This document shows, one piece after another, positions 1-64,000 of a DNA stretch of 64,000 bases; within the stretch, counting starts at the first letter, position 1; each line of letters begins with the position of its first letter. This stretch comes from an uncultured Mediterraneibacter sp. (lineage in GTDB: Bacteria > Bacillota > Clostridia > Lachnospirales > Lachnospiraceae). Position numbers and translations under genes: made by a program. The stretch covers positions 3,991 through 67,990 of the forward strand of contig NZ_CAKRDI010000017.1 in assembly GCF_934309415.1 (NCBI RefSeq), read 5' to 3'. The notes below the pieces were generated by a model. The model was not told the origin of the DNA and searched no databases. It saw only the letters and a list, made by a program, of their open reading frames with translations.

Positions 1-131
1 TGCCCCGGGAGGTATCTATTTATTTATGTATAGTGAAAGGTTTTTCCGTTACTGTTCGCAGCATACTGTGTCCGGCAGCGGCTTCCTCTTACTAACGAAA
101 TAAAAACAAATCTTATCCTTGCAATGCGGGA

Positions 132-629
132 TCAGAAAAACGCAACGTCTTTGCTGCCCCTTGAAAGTCCCGTAATACCGGTTCTTGCAAGTTCAAGTAT
201 CTCATAGTCTTTCAGCAGATTCATAAATGCTTCCAGTTTACTCTGTGTTCCTGTCAGCTCAATGATCAGACAATCTTCTTCCACGTCTACGATCTTCGCT
301 CTGAAAATATCAGCGACGGAAATGATCTCGCCTCTCTGCTTTGCATCTGCTCTGAGTTTGATCATAATCAATTCTCTGCAGACTGACTCATTTTCTTTTA
401 ACATCTTGATGTCCACAACATCTTCCAGCTTGCGAAGCTGTTTCTCTATCTGTGAGAGAATCAGTTCATCTCCGGATGAAACAACTGTGATTCTTGTAAA
501 TCTCGGATCTGCAGTCATTCCGGCTGTAATACTGTCAATACTGTAACCGCGACGGCTGAACAGTCCTGCGATTCTGCTGAGGACTCCAGGGTTATTGTCC
601 ACAAGCAGTGAATATACCTGACTTCTCAT
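132..629 (-). CDS. ilvN: acetolactate synthase small (regulatory) subunit
   Basis: Regulatory subunit of acetohydroxyacid synthase, which binds the catalytic subunit and carries valine feedback inhibition in branched-chain amino acid synthesis (family knowledge). The 165-aa protein opens with an ACT domain (about residues 1-75) containing NNPGVLSRIAGLFSRRGY, followed by the C-terminal ACT-like domain that ends the family. Length is normal. I start at the ATG at 629 because AAAGAGAGGA lies just upstream and the protein then begins MRSQVYSLLVDN as in homologues; the open frame extends upstream to 707 without family similarity. It lies 100 bp downstream of the ABC-F gene on the same strand. The catalytic subunit is not in this window and could lie beyond the left edge. 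Confidence 0.93.
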   Translation of the reverse strand: MRSQVYSLLVDNNPGVLSRIAGLFSRRGYSIDSITAGMTADPRFTRITVVSSGDELILSQIEKQLRKLEDVVDIKMLKENESVCRELIMIKLRADAKQRGEIISVADIFRAKIVDVEEDCLIIELTGTQSKLEAFMNLLKDYEILELARTGITGLSRGSKDVAFF

Positions 630-728
630 GTGTATCCTCTCTTTCCAAAAACAGAGTGCGTTCTGTTTTCTGTAATTTATATTAGCAACTCTTCCTCTCT
701 TTGTCAAGAGGTTTTTGTAATAGTTCTG

Positions 729-2591
729 TCATACAAGCCCCATCTTCTCTGCCAGCTCATTCAGATACATCCATCGCTCCGTCTTTTCTTCCAGTGCTGC
801 ATTCACTTTTTCCTGCTCTTCCATGAGTTCACGTAATTTTACAGAGTTCGTTGCATTGGCCGCAATCTGGCGTTCAATGGATGCTGCCTTATCTTCCAGC
901 TTTGCAATGTCATCATCGATGGTCTCATATTCTCTCTGCTCTTTGAACGTAAACTTCACTTTTTCCTGACGATTCTGATTCTGTTTCCACGTCTTACGGG
1001 AATCCGTCTTTTCATTCTCTTCTCCTGCAGTATCTTCCGCACTGTCTGCTGCCGGGGCTACAGCCTTTCCTGTCTTCCCTATTTTACCGAATCCTGACAC
1101 TGCATCTGCATCTTCACCGAACCTGCGTTTCTTCGCCTCGAGATAATCTGTATAACCGCCTTCGAACTGGCGCATATGACCCTGTCCGTCAAATTCAAAG
1201 ATGCGGTCCACTACGTTATCCAGGAAATAACGGTCATGAGATACGGTGATCACAATTCCTGTAAAGGAGTTCAGATAATCCTCAAGAATTGTAAGCGTTG
1301 GAATATCCAGGTTATTTCCGGCCTCGTCAAAAAGAAGTACATTCGCATTTTCCGCCAGAACTCCCAGCAGATAGAGACGACGTTTCTCTCCACCGGAAAG
1401 CTTTCCGATCGGAGCATACTGCATATCCGGTGTAAAAAGGAAACGTTCCAGAAGCTGCGTTGCACTGATTCTTCCATCTTTCGTTGTAATATATTCTGCA
1501 ATGTCTTTCACATAATCGATGACTCTCTGTGCATCGTTCATATGATGTTCTTCCTGTGCAAAATAGCCGATCTTGATGGTTTCTCCAATCTCAATCTCCC
1601 CGGAATCCGGCTGAACCAGCCCTGCGATCATCTTCAAAAGGGTAGACTTTCCACAACCATTTGGTCCGATGATTCCAAGTCTCTGATTTTTCAGAACGAT
1701 GTAATTGAAGTCATCCAGAATCTTCTTATCCCCAAAGCTTTTGCTTACATGATGCAGTTCAATGGTCTTCTTTCCCATTCTGGTCTCCACAGAATCCAGT
1801 TCTACTGTCTGGTCCTGCACCGGAGCTTTTCCTGCTTTCAATGCTTCCAGTCGGTCCAGGCGCGCTCTCTGCTTCGTGCTTCGTGCACGGCATCCGCGCT
1901 TCGCCCATTCCAGTTCCATTCTCAGTACACTCTGACGTTTTCTCTCCGTTGCAAGCTCCATCTCCTCTCTGGCAGCTTTAAGCTCCAGAAATCCTGAATA
2001 ATCTGCATCGTATCCATATAATTTCCCATGACTCAGCTCAAGGATCCGGTTTGTTACACGATCCAGGAAATAACGGTCATGGGTTACCATCAGAACCGTC
2101 CCTCTGTAAGAGCGCAGATATTCTTCCAGCCAGTTGATCATCTCCTGATCTAAATGATTGGTCGGCTCGTCCAGCAGAAGCACGTCAAAGTTGCCTGCAA
2201 GCACTTTCGCCAGCACCACTCTGCGCTTCTGTCCGCCGGATAAATGCTTCATCTTCTGCTCATAATCAAGAATTCCAAGCTCCGTCAGATTACTCTCCAC
2301 CTGCCAGCTCTCTGCCTCTCTATCTTCCAGTGCATAAGAACAGATCGTTGCCCCTTCCGGGAAGACAGGATTCTGCGGAACATAAGCGATCTTCAGACCA
2401 TTCTGTCGTACAATCTGCCCGGAATCCGGCACTTCTTCTCCGACTACCACTTTCAGCAGAGTGGATTTTCCGGTTCCGTTGATTCCTACGATTCCGATCT
2501 TATCTCCCTCCTGAATTCCAAAGGATGCGTCATCAAAGATCGTCTTTTCTCCATATATTTTACTGATATGTTCTATGTTGATAATATTCAT
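729..2591 (-). CDS. ABC-F family ATPase (Uup/EttA-like translation factor)
   Basis: A cytosolic 620-aa protein with two ABC ATPase domains and no membrane segments, the ABC-F layout of ribosome-associated translation factors. Walker A GINGTGKST is near residue 36 and GPNGCGKST near 308; signatures are LSGGQKRR and LSGGEKRR; the first Walker B reads DEPTNHLD. The second reads FDEAGNNLD, so the usual DEPTN is altered although the catalytic Asp-Glu pair remains. The last 90 residues are Lys/Glu-rich and probably coiled coil, as in Uup. Its start codon overlaps the upstream stop as TAATG, so it is probably translationally coupled to the ThuA-like gene. A housekeeping role is more likely than antibiotic resistance, but the sequence cannot decide. 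Confidence 0.92.
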   Translation of the reverse strand: MNIINIEHISKIYGEKTIFDDASFGIQEGDKIGIVGINGTGKSTLLKVVVGEEVPDSGQIVRQNGLKIAYVPQNPVFPEGATICSYALEDREAESWQVESNLTELGILDYEQKMKHLSGGQKRRVVLAKVLAGNFDVLLLDEPTNHLDQEMINWLEEYLRSYRGTVLMVTHDRYFLDRVTNRILELSHGKLYGYDADYSGFLELKAAREEMELATERKRQSVLRMELEWAKRGCRARSTKQRARLDRLEALKAGKAPVQDQTVELDSVETRMGKKTIELHHVSKSFGDKKILDDFNYIVLKNQRLGIIGPNGCGKSTLLKMIAGLVQPDSGEIEIGETIKIGYFAQEEHHMNDAQRVIDYVKDIAEYITTKDGRISATQLLERFLFTPDMQYAPIGKLSGGEKRRLYLLGVLAENANVLLFDEAGNNLDIPTLTILEDYLNSFTGIVITVSHDRYFLDNVVDRIFEFDGQGHMRQFEGGYTDYLEAKKRRFGEDADAVSGFGKIGKTGKAVAPAADSAEDTAGEENEKTDSRKTWKQNQNRQEKVKFTFKEQREYETIDDDIAKLEDKAASIERQIAANATNSVKLRELMEEQEKVNAALEEKTERWMYLNELAEKMGLV

Positions 2592-3397
2592 TACTGTAAC
2601 TCCTCAGGTGCTTTTTCTGCGTGAATGCATTCCAGTTTGTCCCGTCTTGTTCCATTTCCGGCGGTCCATTTCACTGCATTCTGAATGATCTTCTGTACAT
2701 ACGGATTCAAATAAGACGGATTAGTCTCATGTCCAGGCTGGAAATAAAAGATCCTTCCAAGTCCTCTTGTCCAAGTACAGCCGGAACGAAATACCTCGCC
2801 GCCGCGGAACCAGCTGATAAATACCTGGTCATCCGGCTGTGGGATATCAAAGAATTCTCCGTACATTTCTTCCTCTTCCAGTTCAAAAGATGCAGGAATT
2901 CCTTCTGCGATCGGATGAGATGGACAGGAGTTCCAGACTCTGCAGAAATCTCCTTCACGCCAGCGCAGTGTACCGCTTGTGCCAAGAAGGAAACGCATCG
3001 GCTTGCACATATGTGCGGAATGCAGGAAGATCACTCCCATTCCTTTTAACACATGCTCCCTTACACGATTTGCAATCTCATCCGGCACCTGCTCCTGTGC
3101 CACGTGAGACCACCAGACAAGAACATCCGTATCATCCAGTACTTCTTCTGTCAGTCCGCACTCTTCCATTTCCAGCAGACCAATGTGACGAACTTCCAGT
3201 TCTTCATCTTTCTCGATCAGTCTTTTCAGCGTATCATGAATTCCGATCCCGTTGTGATTTGCACGGATCTGACGCGCTTTTTCTGCCAGTTCTGCCTTCT
3301 TTTCTTCTGAATCTACATGCCATTCTTTAAAAATCTCAAGATTCGGATCATCCGTTCTTTCCTGAACATGTTCGTTCCATACCGTTACTTTAATCAT
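2591..3397 (-). CDS. ThuA-like domain protein
   Basis: A 268-aa protein of the ThuA/trehalose-utilization glutamine-amidotransferase-like fold. Visible family features are DVLVWWSHVAQEQVPDEI near residue 90, a GMGVIFLHSAH strand-nucleophile-elbow region near 120, and FYFQPGHETNPSYLNP near 225. The biochemical role of this family is poorly defined; an involvement in sugar metabolism is assumed from the founding member only. The start is supported by AGGAGGAATG about five bases before the ATG. It is the first gene of a probable ThuA-ABC-F unit; no sugar genes are adjacent, so the substrate cannot be guessed from context. Confidence 0.8.
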   Translation of the reverse strand: MIKVTVWNEHVQERTDDPNLEIFKEWHVDSEEKKAELAEKARQIRANHNGIGIHDTLKRLIEKDEELEVRHIGLLEMEECGLTEEVLDDTDVLVWWSHVAQEQVPDEIANRVREHVLKGMGVIFLHSAHMCKPMRFLLGTSGTLRWREGDFCRVWNSCPSHPIAEGIPASFELEEEEMYGEFFDIPQPDDQVFISWFRGGEVFRSGCTWTRGLGRIFYFQPGHETNPSYLNPYVQKIIQNAVKWTAGNGTRRDKLECIHAEKAPEELQ

Positions 3398-3766
3398 GTT
3401 ACATTCCTCCTGCTATTGCTATATTAGATCATAATTTAAAATCATTCTTATCCTTCTTACACTCTGCATGTCACAATTTACAGAAAATATCTTTCAAATA
3501 TCCTCCAGATTACCATTCATTTTTCTTAATAATCCGCTTATTGTGAACGGCTTTCCACTCTGAAATATGTTTGAAAAAGCTCCCTCTTCGTTCCGGTCGG
3601 CGCAAAGCCATTGTCCACCGGACAATGTACGCCCCGCGGAGCGTTTTTATATAATTAGAAAGAACACTTTCTAATATATAAAAAATCTGGCACACTATAT
3701 TCTACACTATTTTTTCAATTTAATATATATGATTTTTCACCTGTTTTTCTTCTTTTTAGAATTATA
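3398..3766. other. intergenic stretch with B element and D-like remnant
   Basis: No convincing gene. It holds an AT-rich leader region for the ThuA-like gene, a degraded D-family fragment near 3455-3500 (pattern cacaatttacagaaaa), and the first B element at about 3590-3690. A 61-codon open frame through the B element is judged spurious. Confidence 0.6.
3590..3690. repeat. B-family palindromic element, copy 1 (diverged)
   Basis: Shares with the copies at 5735 and 32744 the string gcggagcgtttttatat and a long AT-rich hairpin. Here the stem is TTAGAAAG/CTTTCTAA around AACA, while in the copy at 5735 it is TTAGGAAAG/CTTTCCTAA. The arm change is matched on both sides. Confidence 0.75.
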
Positions 3767-3909
3767 GTTACTGTTCACAGCATAGCTGCAAACAGTAACG
3801 CATCTCGCCATTCAGAATCGTCTGCGACGATGGGCGAGATGCATTCAGGCCAAAACGTGCATCCTCATAGCTAATCAGCAAAGTGATTAGCTATGGTCTG
3901 AACAGTAAC
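3767..3909 (+). mobile_element. A-family palindromic element, copy 1 (subtype 1)
   Basis: 143 bp from GTTACTGTTCA to TGAACAGTAAC. It contains three internal hairpins: a first using the 5' terminus and AAACAGTAAC, a central one with arms GCATCTCGCC/GGCGAGATGC, and a third with arms CATAGCTAATCA/TGATTAGCTATG. It is flanked by the direct repeat GAATTATA (3759-3766 and 3910-3917), read as a target-site duplication. By eye it is identical to the copy at 52629 and, in reverse, to that at 31913. Confidence 0.9.
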
Positions 3910-4502
3910 GAATTATAATTACTGTTCACAGCATAGTTGCAAAAAGATTTTAGTTTTTCATCCAGATGATTTCTTACAATATAATCAAAAACATATTCCG
4001 GCACATAAGATTTCCATTCCTGTCCCTTTACAATCCGCTCACGTACATCGCTTCCGCTGATTCCTTTCTGCTCCAGCGGCACATCCCACAATACTTCTAT
4101 GTCACATCCGATTTCTTCTAACTTCTTTCTTTTCTCATATCCCCACTCATCATATGTTGTCATATAATATTTTGCATGTCTTGGTGCATAATTAAAAATC
4201 AGTTCCGGATAGTTAATTGGAAACGGAACAATATCAAATTCTTCCGGGTTCACGCCAAGTTCAAGTAATGTTCCCTTAATCATCTGATATCTTTCATAAT
4301 AAGAAAACGGATTTGCTTTCGCAGTGGATCTATGTGGATTTTCTTCTGAATATTTGGTCAACTCCGGATCCGGATTGCAGATTCCAATTACAAGTTGCTC
4401 GCATCTTTCTTTTGCAGCCATAATATATTTTACATGATCCTTATGAAGCAGTTGAAATCTACCATGTACTACTCCTGTTGAAGCTTTTCTTTTTTCACTC
4501 AT
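3891..4502 (-). CDS. NMN adenylyltransferase-like nucleotidyltransferase, C-terminus altered by repeats
   Basis: A 203-aa cytidylyltransferase-fold protein. It has the nucleotide-binding motif GRFQLLHKDH near residue 14 (family GRFQPxHxGH, with Asp replacing the middle Gly) and the C-terminal phosphate-binding motif ISGSDVRERI near 148, the pattern of archaeal-type NadM/NMN adenylyltransferases making NAD+. Substrate is inferred only. Odd feature: about the last 17 codons (from CNYAVNSNYNS) lie in A-family repeat sequence, and the stop codon is inside the full A element, so the native C-terminus was probably lost. The start is an ATG followed by MSEKRKAS; a GTG or ATG further upstream is not suggested. 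Likely still functional because the catalytic motifs are upstream of the change. Confidence 0.75.
   Translation of the reverse strand: MSEKRKASTGVVHGRFQLLHKDHVKYIMAAKERCEQLVIGICNPDPELTKYSEENPHRSTAKANPFSYYERYQMIKGTLLELGVNPEEFDIVPFPINYPELIFNYAPRHAKYYMTTYDEWGYEKRKKLEEIGCDIEVLWDVPLEQKGISGSDVRERIVKGQEWKSYVPEYVFDYIVRNHLDEKLKSFCNYAVNSNYNSLLFRP
3915..3945 (+). repeat. A-family fragment
   Basis: ATTACTGTTCACAGCATAG followed by a diverged tail. This is an older A-element end. The complete copy at 3767-3909 lies beside it, so the neighbouring gene's 3' end was hit at least twice. It is read in frame as the last residues of the adjacent adenylyltransferase-like gene. Confidence 0.75.
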
Positions 4503-4747
4503 TCTTATTTTGCTCCTGTAACTTTAATCGAATTTCTTTCGGATTAATTTCTCCACCGCATGCATTCACCTTATGTTCATTTATATACTCTGACAAATGC
4601 TCTTTGTCTCCCCTGCATTTTAACATATTAAATATCACTTGTAAATCCGTCCGGAGTGCATCGCCAATTTTTCTATATCCTATTTTCCTTGTATCTGATA
4701 TACTGTTTTTATCTAGAAATCTTATATTTTTTACAGGAGAAAATGCC

Positions 4748-5737
4748 ATGAAAGAAATTTCCATCACTGAATTTGAGAATTTATCCATCGGACAAGCTGA
4801 AAATACAGATGCCGGTACCGGCTGTACCGTTTTACTTTTCGGGAAGCAAGGTGCCCCGGCCGGATTAGATGTACGTGGCGGTGGTCCTGCCAGCCGCGAA
4901 AGCGAACTGTTAAAACCACTGGCTGCTGCAGATGCCATTCACGCAATCCTTTTGTCAGGTGGCAGTGCATACGGTCTGGATGCTGCCGGCGGAGTTATGC
5001 GTTACCTGGAAGAACATGACATCGGATTCGATGTGGGAGTTGCTAAAGTTCCTCTTGTGTGTCAGTCCTGTCTGTTTGATCTGGCTGTAGCTGATACCCA
5101 TATTCGTCCAAATGCTGACATGGCCTATACTGCGTGTAAAAATGCGGAAACCGGAAATTATCGTGACGGTAATTTTGGAGCCGGTACCGGTGCTACTGTC
5201 GGAAAACTCTTAGGTGTTGAACATTGTATGAAGAGCGGAATCGGAAGTTATGCCATACAAACGGGCGAATTAAAGATCGGTGCTTTAGTTGCGGTCAATG
5301 CACTCGGAGATGTCTGCGACTGGAAAAACGGACAGATTGTATCCGGCCTTTTAGCTGATGATGGTAAAACCTTCTTAGATTCTGAGCTGGTATCCGCACA
5401 GAAAATTGATATTGTAGAAAACAAATTTACAGGAAACACAACTTTAGGAGTCATCCTGACGAATGCAGCTTTTCAGAAATCACAGCTTTGCAAAATAGCA
5501 GGTATGGCGCATGACGGTTACGCCCGTGCCATTCGCCCTGTACACACAACTGCAGATGGAGACAGTATCTACGCAGTTTCTCTTGGAAATGTACCCGCTG
5601 ATCAGGATGTTGTCGGAACTCTGGGTGCCCGTGTTATGGCGGAAGCAATCCTGCGTGCCGTACAGACCGCTGAACCGGCGTACGGCTTTCCTGCTGCCTC
5701 CCAGCTCAATCCGTTATTTGTGAAACACTCACTCTAG
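4748..5737 (+). CDS. P1/S58 family (DmpA-like) self-processing aminopeptidase
   Basis: A 329-aa member of the DmpA/P1 peptidase family, N-terminal nucleophile hydrolases that cut themselves to form an aminopeptidase or amidase. The glycine-rich stretch GAGTGATVGKLLG near residue 147 and GIGSYA near 164, with a Ser where the family places its nucleophile, support this. Length fits the family. I use the ATG at 4748, preceded by AGGAGAAAATGCC; the frame is open far upstream but codes for no family sequence. The physiological substrate is unknown. The TAG stop codon is the first three bases of a B element, suggesting that the element was inserted at the stop codon. Confidence 0.85.
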   Translation: MKEISITEFENLSIGQAENTDAGTGCTVLLFGKQGAPAGLDVRGGGPASRESELLKPLAAADAIHAILLSGGSAYGLDAAGGVMRYLEEHDIGFDVGVAKVPLVCQSCLFDLAVADTHIRPNADMAYTACKNAETGNYRDGNFGAGTGATVGKLLGVEHCMKSGIGSYAIQTGELKIGALVAVNALGDVCDWKNGQIVSGLLADDGKTFLDSELVSAQKIDIVENKFTGNTTLGVILTNAAFQKSQLCKIAGMAHDGYARAIRPVHTTADGDSIYAVSLGNVPADQDVVGTLGARVMAEAILRAVQTAEPAYGFPAASQLNPLFVKHSL

Positions 5738-5945
5738 CGCCTGCGGCGGTCGCTTGCGACATCTTCCTTGTACGCCGCAGTGCGCATCCTCGCGGAGCGT
5801 TTTTATATATTAGGAAAGAGCACTTTCCTAATATATAAAAAATGCATCTCGTCCTTTTGCCCATAGCAACAGATGAGATGCATAAAACATACCGCAAGGT
5901 AAGATATGCAGATTACAGGAATAATTTTTAAGCCACATTCTGAAG
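5735..5945. repeat. B-family element, copy 2, with D-like tail
   Basis: Begins TAGCGCCTGC, where TAG is the S58 peptidase stop. It contains a long hairpin at about 5799-5841 with arms TATATTAGGAAAG/CTTTCCTAATATA. A second, looser hairpin has arms ATGCATCTC/GAGATGCAT at about 5842-5883. From about 5880 the sequence matches the D-family end (gcagattacaggaataattttt), running into the last codons of the membrane-protein gene on the opposite strand. Confidence 0.75.
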
Positions 5946-6971
5946 CCTGCCTGAATGAACATGAGCATACACAGCCACGCCCAGGCTCACGATCAGCAGA
6001 AAATAGAAATTCAATCCTCTTGTCACGAGCATGGAAGGAATCAGGTTCATCCCTGTAAATATATTTGCAAAAATGGCTTTATACATCAGTTCTGTAATCC
6101 CCTGCGCTCCCGGAAGCGGCAGCATATCCACTGCAATATACACCGAAGCCTGTAACAGAATGATTTTCAAAGCTGTAGTTCCTTCCAGTCCAAATCCACG
6201 GTACACAACATACGTCAATACAAAGACACTGCATCTCTGCAAAAATGTAAGCCCGATCACTGTCAGTAAATGGATCGGGTGTATCTTCAACCAGTTCACT
6301 GCATTCTGGTAACTATTGATAAATTCTCTGACGTTCTTCTTTCGTTCTTCTGACGGCCTCATCAGATTCATCCAGATCATCACCGCCTCAAATTTTTCTT
6401 CTACTTTCAACATAATTCCCGGAAGCAGCATCACTCCGAGGAGCACTGTCACAAGCACAACATTCAATACAAGTCCCAGCAGATACAGCCAGAAATATTT
6501 CTGAAGCTGCATTCTCAGAGGATGATACCACAACAGCAAAATCCCAAGTCCGATCAGAACAAGAACAAACTTGTACACAACCGCCACTGTCATCAGAACT
6601 ACTGTGCTGTCTGCCCCTTTATTTCCGTCTTTATTCATGTAATAAAGCTGTACGGGCTGACCTCCGGTTGCAGACGGTGTGATTCCGGAATAGAAGAAGC
6701 CGATAAACGAATACTGGATACATCGTAACCAAGAGCTATTGTAATCTGTCCCACGCATCGCCCGGAGCAGGTACCAGATCATGCTTCCCTCTGCACACAC
6801 ATAAAACAGTGCAAGCAGGACTGCCACCAGAAGACAGACCGGAGACATTTTCAACACTGCCTGCAGGATTTCTTCCGGATTCTGTCCTCGCAGCAACGCA
6901 TAAAATGTCAGGAGCATAATCCCCAGAAATACTCCGACTTCTAATATTCTCTTCTTAATCTGAGCATCCAT
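5928..6971 (-). CDS. LPG synthase transmembrane / flippase-like integral membrane protein (UPF0104)
   Basis: A 347-aa polytopic membrane protein with about seven to eight hydrophobic segments, of the lysylphosphatidylglycerol synthase TM (MprF N-terminal/AglD, UPF0104) family, thought to move lipid-linked substrates across the membrane. The family motif TPSATGGQPVQLYYMNKDG lies near residue 98 and PLPGAQGITE near 287. It has no catalytic aminoacyl-transferase domain, so it is a stand-alone membrane part. It overlaps the 3' end of the upstream papain-like gene by 31 bp and is last in a GT2-YiiX-flippase operon, pointing to envelope glycolipid or lipid handling. Its last codons and TAA fall in a D-like repeat remnant. 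Confidence 0.85.
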   Translation of the reverse strand: MDAQIKKRILEVGVFLGIMLLTFYALLRGQNPEEILQAVLKMSPVCLLVAVLLALFYVCAEGSMIWYLLRAMRGTDYNSSWLRCIQYSFIGFFYSGITPSATGGQPVQLYYMNKDGNKGADSTVVLMTVAVVYKFVLVLIGLGILLLWYHPLRMQLQKYFWLYLLGLVLNVVLVTVLLGVMLLPGIMLKVEEKFEAVMIWMNLMRPSEERKKNVREFINSYQNAVNWLKIHPIHLLTVIGLTFLQRCSVFVLTYVVYRGFGLEGTTALKIILLQASVYIAVDMLPLPGAQGITELMYKAIFANIFTGMNLIPSMLVTRGLNFYFLLIVSLGVAVYAHVHSGRLQNVA

Positions 6972-7537
6972 AACGCCTTTGCCACCTTCCAGAATTCTCC
7001 TTCTGCTTCCTTCTCATCCACCAGTTCCCATAATCCGCCTTCAAATATCTTCCGTTCTCCAAACTGCTCCATAAAATCCTTCGGAGTCACCAGTGAGAAA
7101 TGTTTTTCCCATTGCCATACTCCTGTCTCTTCCAGAAGTTTCGCTATAAAAGAAGAACAAGTATAATGATTCTTCTGATAAAACGGACGGTTCAGTAAAA
7201 TAAAAGGAAGCCCTAACACTGCATAATGATAACTGTAGCGTTCCTCCATTGTTTCTCTTAAAATGGTCCGGATCTGCATTTTCTGTTCCTCTGTACAAGA
7301 GACTTTACAGATCATATAATCCGCCTGTGGAAATACTTTCAGGATGTTCTGTTTTTCTTCTTTTTCAAATCCTGCCAGCAACGGAATGGCCGGATGTCTT
7401 CTTCCTACACTGTAAGCCTCTTCCAGTTCCGGATCCATGGAAATCACCACATGGATATATTTCTGCTGAATCACACGGCGGATAATCCCGGCAAATATCC
7501 CTGGTGTATCCACAAATGCAATATAAATCTCTGACAT
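6941..7537 (-). CDS. YiiX/permuted NlpC-P60-like (papain fold) putative amidase
   Basis: A 198-aa protein resembling circularly permuted NlpC/P60 (YiiX/YebB-type) peptidases. The candidate catalytic His is in KYIHVVIS near residue 29, and the candidate Cys is in YTCSSFIAKLLEETGV near 125, the permuted order. Such enzymes cleave amide or ester bonds in peptidoglycan or lipids, but the substrate here is unknown. No signal peptide is visible, so it may act in the cytosol. It starts 17 bp after the GT2 stop and overlaps the flippase-like gene, consistent with a three-gene operon. Confidence 0.7.
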   Translation of the reverse strand: MSEIYIAFVDTPGIFAGIIRRVIQQKYIHVVISMDPELEEAYSVGRRHPAIPLLAGFEKEEKQNILKVFPQADYMICKVSCTEEQKMQIRTILRETMEERYSYHYAVLGLPFILLNRPFYQKNHYTCSSFIAKLLEETGVWQWEKHFSLVTPKDFMEQFGERKIFEGGLWELVDEKEAEGEFWKVAKALWMLRLRREY

Positions 7538-7554
7538 ATCTTTTCTCCTCTCTT

Positions 7555-8589
7555 TTACTGGAACTGATAAATCTTTCTTGCAAGACGATATCCTCCCACA
7601 GTCAGTCCTCCACCGATTCTTCCCGGCAGATAAGTCAGTCCGCTCAGTGTCGAATAACGCAGTCTGTAATAGAGGTCTTTATCATATTCCTTGACCCTCA
7701 GCCACATCGCTTTTCTCTTTTCCCACGCTTCTGCAGTCCGGATCAGAAGCAGATGAATGGAGGAGATTGACAACATAATGGAAATATTTCTTCTCATATA
7801 AGCAGCCAGTTTCGGATATTTCTGTTTCACCTCATTCAGATCTACACATCTTGATACTAGATCCGTCACCTTAATCTGCTGATCAATTCTCTTCATCAGA
7901 ACTTTTTCATTCACAGACTGATCCTCTCTTCCAAGATAATAGTGATACAGATCCAAATCCATATAGTACAGGTTTTCCGCATACGGAAGCGGCTGATAAG
8001 AGAACAGATTATCCACATAAAATGTATGCTCCGGAAGTTTCACGCCGGATTTTCTCAATACTTCTGTTCGGAACATCAGTGCATGCATGATCAGATACTG
8101 GGATGGACGAAAATGCCGGATTCCGTTCCAGTCACACATCGATTCTTCCGGAAATACGTTTTTGTAATCCATCACACGCTGTTTTCCTTCATCTAAATGA
8201 TCATAAATATAATTGCAGATAAATAAGTCCGGAATCTTTCTGCTTTCCTTCTCACCGCAAAACTCTTTGATCTTCGCAAGCAGTTTCAGATATGCCTCCC
8301 GGTCAAGCCAGTCATCCGAATCTACCACTTTAAAATAAATACCACGCGCCAGTTCCAGACCTTTGTTCACTCCTGAACCGTGTCCTCCATTTTTCTTGTG
8401 CACCACGCGGACAATATCCGGAAACGCTATCTCATACTCATCCGCAATCTGTGCTGTTCCATCTGTAGATCCATCATCAACCAGAATGATTTCCACATCT
8501 CTTCCGCCCTCCAGAAGAGAATCTACACATCTTCTCATATAACTTTCTGAATTATAACAAGGGACTGTAATTGTCATATACTTTTTCAT
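7555..8589 (-). CDS. family 2 glycosyltransferase
   Basis: A 344-aa GT-A fold glycosyltransferase that uses nucleotide sugars. The N-terminal region shows VPCYNSESYMRRCVDSLL, then EIILVDDGSTDGTA near residue 36 and the metal-binding VDSDDWLD near 93, all standard GT2 motifs. I chose the ATG at 8589 because GGAG sits eight bases before it; an in-frame ATG six bases earlier and an extension to 8649 are less well placed. No membrane segments are obvious. It heads the operon with the papain-like and flippase-like genes, suggesting a joint role in building and exporting a surface glycoconjugate (inference). Confidence 0.9.
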   Translation of the reverse strand: MKKYMTITVPCYNSESYMRRCVDSLLEGGRDVEIILVDDGSTDGTAQIADEYEIAFPDIVRVVHKKNGGHGSGVNKGLELARGIYFKVVDSDDWLDREAYLKLLAKIKEFCGEKESRKIPDLFICNYIYDHLDEGKQRVMDYKNVFPEESMCDWNGIRHFRPSQYLIMHALMFRTEVLRKSGVKLPEHTFYVDNLFSYQPLPYAENLYYMDLDLYHYYLGREDQSVNEKVLMKRIDQQIKVTDLVSRCVDLNEVKQKYPKLAAYMRRNISIMLSISSIHLLLIRTAEAWEKRKAMWLRVKEYDKDLYYRLRYSTLSGLTYLPGRIGGGLTVGGYRLARKIYQFQ

Positions 8590-9203
8590 ACCCATCTCTC
8601 CATTCTCTGTATTTTTGTTGTCGTTCCTATCACTTGTAACTAATAACATTCATTTTTTCTTTTTCATTTTTCAGGATTTTCATAACCTTTTTCTAAGCAT
8701 ACCGTTATTTCTGTAGTTCCTGTTCAGCCACAATTTTCTGCTAAAATCCTTTTCTCTTGAGCTGTTCTTTATTTTCAGAACTTTTTATTTTATACTCTCC
8801 CCATGAAGTGGAATCATATTTTCCTGATATATCAATCATAAAAAAAGGTTCTTAAGATACCTTTTGTACATTCCTTAAGAAATCTAAAAGAAAGTTAAAA
8901 CAATTCTTTAACTCTGACTTTTTATCTTACGTTTTTGTCATAAATATGAATTCTTTTTAAAAATTGTTTAGATATGCTTGAGAATTTGATTAAAACGTTA
9001 TACCATAGTAAAGATATTTCGTGACCAGTCACCTGGAAGTACACTAAATACATCTGAAATCATTTTCTATGAAGTAAAAATCGGGAAGAAATTTTTCAGA
9101 TGCATTCCAGAATCTGTTTATGAAATAATTTTAACAGCCGTTGTTTTTACACGCTGTAAACGAAACTTATTCCGATATAAATTAAGAAAGTGAGGGATCT
9201 CTC
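8590..9203. other. AT-rich divergent intergenic region, no gene seen
   Basis: This 614-bp gap separates the divergent GT2 operon and the Asp/Tyr-repeat gene and should contain both promoters. I see no open frame with a ribosome binding site. A small inverted repeat TTTACA-CGC-TGTAAA lies at 9146-9160 upstream of the + strand gene, and CTTAAG occurs twice near 8850-8880. None of the repeat families A-D is present. Confidence 0.5.
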
Positions 9204-10490
9204 ATGAGCCAGAAGAAAAACCTTTCTGACATGTTTGATGATGATTTCGAAGTTACATATGAAGAAGAACCGCGAGTTTCACTGAACGATTCCGACCATG
9301 CAGAAAACACGCAGCGTTTTGGACAGACCCGTGTTTTCAATGGGAATTCATCTTCTGATACCATTGTTATGGACAGTCCATATCATGCATCCGATCATGG
9401 AAACGATGATTATAACAACACTTCTAATAATCGGTATGATCATGATTACACCGATGACTATGACGATGATTATGATAACCGATACGATAATAATTATAAC
9501 GATGGTTACGGTGATCGGTACGATGACGATTACGACGATGATTATGATGACCGGTATGATGACGACTACGACGATGATTATGATGACCGGTATGATGACA
9601 ACTACGACGATGATTACGATAACCGGTATGATGACGACTATGACGATGATTACGATGACCGGTATGATGACGACTATGATGATGATTACGATGATCGTTA
9701 TAATCGTCGCAATACCAGCAATAGCCGCCGTTCCGGTTCATCCGACCGTCGCGGCAATCAAAGAAACAGTCGTCAGGACGACTCATATGATGATCGCAGA
9801 AGCAGCCGCCAGAATGATCCATACGACGACCGCAGAAACAACCGTCAGGATGATCCATACGGAAATCGCAGAAATAATTCCAGTAACCGAAACAATCGCT
9901 ACAATGACCGTTATGATGACCGCTACGATAATGACCGTGGCAGCCGGAAATCAAAGAAACGCAGACGTGGCGGAGGCGGAGTTCCGCTTGCAGCTCCGAT
10001 CAAACAGGGGGGAAAGGCATTATCACACCTTACCAGTATCCTGCTGCAGCAGTTGTCTGTCATTCTGATCATCGTTACTACTGCTTATGTGCTTTATAAT
10101 TTCTGGCGCGCAAGCACACCTTACGGAGATATTGCAGAGGCGATCAAGACACAGAAAATTTCAAGAACACTTGCTGCTTATGTAAGTGTGGCAGGCATTT
10201 ACCTTTTCTGTGAATTTATTTCCCTGTTATGGACGATGACCCGTGTACGTGTAAGAAACGGAATGGATACCTGGCGCGAAGATACCGGTCGAGGATTTCT
10301 TTCCTTTATCATGGTCTTCGTAATTTCCTATATCTGTTTTCTGTTCAGCCCACTGCTGCCGGACTCTCCTGATATCGTTTATGGAGTCAAAGGAGCATTG
10401 GATGTATATGGTTCGCTTCACAACGGATTGCTCGGACTGTGTGCCGCAGGTGCAGTTTCCTGCCTGATCAGACGATATAAAAGTCACTAA
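9204..10490 (+). CDS. Asp/Tyr-rich repeat protein with C-terminal membrane domain
   Basis: A 428-aa protein in three parts. Residues 1-100 are acidic and disordered-looking. Residues 105-164 are five tandem 12-residue units of the form RYDDDYDDDYDD. Residues 165-250 are rich in Arg, Asn and Gln with (D/N)DPYDDRRN-like repeats and end in a basic patch KSKKRRRGGGG. About residues 270-428 contain four hydrophobic segments. The domain order suggests a cytoplasmic charged tail on a small membrane domain. I do not recognise the family. The ATG is preceded by AGTGAGGGATC. An A element is inserted at its stop codon. Possible roles (scaffold, condensate former, metal binding) are speculation. Confidence 0.8.
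   Translation: MSQKKNLSDMFDDDFEVTYEEEPRVSLNDSDHAENTQRFGQTRVFNGNSSSDTIVMDSPYHASDHGNDDYNNTSNNRYDHDYTDDYDDDYDNRYDNNYNDGYGDRYDDDYDDDYDDRYDDDYDDDYDDRYDDNYDDDYDNRYDDDYDDDYDDRYDDDYDDDYDDRYNRRNTSNSRRSGSSDRRGNQRNSRQDDSYDDRRSSRQNDPYDDRRNNRQDDPYGNRRNNSSNRNNRYNDRYDDRYDNDRGSRKSKKRRRGGGGVPLAAPIKQGGKALSHLTSILLQQLSVILIIVTTAYVLYNFWRASTPYGDIAEAIKTQKISRTLAAYVSVAGIYLFCEFISLLWTMTRVRVRNGMDTWREDTGRGFLSFIMVFVISYICFLFSPLLPDSPDIVYGVKGALDVYGSLHNGLLGLCAAGAVSCLIRRYKSH
9516..9695 (+). repeat. five 36-bp tandem coding repeats
   Basis: Five in-frame 36-bp units beginning with the Arg codon CGG and encoding RYDDDYDDDYDD (single changes D-to-N in units 3 and 4). The units differ at synonymous sites (GAC/GAT, TAC/TAT), so the array is not brand new. 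Copy number is expected to vary between strains by slippage. Confidence 0.85.
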
Positions 10491-10493
10491 ATT

Positions 10494-10636
10494 GTTACTG
10501 TTCACTCCCATGTCAATCACTCCGCTGATTGGCATGGAGGATGCACGTTTTGTCCTGAATGTATCTCGCCCATCGCCGTAGGCGATTCTAAATGGCGAGA
10601 TACGTTACTGTTTGCAGGTTACCTGTGAACAGTAAC
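10494..10636 (-). mobile_element. A-family palindromic element, copy 2 (subtype 2)
   Basis: 143 bp with GTTACTGTTCA/TGAACAGTAAC ends, reading in reverse relative to copy 1. It is flanked by the perfect direct repeat ACTAAATT (10486-10493 and 10637-10644). The duplicated target contains the TAA stop of the upstream gene. Central hairpin arms are GTATCTCGCC/GGCGAGATAC, and the third hairpin is CATGTCAATCA/TGATTGGCATG. Confidence 0.9.
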
Positions 10637-10681
10637 ACTAAATTCATTTAAATCACTTACATCAATAAAAACAACAGAAGC

Positions 10682-10734
10682 AAAAAAGATACCGTACTCT
10701 GAACTTTATTTCAATCAGAATACGGTATCTTTTT
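10682..10734. terminator. bidirectional intrinsic terminator
   Basis: A-rich flank, stem GATACCGTA/TACGGTATC extended by TCTG/CAGA, and a T-rich flank. It lies between the + strand repeat-protein gene and the - strand cupin gene, so it can serve both. Confidence 0.8.
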
Positions 10735-10783
10735 GTTGTTGTGAGTTTATATTTAAAATTTTAATCCCCTCGCATCTTCAATC

Positions 10784-10817
10784 GTTACTATTTACAACAT
10801 AGCTGCAAACAGCACCC
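10784..10817. repeat. A-family first-hairpin remnant
   Basis: Reads GTTACTATTTACAACATAG then CTGCAAACAGCACC, a degraded copy of the first hairpin only. Confidence 0.6.
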
Positions 10818-10881
10818 TTTGATCTTCAGACGCGATTCCTTCTTGTTCCATACTTCAAAGTCTGTCTGAAAATTATCTTTC

Positions 10882-11217
10882 TCAGTCTTTGATGATCAAT
10901 GCCATAAATACAAGATCTGTGTCTCCTGTATTTGTGATTCCGTGGCCATAGCCATCCGGAGTGAATGTTCTGTCTCCGACTGTTACCGGACGGATCTGTC
11001 CATTGTCATCATAGTTTCCCTGACCTTTGATGATATAATATGTCTCGCTCTCACCATGGTGCTCATGGTATCCGAGAGAACATCCTGGTTCAATCGTTAC
11101 TTCTGCGTAAAGTCCACATTTTCCATTCAGCTCTTTCTCTTCAAGAATATGCTTAATGATCACATGTCCTTTTCCGCCACTTGCATTTTCTCTTCTTTCT
11201 ACTCTGAGTTCGCTCAT
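10882..11217 (-). CDS. small single-domain cupin
   Basis: A 111-aa single cupin barrel. The first cupin motif is GYHEHHGESETYYIIKGQG near residue 49, with two His and a Glu as metal ligands. The second, PDGYGHGITNTG near 88, supplies a His. Such proteins are metal-dependent enzymes or sugar/metabolite binders of varied function, and nothing here fixes the ligand. It stands alone, convergent to the upstream + strand gene and about 210 bp from the carbohydrate locus start of transcription end. Start is well supported by GGAGGAAGACAG before the ATG. Confidence 0.85.
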   Translation of the reverse strand: MSELRVERRENASGGKGHVIIKHILEEKELNGKCGLYAEVTIEPGCSLGYHEHHGESETYYIIKGQGNYDDNGQIRPVTVGDRTFTPDGYGHGITNTGDTDLVFMALIIKD

Positions 11218-11427
11218 CTGTCTTCCTCCATATTCTGCATAAATTGCTGAATTCTGCGCCGTAAGATGTCGTCAATTCAAAACGTATCCTTTCAGATCAC
11301 TCCACATAATGCCAGCCCCGAAACTGAAACGTTACAACAACTCTCGCAGTAAAACAGATCAGGTTTTGCCTTGTCCCTGATTTTCTTCAGCTTCTTTTAT
11401 CATAAACCTATTACATTATTTATGCAA

Positions 11428-12900
11428 TCATATATTCCCGACAGCTTCCTTCCAGCCCTGGTACTTTCTTTCTCTTACTTCTTCCTTCATTTCAGGAGAA
11501 TATGTCTTTCTCTCCATTTTGGAGAATAGATCCATGTTATAGATGCCCATGGCGATTCCTGCTGCATAAGCTGCACCGATTCCGGAGAGTTCTTCTGCCT
11601 GTGGAACCAGCACATCTCCATTTAAGATGTCACTCTGGAACTGCATCAGATAAGCATTTTTCGTCGGACCTCCGTCTACGCGCAGTCCGCGGACCGGTGC
11701 GCCGGCATCTGCTTCCATCGCTCTGACTACATCGGTAATCTGGTAAGCAATACATTCGATTCCCGCACGTACGATCTCTGCTTTTCCGGTTGTTCTTGTA
11801 ATTCCTGTCAGAGCTGCTTTTGCGTTGCTCTTCCAGTGTGGTGCACCAAGTCCTGTAAATGCCGGTACAAGATACAGCTCATCATCTGCTTTTGCTTCTC
11901 TGCAAAGTGCTTCTGTCTCTCCCGGAGAATCGATGAGACGTACATCATCTTTTAACCAGGAAATAACTGCTCCTGTATAATTGATATTTCCTTCCAGAAC
12001 ATAATTCACTTTTCCGTTCATGCCCCAGGCAAGGGAAGTTACCACTCCATGTGTGCTCAGTACCGGTGTCTCTCCGATATTCATCATAATAGAAGAACCT
12101 GTTCCGTAAGTTGCTTTGATATCTCCTCTTCCAAGACATCCCTGACCGAACAATGCGCCATGAGAATCTCCCAGTACTGCATGGATCGGAATTGGTTTTT
12201 CAAAGAATCCTTCAAAATCTGTCTGTCCAAATTCGCTGTCAGAATCACATACCTGCGGCAGATCTTCCGGCTGAATTCCAAACAGGCCACAAATCTCTTC
12301 GTCCCATTTCAGGTCAAAGATGTTGAATAACTGTGTACGTGATGCATTGGAATAATCTGTCTTATACTCTTTTCCCTTTGTCAGGCGATAGACAAGCCAG
12401 GTGTCAATCGTTCCAAAGCAAAGACGGTGCTGTGCTGCAAGCTCCTGCCCCTGCTCTGTATTTTCCAGAAGCCAGGTCATCTTCGCAGCCGGGAAATAAG
12501 GAGACAGACGAAGTCCTGTCTTCTCCCGGATCTTTTCTGCTGCTGCCTGAATCTCCGGGCGTTCACAGATTTCAGTTGCCCTGGAACACTGCCATACAAT
12601 TGCATCTGCGATCGGCTCATTTGTCATTTTATTCCAGATCAGAGTGGTCTCTCTCTGGTTACTGATTCCAATTCCCTGTACAAGAGAACGGTCAATCCCT
12701 GCTTCTTCCACAAGATCCTTCACAACGCGGATCGTATTTCTGTAGATTTCTTCCGGATCATGAGATACCCAGCCTTTTTCATTGACGATCTGACGATGCG
12801 CCATATCCGTTCTGCGAATCAGATTTCCTTCCTGATCAAACAGAAGTGCTTTCGTTCCCTGCGTACTCTGATCAATACTGATAATATATTTCTTTTCCAT
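11428..12900 (-). CDS. FGGY carbohydrate kinase, glycerol-kinase-like
   Basis: A 490-aa FGGY kinase that phosphorylates a polyol or ketose with ATP. It is close to GlpK: DQSTQGTKALLFD at the N-terminus, GWVSHDP, SNQRETTLIW near 82 (Arg-Glu glycerol contacts kept), SPYFPAAKMTWLL near 134, the DTWLVYRLTKG and TDYSNASRTQLFNI stretches, and DGGPTKN near 400. But the catalytic GDQ of glycerol kinase reads GDSHGALFGQ near 244, so the substrate-contacting Gln is Ser. With a split transketolase and a fucose-isomerase-like protein upstream, a ketose substrate is at least as likely as glycerol. A C element separates it from the transketolase genes. Confidence 0.85.
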   Translation of the reverse strand: MEKKYIISIDQSTQGTKALLFDQEGNLIRRTDMAHRQIVNEKGWVSHDPEEIYRNTIRVVKDLVEEAGIDRSLVQGIGISNQRETTLIWNKMTNEPIADAIVWQCSRATEICERPEIQAAAEKIREKTGLRLSPYFPAAKMTWLLENTEQGQELAAQHRLCFGTIDTWLVYRLTKGKEYKTDYSNASRTQLFNIFDLKWDEEICGLFGIQPEDLPQVCDSDSEFGQTDFEGFFEKPIPIHAVLGDSHGALFGQGCLGRGDIKATYGTGSSIMMNIGETPVLSTHGVVTSLAWGMNGKVNYVLEGNINYTGAVISWLKDDVRLIDSPGETEALCREAKADDELYLVPAFTGLGAPHWKSNAKAALTGITRTTGKAEIVRAGIECIAYQITDVVRAMEADAGAPVRGLRVDGGPTKNAYLMQFQSDILNGDVLVPQAEELSGIGAAYAAGIAMGIYNMDLFSKMERKTYSPEMKEEVRERKYQGWKEAVGNI

Positions 12901-12957
12901 TCTATAATATCCTCTTATTTATAATATCCTCTTACCCCAAAACAATCTTCAACCAGT

Positions 12958-13095
12958 ACATCGTTTCGTAAATAACTATACCAATCGCAGGATGCGGATT
13001 CGCGTGTACAGATGAAAAAGCCTCAGCCTACGTTTTTTCATCTGTGCAATCGGATTCGCAAACAAGTAATGGTATAGTTATTTTGAAAACGATGT
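12958..13095. mobile_element. C-family palindromic element, copy 1 (diverged)
   Basis: 138 bp with inverted ends ACATCGTTTC and GAAAACGATGT, then AAATAACT/AGTTATTT further in. It is shorter and more diverged than the two copies at 37668 and 50822. D-like sequence (cgtgtgtctgaaaaat) follows directly, as at the other C copies. Confidence 0.8.
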
Positions 13096-13125
13096 GCCAG
13101 CGTGTGTCTGAAAAATACTTTCCAT

Positions 13126-13196
13126 AAACAGCAATGCATCCCGCCATTTAGAATCGCCGATGGCGACAGGCGAGATGCATTGAGATAGATTCGTTA
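13126..13196. repeat. A-family internal fragment
   Basis: Contains the central hairpin with arms TGCATC(C/T)CGCC and GGCGAGATGCA around gaatcgcc-gat-ggcgac, but lacks the third hairpin. It abuts the stop codon of the downstream-reading transketolase gene. Confidence 0.7.
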
Positions 13197-14126
13197 CTAC
13201 AGAACTTCTTTCACTTTCTTTGCGATACCTTCTGCATTCAGTCCGTAATAATCAAATACTTCCTGAGATGTTCCTGTAATAACAGGTGCATCCGGCAGAG
13301 ACATATTTACCACTTTGGTCGGGCATTCAGCTCCCACGACCTGAGCGACCATAGAGCCAAGTCCGCCAAATAGGGAATGTTCTTCTACTGTCACTACTGC
13401 TTTTGCGTTCTGGGCGTATTTCACAACAGATGCGCTGTCCAGTGGTTTTACACAGTACATATCGAGAACCGTTGCGCTGATTCCTTCTGCCTTCAGTGCT
13501 TCTGCCGCATCTTTGGCAGGTTTTACCATCTCTCCGCATGCTACGATCAGGACATCTGTACCTTCTGTAACAACAGTCGCTTTATCCATCTCAAACGGAA
13601 CATTTCCTTCTTCATAAATCGGATCTACTGCATTTCTTCCAGTACGGATATAAGCCGGTTTCTCATCTTTCAGCAACGCTTTCATCAGTTCTTTTGTCTG
13701 AAGATGATCACTTGGAAGATATACACGCATGTTCGGGATTGCGCTCATAGCTGCGATATCCTGTGCAGAATGATGGCTCATTCCCAACGCACCGTAGCTG
13801 ACACCACCACTGATACCGATCAGTTTTACATTTGTATTAGAGTAAGCGACATCAATCTTACACTGCTCATAACTTCTTGTAGATAAGAAGCAGGCCGGAG
13901 ATACTGCATACGCTTTCTTTCCACATTTTGCAAGACCTGCGGAAATGCTGACCAGATTCTGCTCTGCAATTCCTGTCTCTACAAACTGCTCCGGATAAGT
14001 ATCAGCAAATGGTGTGAAAGATCCGCTTCCTCTGGAATCACTGCAGAGTGCCACAATGTCTTTGTCTGTCTTTGCTGCATCCATTAATACTTCACATATC
14101 ATCTGTTTATTTGCAATCTTTCCCAT
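13197..14126 (-). CDS. transketolase, C-terminal subunit
   Basis: A 309-aa protein with the pyrimidine-binding and C-terminal domains of a split transketolase. It transfers two-carbon ketol units using thiamine diphosphate made at the interface with the N-terminal subunit. The catalytic Glu is in FVETGIAEQNLVSISAGLAK near residue 51, and GALGMSHHSAQDIAAM near 112 is typical. The start ATG overlaps the stop of the N-terminal subunit gene as TAATG, so the two are translationally coupled. Stand-alone split pairs often act in dedicated sugar pathways (known for apulose phosphate and sulfofructose); the context here suggests the same, substrate unknown. Confidence 0.9.
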   Translation of the reverse strand: MGKIANKQMICEVLMDAAKTDKDIVALCSDSRGSGSFTPFADTYPEQFVETGIAEQNLVSISAGLAKCGKKAYAVSPACFLSTRSYEQCKIDVAYSNTNVKLIGISGGVSYGALGMSHHSAQDIAAMSAIPNMRVYLPSDHLQTKELMKALLKDEKPAYIRTGRNAVDPIYEEGNVPFEMDKATVVTEGTDVLIVACGEMVKPAKDAAEALKAEGISATVLDMYCVKPLDSASVVKYAQNAKAVVTVEEHSLFGGLGSMVAQVVGAECPTKVVNMSLPDAPVITGTSQEVFDYYGLNAEGIAKKVKEVL

Positions 14127-14950
14127 TACTGTAATGCCTCCTCTGCTTTTTTGAAATCTGCCATAATCTGTTCATATTCCTCAGCTGTCGGAACTTTATG
14201 ATGCCAGTTTGCCTTATCTTCCATCACACTGGAACCTTTTCCTTTGACTGTGTTTGCGATTAGAACCGTCGGCTGTCCTTTGACTGTCTTTGCTTCGTTA
14301 AATGCTACTGCAAGCTGATCGATATCATTTCCGTCTGCCACATCGATTACATGCCAGCCAAAGCTTCTGAATCTTTCATGAAGATCATCGTGTCCCATGA
14401 CATCTTCTGTATTTCCTGAAATCTGCAGACGGTTACGGTCTACTACCGCACAGAGGTTATCCAGTTTGTACTGGTGTGCTGCCATCGCACCTTCCCATAC
14501 AGATCCTTCTGCGAGCTCTCCGTCACCCATGACAGTATAAACACGGTAATCTCTCTTGTTCATCTTTCCTGCCAGAGCCATTCCAACACAAACCGGAAGT
14601 CCATGTCCAAGAGAACCGGAGTTCATCTCGATTCCCGGAAGTTTATTATTCGGGTGTCCGATAAATTTGGAACCGTATTTACTGAATTCTTTGTGAAGCT
14701 CCTCTTTTGAGAAAAATCCTTTTTCTGCAAGTACGGAATAATATGCTTCTACAGAATGTCCTTTACTCAGTACGAACAGATCACGGTCCGGATCATCCAT
14801 GTTCTCCGGACTGATGTTCATCTGGTCAAAATACAGCTCTACCAGAATGTCCATCACACTCATATCTCCGCCAATGTGTCCTGCTTTTCCTGCACAGATC
14901 AGATCGACTGTGTCTTCGCGCAGCTTGTATGCAAGTAACTTTAAATTCAT
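14126..14950 (-). CDS. transketolase, N-terminal subunit
   Basis: A 274-aa thiamine-diphosphate-binding subunit. The ThDP motif begins GDGELAEGSVWEGAMAAHQY near residue 143 and ends with the metal-binding Asn in VVDRN. GHIGGDMSVMDIL near 25 and LSKGHSVEAYYSVL near 63 supply conserved His residues. It pairs with the overlapping C-terminal subunit gene downstream. Start is supported by AAGGAGGTTCAATATT before the ATG. It lies 173 bp downstream of the isomerase-like gene, a gap that could contain an internal promoter. Confidence 0.92.
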   Translation of the reverse strand: MNLKLLAYKLREDTVDLICAGKAGHIGGDMSVMDILVELYFDQMNISPENMDDPDRDLFVLSKGHSVEAYYSVLAEKGFFSKEELHKEFSKYGSKFIGHPNNKLPGIEMNSGSLGHGLPVCVGMALAGKMNKRDYRVYTVMGDGELAEGSVWEGAMAAHQYKLDNLCAVVDRNRLQISGNTEDVMGHDDLHERFRSFGWHVIDVADGNDIDQLAVAFNEAKTVKGQPTVLIANTVKGKGSSVMEDKANWHHKVPTAEEYEQIMADFKKAEEALQ

Positions 14951-15123
14951 AATATTGAACCTCCTTGATTGTTTTTATCTCATTTCTGCCAATCATAATT
15001 GATACGACTTGCAGTTTGATTTTTTATAGGATGTTTTTCATGTACCTTTATTTCTGTTGCATCACAGATGTGAAACTATCTGCGTACACTGTTCTTCTGT
15101 TCTGTTGAAACAGATCTGAAGGA

Positions 15124-16524
15124 TCACTCACCTCTTAAGTAAGCTTTTACTTCCTCTTCGATCGGATCGTAAAGATCCGGTTTTACACCGATGTATTTAC
15201 ATGCTTCATACAGTACCGGCACAACATCTTTGTGAATACCCACGCAGTGATGGATGTATGGTCCTTCTACGATCTTTGCTTCCAGACGTTTGATATTTTC
15301 TACTTCTACCCAGAGATAAGTTCCCATACATTTTGGTCCCTCAACACCTTTTGCACGTCCTAAGAGCAGAGAATATTCTCCGTTGTCTCCGTCAAATCTG
15401 CAAAGTGTTACATCTCCGTGTTTTGCCTCTGCTGTCAGGCTTCCCGGATGATCAAATGCAAGCGGATAAGTCAGTTTTGCTTTCTCTCTTGCGACAGATA
15501 CCGGCCATGGTCCGCAGTGCTGCAGGAGTTCTCCGTTTTCAATATCCGGATGACGGATCGTCCAGTCTGCGAAGAATCCTCTTGTCTCATCCATTCCTGC
15601 TGCCTCAACCATCAGTGCTGTAACCGCTCCGTGGATATCTGTCTCACATACAACCGGGATTCCCTCGTCATTTAAAATTGCATTTGCTGCACAAGGCATG
15701 ATTCCAAGTTCTGTCTGAAGTGCATTCCAGCACTGGATCGCTGCTGCCTGACATCCGTATTTCTGTACCAGATTTCTCATGGCAACTGCAAGCGCTGCTA
15801 CATTTTCCACCTCATTATCTTTGATCTGGATTTCCATATTTTCATGGATATAAGCAAGTGTTGCATCCATTTTTTCTTTGTCGTTCTTTGCAGCCTTCAC
15901 TTCTTCTGTCAGCTCTGTCATCGGGATCGGTGCAAGCTGAATGTTGAATTTTTCAAGCAGTTCTCCTTCATTGCACATCGTTGTCCAGAAATCAAATGGT
16001 CTTGTAGAGATCTGAAGGATTCTGATGTTGCGGAATGTCTTTACGACATTACAGACTGCAAGGAAATCTCTTACTCCTCTTTCAAATACCGGATCATTTA
16101 ATCTGCAGTTTGTCAGATAAGTGAACGGCACCTGAAATCTTCTTAATACTTTTCCTGTGGCGAACAGACCACACTGTGTATCACGAAGTCTCACTCCGTC
16201 CGGTTCCGGTCTCTCATCAAGTGGTCCCCAGAGAAGTACCGGAAGACCAAGCTTCTTAGCAAGTCTTGCACAGACATACTCTGTACCGAAGTTGCAGTGT
16301 GCAAGCATGATTCCGTCAACTCCCTCTGCACGGAATTTTGCAACGATCTTGTCTACGTCCTGATCATCATAGAGAAGACCTTCCTCGTTGATGTCTGTAA
16401 TATCCACAAAATCGATTCCAAGCTCTCTGAATCTGTCTGCTGTAAGTCCTCTGTATTTCACTGCATCCGGTGCACTGAAAATGCTTCTTCTTGTAGGAAC
16501 AAATCCTAACTTAATCTTTGCCAT
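15124..16524 (-). CDS. L-fucose/L-arabinose isomerase family protein
   Basis: A 466-aa protein of the fucose-isomerase-like superfamily (aldose-ketose isomerases using a divalent metal). VVCETDIHGAVTALMVEAAG near residue 301 carries a Glu and an Asp in the spacing expected for metal ligands, and EGPYIHHCVGIHKDVVPVL near 420 supplies the C-terminal His. It is shorter than classical FucI (about 590 aa), so the real sugar may not be fucose. It heads the locus isomerase-transketolase-kinase, diverges from a LacI regulator, and is preceded by GAGGAGGTCACACA. No transporter is adjacent. Confidence 0.75.
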   Translation of the reverse strand: MAKIKLGFVPTRRSIFSAPDAVKYRGLTADRFRELGIDFVDITDINEEGLLYDDQDVDKIVAKFRAEGVDGIMLAHCNFGTEYVCARLAKKLGLPVLLWGPLDERPEPDGVRLRDTQCGLFATGKVLRRFQVPFTYLTNCRLNDPVFERGVRDFLAVCNVVKTFRNIRILQISTRPFDFWTTMCNEGELLEKFNIQLAPIPMTELTEEVKAAKNDKEKMDATLAYIHENMEIQIKDNEVENVAALAVAMRNLVQKYGCQAAAIQCWNALQTELGIMPCAANAILNDEGIPVVCETDIHGAVTALMVEAAGMDETRGFFADWTIRHPDIENGELLQHCGPWPVSVAREKAKLTYPLAFDHPGSLTAEAKHGDVTLCRFDGDNGEYSLLLGRAKGVEGPKCMGTYLWVEVENIKRLEAKIVEGPYIHHCVGIHKDVVPVLYEACKYIGVKPDLYDPIEEEVKAYLRGE

Positions 16525-16984
16525 TGTGTGACCTCCTCTTTTCTTCTGCTGCTGTTCATGCTGTTCATAAATTCAGTTTTCCTTCTGAACAGTCATTCTC
16601 TGTAAATAATTTCATTGATTATTTCATTGGTTTTGACTGTTTTCTGAATGAACGGCAATCTCAATTTCTGATGTCAGTATAGCTCCTATTTTACTGAATT
16701 TCAGCAGATAATTAAGTGGTTTTTACTAAATTTTCAACTTAACTATTGTTATTTATTTAGTTTTCATTCATAATAAACTCAGAAGAAAATTAATATGACT
16801 TTTGACTTAATACATCTCATTACCAAATACAATTTGTATATTACGGGACATATATTTGAGCACGGCATCTGTTGTTCACAGGTAATCTGTAGACAGTAAC
16901 TATTAACTCACTCTATAACGCAAAGAAGATATACTCGTATTTACATTTTTATAAAGGACAAAAATTTTAAGGAGGATATAGAAA
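16525..16984. promoter_or_regulatory. divergent control region of the carbohydrate locus
   Basis: 460 bp between the isomerase-like gene and lacI-type gene, with no gene of its own. An imperfectly spaced inverted repeat TTAAGT-(19 bp)-ACTTAA at 16712-16742 is a weak operator candidate. A degraded A-family hairpin lies at 16871-16901. The strong ribosome binding site AAGGAGGATATAGAAA precedes the regulator start. Confidence 0.45.
16871..16901. repeat. A-family solo first hairpin
   Basis: Reads TGTTGTTCACAGGTAATC then TGTAGACAGTAAC, corresponding to the first hairpin of subtype 2 elements without the rest. Confidence 0.6.
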
Positions 16985-17995
16985 ATGTCGATCACTTCAA
17001 AAGAACTGGCAAAGATATTAAACCTGTCTCCCGCCGCTGTCTCAATGGCGCTGAACAACAAACCCGGTGTCAGCACAGCAACGCGGAAGCTGGTAATGGA
17101 AACCGCAGACCGGTATGGATATGATTTCTCAAAGCTTGCAGAAAAGCATAATTTAAAGGGAACGATTTATTTTATTATTTACAGAAAACACGGCGCCGTT
17201 GTCGGGGACACACCGTTCTTCTCAGAAGTGTCTGAGGGAATCGCACAGGGATGTAAGAAAGCGGATTACAAAATGAAAATTTCTTATATTTATGAAGACG
17301 AGGATGACGTAGCTGAACAGCTGGAGGAAATTCAGTATTCTGACTGTATCGGACTGATCGTCCTCGGGACAGAGATGCGGCCGGAAGATCTGAAGCTATT
17401 TCAGAAGCTTCCACTTCCATTCGTACTGGTTGATACTTATTTTGAAACAATTACCTGTGACTGTGTTCTGATCAACAATGTGCAGGGAGCTTACCTTGCC
17501 GCATCCCACCTGATCAAAGTAACCAAAAAGCAGCCTGGTTATTTACATTCTTCTTATGAAATAGGGAACTTTGCGGAACGAAACTCCGGATTTTTCAAGG
17601 CAGTCCGTGCACACGGTATGTCTTCTGCCAAAAGTATTGTTCACCAGTTGACGCCTTCCATGGACGGAGCTTATGCAGATATGAAGGAAATCATTGAAAG
17701 CGGGGAAGAGCTTGCCTCCTGCTACTTTGCAGATAATGATCTGATCGCGATGGGTGCAATGAAGGCATTAAAAGAAGCAGGTTATCGAATCCCTCAGGAT
17801 ATTGCCATTGCGGGATTTGATAATCTGCCGTTCAGTAAAGTTATCGAGCCGGCATTAACTACTATTAACGTGCCGAAACATTATATGGGAGAAATGGCTG
17901 CCTCCAGACTCATCACTCTGCTGCATGATCCAAAAGCAAACCCGATTAAACTGGAAATTGCCACATCACTGGTAGAACGACGAAGCACGCGGTAA
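16985..17995 (+). CDS. LacI family transcriptional regulator
   Basis: A 336-aa repressor. The N-terminal helix-turn-helix and hinge are clear (ITSKELAKILNLSPAAVSMA near residues 3-22, then NNKPGVSTATRK). The remainder is a periplasmic-binding-protein-like effector domain ending with DIAIAGFDNLPFSKVIEPALTT near 280, standard for LacI/GalR. It is transcribed away from the isomerase-transketolase-kinase genes, so it most likely controls them in response to a sugar or sugar phosphate from that pathway (inference). Downstream hairpin at 18058 is its terminator. Confidence 0.93.
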   Translation: MSITSKELAKILNLSPAAVSMALNNKPGVSTATRKLVMETADRYGYDFSKLAEKHNLKGTIYFIIYRKHGAVVGDTPFFSEVSEGIAQGCKKADYKMKISYIYEDEDDVAEQLEEIQYSDCIGLIVLGTEMRPEDLKLFQKLPLPFVLVDTYFETITCDCVLINNVQGAYLAASHLIKVTKKQPGYLHSSYEIGNFAERNSGFFKAVRAHGMSSAKSIVHQLTPSMDGAYADMKEIIESGEELASCYFADNDLIAMGAMKALKEAGYRIPQDIAIAGFDNLPFSKVIEPALTTINVPKHYMGEMAASRLITLLHDPKANPIKLEIATSLVERRSTR

Positions 17996-18057
17996 TATAC
18001 CACGAATAATAAATTTAGTAGCATAAAAAAACTTTAGGTTCTATTAAATACAAAATT

Positions 18058-18087
18058 CCCTCCGGCACAAATAACCGGAGGGTTTCA
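18058..18087 (+). terminator. intrinsic terminator after lacI-type gene
   Basis: Stem CCCTCCGG/CCGGAGGG with a nine-base loop, followed by TTT. Confidence 0.75.
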
Positions 18088-18119
18088 TATTAATTTTAAA
18101 TTTTCCAGTATATAATTTA

Positions 18120-18148
18120 TTGACATAGAAATAATATAAGCATATAAT
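18120..18148 (+). promoter_or_regulatory. consensus sigma-A promoter of the TA operon
   Basis: TTGACA at 18120-18125, a 17-bp spacer, and TATAAT at 18143-18148: both hexamers are perfect. Confidence 0.85.
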
Positions 18149-18153
18149 ATAAA

Positions 18154-18182
18154 TACGAATAATCGTACGTTTTTTAATACGA
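18154..18182 (+). promoter_or_regulatory. probable YefM autoregulatory operator
   Basis: Perfect inverted repeat TACGA-ATAA-TCGTA at 18154-18167 immediately after the -10 box, over the expected start site, with a third TACGA half-site at 18178-18182. This fits autorepression by the antitoxin or toxin-antitoxin complex. It differs from the TGTACA-type core described for E. coli YefM. Confidence 0.6.
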
Positions 18183-18197
18183 AAAGAGGTGTTCAAA

Positions 18198-18452
18198 ATG
18201 TTAGCAGTTAAAAGTATGGATGTCAGAGACAATTTTAAAGCGTTATGTGATAAAGTTTTTAAAGGTGAGACATTGATTGTTTCAAGACCCAAAAATGAAA
18301 ACATCGTTATGATGTCAGAAACTGAATACAATAATATTATGAAAGCAAAAAGAAATGCTGAATATCTCGCCATGTTAGACAACTCTATGGCTGAAGCAGA
18401 AGCAGGCGGTTTCATCACTAAAACACTTGACGAATTAGGAGATTATGAATAA
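18198..18452 (+). CDS. type II antitoxin, Phd/YefM family
   Basis: An 84-aa antitoxin: an N-terminal DNA-binding Phd/YefM fold (MLAVKSMDVRDNFKALCDKV) with IVSRPKNENIVMMSETEYNN, then an acidic C-terminal tail that wraps the toxin. I start at the ATG at 18198, which has AGAGG at good spacing; the in-frame GTG at 18189 lies inside that site. The stop overlaps the toxin ATG (TAATGA), the usual coupling. It neutralises the YoeB-type toxin and with it should repress the promoter at 18120. Confidence 0.92.
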   Translation: MLAVKSMDVRDNFKALCDKVFKGETLIVSRPKNENIVMMSETEYNNIMKAKRNAEYLAMLDNSMAEAEAGGFITKTLDELGDYE

Positions 18453-18712
18453 TGAATATCGTATTTACTCCTACTTCTTGGAAGCAATATACTGACTGGC
18501 AAAAAGAAGATAAAAAAATAGTCAAACGAATTAATGAACTTATCAAAAGTATAGATCGTGATGGATTATTAAATGGTATCGGTAAGCCGGAACCCTTAAA
18601 GCATAGAAAAGCATGCAGCAGACGAATAAATGATGAACACAGGCTTATTTACAACTTTGACACGAATCAGAATCTTATTATATATTCTTGCAAATTCCAC
18701 TATGAAGATTAG
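18452..18712 (+). CDS. yoeB: type II toxin, YoeB/Txe family mRNA interferase
   Basis: An 86-aa ribosome-dependent endoribonuclease of the YoeB/RelE superfamily. Family landmarks are SWKQYTDWQKEDKK near residue 9, LLNGIGKPEPLKH near 38, RRINDEHRLIYNF near 57 and the C-terminal FHYED, containing the Glu, Arg, His and Tyr positions used for mRNA cleavage in YoeB. Length is typical. It is translationally coupled to the antitoxin and followed by its own terminator. Confidence 0.93.
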   Translation: MNIVFTPTSWKQYTDWQKEDKKIVKRINELIKSIDRDGLLNGIGKPEPLKHRKACSRRINDEHRLIYNFDTNQNLIIYSCKFHYED

Positions 18713-18740
18713 CACCTATTAAAAGGGTGCTTTTCTTTTA
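18711..18740 (+). terminator. intrinsic terminator after yoeB
   Basis: Stem AGCACC/GGGTGCT overlapping the toxin stop codon, followed by TTTTCTTTT. Confidence 0.8.
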
Positions 18741-18803
18741 TAATTTTCCATTCTACGAAAAAATAAGGGGACACACCCTGTATTTAAATAATATTTTAAA
18801 CAT

Positions 18804-18842
18804 AAAAAACGAGAATCCAACTTTTAAAATCAGATTCTCGTT
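18804..18842 (-). terminator. intrinsic terminator of the GGGtGRT operon
   Basis: On the - strand, stem AACGAGAATC/GATTCTCGTT with a 14-base loop runs into a T-rich tract. Confidence 0.8.
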
Positions 18843-18876
18843 CTCATTTTCATTTATAAATTTAAGATCAAATATC

Positions 18877-19887
18877 TTAGAATTTACCAGCCTTTGCAGC
18901 TTCCTCTACGGCTACTGCTACAGCAACTGTCATACCTACCATCGGGTTGTTACCTGCTCCGATAAGACCCATCATCTCTACGTGAGCCGGTACAGATGAA
19001 GATCCAGCGAACTGTGCATCAGAGTGCATACGTCCCATTGTATCTGTCATACCGTAAGAAGCCGGTCCTGCTGCCATGTTGTCCGGGTGAAGTGTACGTC
19101 CTGTACCACCACCTGAAGCAACTGAGAAGTATTTCTTTCCAGCTTCAAGACGCTCTTTCTTATATGTTCCTGCTACTGGGTGCTGGAATCTTGTCGGGTT
19201 TGTAGAGTTACCTGTGATAGATACGTCTACGTTCTCTTTCCACATGATCTTAACACCTTCTACTACGTCGTTAGCTCCGTAGCAGTTAACTTTCGCACGA
19301 AGTCCATCAGAGTAAGCCTTGCGGAATACTTCTTTGAGTTCTCCTGTGTGATAGTCAAGCTCTGTCTCAACATATGTAAATCCGTTGATACGTGCAATGA
19401 TCTGAGCAGCGTCTTTTCCAAGACCGTTCAGGATAACACGAAGAGGTTTCTGACGAACTTTGTTTGCTTTCTCAGCGATACCGATTGCACCCTCTGCTGC
19501 TGCGAATGACTCGTGACCAGCCAGGAATGCGAAGCACTCTGTATCTTCTTCAAGAAGCATCTTTCCAAGGTTACCATGTCCAAGACCAACTTTTCTCTGG
19601 TCTGCAACAGAACCCGGGATACAGAAAGACTGAAGTCCTTCACCGATAGCTGCTGCTGCCTCAGATGCTTTTTTGCATCCTTTCTTGATTGCGATAGCTG
19701 CACCTACTGTGTAAGCCCATTTTGCGTTTTCGAAACAGATTGGCTGAATGCCTTCGATCATCTTGTAAACGTCAAGACCTGCTGCTTTTGTTACTTCTGC
19801 AGCTTCTTCGATGGAGTTGATTCCATACTCAGCAAGTTTAGCAAGAATCTGTTTTTCTCTTCTTTCATATGATTCAAATAATGCCAT
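18877..19887 (-). CDS. GGGtGRT protein (conserved, function unknown)
   Basis: A 336-aa cytosolic protein with the signature SGGGTGRTLHPDNMAAGPASYG near residue 252 that names this family in automated annotation. It is rich in glycine and alanine and contains conserved GLGHGNLGKMLLEED near 101 and FLAGHESFAAAEGAIG near 120. No catalytic domain can be assigned. It follows the NifU-like gene by 14 bp, and that pairing is typical, suggesting an iron-sulfur or redox-linked role (inference). A 3' fragment of a second, diverged copy exists at 27905-28129. Confidence 0.88.
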   Translation of the reverse strand: MALFESYERREKQILAKLAEYGINSIEEAAEVTKAAGLDVYKMIEGIQPICFENAKWAYTVGAAIAIKKGCKKASEAAAAIGEGLQSFCIPGSVADQRKVGLGHGNLGKMLLEEDTECFAFLAGHESFAAAEGAIGIAEKANKVRQKPLRVILNGLGKDAAQIIARINGFTYVETELDYHTGELKEVFRKAYSDGLRAKVNCYGANDVVEGVKIMWKENVDVSITGNSTNPTRFQHPVAGTYKKERLEAGKKYFSVASGGGTGRTLHPDNMAAGPASYGMTDTMGRMHSDAQFAGSSSVPAHVEMMGLIGAGNNPMVGMTVAVAVAVEEAAKAGKF

Positions 19888-19901
19888 TGAAATAGTCCTC
19901 C

Positions 19902-20594
19902 TTATTCTTTTCTTGGGTCAATGATCTTAACAGCATCGTCAACACGTCCGTACTGTCCTTTTGCTTTCTCAAGAGCAACAGCCGGCTCGTCTCCAGCTTT
20001 GATGAAGTCCATCATCTTACCGAAGTTTACGAACTGATATCCGATGATCTCATCATCCTCATTCAGTGCGATTCCTGTTACATAACCATCTGTCATCTCA
20101 AGATAACGAGGTCCTTTTTTCAGTGTTCCGTACATTGTACCAACCTGTGAACGAAGTCCTTTTCCAAGGTCCTCAAGTCCTGCTCCTATCGGAAGTCCGT
20201 CCTCTGAGAATGCACTCTGAGTTCTTCCGTAAACAATCTGAAGGAACAGTTCTCTCATAGCTGTGTTGATAGCATCACATACAAGGTCTGTATTCAGAGC
20301 TTCAAGAAGTGTTCTTCCCGGAAGGATCTCAGAAGCCATAGCTGCGGAATGTGTCATTCCTGAACATCCGATTGTCTCAACAAGTGCCTCCTGGATGATT
20401 CCGTCTTTTACGTTCAGTGTGAGCTTACAAGTACCCTGCTGTGGAGCACACCAGCCTACACCGTGTGTAAGTCCGGAGATATCTTTGATTTCTTTTGCCT
20501 TTACCCATTTAGCTTCTTCTGGAATTGGAGCTGCGCCATGGTTTACGCCCTGGGCTACCGGACACATCATTTCTACTTCGTGTGAATAAATCAT
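19902..20594 (-). CDS. NifU-like iron-sulfur scaffold family protein
   Basis: A 230-aa protein related to the IscU/NifU N-terminal scaffold fold. Conserved Cys residues appear in EVEMMCPVAQGVN near residue 10, GVGWCAPQQGTCKL near 50 and VETIGCSGMTHSAAM near 72, with a fourth in DLVCDAINTAM; these resemble scaffold ligands but the spacing differs from IscU. I start at the ATG at 20594, preceded by AAAGGAGTATTAAC; an upstream in-frame ATG at 20657 falls in a terminator-like hairpin. It is first in the operon with the GGGtGRT gene. Confidence 0.82.
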   Translation of the reverse strand: MIYSHEVEMMCPVAQGVNHGAAPIPEEAKWVKAKEIKDISGLTHGVGWCAPQQGTCKLTLNVKDGIIQEALVETIGCSGMTHSAAMASEILPGRTLLEALNTDLVCDAINTAMRELFLQIVYGRTQSAFSEDGLPIGAGLEDLGKGLRSQVGTMYGTLKKGPRYLEMTDGYVTGIALNEDDEIIGYQFVNFGKMMDFIKAGDEPAVALEKAKGQYGRVDDAVKIIDPRKE

Positions 20595-20655
20595 GTTAAT
20601 ACTCCTTTCAATATGTATGATTTTCTTCCTATACGGTACACATTTGTTTTCGCAC

Positions 20656-20702
20656 AAAAACTGACAGTCTCCGTATCACACCTGTCTGATACGAAACTGC
20701 CT
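20656..20702 (-). promoter_or_regulatory. terminator-like leader hairpin of the NifU-like/GGGtGRT operon
   Basis: On the - strand, a stem of about 13 bp built from CAGTTTCGTATCA and TGATACGGAGACTG is followed by GTCAGTTTTTG, 62 bp upstream of the NifU-like start. This has the form of an intrinsic terminator inside a leader, so attenuation is possible. I cannot match it to a known riboswitch. Confidence 0.5.
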
Positions 20703-21236
20703 GCGCGGTAGAATCAAGATCTGCCACCTGCCGCAAATCTTTTCCGCTGCTTTTTTATCTGATTTGAAAAGCAACTTTTCTCCCTGCACCATATGTTTTT
20801 ATTTTCGCACAATTTACTTCATTCGTCAATCATCACTTTGACAAGATTTTCACTATTCCAGGCAACTATTTCTATAAATTCGACATATTGACAGACTATT
20901 GCTTTTCTTATTGATAAATTCATCTCTGTTAGGGTGAATTGTAGATGAAATTCATTCTCATTTGTGTGGATTTTTAGTAGGAATGATACGAATTTTATCT
21001 GCATAATAAATATGATTATTTTTTACTAATTACGCACTTTGTAACCTACACTCTGTCTTACTTCACGCTTTCAAAGTTATGCAATGTAATAATTAACACC
21101 GGAATAAAATAATGTAAGAATAAACGATTAGAAATATTACGAAAAACTCCACAGAAAATTTCTATACTGAATCTTCCATGGAGTTTCTATTTCCTTTATT
21201 CCGAATCTGTTCCCAGAATTCATTTTATAAATATAA
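20703..21236. other. AT-rich intergenic region, no convincing gene
   Basis: Contains the likely promoter and leader of the NifU-like operon and the 3' flank of the pncC gene. A 61-codon - strand open frame at 20819-21004 has no ribosome binding site or recognisable sequence and is not called. Confidence 0.5.
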
Positions 21237-21752
21237 CTATTCAGCTTCCAATGCTTCCAGCAGCATATTCAATGCTGTCTCGACTGTATGCAGCCGGTTC
21301 TCCATACGGTTTCCTGTAAAATGACATTCTTTCACAGTTGTCTTTCCGTTCAGATAACATCCAACATACACCAGTCCAACCGGCTTCTCCGGTGTACCGC
21401 CTCCCGGTCCTGCAATTCCGGTGGAACTTAAAGCCGCCTCTGCATGTGCCGCATGCGCTGCGCCTTCTGCCATCTCTCTGGCCGTCTGTTCGCTGACCGC
21501 ACCAAGTGTTTCCAGCGTCTCATGTGAAACTCCCACAAGGCGTTCTTTTGCCTCATTTGCATAAGTTACATATCCTTCATTTAAGACATCCGATGCTCCG
21601 GCCACATTCACCAGTGTACCGGCGATCAGTCCGCCTGTACAGGACTCTGCTGTTGTCACATGAAGCCCCTTCTCTGCCAGTCGTTCTACCACAATCTCTT
21701 CCAATGTCTTCTCTTCTGCGGTTTTCTCTTTCAGATACCACTCCAGATACAT
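21237..21752 (-). CDS. pncC: stand-alone CinA C-terminal domain / NMN amidohydrolase
   Basis: A 171-aa protein consisting of the CinA C-terminal domain only. It hydrolyses nicotinamide mononucleotide to nicotinate mononucleotide in NAD recycling (PncC activity, family knowledge). Motifs: TTAESCTGGLIAGTLVNVAG near residue 33, YANEAKERLVGVSHETLETLGAVSEQ split around 65-90, and STGIAGPGGGTPEKPVGLVY near 109. It starts one base after the pgsA stop and is last in a rimO-pgsA-pncC operon, an arrangement common in Firmicutes. Confidence 0.93.
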   Translation of the reverse strand: MYLEWYLKEKTAEEKTLEEIVVERLAEKGLHVTTAESCTGGLIAGTLVNVAGASDVLNEGYVTYANEAKERLVGVSHETLETLGAVSEQTAREMAEGAAHAAHAEAALSSTGIAGPGGGTPEKPVGLVYVGCYLNGKTTVKECHFTGNRMENRLHTVETALNMLLEALEAE

Positions 21753-21753
21753 C

Positions 21754-22296
21754 TTACATGCCTCCCTTTGTCAGCACTTCTTTATTCTTCCATACATAGT
21801 CAACCAGTGAAATTACCGTCAGTGCCACTGCCACCCAGATCAGCACCTGTCCGATCAGGTCAAATACACCGCCAAAATCTGCGATCAGAACAATGATCAT
21901 TGCCATCTGGAACACAGTTTTAAATTTGCCCCAGTAGCTTGCTGCGATCACGATTCCATTATCTGATGCCACAAGACGGAAGCCACTGATAATAAATTCT
22001 CTTGCGATGATCACGATCACAATCGCAGTCGGAAGTTTTCCTGACGGGATCAGGCAGATCATTGCAGAGCACACAAGCAGTTTATCCGCCAGCGGATCCA
22101 TAAATTTTCCGAAATTCGTCACAAGATTATATTTTCTTGCAATCTTACCATCCAGCATATCCGTCAGGCTGGCCACGATAAACAGGGCAAGTGCGATCCA
22201 TTTATTGGCAGCTCCGCCCACATCCGTCAGCATGAAAAATACGAAAAACGGTACCATAATCACTCTTAATACTGTCAGTTTGTTTGGTAAATTCAT
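21754..22296 (-). CDS. pgsA: CDP-diacylglycerol-glycerol-3-phosphate 3-phosphatidyltransferase
   Basis: A 180-aa integral membrane CDP-alcohol phosphatidyltransferase that makes phosphatidylglycerol phosphate, the first committed step to phosphatidylglycerol and cardiolipin. The signature D-G-x2-A-R-x8-G-x3-D-x3-D is complete from about residue 47 (DGKIARKYNLVTNFGKFMD). Four to six hydrophobic segments match the family. Its start overlaps the rimO stop by 4 bp. Confidence 0.95.
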   Translation of the reverse strand: MNLPNKLTVLRVIMVPFFVFFMLTDVGGAANKWIALALFIVASLTDMLDGKIARKYNLVTNFGKFMDPLADKLLVCSAMICLIPSGKLPTAIVIVIIAREFIISGFRLVASDNGIVIAASYWGKFKTVFQMAMIIVLIADFGGVFDLIGQVLIWVAVALTVISLVDYVWKNKEVLTKGGM

Positions 22297-23615
22297 AGCA
22301 ATTCTCCTATCAAATCATAATCCAGAGCTCCGGTCACTTTCACTCTCGCAAAATCTCCGGAGATCAGTTCCTCATCTGTGTTGATAAAGATCAGACCGTC
22401 TACATTCGGCGCATCTCTGTAAGTACGCCCCACATATGCGTTCTCATCTGCCACTTTACCTTCAATCATAACCAGCACCTCTCTGCCGATCATGCTCTCA
22501 GCTTTATCGAATGCAATTTCCTGCTGTAGTTCCATGATATCAGCCTGTCTGTCTTTTTTCACTTCTTCATCGATCTGATCCGGCATGGTTGCGGCCGGTG
22601 TATCTTCTTCCGGTGAATAAGTAAATGCACCCAGACGGTCGAATTCCATCTCATCTACAAACTCCATCAGTTCCTCATGCTGTTCCTGTGTCTCTCCCGG
22701 GAATCCTGTGATCAGTGTGGTACGCAGACAGATATCCGGGATCTCATTACGTAGCTTTGTCACAATGTCGATCAGTTCCTGTTTGGAAGTTCTACGTCCC
22801 ATTCTCTTCAGGATCGTATCATTGGCATGCTGGATCGGAAGGTCCAGATAGTGACAGACTTTCGGTTCTTCTTTCATCACCTGGATCAGTTCATCTGTAA
22901 TCTCTTCCGGATAGCAGTAAAGAATACGGATCCAGCGGATTCCACTGATCTTACAGAGTTCTTTGACCAGTTTATGCAGCGATTTTTCTCCATAAATATC
23001 CTTGCCGTACAGAGTTGTCTCCTGCGCTACAAGGATCAGCTCCTTCACGCCCTGCTCTGCAAGCTCTGTCGCTTCTTTGATCAGACGTTCCATCGGAACG
23101 CTTCTGAAATTTCCTCTGATCTTTGGAATGATGCAGTAAGTACAGTGTTTATCGCATCCTTCTGCAATCTTAAGATAAGCAAAATGTCCACCTGTTGTCA
23201 CAAGACGTTTTGTCTCCGGCATCGGAAGTGCCCCCAGGTCAGAAAGTATTACTTCATGATTTCCGGCAAGTGCAGCATCTACCGCATCCAGGATCTTGTC
23301 ATAGGCAGTTGTTCCAAGAACTTCATCTACTTCCGGAATCTCATCCAGGATTTCCTGACGATAACGCTCTGCCATACATCCTGTTACGATCAGTGCTTTT
23401 GCCTTTCCTTCTTTTTTCAGCTCTGCCATATCAAGAATATTCTGAATACTCTCTTCTTTGGCATCATGAATGAAACAGCAGGTATTGATCACAATGATAT
23501 CTGCTTCCTGCTCATCATCTGTCATTTCGTATCCTCTGGATGCAAGTAATCCCAGCATTACTTCTGTATCTACCAGGTTCTTGTCACACCCAAGGGAGAT
23601 GAAAAGTATTTTCAT
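22293..23615 (-). CDS. rimO: ribosomal protein uS12 methylthiotransferase
   Basis: A 440-aa radical-SAM methylthiotransferase that modifies an aspartate of ribosomal protein S12. Domains in order: UPF0004 (residues 1-115, with three Cys including SLGCDKNLVD, INTCCF and VTGCMAE), radical SAM with CDKHCTYCIIP near 153, and a C-terminal TRAM domain from about 375. The Ser-Leu-Gly-Cys-Asp start distinguishes RimO from MiaB. It heads the operon with pgsA and pncC. Confidence 0.96.
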   Translation of the reverse strand: MKILFISLGCDKNLVDTEVMLGLLASRGYEMTDDEQEADIIVINTCCFIHDAKEESIQNILDMAELKKEGKAKALIVTGCMAERYRQEILDEIPEVDEVLGTTAYDKILDAVDAALAGNHEVILSDLGALPMPETKRLVTTGGHFAYLKIAEGCDKHCTYCIIPKIRGNFRSVPMERLIKEATELAEQGVKELILVAQETTLYGKDIYGEKSLHKLVKELCKISGIRWIRILYCYPEEITDELIQVMKEEPKVCHYLDLPIQHANDTILKRMGRRTSKQELIDIVTKLRNEIPDICLRTTLITGFPGETQEQHEELMEFVDEMEFDRLGAFTYSPEEDTPAATMPDQIDEEVKKDRQADIMELQQEIAFDKAESMIGREVLVMIEGKVADENAYVGRTYRDAPNVDGLIFINTDEELISGDFARVKVTGALDYDLIGELL

Positions 23616-23689
23616 ATAGTCTGTGTACTCCTTTATATTGTTTTCTACTATTTACAGCTGTAACGCAAATGTCAAAAGTAACATAAATA

Positions 23690-23910
23690 TTATGTTGTCA
23701 AGCGGATATTCGCAATCCGCTTCGCTACTTGCTCATAACCGAATAACTGCTCCGCAGTTTATCAGAAGGAGCTTGCACTCCTCCTGATACAAGCAAGTCC
23801 CCACCCACTGCTTATTGCTTTTCGCAATTGAAGCAGGGGACTTACTTGATTCGGTTAAACAACGAGATGCGTTGCTGTTTACCGTTGGTTATCTGTGAAC
23901 GGTAACACAT
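23690..23910. repeat. multi-hairpin intergenic element (single copy) with A-family end
   Basis: Not protein coding. Successive inverted repeats include AGCGGAT/ATCCGCT, AACTGC/GCAGTT, AGGAG/CTCCT and AAGTCCCC/GGGGACTT, all enclosed by AACCGAAT (about 23738) and ATTCGGTT (about 23851). Next comes an A-family right end (gagatgcgttgctgttt to tgtgaacggtaac, 23861-23910). I find no second copy in the window. Confidence 0.55.
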
Positions 23911-23996
23911 AAACAAAGCAGATACCACCTGTGCATCTGCCCTGTCTGACCCATGTTCACTTTTCGGCAAACCGGCATCCGCGCTCCAGAATCATC

Positions 23997-24245
23997 TTAT
24001 TCTTCTGTCTCTGCGTCTTCCGGTAAAATCTTCAGCTTACCTTCATTCAGCTCCTGAATTGCGATAGAGAGCGGTTTGTCACCATTCTTTGCAGGAACCA
24101 GCGGAAGTTCTCCGGCGATCAGCTGTCTCGCACGCTTGGATGTTGCCATAACGATGGAATAACGACTGTTTACTACCTTGGAATCTCCCTCTTCAACGTC
24201 TTGGTTTACTACTTTCATCAGGTCTGTATAAGATGGATGCAGCAT
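23997..24245 (-). CDS. rpoZ: RNA polymerase omega subunit
   Basis: An 82-aa omega subunit that aids RNA polymerase assembly and ppGpp response. VNSRYSIVMATSKRARQLIAGE covers the conserved MREL-like core, and the protein is of usual clostridial length with an acidic C-terminal tail. It begins three bases after the gmk stop in the yicC-gmk-rpoZ cluster. Confidence 0.9.
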   Translation of the reverse strand: MLHPSYTDLMKVVNQDVEEGDSKVVNSRYSIVMATSKRARQLIAGELPLVPAKNGDKPLSIAIQELNEGKLKILPEDAETEE

Positions 24246-24248
24246 AAT

Positions 24249-24881
24249 TTATTCTCCTTTCAAACTGTTCAAATCTTCTTTAATTTTCTTTATAAATTCC
24301 GCATTACGGGAACTTCTGCGGTGCTCACTACGGATGATCCGATGCATCTCCTCCACGCAGCGGTCAAGCTCATCATTGATTACCAGATAATCATAACGAT
24401 GCATCTCTTTCGCCTCTTCACATGCACGGTTCATTCTGGACTCGATTACCTCCATTGTCTCAGTTCCTCTTCCGATCAGGCGGGCTTTTAATTCAGCCGC
24501 AGTCGGAGGAGTCACAAAGAGTAACAATGTGTCCGGGAATGCTTCTTTTACTTTCAGAGCACCCTGAATCTCAATCTCAAGGATGACATCTTTTCCTTCA
24601 TTCAGCTTCTCTTCCACATAGTCACGCGGTGTACCATAGTAATTTTCCACGTACTTAGCATACTCTATCAGCTCGCCGTTGGCAATCTTTTTTTCAAATT
24701 CTTCTGTAGTAAGGAAGAAATATTCTCTTCCGTGGGCCTCTCCCTTACGTGGTTCTCTCGTCGTTGCAGAGATAGAGAGTGCATAATCCTCCGGATATTT
24801 CTCAAGAAGCGCTTTCATCAGCGTTCCTTTTCCTGCACCGGAAAAACCTGACACAACAATCAAAATGCCTTTTTCATTCAT
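24249..24881 (-). CDS. gmk: guanylate kinase
   Basis: A 210-aa enzyme phosphorylating GMP to GDP. P-loop GFSGAGKGT at residue 12, GMP-binding SISATTREPRKGE near 36 and YYGTPRDYVEEKL near 81 are present; length is normal. It sits between yicC and rpoZ, the usual Firmicute order. Confidence 0.96.
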   Translation of the reverse strand: MNEKGILIVVSGFSGAGKGTLMKALLEKYPEDYALSISATTREPRKGEAHGREYFFLTTEEFEKKIANGELIEYAKYVENYYGTPRDYVEEKLNEGKDVILEIEIQGALKVKEAFPDTLLLFVTPPTAAELKARLIGRGTETMEVIESRMNRACEEAKEMHRYDYLVINDELDRCVEEMHRIIRSEHRRSSRNAEFIKKIKEDLNSLKGE

Positions 24882-24901
24882 GACCTTTTCCTCCTACTTA
24901 T

Positions 24902-25780
24902 CTACTCAATATTCTGGATCTGTTCTCTGATCTTCTCGATCTCTGTCTTCAGTCCGATCGCAAGATTCGATACTTCCAGATCGTTCGCTTTCGAAAGAAT
25001 CGTATTCGCCTCACGATTCATCTCCTGTGCAATAAAATCAAGCTTGCGTCCGATCCCTTCTGTCTCTTCCAGAGTAGAACGCATATGCTGGATATGACTC
25101 TTTAGTCTCACGACCTCTTCATCTGTACAGATCTTATCTGCAAATACAATCACCTCTGCTGCGATCCTGCTGTCCTCGATCTGTGTATCCTCCAGCAGCT
25201 CTCTCATCTTTTCTTCCAGCTTGGCCCTATATTCTGCCACGATCTGCGGGGAACGTTCCTCCACAGCCGTCACCTGTTCTTCCAGAAAATCCAGCTTGGC
25301 AAGCAGGTCTTTTTTCAGATTCTCGCCCTCTGTAGTCCTTGTCTCAACAAACTGTGCAAATGCTCCTTCCAGAGCTTCTTTCAGTCCGTTCCACAGCTCT
25401 TCTTCATCTTCCGGCTGTTCTTCCATTGTAAACACTTCCGGGAAACGGGAAAGTGCTGATACATTCACATCATTCTTCAGGCCGAACTCTTCACTCATCT
25501 GCTGCAGATATTTCACATATTCTGCTGCCACTGCCGCATTATACTTCACAGATACCTGTGACTGAGATGCATCTTCGTATGTAATAAAGATATCTACTTT
25601 TCCGCGGTTTGCGTAAGATTTTAAAAGTGTCCGGATCGATGTTTCAAAAAAATTAAGTTTCTTTGGCATACGGATGTTTACATCCAGATATCTGTGATTC
25701 ACACTTTTAAGCTCTACCGTGAACTTCTTTGAATCCTTCTGGACTTCACATCTTCCAAACCCTGTCATGCTTTTGATCAT
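24902..25780 (-). CDS. YicC family endoribonuclease-like protein
   Basis: A 292-aa YicC protein. MIKSMTGFGRCEVQ at the start and VELKSVNHRYLDVNIRMPK near residue 22 are diagnostic, with the DUF1732 C-terminal part (EVVRLKSHIQHMRSTLEE, then REANTILSKAND). E. coli YicC has been reported to have RNase activity; the role in Firmicutes is less clear. I choose the second ATG (25780), nine bases from GAGGA, over the first at 25786, which is too close to it. Confidence 0.9.
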   Translation of the reverse strand: MIKSMTGFGRCEVQKDSKKFTVELKSVNHRYLDVNIRMPKKLNFFETSIRTLLKSYANRGKVDIFITYEDASQSQVSVKYNAAVAAEYVKYLQQMSEEFGLKNDVNVSALSRFPEVFTMEEQPEDEEELWNGLKEALEGAFAQFVETRTTEGENLKKDLLAKLDFLEEQVTAVEERSPQIVAEYRAKLEEKMRELLEDTQIEDSRIAAEVIVFADKICTDEEVVRLKSHIQHMRSTLEETEGIGRKLDFIAQEMNREANTILSKANDLEVSNLAIGLKTEIEKIREQIQNIE

Positions 25781-25809
25781 AGTCATTCATCCTCTGCTGT
25801 TAATTTATC

Positions 25810-25842
25810 ATTACTGTTCTCTCTCATGCAGTGAACAATAAC
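25810..25842. mobile_element. minimal A-family derivative, 33 bp
   Basis: ATTACTGTTC and GAACAATAAC separated by 13 bp, flanked by the perfect direct repeat AATTTATC (25802-25809 and 25843-25850). It keeps the ends but none of the internal hairpins and still shows a target-site duplication. Confidence 0.8.
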
Positions 25843-25915
25843 AATTTATCATAAACTGTGTCCATAATCTTATTTATTATACCCCTATCCTGCCGTTTTG
25901 GTCAACAGGTCTTTT

Positions 25916-25944
25916 TTGATGTTTTTTTAATTCTGTGTTATAAT
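25916..25944 (+). promoter_or_regulatory. probable sigma-A promoter of rqcH
   Basis: TTGATG, a 17-bp T-rich spacer, then a perfect TATAAT at 25939-25944, about 155 bp before the rqcH start. Confidence 0.65.
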
Positions 25945-26101
25945 CATTTCATTACGTGCTATTTCTCTGAAAACACCATAATTATCGCTGTTCACAGACG
26001 TGCAGTGATTCATTATCAATTTGGAGGACACACGCCCCGGTCTGTTATTGGACCTATTATTTTTAAGACGATAATTAAATTGAACGAAATGAGGAAAAAT
26101 T

Positions 26102-27841
26102 ATGGCATTTGACGGTATTGTCGTAGCAAATCTTGCTCACGAATTAAAGGAATCTCTGGTCAATGGCCGCATCGCAAAGATTGCACAGCCGGAGACCGAT
26201 GAACTTCTTCTTACTATAAAAACACAGGAAGGACAGCGCAGACTCTCCATCTCTGCGGATGCTTCTCTTCCACTAATCTATCTGACCGGAACGAACAAAC
26301 CAAGTCCGATGACTGCGCCGAACTTCTGTATGCTTCTCCGCAAGCACATCGGCGGCGGACGTATTGTGGACATCTGGCAGCCGGGACTGGAACGTATTCT
26401 GCATTTTACGATCGAACATCTGGATGAAATGGGCGACCTGTGCCGGAAAGATCTTGTTGTCGAGATCATGGGAAAACACAGTAACATCATCTTCTGTACC
26501 GAAGACGGAAAGATCATCGACAGTATCAAGCATGTCTCTGCACAGATGAGTTCCGTCCGGGAAGTCCTTCCGGGACGTGATTATTTTATTCCTGATACAA
26601 TGAACAAACTAGATCCGCTGACTGTAACAGCAGAAGAATTTGCCACTCATCTTACAGAAAAGCCGATGCCGTTGGCAAAAGCGATCTACACCAGTTTTAC
26701 CGGTATCAGTCCTGTGACGGCTGAAGAAATCTGTTCCCTTGCAGGCGTAGATTCTTCCATCCCGGCAAAGGATTATTCCGAAGATATTTTGCTGCATATT
26801 TATACGCAGTTTACAATTTATCTTTCTGCTGTAAAAGAACATAACTTCTCTCCTGCCATTTATTTTGACGGGAGAGAACCAAAAGAATTCTCGGCACTGC
26901 CGCTGACACATTTTTCAAATTATACAAAGAAAGATTATAATACGATCTCCGAGGTACTGGAGACTTATTACTCCACCCGCAGCCAGCTCACAAGAATCCG
27001 TCAGAAATCGGTAGACCTGCGTCATGTAGTTCAGACTGCACTGGAGCGTAACCGTAAGAAATATGATCTTCAGCTCCGTCAGCTCAAAGATACAGAAAAC
27101 AGAGACAAATACAAGGTTTACGGAGAACTGATCAACACTTACGGATATAACATGGAACCGGGTGCGAAGAAACTGGAAGCACTGAATTATTATACAAATG
27201 AAATGGTCTCCATCCCAATGGATCCGACCAAGACCGCTCAAGAAAATTCGCAGCGGTATTTTGCCAAATATAATAAGCAGAAACGTACTTTTGAAGCACT
27301 GACAGAGCTTTCTCAGGAAACATTAAATGAGATCAATTATCTGGAATCCATCCAGACTGCACTGGATATTGCACTGACTGAGGATGACCTGACAGAGATC
27401 AAAGAAGAGCTGGTGAATTCCGGTTATATTAAACGGAAATTTACAAAGAAAAAGGTGAAGATCAAAAACAAACCGCTCCATTATATTTCCAGTGACGGAT
27501 ATCACATTTATGTCGGAAAGAACAATCTGCAGAATGATGAACTCACTTTCCATTTCGCAGTCGGAAATGACTGGTGGTTCCATGCTAAGAAAGCTCCGGG
27601 TTCTCACGTAATTGTCAAGACAAACGGGGATGAGCTTCCGGACCGCACTTTTGAGGAAGCAGCACGACTTGCAGCCTATTATTCCAGCCAGCGCGGTTCC
27701 GATAAAGTGGAAATCGATTATGTCGAGAAAAAACAGGTGAAAAAGCCGGGTGGCGGAAAGCCTGGATTTGTTGTGTATTATACAAACTATTCCATGGTGA
27801 TCGACAGCGATATCAACGGATTGAAGGAATGTACGGACTAG
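26102..27841 (+). CDS. rqcH: NFACT family protein RqcH (ribosome quality control)
   Basis: A 579-aa Rqc2/NEMF homologue that binds stalled 50S-nascent chain complexes and adds C-terminal alanine tails with tRNA-Ala. Parts in order: NFACT-N (MAFDGIVVANLAHEL to about 180), helix-hairpin-helix near 195-225, coiled coils (about 280-440), and NFACT-R from about 450 with DWWFHAKKAPGSHVIVK near 492. The conserved Asp-Arg of the N-terminal domain appears as Glu-Arg (PGLERIL near 98). It is monocistronic; the TAG stop is the first three bases of a D-type repeat end. Confidence 0.93.
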   Translation: MAFDGIVVANLAHELKESLVNGRIAKIAQPETDELLLTIKTQEGQRRLSISADASLPLIYLTGTNKPSPMTAPNFCMLLRKHIGGGRIVDIWQPGLERILHFTIEHLDEMGDLCRKDLVVEIMGKHSNIIFCTEDGKIIDSIKHVSAQMSSVREVLPGRDYFIPDTMNKLDPLTVTAEEFATHLTEKPMPLAKAIYTSFTGISPVTAEEICSLAGVDSSIPAKDYSEDILLHIYTQFTIYLSAVKEHNFSPAIYFDGREPKEFSALPLTHFSNYTKKDYNTISEVLETYYSTRSQLTRIRQKSVDLRHVVQTALERNRKKYDLQLRQLKDTENRDKYKVYGELINTYGYNMEPGAKKLEALNYYTNEMVSIPMDPTKTAQENSQRYFAKYNKQKRTFEALTELSQETLNEINYLESIQTALDIALTEDDLTEIKEELVNSGYIKRKFTKKKVKIKNKPLHYISSDGYHIYVGKNNLQNDELTFHFAVGNDWWFHAKKAPGSHVIVKTNGDELPDRTFEEAARLAAYYSSQRGSDKVEIDYVEKKQVKKPGGGKPGFVVYYTNYSMVIDSDINGLKECTD

Positions 27842-27904
27842 AGCGTGTCTCCTCCTTCTCCGTTCCTTGTTTAAATAAAAGATGATTTTAAACTCAGAAC
27901 AGAG

Positions 27905-28129
27905 AATAACCCGACGGTTGGTATGACAGTGTTACTGTTCACTCCCATGTCAATCACTCCGCTGATTGGCATGGAGGATGCACGTATTGTCTTGAATGTA
28001 TCTCGCCCATCGCCAAAGGCGATTCTAAATGGCGAGATACGTTACTGTTTGCAGGGTTACCTGTGAACAGTAACTATGACAGTTACTGTAGCAGTAGCTG
28101 TAGAGGAAGCTGCAACATCTGATGGATGA
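27905..28129 (+). pseudogene. 3' remnant of a second GGGtGRT gene, split by an A element
   Basis: Bases 27905-27930 encode NNPTVGMTV and, after the A element, 28076-28129 encode MTVTVAVAVEEAATSDG and a stop. The intact gene's C-terminus reads NNPMVGMTVAVAVAVEEAAK. With the element and one copy of its duplicated target removed the frame is continuous, and over the shared 57 bases I count five differences. Upstream sequence has no further match, so only the gene's end remains. Confidence 0.8.
27931..28074 (-). mobile_element. A-family palindromic element, copy 3, inside gene remnant
   Basis: 144 bp, subtype 2. The flanking TATGACAGT is present at 27922-27930 and again at 28075-28083, and the uninterrupted coding sequence of the remnant has it only once. 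This is the clearest proof of insertion with a 9-bp duplication. Confidence 0.95.
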
Positions 28130-28177
28130 TCGAGTTGTAAAATATGTTAAAAAGAATTTTTAATATTAAAAGATGAA

Positions 28178-28236
28178 AAGGTGGATTTAACAACTGCTGT
28201 ACAAAAAACACTGTTGTTAAATCCACCTTCTGTTTT
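28178..28236. terminator. strong intrinsic terminator hairpin
   Basis: 17-bp perfect stem (AAGGTGGATTTAACAAC and its complement) around an 18-base loop, followed by TGTTTTT on the + strand. Confidence 0.8.
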
Positions 28237-28306
28237 TATTATAATTTCATTCTCTCAAATATCACTATCAGAGTTTTATTTAAACGTCAATCCGTTCTTT
28301 CCAGGT

Positions 28307-28339
28307 GTTACTGTTCACAGCATAGCTGTAAACAGCAAC
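28307..28339. repeat. A-family solo first hairpin
   Basis: GTTACTGTTCACAGCATAG then CTGTAAACAGCAAC; the first hairpin of subtype 1 alone, just beyond the stop of the lipoprotein gene. Confidence 0.75.
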
Positions 28340-28346
28340 CTTACAT

Positions 28347-29192
28347 TTACACTGCATTTTTTACTTCATCCGGCACCTGAATCTCTTCGACCTGATTGTA
28401 ATCCGTAAATTTCAATTCAATGGAATACAGATTCACTTTTGTTGTTTCTCCGAAGGAATCATACAATTCATTCAGCACATCACTCATATCCACAACAATC
28501 TTCGCCGGCAGCATTTCATCCTTATAAATATCGAAAATAACCGGTATCTGTAACTCCCGGATTGCTGTCTCATCCGGCAGCTCCACCAGATTGAAAGCCG
28601 TAACCATATCACGCCCCAGCAGACCTATCAGCTCGCTTCCGCTTACATCTCCGTACATCTGGTAACATTCCACTCCGTCAACCTTCACAGTATCTTCAGA
28701 CAGATGAAAGGATTCCATCGCTTTTCCTTCATGAGCAAAAATATTTCCGTCCACGCCAAGGTGATTCTCTTCATTGGAATCTGCCGCCTCTTTTGTCCAC
28801 TTGCCATCCATGCTGCTGTAGGTAACATATTTTCCGTCTTCTTCTGTCTGATATAATTCCAGATCCGCTGAAACTTTTGAATCTTTGATATTTACTGTCG
28901 CAGTTCCTTTTGCATGGCCTGCCGGCGGTTCCGTCGTATTCTCCGTATCAAGTTCCATGTTCACTTCCCGCAGATCCAGTACATCTGACATCTGGATCGC
29001 AAGCTCCACATGGTTCGAGGAAGACGTCACCTTCAGCATATTTGCCGATGACTCCTGCAACAGTTTCTTCGGCGTCATTCCGCCAATGCATCCAGTCATC
29101 CCAAAGATGCTTCCTGCTGTCAGGGACAGCACTGCCAGAACTGCCCCTGCCTTTTTACAGTTTTTCACGAGTCTGTCTCTCATTTTTGTCAT
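28347..29192 (-). CDS. hypothetical lipoprotein
   Basis: A 281-aa exported protein: basic N-terminus, hydrophobic segment VLAVLSLTAGSIFGMTG and lipobox with Cys at residue 35 (GMTGC), so it should be lipid-anchored outside the membrane. The rest (MLKVTSSSNHVELAIQMSDV, then DGKWTKEAADSNEEN and VDGVECYQMYGDVSG) resembles the lipoprotein folds that measure or carry hydrophobic ligands, but I do not assign a family. The start ATG has AGGAG six bases ahead. It begins three bases after the AAA ATPase stop, so the two are co-transcribed. Confidence 0.8.
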   Translation of the reverse strand: MTKMRDRLVKNCKKAGAVLAVLSLTAGSIFGMTGCIGGMTPKKLLQESSANMLKVTSSSNHVELAIQMSDVLDLREVNMELDTENTTEPPAGHAKGTATVNIKDSKVSADLELYQTEEDGKYVTYSSMDGKWTKEAADSNEENHLGVDGNIFAHEGKAMESFHLSEDTVKVDGVECYQMYGDVSGSELIGLLGRDMVTAFNLVELPDETAIRELQIPVIFDIYKDEMLPAKIVVDMSDVLNELYDSFGETTKVNLYSIELKFTDYNQVEEIQVPDEVKNAV

Positions 29193-29195
29193 AGA

Positions 29196-30488
29196 CTACT
29201 CCTGTCCTGCAAGATAATCGATAAACTGCTGCGCGGTTCTTCCGGAAAGTCCGCCGTGAGATAATTCCCACTTGTTTGCTTCCAGGAGCAGCTGCTCTTC
29301 CGGAAGATGGATTCCGTTCTTTTCTGCCAGCACACGCACGATTTCCTGGAATGCTTTCTTGTCTGGTGAACCGAAATAGATCGTTACACCAAAACGTGCT
29401 ACCAGTGACAGTTTTTCCTGTACGGTATCATTTGTATGCATATCCTCGTCACGATCCTGTTTATCCTTGAATGTCTCACGGATCAGGTGACGGCGGTTGG
29501 ATGTGGCATAGATCAGCACATTCTCCGGTTTCTTCTCAAGTCCGCCTTCAATGACCGCTTTCAGATATTTATATTCAATCTCAAATTCTTCAAAGGAAAG
29601 GTCATCCATATAAATAATAAACTTATAATTTCTGTTCTTGATCTGTGCGATCACATCGTTCAGATCCTGGAACTGATGCTTGTACACCTCGATCATACGC
29701 AGTCCCTGATCATAATACTGGTTCAGGATCGCCTTGATGGAAGAAGATTTACCGGTTCCTGCATCTCCAAACAGAAGACAGTTATTTGCTTTCTTTCCTT
29801 CTACAAATGCTTTTGTATTGTCAATCAGCTTTTTCTTCGCTGCTTCGTATCCAACCAGATCATCCAGATGTACATGCGCAATGTTTGTGATCGGCACGAT
29901 CTCCACATCCTCATGCTCCGGATGTTCAATACGGAATGCCTTATGAAGTCCTAATTTACCTACACCGAATTCCTTGTAGAACTGAGTCAGGATTTTCTTG
30001 AACTCTTCTGCGTCTTTTGCCGCACCAAGATCACGGCTCAGATCACAGATACGGTCTCTGATTCTGCGGTTGAAGATCTTTCCGCCGATATTGCATTTCT
30101 TATAATCCATCATGATCTGGAAGCAAGATGCATCCAGGTTCTTCTCAAGTTCTGCAAAATCATAGTCGAACATCTCCTTAAAAATCTCACAGTCATGCAG
30201 TGCAATATCGTTAATGCTTCCCTCTACTTCACCGACGATCTCACAGGAAGTACTGTATGCATTCTCATCGCTTGCAAGAAGAAATGTCAGATAGGTATGC
30301 CACAGATTCCCTTCAAATCCATGTCCCACAGACAGTTCCAGAAGCTGATTTGCACAGTCAAAGAGAAGGCCTCTGAGATCTTCTTTATTGTAATATTCGC
30401 TTTCATAGTTATCAATCAGAAATGTGATGTCATTCAGTATGTCTCCATATTCCATGTTCTTGTATAACATCAATTCATTTGTACGCAT
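29196..30488 (-). CDS. DUF815 family AAA ATPase
   Basis: A 430-aa cytosolic protein with an N-terminal helical region (residues 1-190) and an AAA+ ATPase module: Walker A LLFGDAGTGKSSSIKAIL near residue 244, Walker B KFIIYMDDLSFEE near 287, sensor-like YATSNRRHLIRE near 327 and arginine-rich VARFGVTIYFGSPD near 364. This matches the DUF815 family, whose substrates are unknown. Its operon partner is the lipoprotein gene three bases downstream; a link between the two products is unproven. Confidence 0.88.
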   Translation of the reverse strand: MRTNELMLYKNMEYGDILNDITFLIDNYESEYYNKEDLRGLLFDCANQLLELSVGHGFEGNLWHTYLTFLLASDENAYSTSCEIVGEVEGSINDIALHDCEIFKEMFDYDFAELEKNLDASCFQIMMDYKKCNIGGKIFNRRIRDRICDLSRDLGAAKDAEEFKKILTQFYKEFGVGKLGLHKAFRIEHPEHEDVEIVPITNIAHVHLDDLVGYEAAKKKLIDNTKAFVEGKKANNCLLFGDAGTGKSSSIKAILNQYYDQGLRMIEVYKHQFQDLNDVIAQIKNRNYKFIIYMDDLSFEEFEIEYKYLKAVIEGGLEKKPENVLIYATSNRRHLIRETFKDKQDRDEDMHTNDTVQEKLSLVARFGVTIYFGSPDKKAFQEIVRVLAEKNGIHLPEEQLLLEANKWELSHGGLSGRTAQQFIDYLAGQE

Positions 30489-30520
30489 TTTAAAACCTCA
30501 TTTCATTATAAAAAATTAGA

Positions 30521-30579
30521 ACATCTTTCTGCAAAATACACCTCACAATTTGCAGAAAGCATTTTTAAGACACACTCTA
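30521..30579. repeat. D-family fragment ending in the pheA stop codon
   Basis: Hairpin arms TTTCTGCA/TGCAGAAA, then GCATTTTTAAGACACACTCTA. On the - strand its terminal TAG is the stop codon of pheA. Confidence 0.75.
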
Positions 30580-31725
30580 AAGCTGCCCATCCATCGAGAA
30601 ATTTCCAAGGATTCTCAGATTTCTTGCTTCTTCTCTGAGTCCGCGGATTGCATTCTTCACAGCCGGATCTTCCAGGTTGCCGTCAAATTCTACGAAGAAT
30701 CTGTACTCCCACTGTTTTCCTTCCACCGGACGGGATTCGATCTTTGTCATATTCAGATTATTGTAAATAAAGTGTGAAAGAATATTGTAAAGAGATCCGC
30801 TCTCGTGAGGGAGTTCAAATTCAATACTGATCTTAGAAGCATTCTTCAAAAATACTTTCTGGTTTGTAACCACGATAAAACGGGTGCAGTTGTCATTTTC
30901 ATCATTGATTCCATCCACCAGGATCTCCAGACCGTGGAGTTTTGCTGCAAGCGCACTGCAGACAGCCGCCTGTGTCTTATCCTGCTCATCCAGCACTTTC
31001 TTGGCAGCGATCGCTGTATTTACCACACTGATTCTCTGCCAGTCGGAATGATCATCCAGAAAATGTGTCGTCTGCATCAGTGCTTCCGCCTTGGAATACA
31101 CTGTCTTTATATCTGTAAGCTTTGTGCCCGGAAGTCCGGATAAAGTATGGACAACCGGAAGGATTGTCTCTGCTACGATATAATTTTCAAACTCATCGAG
31201 CAGATCATACATCTCATTCACCGGACCGGCGGAAGAATTCTCGATCGGAAGGACAGCATAATCCGCCGCGCCCTCTTCGATTGCTTCCATTGCATCGCGG
31301 AATGTACGCACGTGGAAACTGTTGACATCTTCCCCAAAGAACTGAATCATGGCAGCCTGACTGTAGGCTCCTTCAGTTCCCTGAAATACAACTCTCGCCT
31401 TTTCCTTTTCAAGGGAATCAATCCGGATAAACGGAAGTCTTCCAAGTGCTCCTGCTTCCACCAGTTTCTGATACTGCAATTTTCTGCTCATAGACATGAG
31501 CTGGGAATACAGTTCCTTAATTCCCATCTTATTAAAATCACCCTGTACTTTGGACGCCACATCCACCAGTTTGTCCTTCTCTCTCTGACGGTCATAGACT
31601 TTGCGTCCGGCTTTTACTTTATATTCACCTACCTGTTGGCAGACATTCATTCTCATCTGAAATAATTCAGCCATACGATTGTCAATCTCATCCAGCTGAA
31701 CTCTAAGTTCTTCCAGTGTTGCCAT
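30577..31725 (-). CDS. pheA: bifunctional chorismate mutase / prephenate dehydratase
   Basis: A 382-aa P-protein that converts chorismate to prephenate and then to phenylpyruvate. AroQ chorismate mutase occupies residues 1-90 (LRVQLDEIDNRMAELFQMRM). Prephenate dehydratase follows from about 108 (VVFQGTEGAYSQAA, LPIENSSAGPVNEMYDLL, and the catalytic Thr in DNCTRFIV near 284). The ACT domain begins near 300, with ESGSLYNILSHF and MTKIESRP for phenylalanine feedback. The TAG stop is supplied by a D-family repeat end. Confidence 0.96.
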   Translation of the reverse strand: MATLEELRVQLDEIDNRMAELFQMRMNVCQQVGEYKVKAGRKVYDRQREKDKLVDVASKVQGDFNKMGIKELYSQLMSMSRKLQYQKLVEAGALGRLPFIRIDSLEKEKARVVFQGTEGAYSQAAMIQFFGEDVNSFHVRTFRDAMEAIEEGAADYAVLPIENSSAGPVNEMYDLLDEFENYIVAETILPVVHTLSGLPGTKLTDIKTVYSKAEALMQTTHFLDDHSDWQRISVVNTAIAAKKVLDEQDKTQAAVCSALAAKLHGLEILVDGINDENDNCTRFIVVTNQKVFLKNASKISIEFELPHESGSLYNILSHFIYNNLNMTKIESRPVEGKQWEYRFFVEFDGNLEDPAVKNAIRGLREEARNLRILGNFSMDGQL

Positions 31726-31756
31726 ATCTTACTTCTCCTTTGCACATACTGCCTGT

Positions 31757-31845
31757 TAGAGCGTGTCTGAATAATCACTCCTGCAATCTACATACCCCAC
31801 TTTGCGGGAGATGTCTTGCAGAAAGCATTTTTCAGACACGCTCTA
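31757..31845. mobile_element. D-family palindromic element, compact copy
   Basis: 89 bp with near-perfect inverted ends TAGAGCGTGTCTGAA and TTCAGACACGCTCTA, and an internal arm pair around TGCAA. The TA at each end would fit insertion at TA dinucleotides as in IS630/Tc1-type movement, but no empty site is available for comparison. Confidence 0.75.
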
Positions 31846-31912
31846 GTATAATACATTTTTTTCATAAAATCCATTCTTATTTCCAAATCCGTTTCGTCCA
31901 TGTTAATTAGCA

Positions 31913-32055
31913 GTTACTGTTCAGACCATAGCTAATCACTTTGCTGATTAGCTATGAGGATGCACGTTTTGGCCTGAATGCATCTCGCCCATCGTCGCAG
32001 ACGATTCTGAATGGCGAGATGCGTTACTGTTTGCAGCTATGCTGTGAACAGTAAC
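31913..32055 (-). mobile_element. A-family palindromic element, copy 4 (subtype 1)
   Basis: 143 bp, the exact reverse complement of copy 1 by eye. It is flanked by the perfect direct repeat AATTAGCA (31905-31912 and 32056-32063). Confidence 0.92.
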
Positions 32056-32114
32056 AATTAGCAGAGTGAATCATATGCGAAATTTTTTCATATAAAATTT
32101 CGTATAAATTTGTG

Positions 32115-32143
32115 TTGAAAATAAAAGCGTTTTAGTATATCAT
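32115..32143 (+). promoter_or_regulatory. probable promoter of the nitroreductase gene
   Basis: TTGAAA, a 17-bp spacer and TATCAT, ending about 40 bp before the start codon. Confidence 0.55.
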
Positions 32144-32182
32144 TAGATAGAATTATGAATCAAATCAATGGGAGGTTTACAC

Positions 32183-32719
32183 ATGAACGCTACTGAATGT
32201 ATTAAAACTCGCAGAAGTATCCGTAAATATAAGCCAGAACCAGTTGACCATTCTTTACTGGAGTCAGTTGTTTCGTTGGCTTCTTATTCCCCTTCCTGGA
32301 AAAACACTCAGATCACTCGTTACATCGCAATCGAAGATTCTTCTCTTCTTGGCAAAATCGCAGACGAATGTACCCCGGTATATAATTCTAATATTATAAA
32401 GCAGGCACCGGTTTTGATTGCCGTAACTCTGATCAAAGGAAGATGTGGCTTCGAACGTGACGGTTCTTATTCTACTAAAAAAGAAGACCGCTGGCAGATG
32501 TTCGATGTCGGTGCTGCCTGCCAGACATTTTGTCTTGCTGCAAAAGACAAAGGACTTGGCACAGTCATCATGGGGATTTTTGATGAGGATAAAATCACAG
32601 AACTTTTAAACATCCCGGAAGATCGTGAGCTTGCAGCACTGATTGCTGTCGGCTGGCCGGACATTGAACCGGAAGCACCAAAGAGAAAAACGGTCGAAGA
32701 CTTACTGGAGTATATCTAA
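32183..32719 (+). CDS. nitroreductase family FMN oxidoreductase
   Basis: A 178-aa flavoprotein of the nitroreductase fold, probably a homodimer using FMN and NAD(P)H. FMN-contacting IKTRRSIRKYKPEPVD at the N-terminus, SYSPSWKNTQ near residue 35 and the C-terminal KDKGLGTVIMGIFDEDKITE region near 119 and AVGWPDIEPEAPKRK near 157 support this. Substrate unknown. I start at 32183, with GGGAGG nine bases before; the ATG at 32168 is upstream of that site. A hairpin GAATGTGCC/GGCACATTC follows the stop before a B element. Confidence 0.9.
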   Translation: MNATECIKTRRSIRKYKPEPVDHSLLESVVSLASYSPSWKNTQITRYIAIEDSSLLGKIADECTPVYNSNIIKQAPVLIAVTLIKGRCGFERDGSYSTKKEDRWQMFDVGAACQTFCLAAKDKGLGTVIMGIFDEDKITELLNIPEDRELAALIAVGWPDIEPEAPKRKTVEDLLEYI

Positions 32720-32743
32720 CAAAGAATGTGCCTCGGCACATTC

Positions 32744-32883
32744 TAGCGCCTGCAGCGGTCGCTTGCGACATCTTCCTTGTACGCCGCAGTGCGCATCCTC
32801 GCGGAGCGTTTTTATATATTAGGAAAGAGCACTTTCTTAATATATAAAAAATGCTTTCTGCAGGACTTTTAAGACACACTCTA
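32744..32883. mobile_element. B-family element, copy 3, with D-family right end
   Basis: Starts TAGCGCCTGC and ends AAGACACACTCTA, combining the B body (long AT-rich hairpin around AGCA, arms TATATTAGGAAAG-like) with a D terminus. This suggests B is a variant or composite of D. It lies between the nitroreductase gene and pyrB. Confidence 0.75.
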
Positions 32884-32938
32884 AAATACAGATAAAATTT
32901 ACAGTGATGCGATTTCACATCACACAGGAGGTTAATTT

Positions 32939-33859
32939 ATGAGACATTTAATGAGCCCACTGGATTTTTCAGTGGAAGAACTGGACAAACTGCTTGACCT
33001 TGCACAGGATATCGAAGCACACCGTGAGAAATATGCTCACGCATGCGAAGGTAAAAAACTTGCTACATTATTTTATGAGCCAAGTACACGTACACGTCTG
33101 AGCCACGAAGCAGCTATGCTGAACCTTGGCGGAAGCATTATGGGATTCTCTTCTGCAAACTCAAGTTCTGCTGCAAAGGGAGAAAGCGTATCTGATACAA
33201 TCAGAACGATCTCCTGCTACGCAGACATCTGCGCAATGAGACATCCAAAAGAAGGGGCTCCAATGGTTGCATGCCAGCATTCCAGCATCCCTGTTATCAA
33301 TGCCGGAGATGGTGGACATCAGCATCCTACACAGACACTGACTGACCTTCTTACAATCCGTAACGTAAAAGGCCGTCTTGACAACATGACAATCGGTCTC
33401 TGCGGTGACCTGAAGTTTGGACGTACTGTTCACTCCCTGATCAACGCACTTGTAAGATATGAAGGAATTCGTTTCATCCTTATCTCTCCTGAAGAGCTGA
33501 GACTTCCGGAATACATCCGCCATGATGTACTGGATAAAAATAACATTCCTTATGAAGAAGTAGTTCGTCTGGAAGATGCTATGCCAAAACTTGATATTCT
33601 CTACATGACACGTGTACAGAAAGAACGTTTCTTCAACGAAGAGGATTATGTTCGTATGAAAGACTTCTACATTCTTGATAAAGAGAAAATGAAACTTGCT
33701 CCGGAAGATATGTATGTACTTCATCCACTTCCGCGTGTAAATGAGATCTCTGTTGATGTAGATGATGATCCGCGTGCAGCATATTTCCGTCAGGTACAGT
33801 ACGGTGTTTATGTTCGTATGGCACTGATCCTGACACTGCTTGACATTCACGTAGACTAA
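32939..33859 (+). CDS. pyrB: aspartate carbamoyltransferase catalytic subunit
   Basis: A 306-aa ATCase catalytic chain making N-carbamoyl-aspartate in pyrimidine synthesis. Carbamoyl-phosphate site [11 protein letters not shown] near residue 42, [17 protein letters not shown] near 122 and [11 protein letters not shown] near 261 are intact. AGGAGG lies before the ATG. Only about 55 bp separate it from the end of a B/D element, so its promoter is very close to or within that element. pyrI follows. Confidence 0.97.
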
Positions 33860-33860
33860 A

Positions 33861-33889
33861 AGGTGATTAGCTTTGGTCTGAACAGTAAT
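33861..33889. repeat. A-family right-end fragment between pyrB and pyrI
   Basis: Reads AGGTGATTAGCTTTGGTCTG then AACAGTAATT, the last 28 bases of a subtype 1 element. It sits in the 63-bp gap of the pyrBI operon without separating the two genes further. Confidence 0.75.
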
Positions 33890-33922
33890 TGAATCATTCA
33901 CAAATGAAAGGGGAACAAACCA

Positions 33923-34369
33923 ATGGTAGAAAATACATTAAGCGTAGGCCGCATTTCAGAAGGCTTCGTACTCGATCACATCGAGGCTGGAAAGAGCATG
34001 GAGATTTATAAATATCTTCATCTTGACAAGCTTGACTGCTGTGTTGCTATTATTAAAAATGCAAAGAGTAACAAGATGGGCAAAAAAGACATCATGAAGA
34101 TTGAATGCCCGATTGATTTCATGGATCTTGACATCCTTGGATTCATCGATCACAACATCACAATCAACATCATTGAAAACGGTGAGATCATCGACAAGAA
34201 ACCTCTGGCTCTTCCAAAAGAGATCAAGAATGTAATCCGCTGCAAGAACCCAAGATGCATCACATCCATCGAGCAGGGACTGGATCATATCTTTGTTCTG
34301 ACTGATGAAGAGAATCAGGTTTACAGATGCAAATATTGTGAAGAAAAATATAGAAGAAGAATGAGATAA
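33923..34369 (+). CDS. pyrI: aspartate carbamoyltransferase regulatory subunit
   Basis: A 148-aa ATCase regulatory chain that binds CTP/ATP and a structural zinc and joins catalytic trimers. The allosteric domain spans about residues 1-100 (VGRISEGFVLDHIEAGKSM). The zinc domain has Cys residues in CKNPRCITS near 107 and CKYCEEKYRRRM near 137. It follows pyrB in the same operon. Confidence 0.96.
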   Translation: MVENTLSVGRISEGFVLDHIEAGKSMEIYKYLHLDKLDCCVAIIKNAKSNKMGKKDIMKIECPIDFMDLDILGFIDHNITINIIENGEIIDKKPLALPKEIKNVIRCKNPRCITSIEQGLDHIFVLTDEENQVYRCKYCEEKYRRRMR

Positions 34370-34452
34370 TTTAATCGAAAAGGGCCGCGATGCGAGGAAC
34401 TCTTCCAACGCAGCGCAGGGCCCGTTCCCTCAGCCTTTTGAGGAATTGTAAC

Positions 34453-34497
34453 GAAAAAGCAGATAGGCACCGTGTGTGGTTTCTATCTGCTTTTTCT
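34453..34497 (+). terminator. intrinsic terminator of pyrBI
   Basis: Stem AAAAAGCAGATAG/CTATCTGCTTTTT with a 16-base loop and a T-rich end. Confidence 0.85.
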
Positions 34498-34661
34498 AAC
34501 AATTCGCGCAAAATGTCTTCGTCCACTCTTACGCCAAATGCGCTACTTATGGAAAAGTTCCTCACACCGCTTACTATTTCCGCAAGTGGAGAGCCGGAAC
34601 GCTCCTGCCATGCATTGCTCCTACAGTACGTTTTTTCTTACTAAACTTATCAAATGGGAAG
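34498..34661. other. short convergent intergenic stretch, nothing recognised
   Basis: Between the pyrBI and DAHP synthase terminators. No ribosome binding site-supported frame and none of the repeat families was seen. Confidence 0.4.
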
Positions 34662-34715
34662 GGAAAAATAGTCTGGGGCAGACACGAACCACTCACGGTA
34701 AGTGCTCTGCCCCAG
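34662..34715 (-). terminator. intrinsic terminator of the DAHP synthase gene
   Basis: On the - strand, stem CTGGGGCAGA/TCTGCCCCAG followed by TATTTTTCCC. Confidence 0.85.
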
Positions 34716-34742
34716 GCGTTACAAACATTCAAACAAAAACGA

Positions 34743-35774
34743 TTAACACTCCTCAGCGATCTTGTAGATGAGTCTTTCTGTATCATCCCACCCAAGGCAA
34801 GGATCTGTAATGGACTTTCCATAGATTCTGTTTTCGTCAATCTTCTGGTTGCCTTCTTCGAGGTAACTTTCGATCATAACACCCTTTACCATCTTCTTCA
34901 CGTCATCATTGTATCTTCTGCTGTGAAGTACTTCGCTGACGATACGGATCTGCTCTTTGAACTGTTTGTTGGAGTTTGAATGGTTGGCATCGATAATTGC
35001 TGCCGGGTTCTTTAATGTTCTCTTTCCGTAAACTTCTACCAGACGTACAAGATCTTCATAATGGTAGTTTGGAATACATGTTCCGTATTTATCCACTCCA
35101 CCTCTCAGGATTACGTGAGCAAGATCATTTCCTTCTGTTGTTACATCCATTCCTCTGTAGATGAAGTTGTGGGAGCTCTGTGCTGCAATTACAGAGTTCA
35201 TCATAACAGAGAAGTCTCCACTGGTCGGGTTCTTCATTCCAACCGGAATATCCATTCCACTTGCTGTCAGACGGTGCTGCTGGTTCTCTACGGAACGTGC
35301 TCCTACTGCCTCATAAGAAAGAATATCATCCAGATAACTTCTGTTCTCCGGATACAGCATCTCATCTGCTGCTGTCAGTCCTGTCTCCTTGATCGCACGG
35401 ATATGCATTCTGCGGATCGCAATGATTCCTTCCAGAAGGTTTGGTGCCTGATCCGGCTCCGGCTGGTGAAGCATTCCTTTGTATCCCTCGCCTGTTGTGC
35501 GCGGTTTATTTGTATAAATACGTGGAATGATCATCAGCTTGTCTCTGACTTTTTCATTTACTTTTGCAAGACGGTCTACATACTCACATACGGAATCTTC
35601 ATTGTCTGCTGAACAAGGTCCTACGATAACTACAAATTTATCAGATTTTCCTTCAAAAATTTCACGAATCTCTTTATCTCTTTTGGCTTTCAGTTCTACA
35701 AGCTCTTTCGGCAGAGGGTATTCTGCTTTCAGATCTGCAGGTAATGGAAGCTCTGCATTTACTTTCATTCCCAT
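34743..35774 (-). CDS. aroF: 3-deoxy-7-phosphoheptulonate synthase (type I)
   Basis: A 343-aa DAHP synthase joining PEP and erythrose 4-phosphate, the first step of aromatic amino acid synthesis. VVIVGPCSADNEDS near residue 47, MIIPRIYTNKPRTTGEGYKG near 81, GARSVENQQHRLTASGMD near 157, the KNPTSGD loop and IDANHSNSNKQ near 260 identify the E. coli AroFGH-like subtype. Which amino acid inhibits it cannot be read by eye. It is monocistronic, with rnpB just upstream. Confidence 0.95.
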   Translation of the reverse strand: MGMKVNAELPLPADLKAEYPLPKELVELKAKRDKEIREIFEGKSDKFVVIVGPCSADNEDSVCEYVDRLAKVNEKVRDKLMIIPRIYTNKPRTTGEGYKGMLHQPEPDQAPNLLEGIIAIRRMHIRAIKETGLTAADEMLYPENRSYLDDILSYEAVGARSVENQQHRLTASGMDIPVGMKNPTSGDFSVMMNSVIAAQSSHNFIYRGMDVTTEGNDLAHVILRGGVDKYGTCIPNYHYEDLVRLVEVYGKRTLKNPAAIIDANHSNSNKQFKEQIRIVSEVLHSRRYNDDVKKMVKGVMIESYLEEGNQKIDENRIYGKSITDPCLGWDDTERLIYKIAEEC

Positions 35775-35824
35775 AACGTTCTTCTCCTGTTAATTCTATT
35801 TTGTCTTTTCATATCCGGAGCTCT

Positions 35825-35859
35825 GTAAAAAGAAAAGGAGTTTCTAAATAGAAACTCCT
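35825..35859 (-). terminator. intrinsic terminator of rnpB
   Basis: Stem AGGAGTTTC/GAAACTCCT with a six-base loop, followed on the - strand by TTTTCTTTTT. Confidence 0.85.
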
Positions 35860-35875
35860 CCTACCATCTCCGTAA

Positions 35876-36229
35876 TTAAGCAAAACGATAAGCCGGGTTA
35901 TGTCGTTGGACAATCATCTATCTAGGCACCGCGTTACCGCTGTGCTCAAGCGACCAACCTGAAACGTGACGGGCAACCACATTGTTTCTATCCGGTCTTG
36001 CTTCGGATGGGGTTTACATGTGCCCTCTCTGTTACCAGAGAGGCGGTAGTCTCTTACACTGCCTTTCCACCCTTACCTGCCGGGAAACCCGACGGGCGGT
36101 TTATTTCTGTTGCACTGGCCTTGGAGTCACCTCCACCGGACGTTATCCGGCATCCTGCCCTGTGAAGCCCGGACTTTCCTCGCCTGCGGCCTTTCGGCAC
36201 TTGCAGCCGCGATTGTCTGTCTTACTTAA
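35876..36229 (-). ncRNA. rnpB: RNase P RNA
   Basis: On the - strand the 5' region has the hallmark GAGGAAAGTCCGGGCTTCAC (positions about 36162-36181), and the 3' region has ACATAACCCGGCTTATCG. The ends are set by the P1 helix: TTAAGTAAGAC at the 5' end pairs with GTTTTGCTTAA at the 3' end with two G-U pairs. Length is about 354 nt, normal for bacterial RNase P RNA, which trims tRNA 5' leaders. A terminator follows at once. Confidence 0.96.
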
Positions 36230-36350
36230 CACAGTTTAAAATTATACTAAGAAACTGTTCGTTTGTCTACCATTTAACAAGTTTTTCTTAAAATATATCA
36301 AGCTAAATAATCAGCAAAGTGATTATCTACGGGCAGATAGCCGACAGATA

Positions 36351-36830
36351 TCACTGTGCAAGTCCCTCATCTACAATCAGGCCTGTTCCATCTGCTGCCG
36401 TTGTTGCCAGTTCATCACACCGTTCATTCTGCGGATGTCCGGCATGGCCTTTCACCCAATGGAATGTAACATCATGCTGTGCCTTCGCAGCAAGAAGTCG
36501 TTTCCAGAGATCTGTATTTTTCACCGGTTCATTCTTTCCACGCTTCCAGCCTTTTTTCAGCCATCCATCTACCCAGTGCTGATTAAATGCATTTACCACA
36601 TACTGTGAATCTGAATATACTTCCACAGTACACGGACGATTCAACGCCTCCAGTCCGACAATCACTGCCATCAGTTCCATTCTGTTATTGGTTGTTCTTT
36701 TATATCCCTGTGACAACTCCTTTGTGTGAAGCTGTCCTTTTGTATCCACATACTCAAGTACCGCTCCGTATCCGCCCGGTCCGTCCGGGTTTCCTCTCGC
36801 CGCACCATCTGTGTATAATTTTACAAGCAT
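36351..36830 (-). CDS. rnhA: ribonuclease HI
   Basis: A 159-aa RNase H type 1 degrading RNA in RNA-DNA hybrids. Catalytic acidic residues are visible in [16 protein letters not shown] [18 protein letters not shown] at the start, [17 protein letters not shown] near 47, [12 protein letters not shown] near 71 and [12 protein letters not shown] near 131. Start ATG follows AGGAGATGCTT. A short A-family third-hairpin remnant lies downstream near 36301-36330. Confidence 0.95.
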
Positions 36831-36903
36831 CTCCTGGTTCCCTCTTTCTTTTCTATTTTTCGTAAATGCTTACCATTGTCGTTTTTCTATCTTCGAATAT
36901 TAA

Positions 36904-37611
36904 CTATTCGATCTCAAAGATCTGTCCTGCTTTTTCGATTCGGACAATTTTATTTGCATACTCTTGCGCGCATTTTTCTCCTGCAAGCTGATCAAAGATT
37001 TTATAATCTCCCCAGAAATGCATCGGGAACACGATCTTTGTATCTGTATGTCTCATAAAATAATCCAATCCCCAGCAGTACTGTTTTTCCAGTCTTGGAT
37101 CTACCGGAACAAATGCCAGGTCAATCTGTCTGCCCTGTATTTTATCAATTTCTTCCCGATAGGCGCGTCCCATCTCTGCATTCTCTTCTTCTGGCTCACC
37201 TTCCCAGTGCCACCAGTTCAGATCTCCTGCATGGTAGATTGTCTTTCCGTCATATTCCACCAGAAATGCAACTCCCTCGTCTGTAGAACGAAGTGTCTGA
37301 ATCTTTGCTGCTCCAATCGCCTGCTGTTCTCCCGGATTCATCTGCAGAATCTCACTTTCATCCACGCCCTCTGCCGCATTCTTTTCCAACGGAATATCAG
37401 AGGAAAGAATGAATACAATTTCTGCAAATTCTTTTCTTAATTTAAAAATATCTTTTCTGTAATGGTCATAGTGGGAATGACTGGCAAACACATACATTTT
37501 CTTATCTGAATCAAATTTCGGCAGATCACCTTTATAATAATCAAACAGAAAATAAGCGTCTTCAAACTCTGTCAAAAAGCCGCTATGATCTAAAAATGTT
37601 ACTTTCAACAT
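36904..37611 (-). CDS. metallo-beta-lactamase fold hydrolase
   Basis: A 235-aa MBL-fold protein. The metal motif HxHxDH is present in FASHSHYDHYRKDIF near residue 42, a further His in YHAGDLNWWHWEGE near 140, and a C-terminal IVFPMHFWGDYK near 203. The pattern resembles the UPF0173/YtkL-like hydrolases with unknown substrate. I take the ATG at 37611, giving MLKVTFLDHSGFL; the open frame extends into a C element at 37668 and beyond family sequence. It lies 73 bp downstream-strand of rnhA. Confidence 0.85.
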   Translation of the reverse strand: MLKVTFLDHSGFLTEFEDAYFLFDYYKGDLPKFDSDKKMYVFASHSHYDHYRKDIFKLRKEFAEIVFILSSDIPLEKNAAEGVDESEILQMNPGEQQAIGAAKIQTLRSTDEGVAFLVEYDGKTIYHAGDLNWWHWEGEPEEENAEMGRAYREEIDKIQGRQIDLAFVPVDPRLEKQYCWGLDYFMRHTDTKIVFPMHFWGDYKIFDQLAGEKCAQEYANKIVRIEKAGQIFEIE

Positions 37612-37667
37612 ATCTGTATCCTGCCCTGCTATATTTCTATAATTAATTGCATTAAGTCTTACATAGT

Positions 37668-37822
37668 ACATCGTTTCATAAATAACTGTCTCATTCACGC
37701 AGAATGCGGATTCGAGTGTTCAGCTGAAAAAACGTAGGCGTAGCGGGCTACGTCGAGGCTTTTTCAACTGAGCAATCGGATTCGCAGGCAAGTGTATGAG
37801 GCAGTTATTTTGAAAACGATGT
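37668..37822. mobile_element. C-family palindromic element, copy 2
   Basis: 155 bp with inverted ends ACATCGTTTCATAAATAACT and AGTTATTTTGAAAACGATGT-type sequence (one gap). An internal GCTGAAAAA/TTTTTCAACT arm pair encloses ACGTAG/CTACGT. By eye it is identical over its length to the copy at 50822. Confidence 0.85.
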
Positions 37823-37824
37823 AC

Positions 37825-37988
37825 TAGAGTGTATCTTAAAAATGCTTTCTGCAAGATATATGTCACAATTTATGGGAGATTTTGTCTGAATGAGGGAGGC
37901 GTAGCAGGCTACGTCAACCGAACGAAGGCAAAATATACCGTAAAGTGGGGCATGTAGATTGCAGGAATGATTTTTCAGACACGCTCTA
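37825..37988. mobile_element. D-family element, long copy
   Basis: 164 bp from TAGAGTGTATCTTAA to TTCAGACACGCTCTA. It shares both arms with the 89-bp copy at 31757 and has extra central sequence with the palindrome GCGTAGCAGGCTACG. The right-hand CTA is, on the - strand, the TAG stop of the MoaB-like gene. Confidence 0.8.
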
Positions 37989-38456
37989 GTTTTGTGATGC
38001 AAGTATCTCTACCGTCTGCACAATCTCCGGAAGAATATATTCCATATCTTCCTTTGCCATCTTGGCACTGGACGGAAGATTGATCATCAATGTATTCTTT
38101 CGGATTCCTGCCACGGAACGGTCTAATATAATTTTCTTTGTATAACGCATATTATAAGCACGCAGTGCCTCCGGGATCCCCGGGAGCAGACGGTCTGCCA
38201 CTTCCATAAGTGCATCCGGCGCACAGTCCTTTTCTCTGAAACCAATCGAACCTGTCGTCAGAATCAGATCCGCCTCACCGTCATCCACTAATTTCTTTAT
38301 CACCGACACAAGCATCTCCTTATCCTCCGGAAATGCTCCTGCCGCTTTTACTTCAAATCCTGCCTGAAGCAGCATTCTTTTTAATGTTGATGCCACAGCA
38401 ACCTTCCCTTTTGCCTTATAAGCACCTGTATCTAATGCAAAAATGACTGCATTCAT
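37986..38456 (-). CDS. MogA/MoaB-like molybdopterin-binding domain protein
   Basis: A 156-aa protein of the MoCF-binding fold. LILTTGSIGFREKDCAPDAL near residue 61 is a variant of the family GGTGxxxRDxTPEA motif, followed by LPGIPEALR and INLPSSAKMAKEDMEYIL near 125 (family LPG-x-P). No other molybdenum-cofactor gene is in the window and the motif is divergent, so a role in molybdenum cofactor synthesis is uncertain. I start at the ATG at 38456 (GGAAGGGG upstream). The TAG stop comes from the D element end. Confidence 0.8.
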   Translation of the reverse strand: MNAVIFALDTGAYKAKGKVAVASTLKRMLLQAGFEVKAAGAFPEDKEMLVSVIKKLVDDGEADLILTTGSIGFREKDCAPDALMEVADRLLPGIPEALRAYNMRYTKKIILDRSVAGIRKNTLMINLPSSAKMAKEDMEYILPEIVQTVEILASQN

Positions 38457-38612
38457 CTTATGTACCCCTTCCTGTAATATCCAGAGCATATCTGAAAATA
38501 TTTTCTGTAAACACGCTCTGACTCCAAGTCGCAAAAATATTTTTCCTGCAGAGTTTCTGCACAATATTCCGACTGATCAGATCAGATATTTATAAATCTG
38601 CCTGCATACAGA

Positions 38613-39893
38613 TTACCCCAGAATTCGTCTTGCCGATGCATTCGCTTTCTCATAAATCTCCTGCACGGTAGAATCCAGATAAAATCTACCATCCTGGTAC
38701 AGAATCTTTCCGCCGACCATGGTCAGTTTCACATTCTGCTTGCTTCCGCTATATACAAGATTTTTCTCCAGATTCTGCAACGGCTGCATATTCGGCTGCA
38801 TCAGATCGATCAGGATCAGATCTGCTTTTTTGCCTTCGGCAAGCACATCGCACTCTGTCAGTCCCATTGCATGTGCGCCTGTAACTGTGGCCATCTTCAG
38901 CACTTCCAGCGCCGGAACCGCTTCCGGATCATCACAGACAGCCTTCTGAAGTCCTGTCACAAGGAACATTTCCCGGAACATATCCAGACAGTTATTGCTG
39001 GCCGGTCCATCCGTACCGATCGCGACCGGAATTTTTTCATCCAGATAACGTTTTACCGGCGCAATTCCGCTCGCAAGTTTCAAGTTTGATGCCGGATTTG
39101 TCACTACGTACAAACCACGTTTTTTTATAATCTCAAAATCTCCGTCATCCATATGAACTCCATGGAACAGTCCTCCCCCATAATTGAACAGTCCCAGTGA
39201 ATCCAGATACGCGACCGGAGTCATCCCTGTACGCTCACGGCATCCTTCTACTTCTTTTCTCGTCTCAGAACAATGTACATAAACCGGCGCCTTATATTTC
39301 TCTGCAAGTGCTGCCAGCCCCTCCATACGCTCTTTTCCGGTTGTATATTCCGCATGGAATCCCAACTGATAAGACAGCAGTCTGGACGGATCCTGATTAT
39401 AAAGATGGTAATCTTCCTCCACCTGTTCCAGACTTCCCACAAAATCATTCATGCTGTCGCAAAATACCGTACGGAATCCACAGTCTTTCATCGCCTGTGC
39501 CACGGCCGGGCGATGCATGTACATATCAAATGCCGCCGTCATTCCACTGGTCAGATATTCCATCACCGCCAGCTTTGTCAGCCAGTATACATCCTCATCT
39601 GTCAACTTCGCTTCCGCCGGAAATACACGCTCATTCAACCACTCATCCAGTTTCATATCATCTGCATGAGAACGCAGAAATGTCATCGGAGAATGTGTAT
39701 GTGCATTTTTAAATCCGGGAAGAACCAGATTTCCTTCCGCATCGATTTCTTTGTCCCAGGATGCATCTTCCGGTTTTTCAACGGACGACCCCACGTAACT
39801 GATCACATCTCCGTCGATCCAGAGTTCTCCTTCGAAGATTTCGTGTCCCTCTTCCATTGTCAGAATCCTGGCATTATATATTCTTGTTTTCAT
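38613..39893 (-). CDS. amidohydrolase, 5'-MTA/SAH or related deaminase type
   Basis: A 426-aa amidohydrolase-superfamily metal enzyme. LPGFKNAHTHSPMTFLRS near residue 58 gives the HxH metal ligands, YVHCSETRKEVE near 209 and GLFHGVHMDDGD near 241 give His residues, and VAIGTDGPASNNCLDMFREM near 295 gives the catalytic Asp. This is the pattern of methylthioadenosine/S-adenosylhomocysteine deaminases and their relatives. A purine nucleoside phosphorylase gene sits 59 bp upstream in the same direction, supporting purine nucleoside salvage. Confidence 0.87.
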   Translation of the reverse strand: MKTRIYNARILTMEEGHEIFEGELWIDGDVISYVGSSVEKPEDASWDKEIDAEGNLVLPGFKNAHTHSPMTFLRSHADDMKLDEWLNERVFPAEAKLTDEDVYWLTKLAVMEYLTSGMTAAFDMYMHRPAVAQAMKDCGFRTVFCDSMNDFVGSLEQVEEDYHLYNQDPSRLLSYQLGFHAEYTTGKERMEGLAALAEKYKAPVYVHCSETRKEVEGCRERTGMTPVAYLDSLGLFNYGGGLFHGVHMDDGDFEIIKKRGLYVVTNPASNLKLASGIAPVKRYLDEKIPVAIGTDGPASNNCLDMFREMFLVTGLQKAVCDDPEAVPALEVLKMATVTGAHAMGLTECDVLAEGKKADLILIDLMQPNMQPLQNLEKNLVYSGSKQNVKLTMVGGKILYQDGRFYLDSTVQEIYEKANASARRILG

Positions 39894-39952
39894 CTGTTAC
39901 TTCTCTCCTTGACCGAGTATCCATTCTATATTCTTTCTAAATATCCGTTTTC

Positions 39953-40789
39953 TTAAACTGTTCTATCTTTCATCTTTTCAACGATCTTTGTCACAAGATG
40001 CGCAAATGCTTTTCCGCTCTTGTCCGCTACATTCTGCACATCCTGATGGCTCAGTTCTGCTTCTGTAATGCCACTTGCCATGTTGGAGATACAGGAAATA
40101 CCACACACGCGGATGCCTGCATGACGCGCTGTGATTGCCTCACAGGCAGTACTCATACCAACTGCATCTGCACCCAGTGCCGCAAACATTCTGATTTCCG
40201 CAGGACTTTCAAAATTCGGACCGGAGGTCTGCAGATAGACTCCTTCCTGAATCGGGATTTCTTCTTCCTTCGCAGTTTCACGAATCAGCTCCTGAAGCTT
40301 CTCATCATAAATGTGGCTCATATCCGGGAAACGGACTCCCAGTTCCGCTACATTTTCCCCACGCAATGGAGATGGAACAAAATTGGAAATCTGATCTGTG
40401 ATCATCATGAAATCACCCTCGTGGAAGTTCCGGTTAATTCCACCGGAAGCATTCGTCAGAAACAGAATTTCGATCCCCATTCTCTTCATCAGACGAACCG
40501 GAAGAACTACTTCTTCCATTGTATATCCTTCATAATAATGCACACGGCCTTTCATTACAACCGCCGGCACCTCGCCAATATACCCAAGCAGAAATCTTCC
40601 ATCATGTCCCTGCACTGTAGACACCGGGAATCCCGGGATCTCACGATATGGAATCTCCTGCTCCACTCTCATATTCTTTGCATAACCACCCAGGCCAGAT
40701 CCTAAGATCAATCCGACTTTCGGCACAAAATCTGTTACCGATCTATAATATTCATAACATTTCTCAAGTTTTTCATACTGTATACTCAT
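39953..40789 (-). CDS. purine nucleoside phosphorylase (trimeric type)
   Basis: A 278-aa phosphorylase splitting purine (deoxy)nucleosides to base and ribose 1-phosphate. GLILGSGLGGYAKNM near residue 26, VVMKGRVHYYEGYTMEEV near 76, FLTNASGGINRNFHEGD near 111 and AVGMSTACEAITARHAG near 210 match the PNP-I/MTAP family of low-molecular-mass enzymes specific for guanosine/inosine. AGGAGG precedes the ATG. It is probably co-transcribed with the deaminase. Confidence 0.93.
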   Translation of the reverse strand: MSIQYEKLEKCYEYYRSVTDFVPKVGLILGSGLGGYAKNMRVEQEIPYREIPGFPVSTVQGHDGRFLLGYIGEVPAVVMKGRVHYYEGYTMEEVVLPVRLMKRMGIEILFLTNASGGINRNFHEGDFMMITDQISNFVPSPLRGENVAELGVRFPDMSHIYDEKLQELIRETAKEEEIPIQEGVYLQTSGPNFESPAEIRMFAALGADAVGMSTACEAITARHAGIRVCGISCISNMASGITEAELSHQDVQNVADKSGKAFAHLVTKIVEKMKDRTV

Positions 40790-40930
40790 GTTAATCCCTC
40801 CTGTCCACTTTCCCCGACTCTGTTTCAGAATTCCATTAAATCCTTTGCTTCCATATCACATTCTCAGTAACCTGATTTGTTCTGCAAACGATCCGTAAAG
40901 AAAGCTTTCATTTCTATTTGTTGATGGTCT

Positions 40931-40973
40931 GCTACTGCTCTTGTCTCACCTTGTTTTAAACAGAACAGTAACG
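40931..40973. repeat. A-family degraded solo hairpin
   Basis: GCTACTGCTCTTGTC to AAACAGAACAGTAAC; ends recognisable, interior lost. Confidence 0.5.
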
Positions 40974-41057
40974 AAAGTCTTACTATTTTATTATAAGTGC
41001 AAATAGAGAAATTGACAACTGCTTTTCCTGTGTCATCACAATAGCATCGTTCTGTTG

Positions 41058-41199
41058 GTTACTGTTCACAGCATAGCTGCAAACAGTAACGCATCTCGCC
41101 ATTTAGAATCGCCTACGGCGATGGGCGAGATACATTCAGGACAAAACGTGCATCCTCCATGCCAATCAGCGGAGTGATTGACATGGGAGTGAACAGTAA
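41058..41199 (+). mobile_element. A-family palindromic element, copy 5 (subtype 2)
   Basis: Full internal structure, but the right end stops at GAACAGTAA without the last C and no flanking direct repeat is visible, so this end has been altered since insertion. It lies downstream of ptsI. Confidence 0.85.
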
Positions 41200-41287
41200 A
41201 GGAAACGGGGCCACTGTCTGCAGACAGCCGCCCCGTTTCCTTTGCCGGAAGGCCAGAACATTTTCACGTTCCGTTTTTTGGTTTATT

Positions 41288-42910
41288 TTATTTAGTTGGT
41301 CCGTCGTAGTTACGAATCTTCTCTCTGACCGGAAGAACGAAAGTCGGAGATACAGAAAGTTCATCTACTCCCATTGCCATAAAACGCTCTGTTAATTCCA
41401 GATCTGCTCCAAGTTCTCCACAGATACCTGTCCAGATACCAGCCTTGTGAGCATTATCTGCTACCATCTCGATCATACGAAGTACTGCTTCGTGATGCGG
41501 ATTGTAGAACTCGTCAAGCTTCGGATTCTGACGGTCGATCGCCAGTGTATACTGAGTCAGATCGTTTGTACCGATACTGAAGAAATCAACTTCTTTTGCA
41601 AGAAGATCACTGATCATTACAGATGCCGGTGTCTCGATCATGATTCCCTGCTCTACTTCGCCGTGATCGATTCCAGCTTCATCCAGTTCTGCTTTTACTT
41701 CTGCCATCATCGCTTTTGCTTTGCGTACTTCTTCTACAGAAATAACCATCGGGTACATAACTGCGATATTTCCGTAAGCACTTGCACGAAGTAATGCACG
41801 GAGCTGTGTCTTAAAAATTTCAGGTCTTGTCAGGCAGATACGAAGCGCACGAAGTCCCATTGCCGGGTTCTCTTCTTTGTCCAGATTGAAGTAATCAACC
41901 TGTTTGTCAGCTCCGATATCCAGGGTACGAATAATGACTTTCTTTCCTGCCATTGTCTCTGCAACCATCTTGTATGCGCGGAACTGCTCATCCTCTGTCG
42001 GATATGTGTCAGACTGAAGATACAGGAACTCACTACGGAACAGTCCGATACCACCTGCATCATTTTCCATAGCAGCCGGAAGGTCAGAAACAGAACCGAT
42101 ATTTGCAAACAGTTTAATGTGTTTTCCACTCTTTGTTACTGTCTCTTTTCCTTTCTGAGTTGCAAGAAGTTTTCTTCTCTCTTCCTGCTCTGCTTTCTTA
42201 GCTTCATATTCTGCAAGCACTTCTGCATCCGGATCTACGATAAATTTACCCGTAAATCCATCGATGATCGCCATCTTTCCATTCCATGCTTCCTGAATGT
42301 CAATCTGGATCAGTGCCGGGATATTCATTGTTCTTGCAAGGATTGCTGTATGTGAGTTGGAAGATCCAAGTCTTGTAACAAATCCTAACAGTTTGCTCTT
42401 GTCGAACTGTACCGTCTCGCTCGGTGCGAGATCTTCTGCTACGATAATGGACGGATCATCAGAAATCTTTGCCTGTCCAACACCCATGAGTACATTGATC
42501 ACACGCTCGGAAATATCTTTCATATCCACTGCTCTTGCCTGGAAATATTCATCTTCCATACTTGCGAACATAGTAGAGAAGTTATCTCCTGTTGTTGCAA
42601 CTGCATACTCTGCATTAACCATCTGTGTCTGGATAATGCTGTGTACAGAATCATTGTAATCATCATCTTCCAGCATCATCTGATGAACTTCGAAGATCTG
42701 CGCTCCGGACTCACCTACATCTTTGAGTGCTTTTTCATATAACTCACCAAGCTGCTGCTGTGCAACTGCTTTGGCTTCCTCGTAACGTTTAATCTCTGCC
42801 TCTGCATCTTCGATCTTCTGGCGCTTTACTTGTTTCTGCTCTTTCTGAAAGAATGAAACCGGTCCGATCGCAACTCCACTGAAAATGGCTTTTCCCTGAA
42901 AAACTTCCAT
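41288..42910 (-). CDS. ptsI: PTS enzyme I (PEP-protein phosphotransferase)
   Basis: A 540-aa Enzyme I that takes phosphate from PEP and gives it to HPr. The phosphohistidine loop reads LGSSNSHTAILARTMNIPAL near residue 184, and the PEP-binding barrel has GGIGLFRSEFLYL near 287, IIRTLDIGADKQ near 330, FFSIGTNDLTQYTLAIDR near 444 and the active-site Cys in WTGICGELGAD near 498. I start at 42910, with AGGAGGATATT before the ATG; the frame is open to 42949. It is last in an IIB-HPr-EI operon. Confidence 0.96.
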   Translation of the reverse strand: MEVFQGKAIFSGVAIGPVSFFQKEQKQVKRQKIEDAEAEIKRYEEAKAVAQQQLGELYEKALKDVGESGAQIFEVHQMMLEDDDYNDSVHSIIQTQMVNAEYAVATTGDNFSTMFASMEDEYFQARAVDMKDISERVINVLMGVGQAKISDDPSIIVAEDLAPSETVQFDKSKLLGFVTRLGSSNSHTAILARTMNIPALIQIDIQEAWNGKMAIIDGFTGKFIVDPDAEVLAEYEAKKAEQEERRKLLATQKGKETVTKSGKHIKLFANIGSVSDLPAAMENDAGGIGLFRSEFLYLQSDTYPTEDEQFRAYKMVAETMAGKKVIIRTLDIGADKQVDYFNLDKEENPAMGLRALRICLTRPEIFKTQLRALLRASAYGNIAVMYPMVISVEEVRKAKAMMAEVKAELDEAGIDHGEVEQGIMIETPASVMISDLLAKEVDFFSIGTNDLTQYTLAIDRQNPKLDEFYNPHHEAVLRMIEMVADNAHKAGIWTGICGELGADLELTERFMAMGVDELSVSPTFVLPVREKIRNYDGPTK

Positions 42911-43068
42911 AATATCCTCCTGCTGATTTAACACAGCCTGCAGATACAAGTCATCTTATGCTTATATGACACAGGCTGTCTCTTTGTCATCTCTTAATCC
43001 GTAAATCCTCTGCTCGTTGTATAACGAAATACAGAAATTTATTTTAAAATTTGATCATATTATTGATC

Positions 43069-43329
43069 TTACAGATTTGTCTTGAAGAATGTCTCCAGTT
43101 TTGCAGCTGCTTCTTCTTCGTTCTCGCCTTCAACTGTAACTTCAACTTCCATGTCTTTCTTGATTCCCATAGCCATGATAGCCATCAGTTTTGTAGCGTC
43201 AGCGCTCTTACCATTTCCGCTTACTGTAACTTTAACTGCTCCTAAACCTTTCACTTCTTTTACAAGCATTCCTGCCGGTCTAGCGTGAAGTCCTACTTCG
43301 TCCTGTACTACATAATTAAATTTTACCAT
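43069..43329 (-). CDS. ptsH: phosphocarrier protein HPr
   Basis: An 86-aa HPr. The phosphorylatable His15 lies in GLHARPAGMLV. In Bacillus HPr the regulatory Ser46 is in LKSIMGVMSLG; the aligned stretch here is ATKLMAIMAMG, with Lys at that place and Thr one residue before. Control by HPr kinase/CcpA through this protein may therefore be absent. It lies 20 bp after the IIB gene and 158 bp before ptsI. Confidence 0.93.
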   Translation of the reverse strand: MVKFNYVVQDEVGLHARPAGMLVKEVKGLGAVKVTVSGNGKSADATKLMAIMAMGIKKDMEVEVTVEGENEEEAAAKLETFFKTNL

Positions 43330-43349
43330 TTTAAATGTCCTCCTTAAAT

Positions 43350-43673
43350 TTAAAAATTCTGTTCATCAGAACAGCAACTCGGAAATGCCATGTTTAAAAC
43401 AGCTTCCGCATCCATCGCTCCAAAAAGCTCCGGTGCGATCATCTCCACTTTGATGCCCTGAGGTTCATACTCCTGTTTCAAAGCTTCATATCGATGACCA
43501 AGCTGTGGTCCGAGAAGCAACACATCTGTCTCTCCATTATATTTCTCAAAAGCCATCTCTGACATCGCACTCACGGTGATCTCAAGATCTTTTTCCCTGA
43601 TGATGCGTTTCATCTTATTTACTAAAAGGCTTGTGGAAATACCTGCCATACAGATCAGTGTTAAATGCTTCAT
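43350..43673 (-). CDS. PTS IIB component, lactose/cellobiose type
   Basis: A 107-aa soluble IIB. The phosphocysteine is Cys8 in LICMAGISTSLLVNKM, followed by TDVLLLGPQLGHRYEAL near residue 49, typical of the Lac family IIB fold. No IIC or IIA gene is adjacent; instead it precedes ptsH and ptsI, and a PRD regulator lies upstream. It could serve a permease elsewhere or act as a regulatory phosphate acceptor for that regulator (inference). Confidence 0.88.
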   Translation of the reverse strand: MKHLTLICMAGISTSLLVNKMKRIIREKDLEITVSAMSEMAFEKYNGETDVLLLGPQLGHRYEALKQEYEPQGIKVEMIAPELFGAMDAEAVLNMAFPSCCSDEQNF

Positions 43674-43738
43674 CTTACTGTTCCTCTCTGTCCCTCGACT
43701 GAATTTAATTTAACATAAATGTTCCAAAAACTCCAACC

Positions 43739-43770
43739 AAAAAATGACCACATTGAATGTGGTCATTTTT
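43739..43770. terminator. bidirectional-looking intrinsic terminator
   Basis: Stem AAAAATGACCACAT/ATGTGGTCATTTTT with a three-base loop, between the PRD regulator gene and the IIB gene. Confidence 0.85.
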
Positions 43771-43774
43771 GTTA

Positions 43775-45676
43775 TTATTCCCCTGCTTTACGCAAAAGTT
43801 GTACCAATGTTTCATACTTTTTTTCTTTTATCAGACACTGTACATCCTCCGGCCGTAAAATCAAATCTGTAGTTGCCTCATAAAACTGCTGGATATTGGC
43901 ATCTTCTTCCCGTCCAATAGCTGTCAAAATCACAATCTGCACCTTCTGTCTGGACCAGAAGACCGGATCTTTGAGTACCGCTGCTGCGACAAAAGTACGT
44001 TCCTGAAAGGCACGGTCAGGATGTGGCAGCGCAACCAGATTGCCATAATCTGTCGGTGTCAGCTCTTCTCTTCGAAGGACAGACTCTGTAAATTCTTCCG
44101 GAAGACCTTTCATCTCTTCCACTTTTCCGCACAGATTTCTCAGCACTTCTTCTCTGGTCATTCCCTCTATGTCTGTAAAAAACAGTTCCTTTTTATAATA
44201 TTTCTGCAGAAAATCCCTACTCTCCCGTGCAAACATCCGGCGTACCGCCGCAATGTCACTGTCTTTCAAGAAAGAACTGATCTCCAGGATCGGAACCGGT
44301 ACTCTGATCTGAATATGCACCGTAGTAAAGACATAATCCACCTTTTCAAACGGGAAACTTTCCAGTTCGTACAGATTGCATACATAAATCTCATTTATAT
44401 ACTCCCGGAATTCTCGACTGTATTTGTATTTCAAAATCTGAGAACTGGTCTTCCCGGAAGCGCAAACGATCAGGATTGAAAACTTTCTCTGCTCATTCTC
44501 CTGTTGCTCCAACGCAAGCTCAAATACCTCTGCAAGACTTGCAATCTCATCTTCTGACACCGGATTTTCAAAATATTCTTTCAACATAATCGCAAGCTGA
44601 GACGCCACTGTGTATGCCATCACATAATTTTTTTTAATTTCCTCCAGCATTGGATTCCGCAGGATCATGTGATATTTCATACGGATTGCGAATGGAACCA
44701 TATAGCGGTTCAGCTCCATCCGGAGTTCCAGATTCTGACGCAGATCCACATGAAATTCCCGGTAGACCAGATTCAGCATATCTCCCACGAGCGAATTCAT
44801 CTCACTCTGGATCACAAAGTTCTCATTTTCCTCTGCTCCGCCTGCGTCGATAAATACTTTTCCTGCAAGCTGTAAGGTCAGATACGCCTTCTCTTCCTCC
44901 GGGAAATGAACTCCATACTGTTCTTCCACAAGTGCTGTCAGCTCTTCAATAAACGCCATCTCCTCCGGTCCGAACGAATAATCTTCCATCCGTTCCACAA
45001 AATGTTCCTGCCGGATTCGGCGGAGCGCCACATAAATATGTTCTACAAAGTCATTGTAGGATGTCTCCGAAAGTTCAACTCCATACTTTCTCACACATTG
45101 ATATAACAGCTGTCCCAATGTCTCAATCTCATCTGTCTGATGTCTTCTTCCGAGCCCTTCCAGTCCGTCATTTTTGACAAATATATCTACCATGCACTGT
45201 CTGAGATTGAATTCATTCCCTTTCACGCGAATCCCATATCCCGGCTTTTTCTCCAGCGTAATATCGTATTCATGGTAAATCTCTTCCACCTGTTTCAGTG
45301 TATTCGTCAGCGTTCCCTTTGAAATATACAGGAAATCACTGAGTTCTTCTGATTTAATAAATTCCGTTCGGTTCAGCAGATAAGCAAGCAGAAAATTCAC
45401 GCGCTCTCTGCCTGTTGACGGGATCTCACCTGTCACAGATGAATCTTTCTGTAATACTTTTTCCAGTCGTTTTGGTTCCCTCGGATCCAGAAAATAACCA
45501 TATCTCGGTTTTGAAAGTATCTGAACATCATAAGGCTCAAGCTCAGGATTCAGCTCCTTAATACGGACACGTACCGTCTTCACGCCAATCCCAAGTTTCG
45601 TCGCAAGATCATTTGCAGTCATATATTCTGCGTCACAAAGTAATCTCAGGATTTTTCTCTGTTGGTGATTTAACAC
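43775..45676 (-). CDS. BglG/LicR-type PRD regulator with EIIB and EIIA domains
   Basis: A 633-aa PTS-controlled transcription regulator. Domains in order: N-terminal HTH (LCDAEYMTANDLATKLGIG near residue 13), a second HTH/Mga-like region (about 90-150), PRD1 and PRD2 (about 185-395), an EIIB-like domain with Cys in ILIVCASGKTSSQILKYKY near 408, and an EIIA-like domain with His in YGNLVALPHPDRAF near 562. Phosphorylation of these domains would set activity. The start is GTG with GAGAGGAATC upstream. It lies upstream of IIB-HPr-EI and is the natural candidate to control it, although a terminator lies between. Confidence 0.9.
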   Translation of the reverse strand: MLNHQQRKILRLLCDAEYMTANDLATKLGIGVKTVRVRIKELNPELEPYDVQILSKPRYGYFLDPREPKRLEKVLQKDSSVTGEIPSTGRERVNFLLAYLLNRTEFIKSEELSDFLYISKGTLTNTLKQVEEIYHEYDITLEKKPGYGIRVKGNEFNLRQCMVDIFVKNDGLEGLGRRHQTDEIETLGQLLYQCVRKYGVELSETSYNDFVEHIYVALRRIRQEHFVERMEDYSFGPEEMAFIEELTALVEEQYGVHFPEEEKAYLTLQLAGKVFIDAGGAEENENFVIQSEMNSLVGDMLNLVYREFHVDLRQNLELRMELNRYMVPFAIRMKYHMILRNPMLEEIKKNYVMAYTVASQLAIMLKEYFENPVSEDEIASLAEVFELALEQQENEQRKFSILIVCASGKTSSQILKYKYSREFREYINEIYVCNLYELESFPFEKVDYVFTTVHIQIRVPVPILEISSFLKDSDIAAVRRMFARESRDFLQKYYKKELFFTDIEGMTREEVLRNLCGKVEEMKGLPEEFTESVLRREELTPTDYGNLVALPHPDRAFQERTFVAAAVLKDPVFWSRQKVQIVILTAIGREEDANIQQFYEATTDLILRPEDVQCLIKEKKYETLVQLLRKAGE

Positions 45677-45796
45677 GGAAAGATTCCTCTCTTTCTATTT
45701 CATTCTGGAATTCTACATCTGCTGCCGTTTTGTACCCAACTTTCCTCTGTTGTGTGCAGTTCTCCTTGCACCACAGCTGACCATTTTACTGATCAG

Positions 45797-45830
45797 ACGC
45801 GTTACTGTTTGCCGCAGACAGATTCTTTCC
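45797..45830. repeat. A-family left-over fragment
   Basis: GACGCGTTACTGTTTGCCGC, an isolated piece of the A-element first hairpin. Confidence 0.5.
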
Positions 45831-45901
45831 AGACTTGCTTTCCTATTTATTATAGAGGGAAACTATCTAATTGACAAGCTTGATTTATTCTAATGCTTAT
45901 T

Positions 45902-46026
45902 GTTACTGGCCTGAATGTATCTCACCATTTAGAATCGCCTTTGGCGATGGGCGAGATACATTCAGGCCAAAACGTGCATCCTCCATGCCAATCAGCGGAG
46001 TGATTGACATGGGAGTGAACAGTAAC
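45902..46026 (+). mobile_element. A-family element, rearranged 125-bp copy
   Basis: Keeps GTTACTG at the left and GTGAACAGTAAC at the right, but the first hairpin is replaced by GGCCTGAATGTATCTC. That sequence pairs with GAGATACATTCAGGCC on the other side and makes the central hairpin much longer. No flanking duplication is seen. Confidence 0.8.
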
Positions 46027-46061
46027 GCCTGATTTGCTGAAATCAAAATAAAATTACCATA

Positions 46062-47540
46062 TCAAATAATAATGCACACTAACCCACCATTACTTTCATT
46101 TACAATCTTCTGCATTGTATCCTGCAGTTTCACCTGACTTTCATCATTGATCATCAGAATTTTATTCCGCATCCCATCCATTACCAATTCCTCAATGGAT
46201 TTTCCGAAGATATTGGTTCCCCATACACCTTCCGGAGTTTCACTCTCCTTTTTGATATAATCCACCAGATCCTCTGCCTGCTTTTCACTGCCCACGATCG
46301 GTGCGATCTCCGTCTCAATACTGGCACGGATCATATGAATGGACGGAGCCTCTGAGCGGATCTTCACCCCATATTTGCTTCCCTGTTTGATGATCACTGG
46401 ATCATCCAGCCGGATTTCCTCCCGCTTCGGGCTGACCACTCCATAGCCCTTTAATTTCACATCCGCAAATGCATCTTTCAACTGGCTGAACTCTTCCTTC
46501 ATAGCTGATAATTCCTTCATTGTAGCAATCAGTTCATACTCGCCTTTGATCTCCGTTCCGGTCAACTCACTTAAAACTTCATAGTAATTACTTTGGTTAA
46601 ATTCCATTCGGATCCGGATTTTTCCTGTATCCATTTCTACTTTTTCCAATATAATCCGATCTATGTACGGACTCTCTGTCTCAAAATTTCCATCTCTTGC
46701 TGCCACACTTCGGATATCACTCATTGTATCCATAATCTGATGCACATTCTGAATCAGATCCTGCTTGATCCGATGCTCCCTGGAGAGCATCTCCACCCAC
46801 TTTGGTAAATAGAATTCTACTTCTGTCACTGGGAATTCATATAATACCTGTCGCATCATCTCATGTATTTCCTCCGTTTTCAACTGCTCACAGTTCACCG
46901 CCGTCACCGGCGCATGATACTTCTCCTGCAATTCCTCTTTCAGCCGTGCAGCCTCTTCCGTATACGGTTTTTCACAGTTCAAAATAATCAAAAATGGTTT
47001 TCCTACCGTCTGTAATTCCTTGATTGTCTTTTCTTCTGCCGGCACATAATTCTCTCTTGGAATTCCAGTCACACTTCCATCTGTTGTCACTACAAATCCG
47101 ATCGTCGCATGATCCCGGATCACTTTCTGCGTGCCGATAGCCGCTGCCTTTGTAAATGGAATCTCGTATTCAAACCATGGCGTTTTCACCTGACGTTCCT
47201 CTCCATTTTCAATATGCCCTGCCGCCCCGTCCACCATATAACCGACACAGTCCACCAGCCGGATTTTTACCTCCACATCATCCGAAAGTTTCACATTGAC
47301 CGCTTCTTTCGGAACAAATTTCGGCTCTGTGGTCATGATCGTTGTACCAGAGGCAGACTGTGGGAGCTCGTCTTTCGTCCTCTGCTTCGCATGATCATCC
47401 ATCATATTCGGAAGAATCAAGAGGTCAGCAAACCGCTTGATCAACGTTGACTTGCCTGTCCGTACCGGTCCCGTCACACCAATGTAAATTTCTCCATTGG
47501 TCCGTGCTTTCATATCTCTGTATACCTGAAATGAATCCAT
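46062..47540 (-). CDS. spoIVA: stage IV sporulation protein A
   Basis: A 492-aa ATPase that polymerises on the forespore to form the spore coat basement layer. Walker A is in YIGVTGPVRTGKSTLIKRF near residue 20, with TTEPKFVPKEAV and VRLVDCVGYMVDGAAGH near 95 as in the TRAFAC-like domain, and the conserved C-terminus ends GGLVCIII. Length equals the family norm. I take the ATG at 47540 (AAGGGGG upstream). That ribosome binding site is inside the stem of a hairpin (47547-47590), an unusual arrangement. Confidence 0.96.
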   Translation of the reverse strand: MDSFQVYRDMKARTNGEIYIGVTGPVRTGKSTLIKRFADLLILPNMMDDHAKQRTKDELPQSASGTTIMTTEPKFVPKEAVNVKLSDDVEVKIRLVDCVGYMVDGAAGHIENGEERQVKTPWFEYEIPFTKAAAIGTQKVIRDHATIGFVVTTDGSVTGIPRENYVPAEEKTIKELQTVGKPFLIILNCEKPYTEEAARLKEELQEKYHAPVTAVNCEQLKTEEIHEMMRQVLYEFPVTEVEFYLPKWVEMLSREHRIKQDLIQNVHQIMDTMSDIRSVAARDGNFETESPYIDRIILEKVEMDTGKIRIRMEFNQSNYYEVLSELTGTEIKGEYELIATMKELSAMKEEFSQLKDAFADVKLKGYGVVSPKREEIRLDDPVIIKQGSKYGVKIRSEAPSIHMIRASIETEIAPIVGSEKQAEDLVDYIKKESETPEGVWGTNIFGKSIEELVMDGMRNKILMINDESQVKLQDTMQKIVNESNGGLVCIII

Positions 47541-47546
47541 AAAAAT

Positions 47547-47590
47547 ACCCCCTTGTTCTGCTGATACCAATGTATGCAGAACAAGAGGGT
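47547..47590 (-). promoter_or_regulatory. hairpin covering the spoIVA ribosome binding site
   Basis: On the - strand, CACCCTCTTGTTCTGC pairs with GCAGAACAAGGGGGT across a 14-base loop and is followed by ATTTTTATG. The stem contains the AAGGGGG Shine-Dalgarno sequence, and stem plus T-run also resembles an intrinsic terminator. It may end gpsA transcripts, hide the spoIVA start on read-through mRNA, or both. Confidence 0.65.
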
Positions 47591-47674
47591 GTTATTCATT
47601 TCTTTTTCTCAGGTTTTAATAAAACTGGATACAATTCATTCTCCGGATTATTTCTTCAACACATAACAGACAAA

Positions 47675-48688
47675 CTATTTCTCCCATAGAAGGGATGCAT
47701 TCTCACTCTTAGATTCACGAAGCATGAGATCGTCCACAGCCTGTTTTGGATCCTTTCCTTCAAACAGAATCTTATTGATCTCATCTACAATTGGCATTGG
47801 AACTTCATATTTCTTCGCAAGTTTCGCAGCCGCTTTGGCAGAATAGACACCTTCTACTACCATCTGGACCTCATCCATTGCTTCCTGCATGGATTTTCCC
47901 TGTCCCATCAGATAACCGGCCTTACGGTTACGACTATGTACGCTGGCGCAGGTTACGATCAGATCTCCGATTCCTGTCAGACCGACAAAACTCTCTATCT
48001 TTCCACCCATCTTCACACCGAGTCTTGCAATTTCCGCAATTCCTCTTGTGATCAGAGCCGCCTTTGTATTATCACCGTATCCCAGACCATCTGCGATTCC
48101 GGCAGCCAGTGCGATGACATTTTTCAGAGAACCGCCAAGCTCGATTCCAAGGATGTCCGGGCTTGTATATACACGGAACACCTTGCTGATAAACATAGAC
48201 TGCAGGTATTCTGCCGTCTCTTTACTCTTCGCACCGATCACGCACGTTGTTGGAAGTTTTCTTCCCACTTCCTCCGCGTGGCTTGGTCCGGAAAGAACTG
48301 CCACATCTGCCTGCGGGATCTCCTGCTCGATCTGCTGTGATAAAGTCATCAGAGTAGATTCCTCAATTCCCTTCGCAACATCCACAATAATCTGATTCTC
48401 TGCCACATATGGTTTCATCTTTGCGGCAGTTCCTCTGGTAAAGATAGACGGAACCGCCAGCACCATGAAATCCTTGCCTGTGATAGCTTTCTCCATCTCA
48501 TTTGTAATCACGATATCCTCCGGAATCTTTACTCCCGGAAGCTTTGTCGCATGCTCCCTTTTCTCATTGAGCATGGCAACTTCTTTCTCATCAATTGACC
48601 AAATTGTCACCTGATGTCCATTATCATGAAGAAGAATAGACAATGCTGTGCCCCAGCTTCCCGCACCAAGTACTCCTACCTTTGCCAT
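47675..48688 (-). CDS. gpsA: NAD(P)-dependent glycerol-3-phosphate dehydrogenase
   Basis: A 337-aa enzyme reducing dihydroxyacetone phosphate to sn-glycerol 3-phosphate for phospholipids. The Rossmann motif GVLGAGSWGTALS is at the N-terminus, with VLSGPSHAEEVGRKLPT near residue 137, the catalytic Lys in ELGGSLKNVIALAAGIADG near 186 and GLTGIGDLIVTCASVHSRNR near 243. It follows plsY and der, a common Firmicute cluster, and precedes spoIVA. Confidence 0.97.
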   Translation of the reverse strand: MAKVGVLGAGSWGTALSILLHDNGHQVTIWSIDEKEVAMLNEKREHATKLPGVKIPEDIVITNEMEKAITGKDFMVLAVPSIFTRGTAAKMKPYVAENQIIVDVAKGIEESTLMTLSQQIEQEIPQADVAVLSGPSHAEEVGRKLPTTCVIGAKSKETAEYLQSMFISKVFRVYTSPDILGIELGGSLKNVIALAAGIADGLGYGDNTKAALITRGIAEIARLGVKMGGKIESFVGLTGIGDLIVTCASVHSRNRKAGYLMGQGKSMQEAMDEVQMVVEGVYSAKAAAKLAKKYEVPMPIVDEINKILFEGKDPKQAVDDLMLRESKSENASLLWEK

Positions 48689-48800
48689 ATTTCATCCTCC
48701 TTAAATTACTCATTCTATCTTTTTCTGATACTGATGTATCTTTTTCATAAAGTAGATTTCACTCTTTCGCTTTATTTTATTTTCTGTCATCCTGGTTTCA

Positions 48801-49457
48801 TTAATGCTTTTTGGATCCAAATTTATTTTCTGTTCCATTCAGAAGACGGACAATATTTGCACGATGTCTCCACCATGCCAGTACTGTCAGCAGGAACACA
48901 ACCACATACAGTTCATACAGATACGGCTGTTCCATGTTGAACCAGCCCAACTGTCCGTAAATGACCATCTGGATAAAGAAGGCTGCATACGCCAGCAGAG
49001 ATCCAAGAGAAATATATCTTGTCATCGCTACCGGAATCGCAAAGAATGCCAGTGTGATAAAGAACATCAGCACACTCGATGGCAGATGCCAAAAGCAGTT
49101 GCTTACTGTCAGTGCTGCCATAACAGCGATTCCCTTTCCACCTTTAAAATTCATATAAAACGGGAAATTATGTCCCAGTGTTACTCCTGCACCCGCATAC
49201 ATTACAAGCAGCGGAAGGATATTGCTGCCCTTATACATAAACCGTACAATCAGTACTGCCACAAAACATTTCAGCACATCTCCCACAAATGTCATAAGAC
49301 CTGCTTTCCATCCCATTACACGAAGCGCATTCGTTGAGCCCGAATTACCGCTTCCCGCCTGTCTGATGTCAATATGATGCATCCTTCCAACCAGATACCC
49401 GCTCTGCAACAATCCACAGACATATCCGATCGCAAGACAGATAATACGTTCCATCAT
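48801..49457 (-). CDS. plsY: acyl-phosphate:glycerol-3-phosphate acyltransferase
   Basis: A 218-aa membrane acyltransferase making lysophosphatidic acid. Five or so hydrophobic segments plus the motifs SGNSGSTNALRVMG near residue 36, HNFPFYMNFKGGKGIA near 103 and a C-terminal RHRANIVRLLNGTENKFG near 195 are typical. It starts two bases after the der stop and feeds on the product of GpsA encoded next. Confidence 0.96.
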   Translation of the reverse strand: MMERIICLAIGYVCGLLQSGYLVGRMHHIDIRQAGSGNSGSTNALRVMGWKAGLMTFVGDVLKCFVAVLIVRFMYKGSNILPLLVMYAGAGVTLGHNFPFYMNFKGGKGIAVMAALTVSNCFWHLPSSVLMFFITLAFFAIPVAMTRYISLGSLLAYAAFFIQMVIYGQLGWFNMEQPYLYELYVVVFLLTVLAWWRHRANIVRLLNGTENKFGSKKH

Positions 49458-49458
49458 C

Positions 49459-50787
49459 TTACTGGTCCTTTTCCTTTCTTTCTCTGATAAAGAACTTCAG
49501 GGAAGTTCCGCGGAAACCAAATGCCTCTCTGATCTTGTTCTCAAGATATCTTGTATAAGAGAAATGCATCAGTTCCTTATCATTTACAAAAATAACAAAG
49601 GTCGGCGGTTTTACAGATACCTGTGTAATATAGTACAGTTTCAGTCTCTTTCCTTTGTCTGACGGTGGCTGCTGCATCGCAACTGCTTCTGTCATGATCT
49701 CATTCAGAACACCGGTTGCAATACGAAGTGTCTGGTTCTCGATAACCATATCGATCATATCATACAGTTTCGGCAGTCTCTGTCCTGTCATCGCAGATAC
49801 ATACATGATCTCTGCATATGGCATATAAGAAAGTACCTGACGGATCTTACCTTCATATTCTTTCATGGTCTTGTCGTTCTTCTCGATGGCATCCCATTTA
49901 TTTACAACAATGATCACACCTTTTCCACGCTCATGCGCGATTCCTGCGATCTTCGCATCCTGCTCTGTGACACCTTCAGTGGCATCGATTACCATCAGAA
50001 CCACATCTGCACGCTCTACCGCACTGACAGTACGGATGATACTGTAACGCTCCAGTTCTTCCTTAATCTTATTTTTTCTTCTCAATCCGGCTGTATCAAT
50101 AAAAATGTATTCTTTTCCATTGTGTACAATCTCTGTATCGATCGCATCACGTGTTGTACCAGCAATATTGGATACAATTACACGGTTCTCGCCAAGCAGA
50201 CGGTTTACGATCGAAGATTTACCTACATTTGGCTTTCCTACGATTGCAACACGCGGACGGTCATCGTCCTCTTCCTCTGCATCATGCTCCGGGAAATGGG
50301 CGATCACTGCATCCAGCATATCTCCAAGTCCCAGTCTGGAAGCAGCGGAGATCGGCACCGGATCACCGATACCAAGATTGTAGAACTCATAGACATCTGC
50401 CATATATTTGTCAAAATTGTCTACCTTATTTACAACCAGAACAACCGGTTTTCCTGATCTTCTGAGCATGTCTGCTACTTTTGAATCAGAATCCACAAGT
50501 CCCTGTTTCACATCTGTAATAAAAATAATGACATCTGCTGTGTCAATGGCGATCTGCGCCTGCTCTCTCATCTGTGAGAGGATAATATCCCTGCTGTCCG
50601 GCTCGATACCACCTGTATCGATCAGTGTAAAATTACGGTCCAGCCAGTCAACGTCTGCATAAATTCTGTCTCTTGTCACGCCCGGTGTATCTTTAACGAT
50701 GGAGATCATCTCTCCTGCCAGTACATTAAAGAGTGTGGATTTACCCACATTCGGACGCCCGACAATGGCAACTACTGGTTTACTCAT
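49459..50787 (-). CDS. der: ribosome biogenesis GTPase Der (EngA)
   Basis: A 442-aa double GTPase needed for 50S assembly. The first G domain has GRPNVGKSTLFN at residue 10, DTPGVTRDR and DTGG; the second has GKPNVGKSSIVN near 182, SNIAGTTRDAID and DTAGLRRKN; the C-terminal KH-like domain is from about 350. First gene of the der-plsY-gpsA group. A C-family element lies immediately upstream. Confidence 0.97.
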   Translation of the reverse strand: MSKPVVAIVGRPNVGKSTLFNVLAGEMISIVKDTPGVTRDRIYADVDWLDRNFTLIDTGGIEPDSRDIILSQMREQAQIAIDTADVIIFITDVKQGLVDSDSKVADMLRRSGKPVVLVVNKVDNFDKYMADVYEFYNLGIGDPVPISAASRLGLGDMLDAVIAHFPEHDAEEEDDDRPRVAIVGKPNVGKSSIVNRLLGENRVIVSNIAGTTRDAIDTEIVHNGKEYIFIDTAGLRRKNKIKEELERYSIIRTVSAVERADVVLMVIDATEGVTEQDAKIAGIAHERGKGVIIVVNKWDAIEKNDKTMKEYEGKIRQVLSYMPYAEIMYVSAMTGQRLPKLYDMIDMVIENQTLRIATGVLNEIMTEAVAMQQPPSDKGKRLKLYYITQVSVKPPTFVIFVNDKELMHFSYTRYLENKIREAFGFRGTSLKFFIRERKEKDQ

Positions 50788-50821
50788 CTTCTCTACCTTC
50801 CTGTTCTTAATATTTTCTAGT

Positions 50822-50976
50822 ACATCGTTTCATAAATAACTGTCTCATTCACGCAGAATGCGGATTCGAGTGTTCAGCTGAAAAAACGTAGGCGTAGCGG
50901 GCTACGTCGAGGCTTTTTCAACTGAGCAATCGGATTCGCAGGCAAGTGTATGAGGCAGTTATTTTGAAAACGATGT
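50822..50976. mobile_element. C-family palindromic element, copy 3
   Basis: 155 bp, identical by eye to copy 2 at 37668. It is bounded by CTAG on the left (50818-50821) and again by CTAG on the right, where D-like agtgtgtctgaaaa follows, so C and D ends are again adjacent. Confidence 0.85.
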
Positions 50977-51003
50977 GCTAGAGTGTGTCTGAAAACTGCT
51001 TAT

Positions 51004-52380
51004 CTAAGAGGAAAACCTTCGATCTTTCACAACAAAAGTTCCTGTCGTACCTCTCTTGTCAGGATCTGTATCCAATACCGCATTGATAAAATCCTGCCCG
51101 CTTGATTTTACAATATCAATAGGGACTTGTAAAGTGTCAGATACCTCCTGCAATGTAAAATCATCCAGGAAAATATCTTCATCCATCTTCAGCATATTAC
51201 ATGGAAGCAGCAACCGGCTTCCAAGTTCCTGATCTTTCAGCTGAGCCATCAGGTCCTGCCCTGTGATCAGTCCCGATACTGTAATCTTCTCTCCAAAGAA
51301 ATCATTCCGGATACAATATGTGTGAATCTTTATTCCCGGGAACTTCTCTTCCAACCGCTTCGCCATACGGCAGATATACGGATACGCAAGTTTCGCCGTA
51401 GCAATGGAAAGCTCCTCCTGACGGTCTGATCCTTCCAGTTTGGCGTAACCTTCCTCAAATTCATTGAATAAAAGTCTCAACATACCCACACCGTTCTCAA
51501 GCTGAAGATAACCGTCATAATTCTCTTCCTGCGGTACTTCCTCTTCTGCAAGCAGATACCACTCATCTCCTGCATGGATAAAATGGATCCCATATTCCTC
51601 ATACACGATCTTCTGCCATTTATGAATCGTAGCAAGCACCTCTCTTGCATCCTCTTTCGTAAATGGTGTCATTGGATACAATCCGTCACGGAACTTTGTC
51701 AGACCGACCGGAACCACTGATACACTCTTCAAGAATGGGAGATACTTCGTCAGATCCCGGATGCTTCGCTCCAGCTCTTCGCCGTCATTCACACCCTTAC
51801 AGAGTACGATCTGTCCGTTCATCTCAATTCCGCCTTCATAGAGGATGTCCACTTTCTTCAGTGCCTCACCGGCAAAACGGTTGTGAAGCATCTTGCATCT
51901 CAGTTCAGGATTCGTTGTCTGAAACGAAATATTGATCGGTTCCAGTCTGTAACGCACGATTCTTCGCACATCATCTTCCTTCATGTTCGTCAATGTAACA
52001 TAATTTCCCTGAAGGAATGACAGTCTGGAATCATCATCTTTAAAATAAAGTGTCTCTCTCATTCCCGGCGGCATCTGATCGATAAAGCAAAAGATACATT
52101 TGTTATGGCAGGAATGATATTCATCCATCAATCCTTCCCCAAACTCAATGCCAAGTTCTTCATCTGCGTCTTTCTCTATCTCCAGCTCCCACTGCTCTCC
52201 ATCCGGCTTTTCCACCAGAACAACCAGTTCATCCGCCTCTACATAAAACTGATAATCAAAAATATCTTCGATCACATTTCCATCAATTTCAAGAAGTTTA
52301 TCGCCCGGTTCGATTCCCATCTCTTCCGCAATGCTCCCCGGTCGGACACTTTTTACAATGTGTTCGTGTTTTTTCTTCAA
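51004..52380 (-). CDS. DUF512 radical-SAM-like protein with N-terminal PDZ domain
   Basis: A 458-aa protein: a PDZ-like domain (residues 5-60, VKSVRPGSIAEEMGIEPGD), a Cys cluster CHNKCIFCFIDQMPPGMRE near 91 resembling a radical-SAM iron-sulfur site, then the long DUF512 region ending VFLDDF-like IFLDDFTLQEVSD. This domain set is conserved in Firmicutes and cyanobacteria; its function is not established. The start appears to be TTG, with GGGAG nine bases before. It is transcribed alone, ahead of a D-type repeat end. Confidence 0.88.
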   Translation of the reverse strand: MKKKHEHIVKSVRPGSIAEEMGIEPGDKLLEIDGNVIEDIFDYQFYVEADELVVLVEKPDGEQWELEIEKDADEELGIEFGEGLMDEYHSCHNKCIFCFIDQMPPGMRETLYFKDDDSRLSFLQGNYVTLTNMKEDDVRRIVRYRLEPINISFQTTNPELRCKMLHNRFAGEALKKVDILYEGGIEMNGQIVLCKGVNDGEELERSIRDLTKYLPFLKSVSVVPVGLTKFRDGLYPMTPFTKEDAREVLATIHKWQKIVYEEYGIHFIHAGDEWYLLAEEEVPQEENYDGYLQLENGVGMLRLLFNEFEEGYAKLEGSDRQEELSIATAKLAYPYICRMAKRLEEKFPGIKIHTYCIRNDFFGEKITVSGLITGQDLMAQLKDQELGSRLLLPCNMLKMDEDIFLDDFTLQEVSDTLQVPIDIVKSSGQDFINAVLDTDPDKRGTTGTFVVKDRRFSS

Positions 52381-52487
52381 TTCTTCAACTCCCTGTTAAA
52401 AATAGTCATACCCGATTGATAGTATAACACGTTTTAGGATTTCATAAAAGAGTTTATTTCCTGTTCTTTCTATATAATAAAGCAAAC

Positions 52488-52628
52488 GTTACTGTTCACA
52501 GCATAGCTGCAAACAGTAACGTATCTCGCCATTTAAAATCGCCTTTGGCGATGGGCGAGATACATTCAAGACAATACGTGCATCCTCCATGTCAATCAGC
52601 GGAGTGATTGACATGGGAGTAAACAGTA
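52488..52628 (+). mobile_element. A-family element, copy 6 (subtype 2), interrupted host copy
   Basis: Left part of an A element whose last bases (AAACAGTA) are duplicated as AAACAATA after the inserted copy 7, leaving AC at 52780-52781. The whole nest is flanked by ATAAAGCAAAC (52477-52487 and 52783-52793), with one extra T on the right. Confidence 0.85.
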
Positions 52629-52771
52629 GTTACTGTTCACAGCATAGCTGCAAACAGTAACGCATCTCGCCATTCAGAATCGTCTGCGACGATGGGCGAG
52701 ATGCATTCAGGCCAAAACGTGCATCCTCATAGCTAATCAGCAAAGTGATTAGCTATGGTCTGAACAGTAAC
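52629..52771 (+). mobile_element. A-family element, copy 7 (subtype 1), nested
   Basis: 143 bp identical by eye to copy 1. It sits in the right end of copy 6, flanked by AAACAGTA (52621-52628) and AAACAATA (52772-52779), an 8-bp duplication with one mismatch. Confidence 0.9.
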
Positions 52772-52811
52772 AAACAATAACTATAAAGCAAACTCAGAAG
52801 TAACTTTCCTC

Positions 52812-52840
52812 TTGACTTATATGTCGAAGTCCTCTATAAT
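52812..52840 (+). promoter_or_regulatory. promoter of the ABC importer operon
   Basis: TTGACT, a 17-bp spacer and a perfect TATAAT at 52835-52840, about 99 bp before the start codon. Confidence 0.8.
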
Positions 52841-52860
52841 CTTATACATAGCTTCATGTA

Positions 52861-52874
52861 TTTAACGCGTTAAA
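52861..52874 (+). promoter_or_regulatory. palindromic operator candidate TTTAACGCGTTAAA
   Basis: A perfect 14-bp palindrome with a central CG about 20 bp downstream of the -10 box. Its form resembles LacI-family operators. The cognate regulator is not evident nearby. Confidence 0.5.
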
Positions 52875-52938
52875 GCGTTACGGTTTAAAGTGAAATATTT
52901 TACTCCGGACATGCATGAAATAAAGGAGGAATTTTATT

Positions 52939-53946
52939 ATGAAAGCAAAGAAAATTTTCGCAGTGATGATGGCAGCTGCAATGACAATGTCACTGGCAGC
53001 CTGTGGAAGTTCAGGTTCCAGCGACTCAAAAGATGCTGATGCATCCAGTAGTTCCGATTCCGGTAAAGTATACAAGATCGGTATTCTTCAGCAGTTAGAG
53101 CATGCAGCTCTCGACCAGGCAACACAGGGATTCGAAGATGCATGTACAGAAAAATTCGGTGAAGGCAACGTAACTTTCGATCTTCAGAACGGACAGGGCG
53201 AGCAGGCAAACTGTGCTACAATCGCAAACAACTTCGTAGCTGATAATGTAGACCTGATCCTTGCAAATGCAACAACAGCACTTCAGTGCTCCGCTGCTGC
53301 TACAAGCGAGATCCCGATTCTCGGAACATCTGTTACAGATTACGCTACAGCACTTGATATCGCTGACTGGACAGGAACAACAGGAATGAATATTTCCGGT
53401 ACAAGCGACCTGGCTCCGATCGATCAGCAGGAAGCAATGCTCAAAGAATTATTACCAGACACAAAGACAGTTGGTCTTCTGTACTGCTCTGCTGAGCCGA
53501 ACTCAGCATATCAGGCAAAACTCTTTGCTGAGGCTCTGGACAAAGACGGAATCGCTTACAAAGAGTACACAGCTGCTGATTCAAACGAGATCCAGTCAGT
53601 TGTAACATCTGCAGTATCTGAGTGTGATGCACTTTACATCCCAACAGATAACACAATGGCAGCAAATACAGAGATCATCAACAACATCTGCCTTCCGGCA
53701 AAAGTTCCGGTAATCGCAGGTGAACAGGGAATCTGCTCTGGATGCGGAATTGCAACACTTTCTATCAGCTACTACGATATTGGATATAGAGCTGGTGAAA
53801 TGGCTTACGACATCCTTGCAAACGGCGCCGACATCACAACAATGGAAATCGAAAGTGCTCCAAATGTAACAAAGATGTACAACAAGACAATCTGTGATGA
53901 ACTTGGAATCACAGTTCCAGATGATTATGAGGCAATTGAGGAATAA
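52939..53946 (+). CDS. ABC transporter substrate-binding lipoprotein (TrpX/COG2984-type)
   Basis: A 335-aa lipoprotein: signal segment with lipobox LAAC (Cys at residue 21), a Ser/Asp-rich linker to about 42, then a type I periplasmic-binding fold (KIGILQQLEHAALDQATQG near 46, LIPTDNTMAANTE-like YIPTDNTMAANTEIINNIC near 234). This family serves import systems for tryptophan/tyrosine or other small ligands; the ligand is not readable. AAAGGAGGAATTTTATT precedes the ATG. It is followed by permease and ATPase genes. Confidence 0.9.
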   Translation: MKAKKIFAVMMAAAMTMSLAACGSSGSSDSKDADASSSSDSGKVYKIGILQQLEHAALDQATQGFEDACTEKFGEGNVTFDLQNGQGEQANCATIANNFVADNVDLILANATTALQCSAAATSEIPILGTSVTDYATALDIADWTGTTGMNISGTSDLAPIDQQEAMLKELLPDTKTVGLLYCSAEPNSAYQAKLFAEALDKDGIAYKEYTAADSNEIQSVVTSAVSECDALYIPTDNTMAANTEIINNICLPAKVPVIAGEQGICSGCGIATLSISYYDIGYRAGEMAYDILANGADITTMEIESAPNVTKMYNKTICDELGITVPDDYEAIEE

Positions 53947-54256
53947 TTGTAATACAATAAAATATTTTTGATATCGGAACGGAATATGTCACTCTAATAA
54001 GGAGAAGATCCTCCACAAGACAGGATATACATACTTCAGAAATCTCGATATCATCCAATTGGGGACAAAATCATTTGTCCCCAATTGCCGCATATAGATT
54101 GTTAGCATTTGCAGGCTGTTCATATTCTCTGGCTACTATAGCAGACAGCACAACTCACGTGTCTGTAAAAAGCAGGATCATACATCCTCATAATCTATTG
54201 CGACGATCAAAATAAAAAAGAAACAAAAATAAAAAAAGAAACAGAGGGATAATATC
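53947..54256 (+). other. intergenic spacer of the ABC operon with a strong hairpin
   Basis: 310 bp between the binding-protein and permease genes. At 54056-54087 a 13-bp stem CAATTGGGGACAA/TTGTCCCCAATTG-type hairpin stands without a T-run, so it looks like an mRNA stabiliser or processing block rather than a terminator. No open frame is supported. Confidence 0.55.
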
Positions 54257-55195
54257 ATGGCAGCTTATTTCGCAGCCCTGGATCCAATGACTCTGGTACG
54301 TGCTCTTCCGGGTAACGTAGCACAGGGCATTATCTGGGGAATCATGGCACTCGGTGTCTACATCACATTTCGTATACTGGATTTTGCAGATCTGACGGTA
54401 GATGGTTCACTTGCAACCGGCGGTGCAGTCGCAGTTATGCTCATCCGCGGAGGTATGAATCCGGCACTTGCACTTGTATTCGCATTTCTGGCAGGTATGG
54501 CCGCAGGATTCGTCACAGGAATCTTACATACATTCTTCGGAATTCCTGGAATCCTCGCAAGTATCCTGACTCAGATCGGTCTGTATTCCGTCAACCTTGG
54601 AATCATGGGAAAATCCAATCAGGCAGTTAACGTTATGCAGTATAAACTGGTAGCTTCTCTTCGTTATGTAACAGGAGAAGGAAACTGGCTCTTCTTCCTG
54701 AAACTGATCCTTGCAGCACTCGTTCTCATCGCACTGTGCTACTGGTTCTTCGGTACAGAACTTGGCGCATCCATCCGTGCAACCGGATGTAATCAGCAGA
54801 TGGCAAGAGCTCAGGGAATCAACACAGGATTTAACAAAGTACTGGCTCTGATGATCTCCAACGGTCTCGTAGGACTGTGTGGCGGAATCTATGCACAGTA
54901 TCAGGGTGCTGCCGATGTCAACATGGGACGTGGTGCCATCGTTATCGGACTTGCTGCAGTTATCATCAGCGAAGTTATTTTCGGTAAATTCTGTGCAGTC
55001 AGAAAAATGGCCTTTGCATTCACACTCGGCGCAGTCTTCATCGGTGCGATCATTTACTACATCGTTATCGCGCTGGTACTCTGGTTAAAGATGCCTTCAG
55101 ATTATATGAAACTGTTCTCAGCTGTTGTTGTAGCATGCTTCCTCGCAGTTCCTTATATGAAGGATACATATTTCAGGAAAGGACGTGCAGCATAA
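54257..55195 (+). CDS. ABC transporter permease (COG4120-type)
   Basis: A 312-aa integral membrane protein with about eight to nine hydrophobic segments. GIMALGVYITFRILDFADLT near residue 31 and TGCNQQMARAQGINTGFNKV near 176 (a cytoplasmic EAA-like coupling loop) match the branched-chain/TrpY-like permease family. Its TAA stop overlaps the ATPase start as TAATG. Confidence 0.92.
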   Translation: MAAYFAALDPMTLVRALPGNVAQGIIWGIMALGVYITFRILDFADLTVDGSLATGGAVAVMLIRGGMNPALALVFAFLAGMAAGFVTGILHTFFGIPGILASILTQIGLYSVNLGIMGKSNQAVNVMQYKLVASLRYVTGEGNWLFFLKLILAALVLIALCYWFFGTELGASIRATGCNQQMARAQGINTGFNKVLALMISNGLVGLCGGIYAQYQGAADVNMGRGAIVIGLAAVIISEVIFGKFCAVRKMAFAFTLGAVFIGAIIYYIVIALVLWLKMPSDYMKLFSAVVVACFLAVPYMKDTYFRKGRAA

Positions 55196-55998
55196 TGGGA
55201 TACATGTTAGAAATTCAAGATATTTATAAAACATTCAACGCCGGAACAATCAACGAGAAACGTGCACTCAACGGCGTAAATCTGAACTTAAATCCAGGTG
55301 ACTTCGTTACGATCATCGGAGGAAACGGAGCCGGAAAATCCACAACACTGAATGCGATCGCCGGTGTATGGGGCATTGACAAAGGAAAAATCATCATCGA
55401 CGGAACGGATATCACAAAGCTTTCTGAACATAAACGTGCACTGTTCCTCGGACGTGTATTCCAGGATCCTATGACCGGTACTGCTGCTACTATGTCGATT
55501 GAAGAAAACATGGCAATCGCAGCAAGACGTGGTCAGAGACGTGGACTTGGCTGGGGTATTACAAAGAAAGAACGTGAACATTACAAAGAAGCTTTGAAAG
55601 AACTGGATCTGGGACTGGAAGATCGTCTCAGCAGCAAGGTTGGTCTTCTCTCCGGAGGACAGCGTCAGGCGATCACACTGCTGATGGCTTCCCTGAAGAA
55701 ACCAAAACTTCTCCTTCTGGATGAGCACACTGCTGCCCTGGATCCAAAGACAGCTGCCAAAGTACTTGCTCTCTCTGATAAAATCATCAGCGAACATAAT
55801 CTGACAGCCATGATGGTAACACACAATATGAAAGACGCCATCGCCCACGGCAACCGCCTCATCATGATGCACGAAGGAAAAGTCATCTACGATGTAGCCG
55901 GAGAAGAAAAGAAAAACCTGCAGGTTGCAGATCTGCTGAAGAAATTTGAAGAAGTCAGTGGCGGAGAGTTTGCTAATGACAGGATGATGTTGAGTTAA
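55195..55998 (+). CDS. ABC transporter ATP-binding protein (COG1101-type)
   Basis: A 267-aa ATPase. Walker A IIGGNGAGKSTTLNAIAG is near residue 41, the signature LLSGGQRQAITLLM near 149 and Walker B LLLLDEHTAALDP near 172. It energises the importer formed with the preceding two genes. The start at 55195 is fixed by the TAATG overlap with the permease; a longer frame from 55135 would lie inside the permease gene. Confidence 0.94.
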   Translation: MGYMLEIQDIYKTFNAGTINEKRALNGVNLNLNPGDFVTIIGGNGAGKSTTLNAIAGVWGIDKGKIIIDGTDITKLSEHKRALFLGRVFQDPMTGTAATMSIEENMAIAARRGQRRGLGWGITKKEREHYKEALKELDLGLEDRLSSKVGLLSGGQRQAITLLMASLKKPKLLLLDEHTAALDPKTAAKVLALSDKIISEHNLTAMMVTHNMKDAIAHGNRLIMMHEGKVIYDVAGEEKKNLQVADLLKKFEEVSGGEFANDRMMLS

Positions 55999-56137
55999 AA
56001 GATTCTTTCGAATCCTTATCAGATATTTCCAGCTCTATCTTGTCACACACATTCTGGTTAATTACCAAAGTGATTCATCTGAATATGTGCTGTGATATTT
56101 AACTGGAATTGGCTGAAAATTTAAAATTTAGTATTAT

Positions 56138-56168
56138 AAACGGCGGTCATAATGATCGCCGTTTTGTT
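56138..56168. terminator. intrinsic terminator between ABC operon and NUDIX gene
   Basis: Stem AAACGGCGGTCAT/ATGATCGCCGTTTT, with T-rich ends on both strands. Confidence 0.8.
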
Positions 56169-56214
56169 CACTTATTTATTATCTGCCGCACTTCAATCTA
56201 TATCTATATTTCCG

Positions 56215-56874
56215 TTATAACCGACTTTTATACATCGCATATCCTGAAAGCGTAAAACCATCCGTAATCCTGCCTTCCGCAATCCACTTCACCAGTTCTT
56301 TGTCTGTAAGTAATTCCATCTCCTCAATTCCTTCATAATGCAATTTCAATTGAGGTTCTGTTATCTCACATACAAATACATCCACTTCATTACTTCCAAT
56401 CCCACTGTCCGCAATCACTGTACCCACATGATTGATTTTCTTAATATCTGCGCCTGTTTCCTCTTTGATTTCCTTTTGCAGATTTTCTTCTGCTGAAAGT
56501 CCTTCCTCACCAAAGCCCCTCGGAAATGCATATTGAAATGCCCTCATAGCATGCCGGTACTGTTTTAATAACACAAATTTATCATCGTATACAGGAATAG
56601 AAACGATAGCACCTTTCTTCACTGCCGGAATCAGTCTCTCGTAAGCAAATCTCTCCCCTTTCATATTTTCAACCAGATCTACAATTAATAAATTATATGC
56701 ACTTCGATATACAACACCAATCTTTTTATCGGTGTTTCTTTCAAACTGTTGTACACTCCCATAATCCATTATAATTTGCAGTCTGTTACTGGCTTTAAAA
56801 AGTTCTGGTCGTTCCTCTGCTAAATCAAGGTACTCTCTCCACGCTTTACTATACATGCTGTTTTCATTCTCCAT
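56215..56874 (-). CDS. NUDIX hydrolase
   Basis: A 219-aa NUDIX protein that hydrolyses a nucleoside diphosphate linked to another group. The Nudix box spans GFGEEGLSAEENLQKEIKEE (from about residue 120) and continues TG; the usual Arg-Glu reads Lys-Glu but the metal-binding Glu residues remain. The N-terminal 90 residues form the dimerisation-type region of ADP-ribose pyrophosphatases. It has a close, deleted and fused paralogue at 62862. It follows the TOPRIM gene by 45 bp on the same strand, and could belong to that unit. Confidence 0.88.
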   Translation of the reverse strand: MENENSMYSKAWREYLDLAEERPELFKASNRLQIIMDYGSVQQFERNTDKKIGVVYRSAYNLLIVDLVENMKGERFAYERLIPAVKKGAIVSIPVYDDKFVLLKQYRHAMRAFQYAFPRGFGEEGLSAEENLQKEIKEETGADIKKINHVGTVIADSGIGSNEVDVFVCEITEPQLKLHYEGIEEMELLTDKELVKWIAEGRITDGFTLSGYAMYKSRL

Positions 56875-56919
56875 CTCTAATTCTGTTTTCTCTTTCTATT
56901 TACGTCTAATTCATTTCTT

Positions 56920-57618
56920 CTATTCTTTTTCTTCCTCTAAGCATATTGACAAATTGGTATACCTTTCAATAGAATGCAAATCTTTTTCGATAAACTCCCA
57001 AGATTCTTTAAAATCACCTTTTACAGAAAATGATGAATTACACATAAATTCTAAAAATGCCTCAACATCTTTCTTATACTTCTTAGCGAAGTCATAAGCA
57101 TCTTGTTCCTTTTCCTCATCAGTACTATTTCTCTTATTATACAACACATGATCCAAATTGCAGGACATATAATACACTCTATATGGAACGCCCCAAATAT
57201 TTCCACATGATCTTAAACGGAATAAATTATCTGCTTTTTGCTTATTTCGAGCTATCACTTTATCTTTATCATTTGTATAAATGCCCTCATCCTGATAAGA
57301 TAATTTTTCATTTTCTGCATCTTCAATTATCTTTTCTTCCGAAAGATAAGTCGCATCTGTATCAACAATATGTATTATACATTTAAAGTCAGCTTTTTTA
57401 TAATGATTAGCTTTAGCATATGCTTTTATTTCATTACCTATCTTTAAAACCACATTTTGCGAAGTGACGCCATTTCGTGTCGTGATATCACCATGCATAA
57501 TGTGTACATATACTAAATTCTTATCAAAAACTTGATTCAATGTAATACCCAATGCTGTGTCATCAGAAGGACCTTCTACAATTACAAATACTACTTTTCT
57601 ACGAGCCAAATGCTTCAC
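56920..57618 (-). CDS. TOPRIM-like putative nuclease, partner of AAA ATPase
   Basis: A 232-aa protein. The N-terminus VVFVIVEGPSDDTALG near residue 9 and CIIHIVDTDATYLS near 80 give the Glu and Asp-x-Asp expected of a TOPRIM nuclease core, as in OLD, RloB/AbiLii and AriB (DUF4435) proteins. It overlaps the upstream AAA ATPase gene by 20 bp, an arrangement of two-gene anti-phage modules. Which named system it belongs to cannot be settled without a profile search, and the remainder is not recognised. Confidence 0.72.
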   Translation of the reverse strand: MKHLARRKVVFVIVEGPSDDTALGITLNQVFDKNLVYVHIMHGDITTRNGVTSQNVVLKIGNEIKAYAKANHYKKADFKCIIHIVDTDATYLSEEKIIEDAENEKLSYQDEGIYTNDKDKVIARNKQKADNLFRLRSCGNIWGVPYRVYYMSCNLDHVLYNKRNSTDEEKEQDAYDFAKKYKKDVEAFLEFMCNSSFSVKGDFKESWEFIEKDLHSIERYTNLSICLEEEKE

Positions 57619-59005
57619 CCGCCTCTCTAAACGCTAAAGCAATTTCAAAATTATTCGTTGGGTTATATACTTGCTCGCTTTGCTCTCCTAATACAATATC
57701 TCTATAATAGAAATCACGAAGATTATTTGTTCCTTTAACATTTGTTAGACGAATATATCTCTTCTCTGGATTTGTTGTTGTAAACGCAATAAATCCTCGA
57801 TCAATTGTCTCCAATGGTCTAAGATTATGAGATGTGAAAATAAGCTGTCCCTTTCCTTTTTCAGAAATAATATTCAATAATTCTCCAAGCAAGTACTCAA
57901 ATACACCACCATCCAATTCATCAATCGCAACTGTCACCGACGGATGATTGTATACAACAATTAAAAGTTGTAAAACCGATACTATCTTCTTAATTCCCTC
58001 TGACTCATAACAGAATGGAATCTCCTTACTATTTTTCAAAGACATAAGTTGAATTTGTTTTGCAACTTTTCCATCTTTAGTCAATGCTGCTCCCAAATCA
58101 ACAATTCCTATTTTCAATCCAGGAACAATCTGTTCAAGGACAATATTCATATTTTTTAGGACCATTTCAACCAAATCATAAGATTCCTCTGGAATTAATG
58201 TTGGTCTGTCTAAAGAAAGCATTATCCTGCCTACAGCTTCAGAATTATCATTCCTATATTTAAAAACTAATGGTAACTCATTTAAGCTGATTAAACCAAT
58301 ACTTTCCGTATCAATAACAAATAATTCTCTATGAGCAAAAAAATACAATCCTTCTATTAATCTCATATAGATACTGTTCTCACAATTCTTTCGATACTGG
58401 TTAATTAACTCCCTTGAAAATATAAACCCTCTGGATGTGGTCTTGGTCAATCTCTTTGTAACTAGCAAATCCATATATTGATCTTTATCATCACCAACTA
58501 ATTCAGCTAATTTCGCCTTAGGTGAAAATAGTCCATCAACTCTTGTATCAATTAATGGTGCTTTACGCAACCTTTCTTCTTTTGATTCATAGGCAAAAGC
58601 AAGTACCTCATCAAACATCTCTACCCTTGTAGACATATTCGTACCAACCTCATCTTCAAGATTGGAGGCCAGTTCGTCAATGACTTTCTTCAAACTAAAC
58701 TGATACCATACTTTATATCTGTCTTGTGGATAGTGGATAACAAACTCATATTCTAAGGTTGCAGACTCTGCGTCAACATTAATATAGTCCGCATACTTAT
58801 TGGGGATTTGTTTTCCGCATAAAGCAAGCTTAAGTAACTGAATAGCATTGATCAACGCAGTCTTTCCAGATCCATTCTGACCATAAAGACCTAACACACT
58901 TGATTTGTATGCCTTGCGTTTATTTTCAAAATTAATTGTCCCCATAGAAACATTCTTAAAATTCTTGATTGTAATACTTTCTATTCTAACTACACGTTTT
59001 GCCAT
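57599..59005 (-). CDS. AAA15-type ABC/SMC-like ATPase, putative defence component
   Basis: A 468-aa ATPase with Walker A LYGQNGSGKTALINAIQLL near residue 39, a long insert (about 90-360), and a C-terminal half with SEGIKKIVSVLQLLIVVYNH near 344, Walker B TVAIDELDGGVFEYLLGEL near 368 and switch-His IFTSHNLRPLE near 398. This is the RloA/AbiLi/AriA type that senses phage or blocks translation together with a small nuclease partner. The downstream TOPRIM gene overlaps it. The start has GGGAGG upstream and a plausible promoter at 59029-59057. Confidence 0.82.
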   Translation of the reverse strand: MAKRVVRIESITIKNFKNVSMGTINFENKRKAYKSSVLGLYGQNGSGKTALINAIQLLKLALCGKQIPNKYADYINVDAESATLEYEFVIHYPQDRYKVWYQFSLKKVIDELASNLEDEVGTNMSTRVEMFDEVLAFAYESKEERLRKAPLIDTRVDGLFSPKAKLAELVGDDKDQYMDLLVTKRLTKTTSRGFIFSRELINQYRKNCENSIYMRLIEGLYFFAHRELFVIDTESIGLISLNELPLVFKYRNDNSEAVGRIMLSLDRPTLIPEESYDLVEMVLKNMNIVLEQIVPGLKIGIVDLGAALTKDGKVAKQIQLMSLKNSKEIPFCYESEGIKKIVSVLQLLIVVYNHPSVTVAIDELDGGVFEYLLGELLNIISEKGKGQLIFTSHNLRPLETIDRGFIAFTTTNPEKRYIRLTNVKGTNNLRDFYYRDIVLGEQSEQVYNPTNNFEIALAFREAGEAFGS

Positions 59006-59028
59006 AATCCATTCCTCCCAGTATACCC

Positions 59029-59057
59029 ACTATATCATTAATTATCACAGGAAGCAA
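59029..59057 (-). promoter_or_regulatory. possible promoter of the AAA-TOPRIM unit
   Basis: On the - strand, TTGCTT, a 17-bp spacer and TATAGT, ending about 25 bp before the ATPase start codon. Confidence 0.45.
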
Positions 59058-59207
59058 TATTGAATCGCGCTTTTGATATTTTTTATTTCATTTATCAAAT
59101 TCATTTTCTTGTTTATGAATAGAATATACAAAAAAAAGAAATTTATGCTAACTTCTGTCTTTTTTCTGTTCCTGATGAAACTTCTTCTTAATTTCAAGCC
59201 TTAAAGC

Positions 59208-59249
59208 AAAAAAGACAAAGCTTTTTTCTACTAAGAAGCTTTGTCTTTT
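59208..59249 (-). terminator. intrinsic terminator after the SLATT gene
   Basis: Stem AAAAGACAAAGCTT/AAGCTTTGTCTTTT with a 10-base loop. It separates the 480-aa/SLATT unit from the AAA/TOPRIM unit. Confidence 0.8.
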
Positions 59250-59263
59250 ATTATCATTAAACA

Positions 59264-59800
59264 TTAAAGTTTAAAAACACTATAAAACCCGCGATGAAAT
59301 ATTGCAACATAAACAACCGGTAATAAAAGTAACACTATTACAAATATCGCAGCCAAAACCACAACAAACTTGTATTGCCAATCCCCATTATATTTATATT
59401 CATCTACAATACTATGGTACTCACTGTCTCCACACTTTTTAATGTATTCCTTATATAATTCTACACAGGTTTGCTTTTTTCCTACTTTCAGACTATTTGC
59501 TTTATTTTTCAGTTTTAATAAATCCGCCAAATTGGCTTCAAGATCGTGTGCTCTTCCCGAAAAGTTTTGTGCATTTGCAAAACAAACCAAAATTGCAACT
59601 GCTACAGTAAAACAAACTGAATGCTGTGAGATAAATTCCCCATTTTTCATTATACTACATACAGATAATAACGCCGTAAAAACGGAATAATATATCTCTA
59701 AAATTCTTGTCCAAAAATTCTGCACCTTTAATCTTTGATACGTAATATTGCGTAATTCATAAGTTTTTTCTATTTCTTCTTTTAGTTCTCTTTCATTCAT
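59264..59800 (-). CDS. SLATT-domain membrane protein, putative effector
   Basis: A 178-aa protein. A charged N-terminal helix (ELKEEIEKTYELRNITYQRL) is followed by a hydrophobic pair (about residues 30-50 and 60-78), then ANAQNFSGRAHDLEANLADL near 77, a Cys/Lys-rich stretch and a last membrane segment (about 147-168). This is the layout of SLATT proteins, predicted pore-forming effectors in nucleotide- or RT-linked defence systems. It lies 92 bp after the 480-aa gene and probably shares its mRNA, since a terminator follows it and not the gap. Effector function is inferred from the family. Confidence 0.75.
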   Translation of the reverse strand: MNERELKEEIEKTYELRNITYQRLKVQNFWTRILEIYYSVFTALLSVCSIMKNGEFISQHSVCFTVAVAILVCFANAQNFSGRAHDLEANLADLLKLKNKANSLKVGKKQTCVELYKEYIKKCGDSEYHSIVDEYKYNGDWQYKFVVVLAAIFVIVLLLLPVVYVAIFHRGFYSVFKL

Positions 59801-59890
59801 ATCTTCTATTCTTCCTTCTTTTGTAATTTCAATATGCCCCTTATATTGATCATAAAGCCAACCAGTTACTGTCTCTCTTCCAACTCAATG

Positions 59891-59926
59891 TCCTAATTAC
59901 TTTTATTATAATAAAAGTAATTAGGA
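59891..59926. terminator. 36-bp perfect palindrome at the 480-aa gene end
   Basis: Arms TCCTAATTACTTTTAT and its complement around TATA, overlapping the stop codon of the 480-aa gene. AT-rich, with no separate T-run; it could be a weak terminator, an RNA processing site or a protein-binding site between this gene and the SLATT gene. Confidence 0.6.
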
Positions 59927-61335
59927 TGAAAAAATGATCTAAAAAAATCTAGGACTAATCTTATTCCATTTCTAAGTGAATCCGATAATGGATGAATAAA
60001 CGGACATATTCTTGAAATTTTATCAGTAAATAACTCAACAATATACAGTGCAATGCAATTTTGAAAAAATAAATTTATCTTTTTCCAATCACCCGTTCCT
60101 GTTTTTTCTTCCATATACGAAATTAATATGTTTAAAACTGTAAAGAAAATAATACAAAAAATGGCTGATATCAGTTCTCCGAAAATAGCTTTTATAATTT
60201 CCCGGCTTTGTTTTCGTCTCATTTTTTCCATTCCATATTCATAACGGTATACGAAGTCTGTTGCATTTTTATTCTCATACTCAAGATAATCTGAAACTCT
60301 TGCTGCATAAGCAAAATCAGGGAGCATTCCAAATCTCTTAAACGGATAAAATATATTTGTATCGATAACCTCATACTGTTTGTATTCACAATTTTTCTTT
60401 TGCTGATCCAATCTCGCGAAAAAATCCTGTTTGAATGTAGGCATTCCAGCTTCAGGATGCTCCAACTCTTCTATATTGTAATGTTTAGAAATATTTTGAA
60501 TACTTATCTCGCATACATAATTATAACAATTATTGATAATATCCATTGCATACTGAATGTCGCTATACCTCTTCCACTTACTCTCCTCAAACTTTCTGCT
60601 TAATTCTCTTAAATATATTGATCTATTCCATTCTCCATGTTCAAATGCTTTTAAAAACTTTATCTCAGCAACTGCCCTTTCCCATAATGGGTTATCCGAA
60701 TTCTCAAGCATGAGAACTTTATTCAGTACTGCATAGAATTTTTGATCATCTTCCAACTCTTTTGGAGATATATAGATTTCATTCATAGTACTAAGTTTTA
60801 ACGCTACCGAAACCATAAAATATAAATTTTTCATTACAGTCTGCATTTCAGTTACAGACAAATTTTCTTTCGGGAATAACTTTTTCAATTCATCCGGTGT
60901 TTTTGACCATCCCTCTTTTGTATAACTATATAGTTCTGATAAATCCGAATACATCAGACTTCTTCTTAAAATATCCACCAGCTCATATTGTGTATATTTT
61001 AATGGAATTGCAGAATATATAAATTGCTTTCCCTCTTCCATTGCATTTAGCCAATACTGTGCCACGGTTTTTGTTTTATTAAATTGAGAGATACGTATAG
61101 CTCCCTTTTCAAAAAGAGTCATTATACTTTCGCGGTATTTAGGAATTGAAAATAAACTGAAAAAAGCTCTTGAATCTATCAGCTGATTAAATGTCAATAC
61201 CACAATGTTCCCATTCTCCACAATCTCAGTGTATAATGCTTTCTGACCGGCTATAATTTCCTTATCTGTTTTTCGAACTGAATCAAGTTCAAATAAATAT
61301 ACATATTTCCTTTGATTATATTGATTTTGTTTCAT
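59893..61335 (-). CDS. unrecognised 480-aa protein with two C-terminal membrane segments
   Basis: I do not recognise this family. The N-terminal domain (about residues 10-100) reads YVYLFELDSVRKTDKEIIAG, then VVLTFNQLIDSRAFFSLF and GAIRISQFNKTKTVAQYW. The same domain occurs at 62862-63596. The middle (100-380) is helical and charged. Two hydrophobic segments lie near residues 395-420 and 430-450, followed by a basic tail, so the bulk faces the cytosol from a membrane anchor. It is upstream of the SLATT gene in what looks like a two-gene unit. A sensor for the SLATT effector is a hypothesis only. Confidence 0.8.
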   Translation of the reverse strand: MKQNQYNQRKYVYLFELDSVRKTDKEIIAGQKALYTEIVENGNIVVLTFNQLIDSRAFFSLFSIPKYRESIMTLFEKGAIRISQFNKTKTVAQYWLNAMEEGKQFIYSAIPLKYTQYELVDILRRSLMYSDLSELYSYTKEGWSKTPDELKKLFPKENLSVTEMQTVMKNLYFMVSVALKLSTMNEIYISPKELEDDQKFYAVLNKVLMLENSDNPLWERAVAEIKFLKAFEHGEWNRSIYLRELSRKFEESKWKRYSDIQYAMDIINNCYNYVCEISIQNISKHYNIEELEHPEAGMPTFKQDFFARLDQQKKNCEYKQYEVIDTNIFYPFKRFGMLPDFAYAARVSDYLEYENKNATDFVYRYEYGMEKMRRKQSREIIKAIFGELISAIFCIIFFTVLNILISYMEEKTGTGDWKKINLFFQNCIALYIVELFTDKISRICPFIHPLSDSLRNGIRLVLDFFRSFFHPNYFYYNKSN

Positions 61336-61470
61336 TCACTGTCTCTTCTCTTTCGTGATAAATATATATGCGCATGAATACTTAATAAAATCTGCCCTAC
61401 TTATTTAACAATCAAGAAGAGAAAATCTTATGGAATTTTCCAGAATAATTTATTATTTATACATTTTCAT

Positions 61471-61602
61471 TCACTTAAAACTCTGCTCCATCCCCATCTT
61501 CCTAACATAATCAATCCACTCATAAATATCCTCAATATCATACAACGGCTGATTCTCTTTATCCTTGCTCTTCTTCAATACAAGACTTGATTGTGTAGTC
61601 AT
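61471..61602 (-). CDS. small 43-aa ORF with strong ribosome binding site
   Basis: Encodes MTTQSSLVLKKSKDKENQPL followed by YDIEDIYEWIDYVRKMGMEQ and a short end. GGGAGGTG lies six bases before the ATG, one of the better sites in the island. The product is charged and could form helices; function unknown. It lies between the 480-aa gene and hicB, downstream of an inverted repeat at 61625-61658. Confidence 0.6.
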   Translation of the reverse strand: MTTQSSLVLKKSKDKENQPLYDIEDIYEWIDYVRKMGMEQSFK

Positions 61603-61624
61603 AAAACACCTCCCGATTATAACC

Positions 61625-61658
61625 AGTCAAAAAAGTTAAGTACTCAACTTTTTTGACT
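61625..61658. promoter_or_regulatory. AT-rich inverted repeat upstream of the 43-aa ORF
   Basis: AGTCAAAAAAGTT and AACTTTTTTGACT separated by eight bases. It may terminate hicB mRNA or act as an operator for the small ORF. Confidence 0.55.
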
Positions 61659-61741
61659 AACTATTTTTGTTGAGTATGATTATGACACATCGCCGTTTTT
61701 GTCGTCTCACGTTTGTTACAGATTACCTCGCTTTTTAAATT

Positions 61742-62074
61742 CTACATAACTGCTTTCTCTAGAACTTCCTGTATATATCCATTCAATGTTGTATTATGAT
61801 CCATCGCACAAATAACTAACTGTTTATGCAACTGCGGTGAAATTCTAATATTGAAACTGCCTTTATACGCCTTGTCCGGTTCCTTGCCTTCTTCTTCACA
61901 CATATTCAAATATTCATCTACCGAATTATGGAAATCACTTATAAGCTCCTTCGCATTATCTGCTTCATAAGAAATCAATGAACGTATTCCAAGAACTCTT
62001 CCAAAGAACAATTCATCTTCCTCGGAAAATTCAACACTTCCAAGATATCCCTTATACTCCATAATATTTTTCAT
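61742..62074 (-). CDS. HicB family antitoxin-like protein
   Basis: A 110-aa protein: HicB partial RNase H-like fold (YKGYLGSVEFSEEDELFFGR, then GIRSLISYEADNAKELISDF) followed by a ribbon-helix-helix domain (GSFNIRISPQLHKQLVICAM, then HNTTLNGYIQEVLEKAV). This is the standard antitoxin that represses its own operon. No intact HicA toxin is next to it; only a 24-codon frame overlaps its start. AGGAGAG lies before the ATG. It may be an orphan regulator. Confidence 0.88.
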   Translation of the reverse strand: MKNIMEYKGYLGSVEFSEEDELFFGRVLGIRSLISYEADNAKELISDFHNSVDEYLNMCEEEGKEPDKAYKGSFNIRISPQLHKQLVICAMDHNTTLNGYIQEVLEKAVM

Positions 62075-62145
62075 ATCAATCTCTCCTGTTCCAAAAATTC
62101 TACCAGTTGCTTTATTTGATATGCTTTTAGCTCTTTCTGTCCCAT
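62071..62145 (-). CDS. 24-aa ORF translationally coupled to hicB
   Basis: Encodes MGQKELKAYQIKQLVEFLEQ and four more residues. It has AAAGGGAT five bases before its ATG, and its stop overlaps the hicB start as ATGA. It is too short for a HicA toxin (about 60-80 aa); it may be a hicA remnant or a leader peptide. Confidence 0.45.
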   Translation of the reverse strand: MGQKELKAYQIKQLVEFLEQERLI

Positions 62146-62333
62146 AATATCCCTTTCTTAAAAGTATACTCTTTTCCGTCTATTTGTGCAACTAATTTTA
62201 GTTGCATTTTCTTCATAAAAACTAGCATCTCATCATCAAGTATGATAACCATAATATATAACCTGCATTCTTCAAATTTACCTCATTAAAAAATTTGCAA
62301 ATTCTGTTTTATATCAGATATTTTTATGATACT
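62146..62333. other. AT-rich gap, nothing firm
   Basis: A - strand frame encoding MKKMQLKLVAQIDGKEYTFK and a few more residues ends over the 24-aa ORF start. It has no clear ribosome binding site and is probably decayed toxin sequence or chance. Confidence 0.35.
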
Positions 62334-62345
62334 ATCATATATGAT
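62334..62345. promoter_or_regulatory. ATCAT-N2-ATGAT palindrome, downstream site
   Basis: The perfect palindrome ATCATATATGAT, 35 bp past the end of the XRE gene and upstream of the hicB region. It has the same half-sites as the one at 62717. Confidence 0.5.
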
Positions 62346-62379
62346 TGCAAATAAGTAATAGCAAGAATTTTTCTTGCCA

Positions 62380-62682
62380 CTACTTATCATCACAAATTCT
62401 TATCTCTATATGTTTTCCCAGTGCATTTGCATACTTCTCAAGCATTGTCAGTGTTGGTACTCTAGAGGCTCCTTCAAACCTTGCTATATTTGATGATCTT
62501 ACTCCTGTAATATCTGCCATCTCTTGTTGCGTCATTTTCTGTCGATGTCTTTCTTCCACCAGTTCTTTTATAATCAGCTCCGAGTCCTTCTGTACTTTCA
62601 CTTGAATGCCATCTGCATATGCTGCCAGTCGTTTTTCTCTTAATCCCTTTTCTGTCTTATATGTATCTACTATCTTATTCAT
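62380..62682 (-). CDS. XRE family HTH regulator (HigA-like)
   Basis: A 100-aa protein with a C-terminal helix-turn-helix: KMTQQEMADITGVRSSNIAR near residue 49, then PTLTMLEKYANALGK. The size and N-terminal extension resemble HigA-type antitoxins. No toxin gene is adjacent on either side. Inverted repeats ATCAT-N2-ATGAT lie just upstream of the gene (62717) and downstream (62334), suggesting autoregulation and control of the hicB side. Confidence 0.85.
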   Translation of the reverse strand: MNKIVDTYKTEKGLREKRLAAYADGIQVKVQKDSELIIKELVEERHRQKMTQQEMADITGVRSSNIARFEGASRVPTLTMLEKYANALGKHIEIRICDDK

Positions 62683-62716
62683 ATTGCTTCACCCCTTCAG
62701 ACATTTTTTAAATTAT

Positions 62717-62728
62717 ATCATTCATGAT
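62717..62728 (-). promoter_or_regulatory. ATCAT-N2-ATGAT operator candidate upstream of XRE gene
   Basis: ATCATTCATGAT, 35 bp before the XRE start codon, where a repressor would block its promoter. Confidence 0.55.
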
Positions 62729-62861
62729 AGTTTGAAGCAATACCTCTTTACATGTTTATATATTTTTATAAACCGTGCTGCAATTACATTGCAATCTGCT
62801 TTACAATATTCTTTTCAGATGTATTTAAATATATCTGCCCACAGATCTGCCGTACTTTAAT

Positions 62862-63596
62862 CTACATTTCCGTTATAACCGACTTTCGACTTCTATACAA
62901 CGCATATCCGGAAAGTGTAAAACCATCCGTAATCCTGCCTTCTGCAATCCACTTTATCAGCTCTTTTTCTGTAAGTAATTCAATCTCCTCAATCCCTTCA
63001 TAATGCAATTTCAATTGAGGTTCTGTTATCTCACATGCAAATACATCCACTTCATTACTTCCAATCCCACTGTCCGCGATCACCGTGCCCACATGGCTGA
63101 TTTTCTTAACATCTGCGCCTGTTTCTTCTTTGATTTCCTTCTGCAGATTTTCTCCTGCTGAAAGTCCTTCTTCTCCAAAGCCCCTCGGAAATGCATATTG
63201 GAATGCTCTCATAGCATGCCGGTACTGTTTTAATAACACAAATTTATCATCGTATACAGGAATAGACACGATAGCGCCTTTCTTCACTGCCGGAATCAGT
63301 CTCTCGTTAATCTCTCCACTCTTTACTATACATGCTGCTTTCATTCTCCATGCAGTCCTGAACCTTCCAAACTGAGAAACTCTCAATGCACCACAGCGAA
63401 AAAGTCCAATCATTTCCTCATACGCTTCTTCATTCTCCAAAATACTTAAAAATGCTTCTGAATCTGTCAACTGATTAAATGAAAGCACAACCTGATTTCC
63501 ATTCATCACTATTTCTTCAAAAAGAGCCTGCTGCCCTTTTATGATTTCCGCTTTAGAATTTCTGACAGAATCTAATTCGAATAAATATACAAGCAT
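62862..63596 (-). CDS. chimeric protein: 480-aa-family N-terminal domain fused to truncated NUDIX
   Basis: A 244-aa open frame. Residues 1-80 (MLVYLFELDSVRNSKAEIIK to GALRVSQFGRFRTA) match the N-terminal domain of the protein at 59893. From about residue 96 (ERLIPAVKKGAIVSIPVYDD) to the end it matches the NUDIX protein at 56215, including the Nudix box. The 14 or so residues between read the beginning of a NUDIX gene out of frame: the - strand from 63351 still encodes MENESSMYSKEWRD then a stop. So the NUDIX gene lost an internal piece (about codons 15-80), which shifted the frame and fused the two. ATG at 63596 has GGGGGAA upstream. Function unproven. Confidence 0.8.
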   Translation of the reverse strand: MLVYLFELDSVRNSKAEIIKGQQALFEEIVMNGNQVVLSFNQLTDSEAFLSILENEEAYEEMIGLFRCGALRVSQFGRFRTAWRMKAACIVKSGEINERLIPAVKKGAIVSIPVYDDKFVLLKQYRHAMRAFQYAFPRGFGEEGLSAGENLQKEIKEETGADVKKISHVGTVIADSGIGSNEVDVFACEITEPQLKLHYEGIEEIELLTEKELIKWIAEGRITDGFTLSGYALYRSRKSVITEM

Positions 63597-63656
63597 TTTT
63601 AATTCCCCCTTCAAATTATTTGTATTATTCTACTTTAACATATCTAAGTTCTCTCA

Positions 63657-63887
63657 TTAATCCAAATACTTTTTCAATTCAATCAATAATTCATGAACCT
63701 TTGTCCCCGGGTCATATTTTGATGGCAAATCTTTTTTATCGTTAAAATCAGCCATTCTTCTTTTTGCATTTTTTATAGCTGTATTTACACCATCATATGA
63801 GTCCACTAACTTGTATATATCTTCATAATTTTTTCTATAACATCCATCACCAAGGCCATACTGTGCAAATACTGTTACTGACCTCAT
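63657..63887 (-). CDS. hypothetical 76-aa protein, possibly a 3' gene fragment
   Basis: Encodes MRSVTVFAQYGLGDGCYRKN and continues to LLIELKKYLD. The composition is protein-like (Lys/Asp/Tyr-rich, amphipathic end) but I recognise no family, and the ATG has only GAGCTC-like bases upstream. It could be the tail of a longer gene whose 5' part was lost. Confidence 0.45.
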   Translation of the reverse strand: MRSVTVFAQYGLGDGCYRKNYEDIYKLVDSYDGVNTAIKNAKRRMADFNDKKDLPSKYDPGTKVHELLIELKKYLD

Positions 63888-63960
63888 GAGCTGTCACCGA
63901 CTTGCTCACATGAATTGTCATCCGATTGATTAACTTTCTGTCATCCGCCCTTGCAGGGCT

Positions 63961-63980
63961 GCCGCCTGAGTTCAGGCGGC
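63961..63980. repeat. GC-rich inverted repeat near the right edge
   Basis: GCCGCCTGA-GT-TCAGGCGGC, a nine-base perfect stem that stands out in AT-rich surroundings, without a T-run. It could belong to a feature beyond the window. Nearby, TGTCATCCG occurs twice (about 63917 and 63941). Confidence 0.45.
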
Positions 63981-64000
63981 AATGATGTTTATAGGGTTAT

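Follow-up and report, generated by a model that had tools for sequence, protein, structure and literature searches.

The stretch of DNA analysed in this study (the window, 64,000 nucleotides) is part of a Lachnospiraceae chromosome close to Mediterraneibacter; among the matches listed, the NFACT-like protein encoded in it shares at most 85% identity with its counterparts in 'Candidatus Mediterraneibacter norfolkensis' and kin. The window contains an intact GGGtGRT gene and, at a distance of about 8 kb and in the opposite orientation, a fragment of a GGGtGRT 3' end. This fragment is located between two genes, one of which we take to encode an NFACT-like protein and the other presumably a lipoprotein-like protein, and it is split by a 144-bp insert that carries the same short sequence on both sides. 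This arrangement, which had been described in the first-pass annotation, was confirmed by direct reading of the sequence (Table 1). We know of no function for GGGtGRT.

Table 1. Positions of the interrupted GGGtGRT fragment, the inserted element and its other copies in the window, and the full-length relative
Feature	Position	Strand	Basis or remark
Left part of GGGtGRT 3'-end fragment, from codon 313 (NNPTVGMTV)	27905..27930	+	Sequence and alignment; read as a probable att-site scar
Target repeat, copy 1, TATGACAGT	27922..27930	not assigned	
144-bp palindromic non-autonomous element (MITE) with IS66-type ends	27931..28074	+	
Left terminal inverted repeat, GTTACTGTTCAC	27931..27942	+	
Internal hairpin A	27942..27976	+	Fold of the 27931 copy; both-side changes at 5 of its pairs (18-copy alignment)
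Internal hairpin B	27998..28040	+	Fold of the 27931 copy; present also in the consensus fold
Terminal hairpin C, itself bearing both end types	28041..28074	+	Fold of the 27931 copy
Right terminal inverted repeat, GTGAACAGTAAC	28063..28074	+	
Target repeat, copy 2, TATGACAGT	28075..28083	not assigned	
Right part of GGGtGRT 3'-end fragment, to about codon 331	28076..28115	+	Sequence and alignment
Intact GGGtGRT gene, uninterrupted counterpart	18877..19887	-	
Further element copy, repeat GAATTATA	3767..3909	-	
Further element copy, repeat ACTAAATT	10494..10636	+	
Further element copy, repeat AATTAGCA	31913..32055	+	
Further element copy without target repeat	41058..41200	-	
Two element copies, one nested in the other's end, repeats AAACAGTA / AAACAATA (7/8)	52488..52771	-	
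Full-length IS66-like element	L143:46-2403		

After removal of one target repeat and the 144-bp insert, 60 of 69 bases in the remaining stretch match the 3' end of the intact GGGtGRT gene in the window (E = 1e-20), and the joined flanks gave a local alignment score of 93, whereas 1000 dinucleotide shuffles scored no higher than 32. In 10-base bins, the identity is 8-10/10 from codon 313 across 60 bases and at most 6/10 outside this range. The flanking match is therefore significant and real, not a product of chance, yet it spans only ~58 bp (codons 313-331); the gene remnant proposed in the first-pass annotation holds as far as homology is concerned but is not gene-sized. No in-frame start codon is present upstream of the fragment. 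On its right side, the frame resumes at 28076 (MTVTVAVAVEEAATSDG) and runs, beyond 28115, into a foreign tail, TSDG, followed by a stop codon (28127-28129), such that the 3' side of the fragment ends before the stop codon of the gene, unlike the other stand-alone ends compared. The closest match of the fragment is the window's own GGGtGRT gene (52/57), with 51/57 for the gene of genome G030. Five codons of the fragment are altered, three of them silently. The intact gene also provides the uninterrupted sequence for the before/after comparison that had been drawn within the window; this counterpart is, however, a paralogous sequence and not a true empty site.

The GTTACTG/CAGTAAC ends assigned to the insert were borne out as perfect 12-bp inverted repeats. 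Folded alone, the element forms three hairpins and is 10 standard deviations above shuffled sequences in stability. In the consensus fold of 18 copies, hairpin C is replaced by pairing between the left and right ends of the element. The 18-copy alignment contains pairing-preserving changes on both sides at 8 of the 45 predicted pairs, a number that counts sequences and not events, because the aligned copies are related.

The left terminal sequence, with up to two mismatches, occurs 41 times in the window, compared with a mean of 4.2 in shuffled sequences. When we retained only copies with two ends, hairpin B motifs and flanks of 12 bases and merged overlapping loci, 34 distinct copies were obtained, 7 in the window and 27 in G030. 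These copies read 141-145 bp, below the size required for a 100-amino acid ORF. Their target repeats match at 8/8 bases in 19 copies, 7/8 in 8, 6/8 in 2 and 9/9 in 2, and are absent from 3, and none of 1,122 mispaired flanks reached 7/8. The usual target-repeat length of the family is thus 8 bp, and 9 bp is less common: the 9-bp duplication claimed for the 27931 copy is present, but only one other copy (L094) shares this length.

The 8-bp repeats at most copies, the nested insertion at 52488-52771 and a full-length relative with the same ends (see below) together support the claim that the family has been mobile. The family is a collection of past transposition events, and the description of the 27931 copy as caught in the act of inserting is overstated, as its insertion also lies in the past. 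Two further observations were made in the window. The copy at 3767-3909 overlaps the 3' end of the ORF at 3891-4502, and this copy, together with its target repeat, seems to supply the last codons of the ORF. At 25810-25842, 24 bp upstream of the ORF at 24902-25786, lies a 33-bp miniature that has the same type of inverted ends and is accompanied by an 8-bp direct repeat (AATTTATC).

In a search of 58 genomes of the genus (E <= 0.001), the element was matched in a single genome, G030, which contains at least 38 matches (41 rows minus 3 for genes; the scoring of G030 covered part of 93 candidates). Partial matches were found in G017 and G020 among 24 genomes. The element was not matched in Rfam, against which the window was searched at the gathering score, nor in the plasmid and phage searches. 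A second short family is present in G030 (L088:1812-1953), with GTAACTGTTCAGAGCC ends and an exact 8-bp repeat; these ends resemble the end beside a further IS66 remnant, L131.

The full-length relative was found in the genus-mates G064 and G027. It is 2358 bp in length, starts with GTTACTGTTCACACCC and finishes with TGAACAGTAAC (CTGAACAGTAAC), and it is flanked in both genomes by an 8/8 target repeat, GCCGGAAT; the neighbouring sequence is the same in the two genomes, so that both copies possibly represent one event. The element contains an upstream frame of 95 codons (89 amino acids as scanned), which had no match in Pfam and NCBIfam, and a 567-codon frame. The product of the latter scored 90.5 bits against PF03050 (cut-off, 23.1) and remained below the NCBIfam IS66 equivalog cut-off (162 versus 180 bits). 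IS66 elements may encode the accessory proteins TnpA and TnpB; single-gene subgroups exist within the family. The transposase shares D, D and E residues, which we take to be the catalytic triad, with the IS66 proteins L126, L127 and L130. Relatives without a target repeat are also carried by G011 and G060, and the frame of the latter is broken.

The short and full-length elements have only their ends in common, and their interiors show no clear similarity. At the left end, 15 of the first 16 bases are identical; at the right end, the identity extends over 11-14 bases, with TGAACAGTAAC exact and the maximum of 14 bases seen between the G060 element and some of the short copies. A remnant of the same transposase adjoins a GTTACTGTTCA end in G030, the genome rich in short copies. 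The window itself gave no trace of such an enzyme when searched with five IS66-type proteins (two of the full-length kind and three others; best E, 0.18). The IS66 transposases of G017, G007 and G003 were also considered as parents and were rejected, as convincing GTTACTGTTCA ends are absent nearby.

It is known that the ends of IS66 elements begin with GTAA and that their target repeats are 8 bp in length. Palindromic MITEs and repeat families with several internal hairpins are likewise a known category. The element at 27931 is an IS66-type short non-autonomous element, a known sort of element, and judging from the full-length element, it is or was probably moved in trans by an IS66-like enzyme. 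The full-length element resembles the IS66 family in its DDE transposase with a PF03050 domain, inverted ends and 8-bp target repeat, and differs from it in its ends, which begin with GTTACTG, in the sub-cut-off NCBIfam score and in that the short element matches the full one at the ends alone. The short element resembles palindromic bacterial MITEs in its small size, many copies and several hairpins, but differs in that the window is unmatched in Rfam and the element is found in 1 of the 58 genus genomes. Alternatively, another transposase, of a different 8-bp-repeat family or IS66 lineage, may move the short element, and the shared ends would then be convergent. The brevity of these shared ends is in line with this view, as is a further IS66-type transposase of G030 (C4:344-1177, with one internal stop), which lies close to a contig edge and the ends of which were searched for and were not identifiable. 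Furthermore, the available passages of PMC12888890 give GTAAGCG or GTAACCG, and not GTTACTG, as IS66 ends; these passages concern other elements. However, the end sequence, the 8-bp repeat and the genus are all the same for the short and full-length elements, and G030 retains the transposase remnant beside a GTTACTGTTCA end; this alternative is improbable in our judgement. Through its link to the full-length element, a short, many-copy repeat family of Lachnospiraceae gains a likely transposase and a target-repeat length.

To clarify what was interrupted, we examined GGGtGRT 3' ends in other genomes. Prophages and other elements with a tyrosine integrase are known that integrate into the 3' end of a protein gene and restore the gene. 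In G032, the intact GGGtGRT gene is followed, after 154 bp, by a 442-codon integrase frame (PF00589) and prophage-like genes; 84,869 bp further on, the gene end recurs on the same strand, with a 55-bp exact direct repeat. The gene end and its distal copy are a predicted attL/attR pair. In G004, an integrase gene follows the GGGtGRT gene, and a second 3' end is found on a different contig, where an aldo/keto-reductase-like gene comes after it; by eye, such a gene lies downstream of GGGtGRT in L003 and L009, and this gene order implies that an integrated element lies between the two ends of G004. The GGGtGRT gene of G004 (L157:5265-6151), which is situated beside the integrated element, lacks about residues 265-303. 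G225, G232 and G283 also have stand-alone ends, and in each of them the intact gene is immediately followed by a PF00589 integrase. Thus, in all five genomes in which we found a stand-alone end that is not at a contig edge (G004, G032, G225, G232 and G283), a PF00589 integrase adjoins the intact gene.

Among the 10 IMG/VR contigs with the motif, 5 bear a stand-alone end (about 140 bp from an integrase in L162), and the other 5 contain the gene body or break off within the gene. In a phage collection, none of the five records with the motif has a stand-alone end; all either continue into the body of the gene or stop within it where the record ends. When the 10 stand-alone ends (the five genomes above and L162, L163, L165, L167 and L168) were compared, 8 were found to start at codon 312/313, where they are joined leftward to other DNA, and the remaining 2, which are beside a shorter, 310-residue type of integrase, start near codon 300-303. 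The number of independent events is below 10, as the flanks indicate the same prophage type in G032/L163/L165 and in G232/L168. Further integrases are located downstream of the gene in L012, L013, L164 and L171 (within 0.2 kb) and in L015 (0.8 kb); G012 and G015, to which L012 and L015 belong, show a single GGGtGRT 3'-end match among the matches listed. Eleven integrases were scanned with Pfam, 6 of which are among 75 downstream ORFs; all 75 were screened with two integrase queries (2 matches), such that the occupancy of the site is a lower bound. From these sequence arrangements, the stand-alone GGGtGRT 3' ends elsewhere look like integrase att sites.

At the corresponding place in the genus-mates G030 and G038, the gap between the NFACT-like and lipoprotein-like genes contains neither the GGGtGRT fragment nor the element: the stop codons of the two genes are about 130 bp apart in G030, and 168 bp separate the matched stretches in G038 (in G037, the NFACT side alone was matched). 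As both genomes lack both sequences, they are unable to date the insertion. Each of them has one GGGtGRT match. Among the matches listed, 80 NFACT-like loci were available, of which 24 show a GGGtGRT 3' end, once each; none of the 80 has a credible second 3' end in a test that detects both halves of the window fragment, and the DNA after the NFACT match was read in 18 of them. A small-ORF pair, presumably a toxin-antitoxin pair, is present at 18199-18713, directly downstream of the window's GGGtGRT gene, on the side where elements integrate elsewhere, and G030 carries different DNA at this position.

In the genus, GGGtGRT was matched in 52 of the 58 genomes, with stand-alone 3' ends in G004 and G032; this count leaves out a contig-edge piece in G026, and the gene is split over contig edges in several genomes. 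In a family-level sample, 282 of the 348 genomes were matched, and at least 8 have two matches among the matches listed. The genomes opened were these two-match ones, which comprise three with stand-alone ends, two with intact divergent homologues (G153 and G229; 67 and 71% in the 3' region searched), two with distant long proteins and one with a contig-edge piece.

The best explanation of the locus, to which we assign a probability of roughly 0.6, consists of two superimposed events: the fragment would be an orphaned att scar that was later hit by the IS66-end element moved in trans. Prophages or integrative elements of the family would use a tyrosine integrase at the GGGtGRT 3' end and carry a copy of it, mostly from codon 312/313. 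At this secondary place in the window, an element of this sort or its attP may once have resided and have since been lost; the 144-bp palindromic element would then have entered the scar, duplicating 9 bp, with an IS66-like DDE transposase presumably acting in trans on its inverted ends. The att origin is suggested by the start of the fragment at codon 313, which coincides with the 312/313 border of 8 of the 10 other ends, together with the absence of the rest of the gene and the absence of the fragment from G030 and G038. Several findings run against it. No integrase trace was detected in the window (tblastn with 10 integrases; best E, 0.29), and the window would be the sole orphan, as the five other genomes with stand-alone ends all keep the integrase; G012 and G015, conversely, have an integrase yet a single end among the matches listed. 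The inverted orientation, the 3' side falling short of the stop codon and the window's own gene as the closest match also speak against an att scar. The window's GGGtGRT gene is not a direct-repeat partner of the fragment, being inverted; because of this orientation, we discarded the possibility of a far att site belonging to that gene, and only an off-site scar is claimed. The flanks of the fragment gave chance-level matches only when compared with phages, and no exact copy of the fragment in uninterrupted form was found in IMG/VR. The TSDG tail with its stop codon was considered as an element-supplied tail, which it resembles, and was given no weight because it could easily have arisen by chance.

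Alternatively, the fragment may have arisen without an integrase, as a small duplication of the 3' end of the GGGtGRT gene in the window (by template switching or insertion of a gene fragment), and the element would later have been inserted into it. Such a duplication would account for the 52/57 match to the window's own gene, the missing integrase trace, the inverted orientation and the right border, which differs from those of the stand-alone ends in other genomes. It would, however, have to start at random near the codon 312/313 border, for which by our estimate roughly 7 of the 1008 gene positions would qualify, and we regard it as rather unlikely. The first-pass annotation had instead concluded that the host lost a second GGGtGRT gene through the insertion. 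Intact second homologues do exist in G153 and G229, and the silent changes at three of the five codons also speak for this reading; but about 19 codons are left, neither gene-sized homology nor a start codon was found, the left border of the fragment is the common att border, and the known paralogues are far more divergent than the fragment. In addition, the gap in G030 and G038 is empty of GGGtGRT, each of these genomes has one match to it, and the 80 listed NFACT-like loci provide no credible second 3' end. The gene-loss claim is accordingly not supported, and an inactivated second gene is improbable. A story of gene loss is thereby replaced by one of mobile elements, with the att scar as the preferred reading of the fragment.

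The observations in other genomes indicate GGGtGRT as a docking site for prophages and integrative elements. More broadly, the GGGtGRT 3' end may be a family-wide hot spot for at least two groups of tyrosine integrases (borders at codons ~300-303 and 312-313), of which the window would hold an off-site attP-like copy that can be split or flipped; we put this forward tentatively, and the odds seem to us rather unfavourable. If it were true, the off-site copy would lie inverted ~8 kb from the intact site and would since have been split by the IS66-type element, and the 18.9-28.1 kb segment could be inverted by recombination or by an integrase that enters the cell. The elements in other genomes resemble known tyrosine-integrase elements in the direct repeat of a gene 3' end at both borders and in the integrase beside the intact gene; they differ in that the target is the GGGtGRT gene, and the window in that it holds an isolated off-site piece without an integrase. 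R. gnavus presumably belongs to the same genus as the source of the window. Its phage phiRgPS6 is similar in being a temperate phage of a genus-mate host, but according to the available passages of PMC10072058, its attB is a 21-bp intergenic site and related prophages are predicted at tRNA genes; GGGtGRT is absent from the text of that paper. An excerpt of PMC10434189 lists GGGtGRT in the iron-dependent stimulon of B. thetaiotaomicron, and the GGGtGRT passages of PMC10434189 and PMC9942572 are unrelated to integration. Although GGGtGRT as an integration site is not described in the literature searched, such integration would again be behaviour of a known type.

Some minor observations were also made. 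In the prophage region of G032, a 21-bp stretch (L155:12644-12664) matches the DNA to the right of the fragment (95%, E = 0.003), which may be due to chance. By eye, the ORFs at 62862-63614 and 56215-56874 share a nearly identical C-terminal half, which we take to be NUDIX-like, and the former ORF looks like a fusion with the N-terminus of another protein. The ORF at 9204-10490 contains a long D/Y/R-rich repeat run.
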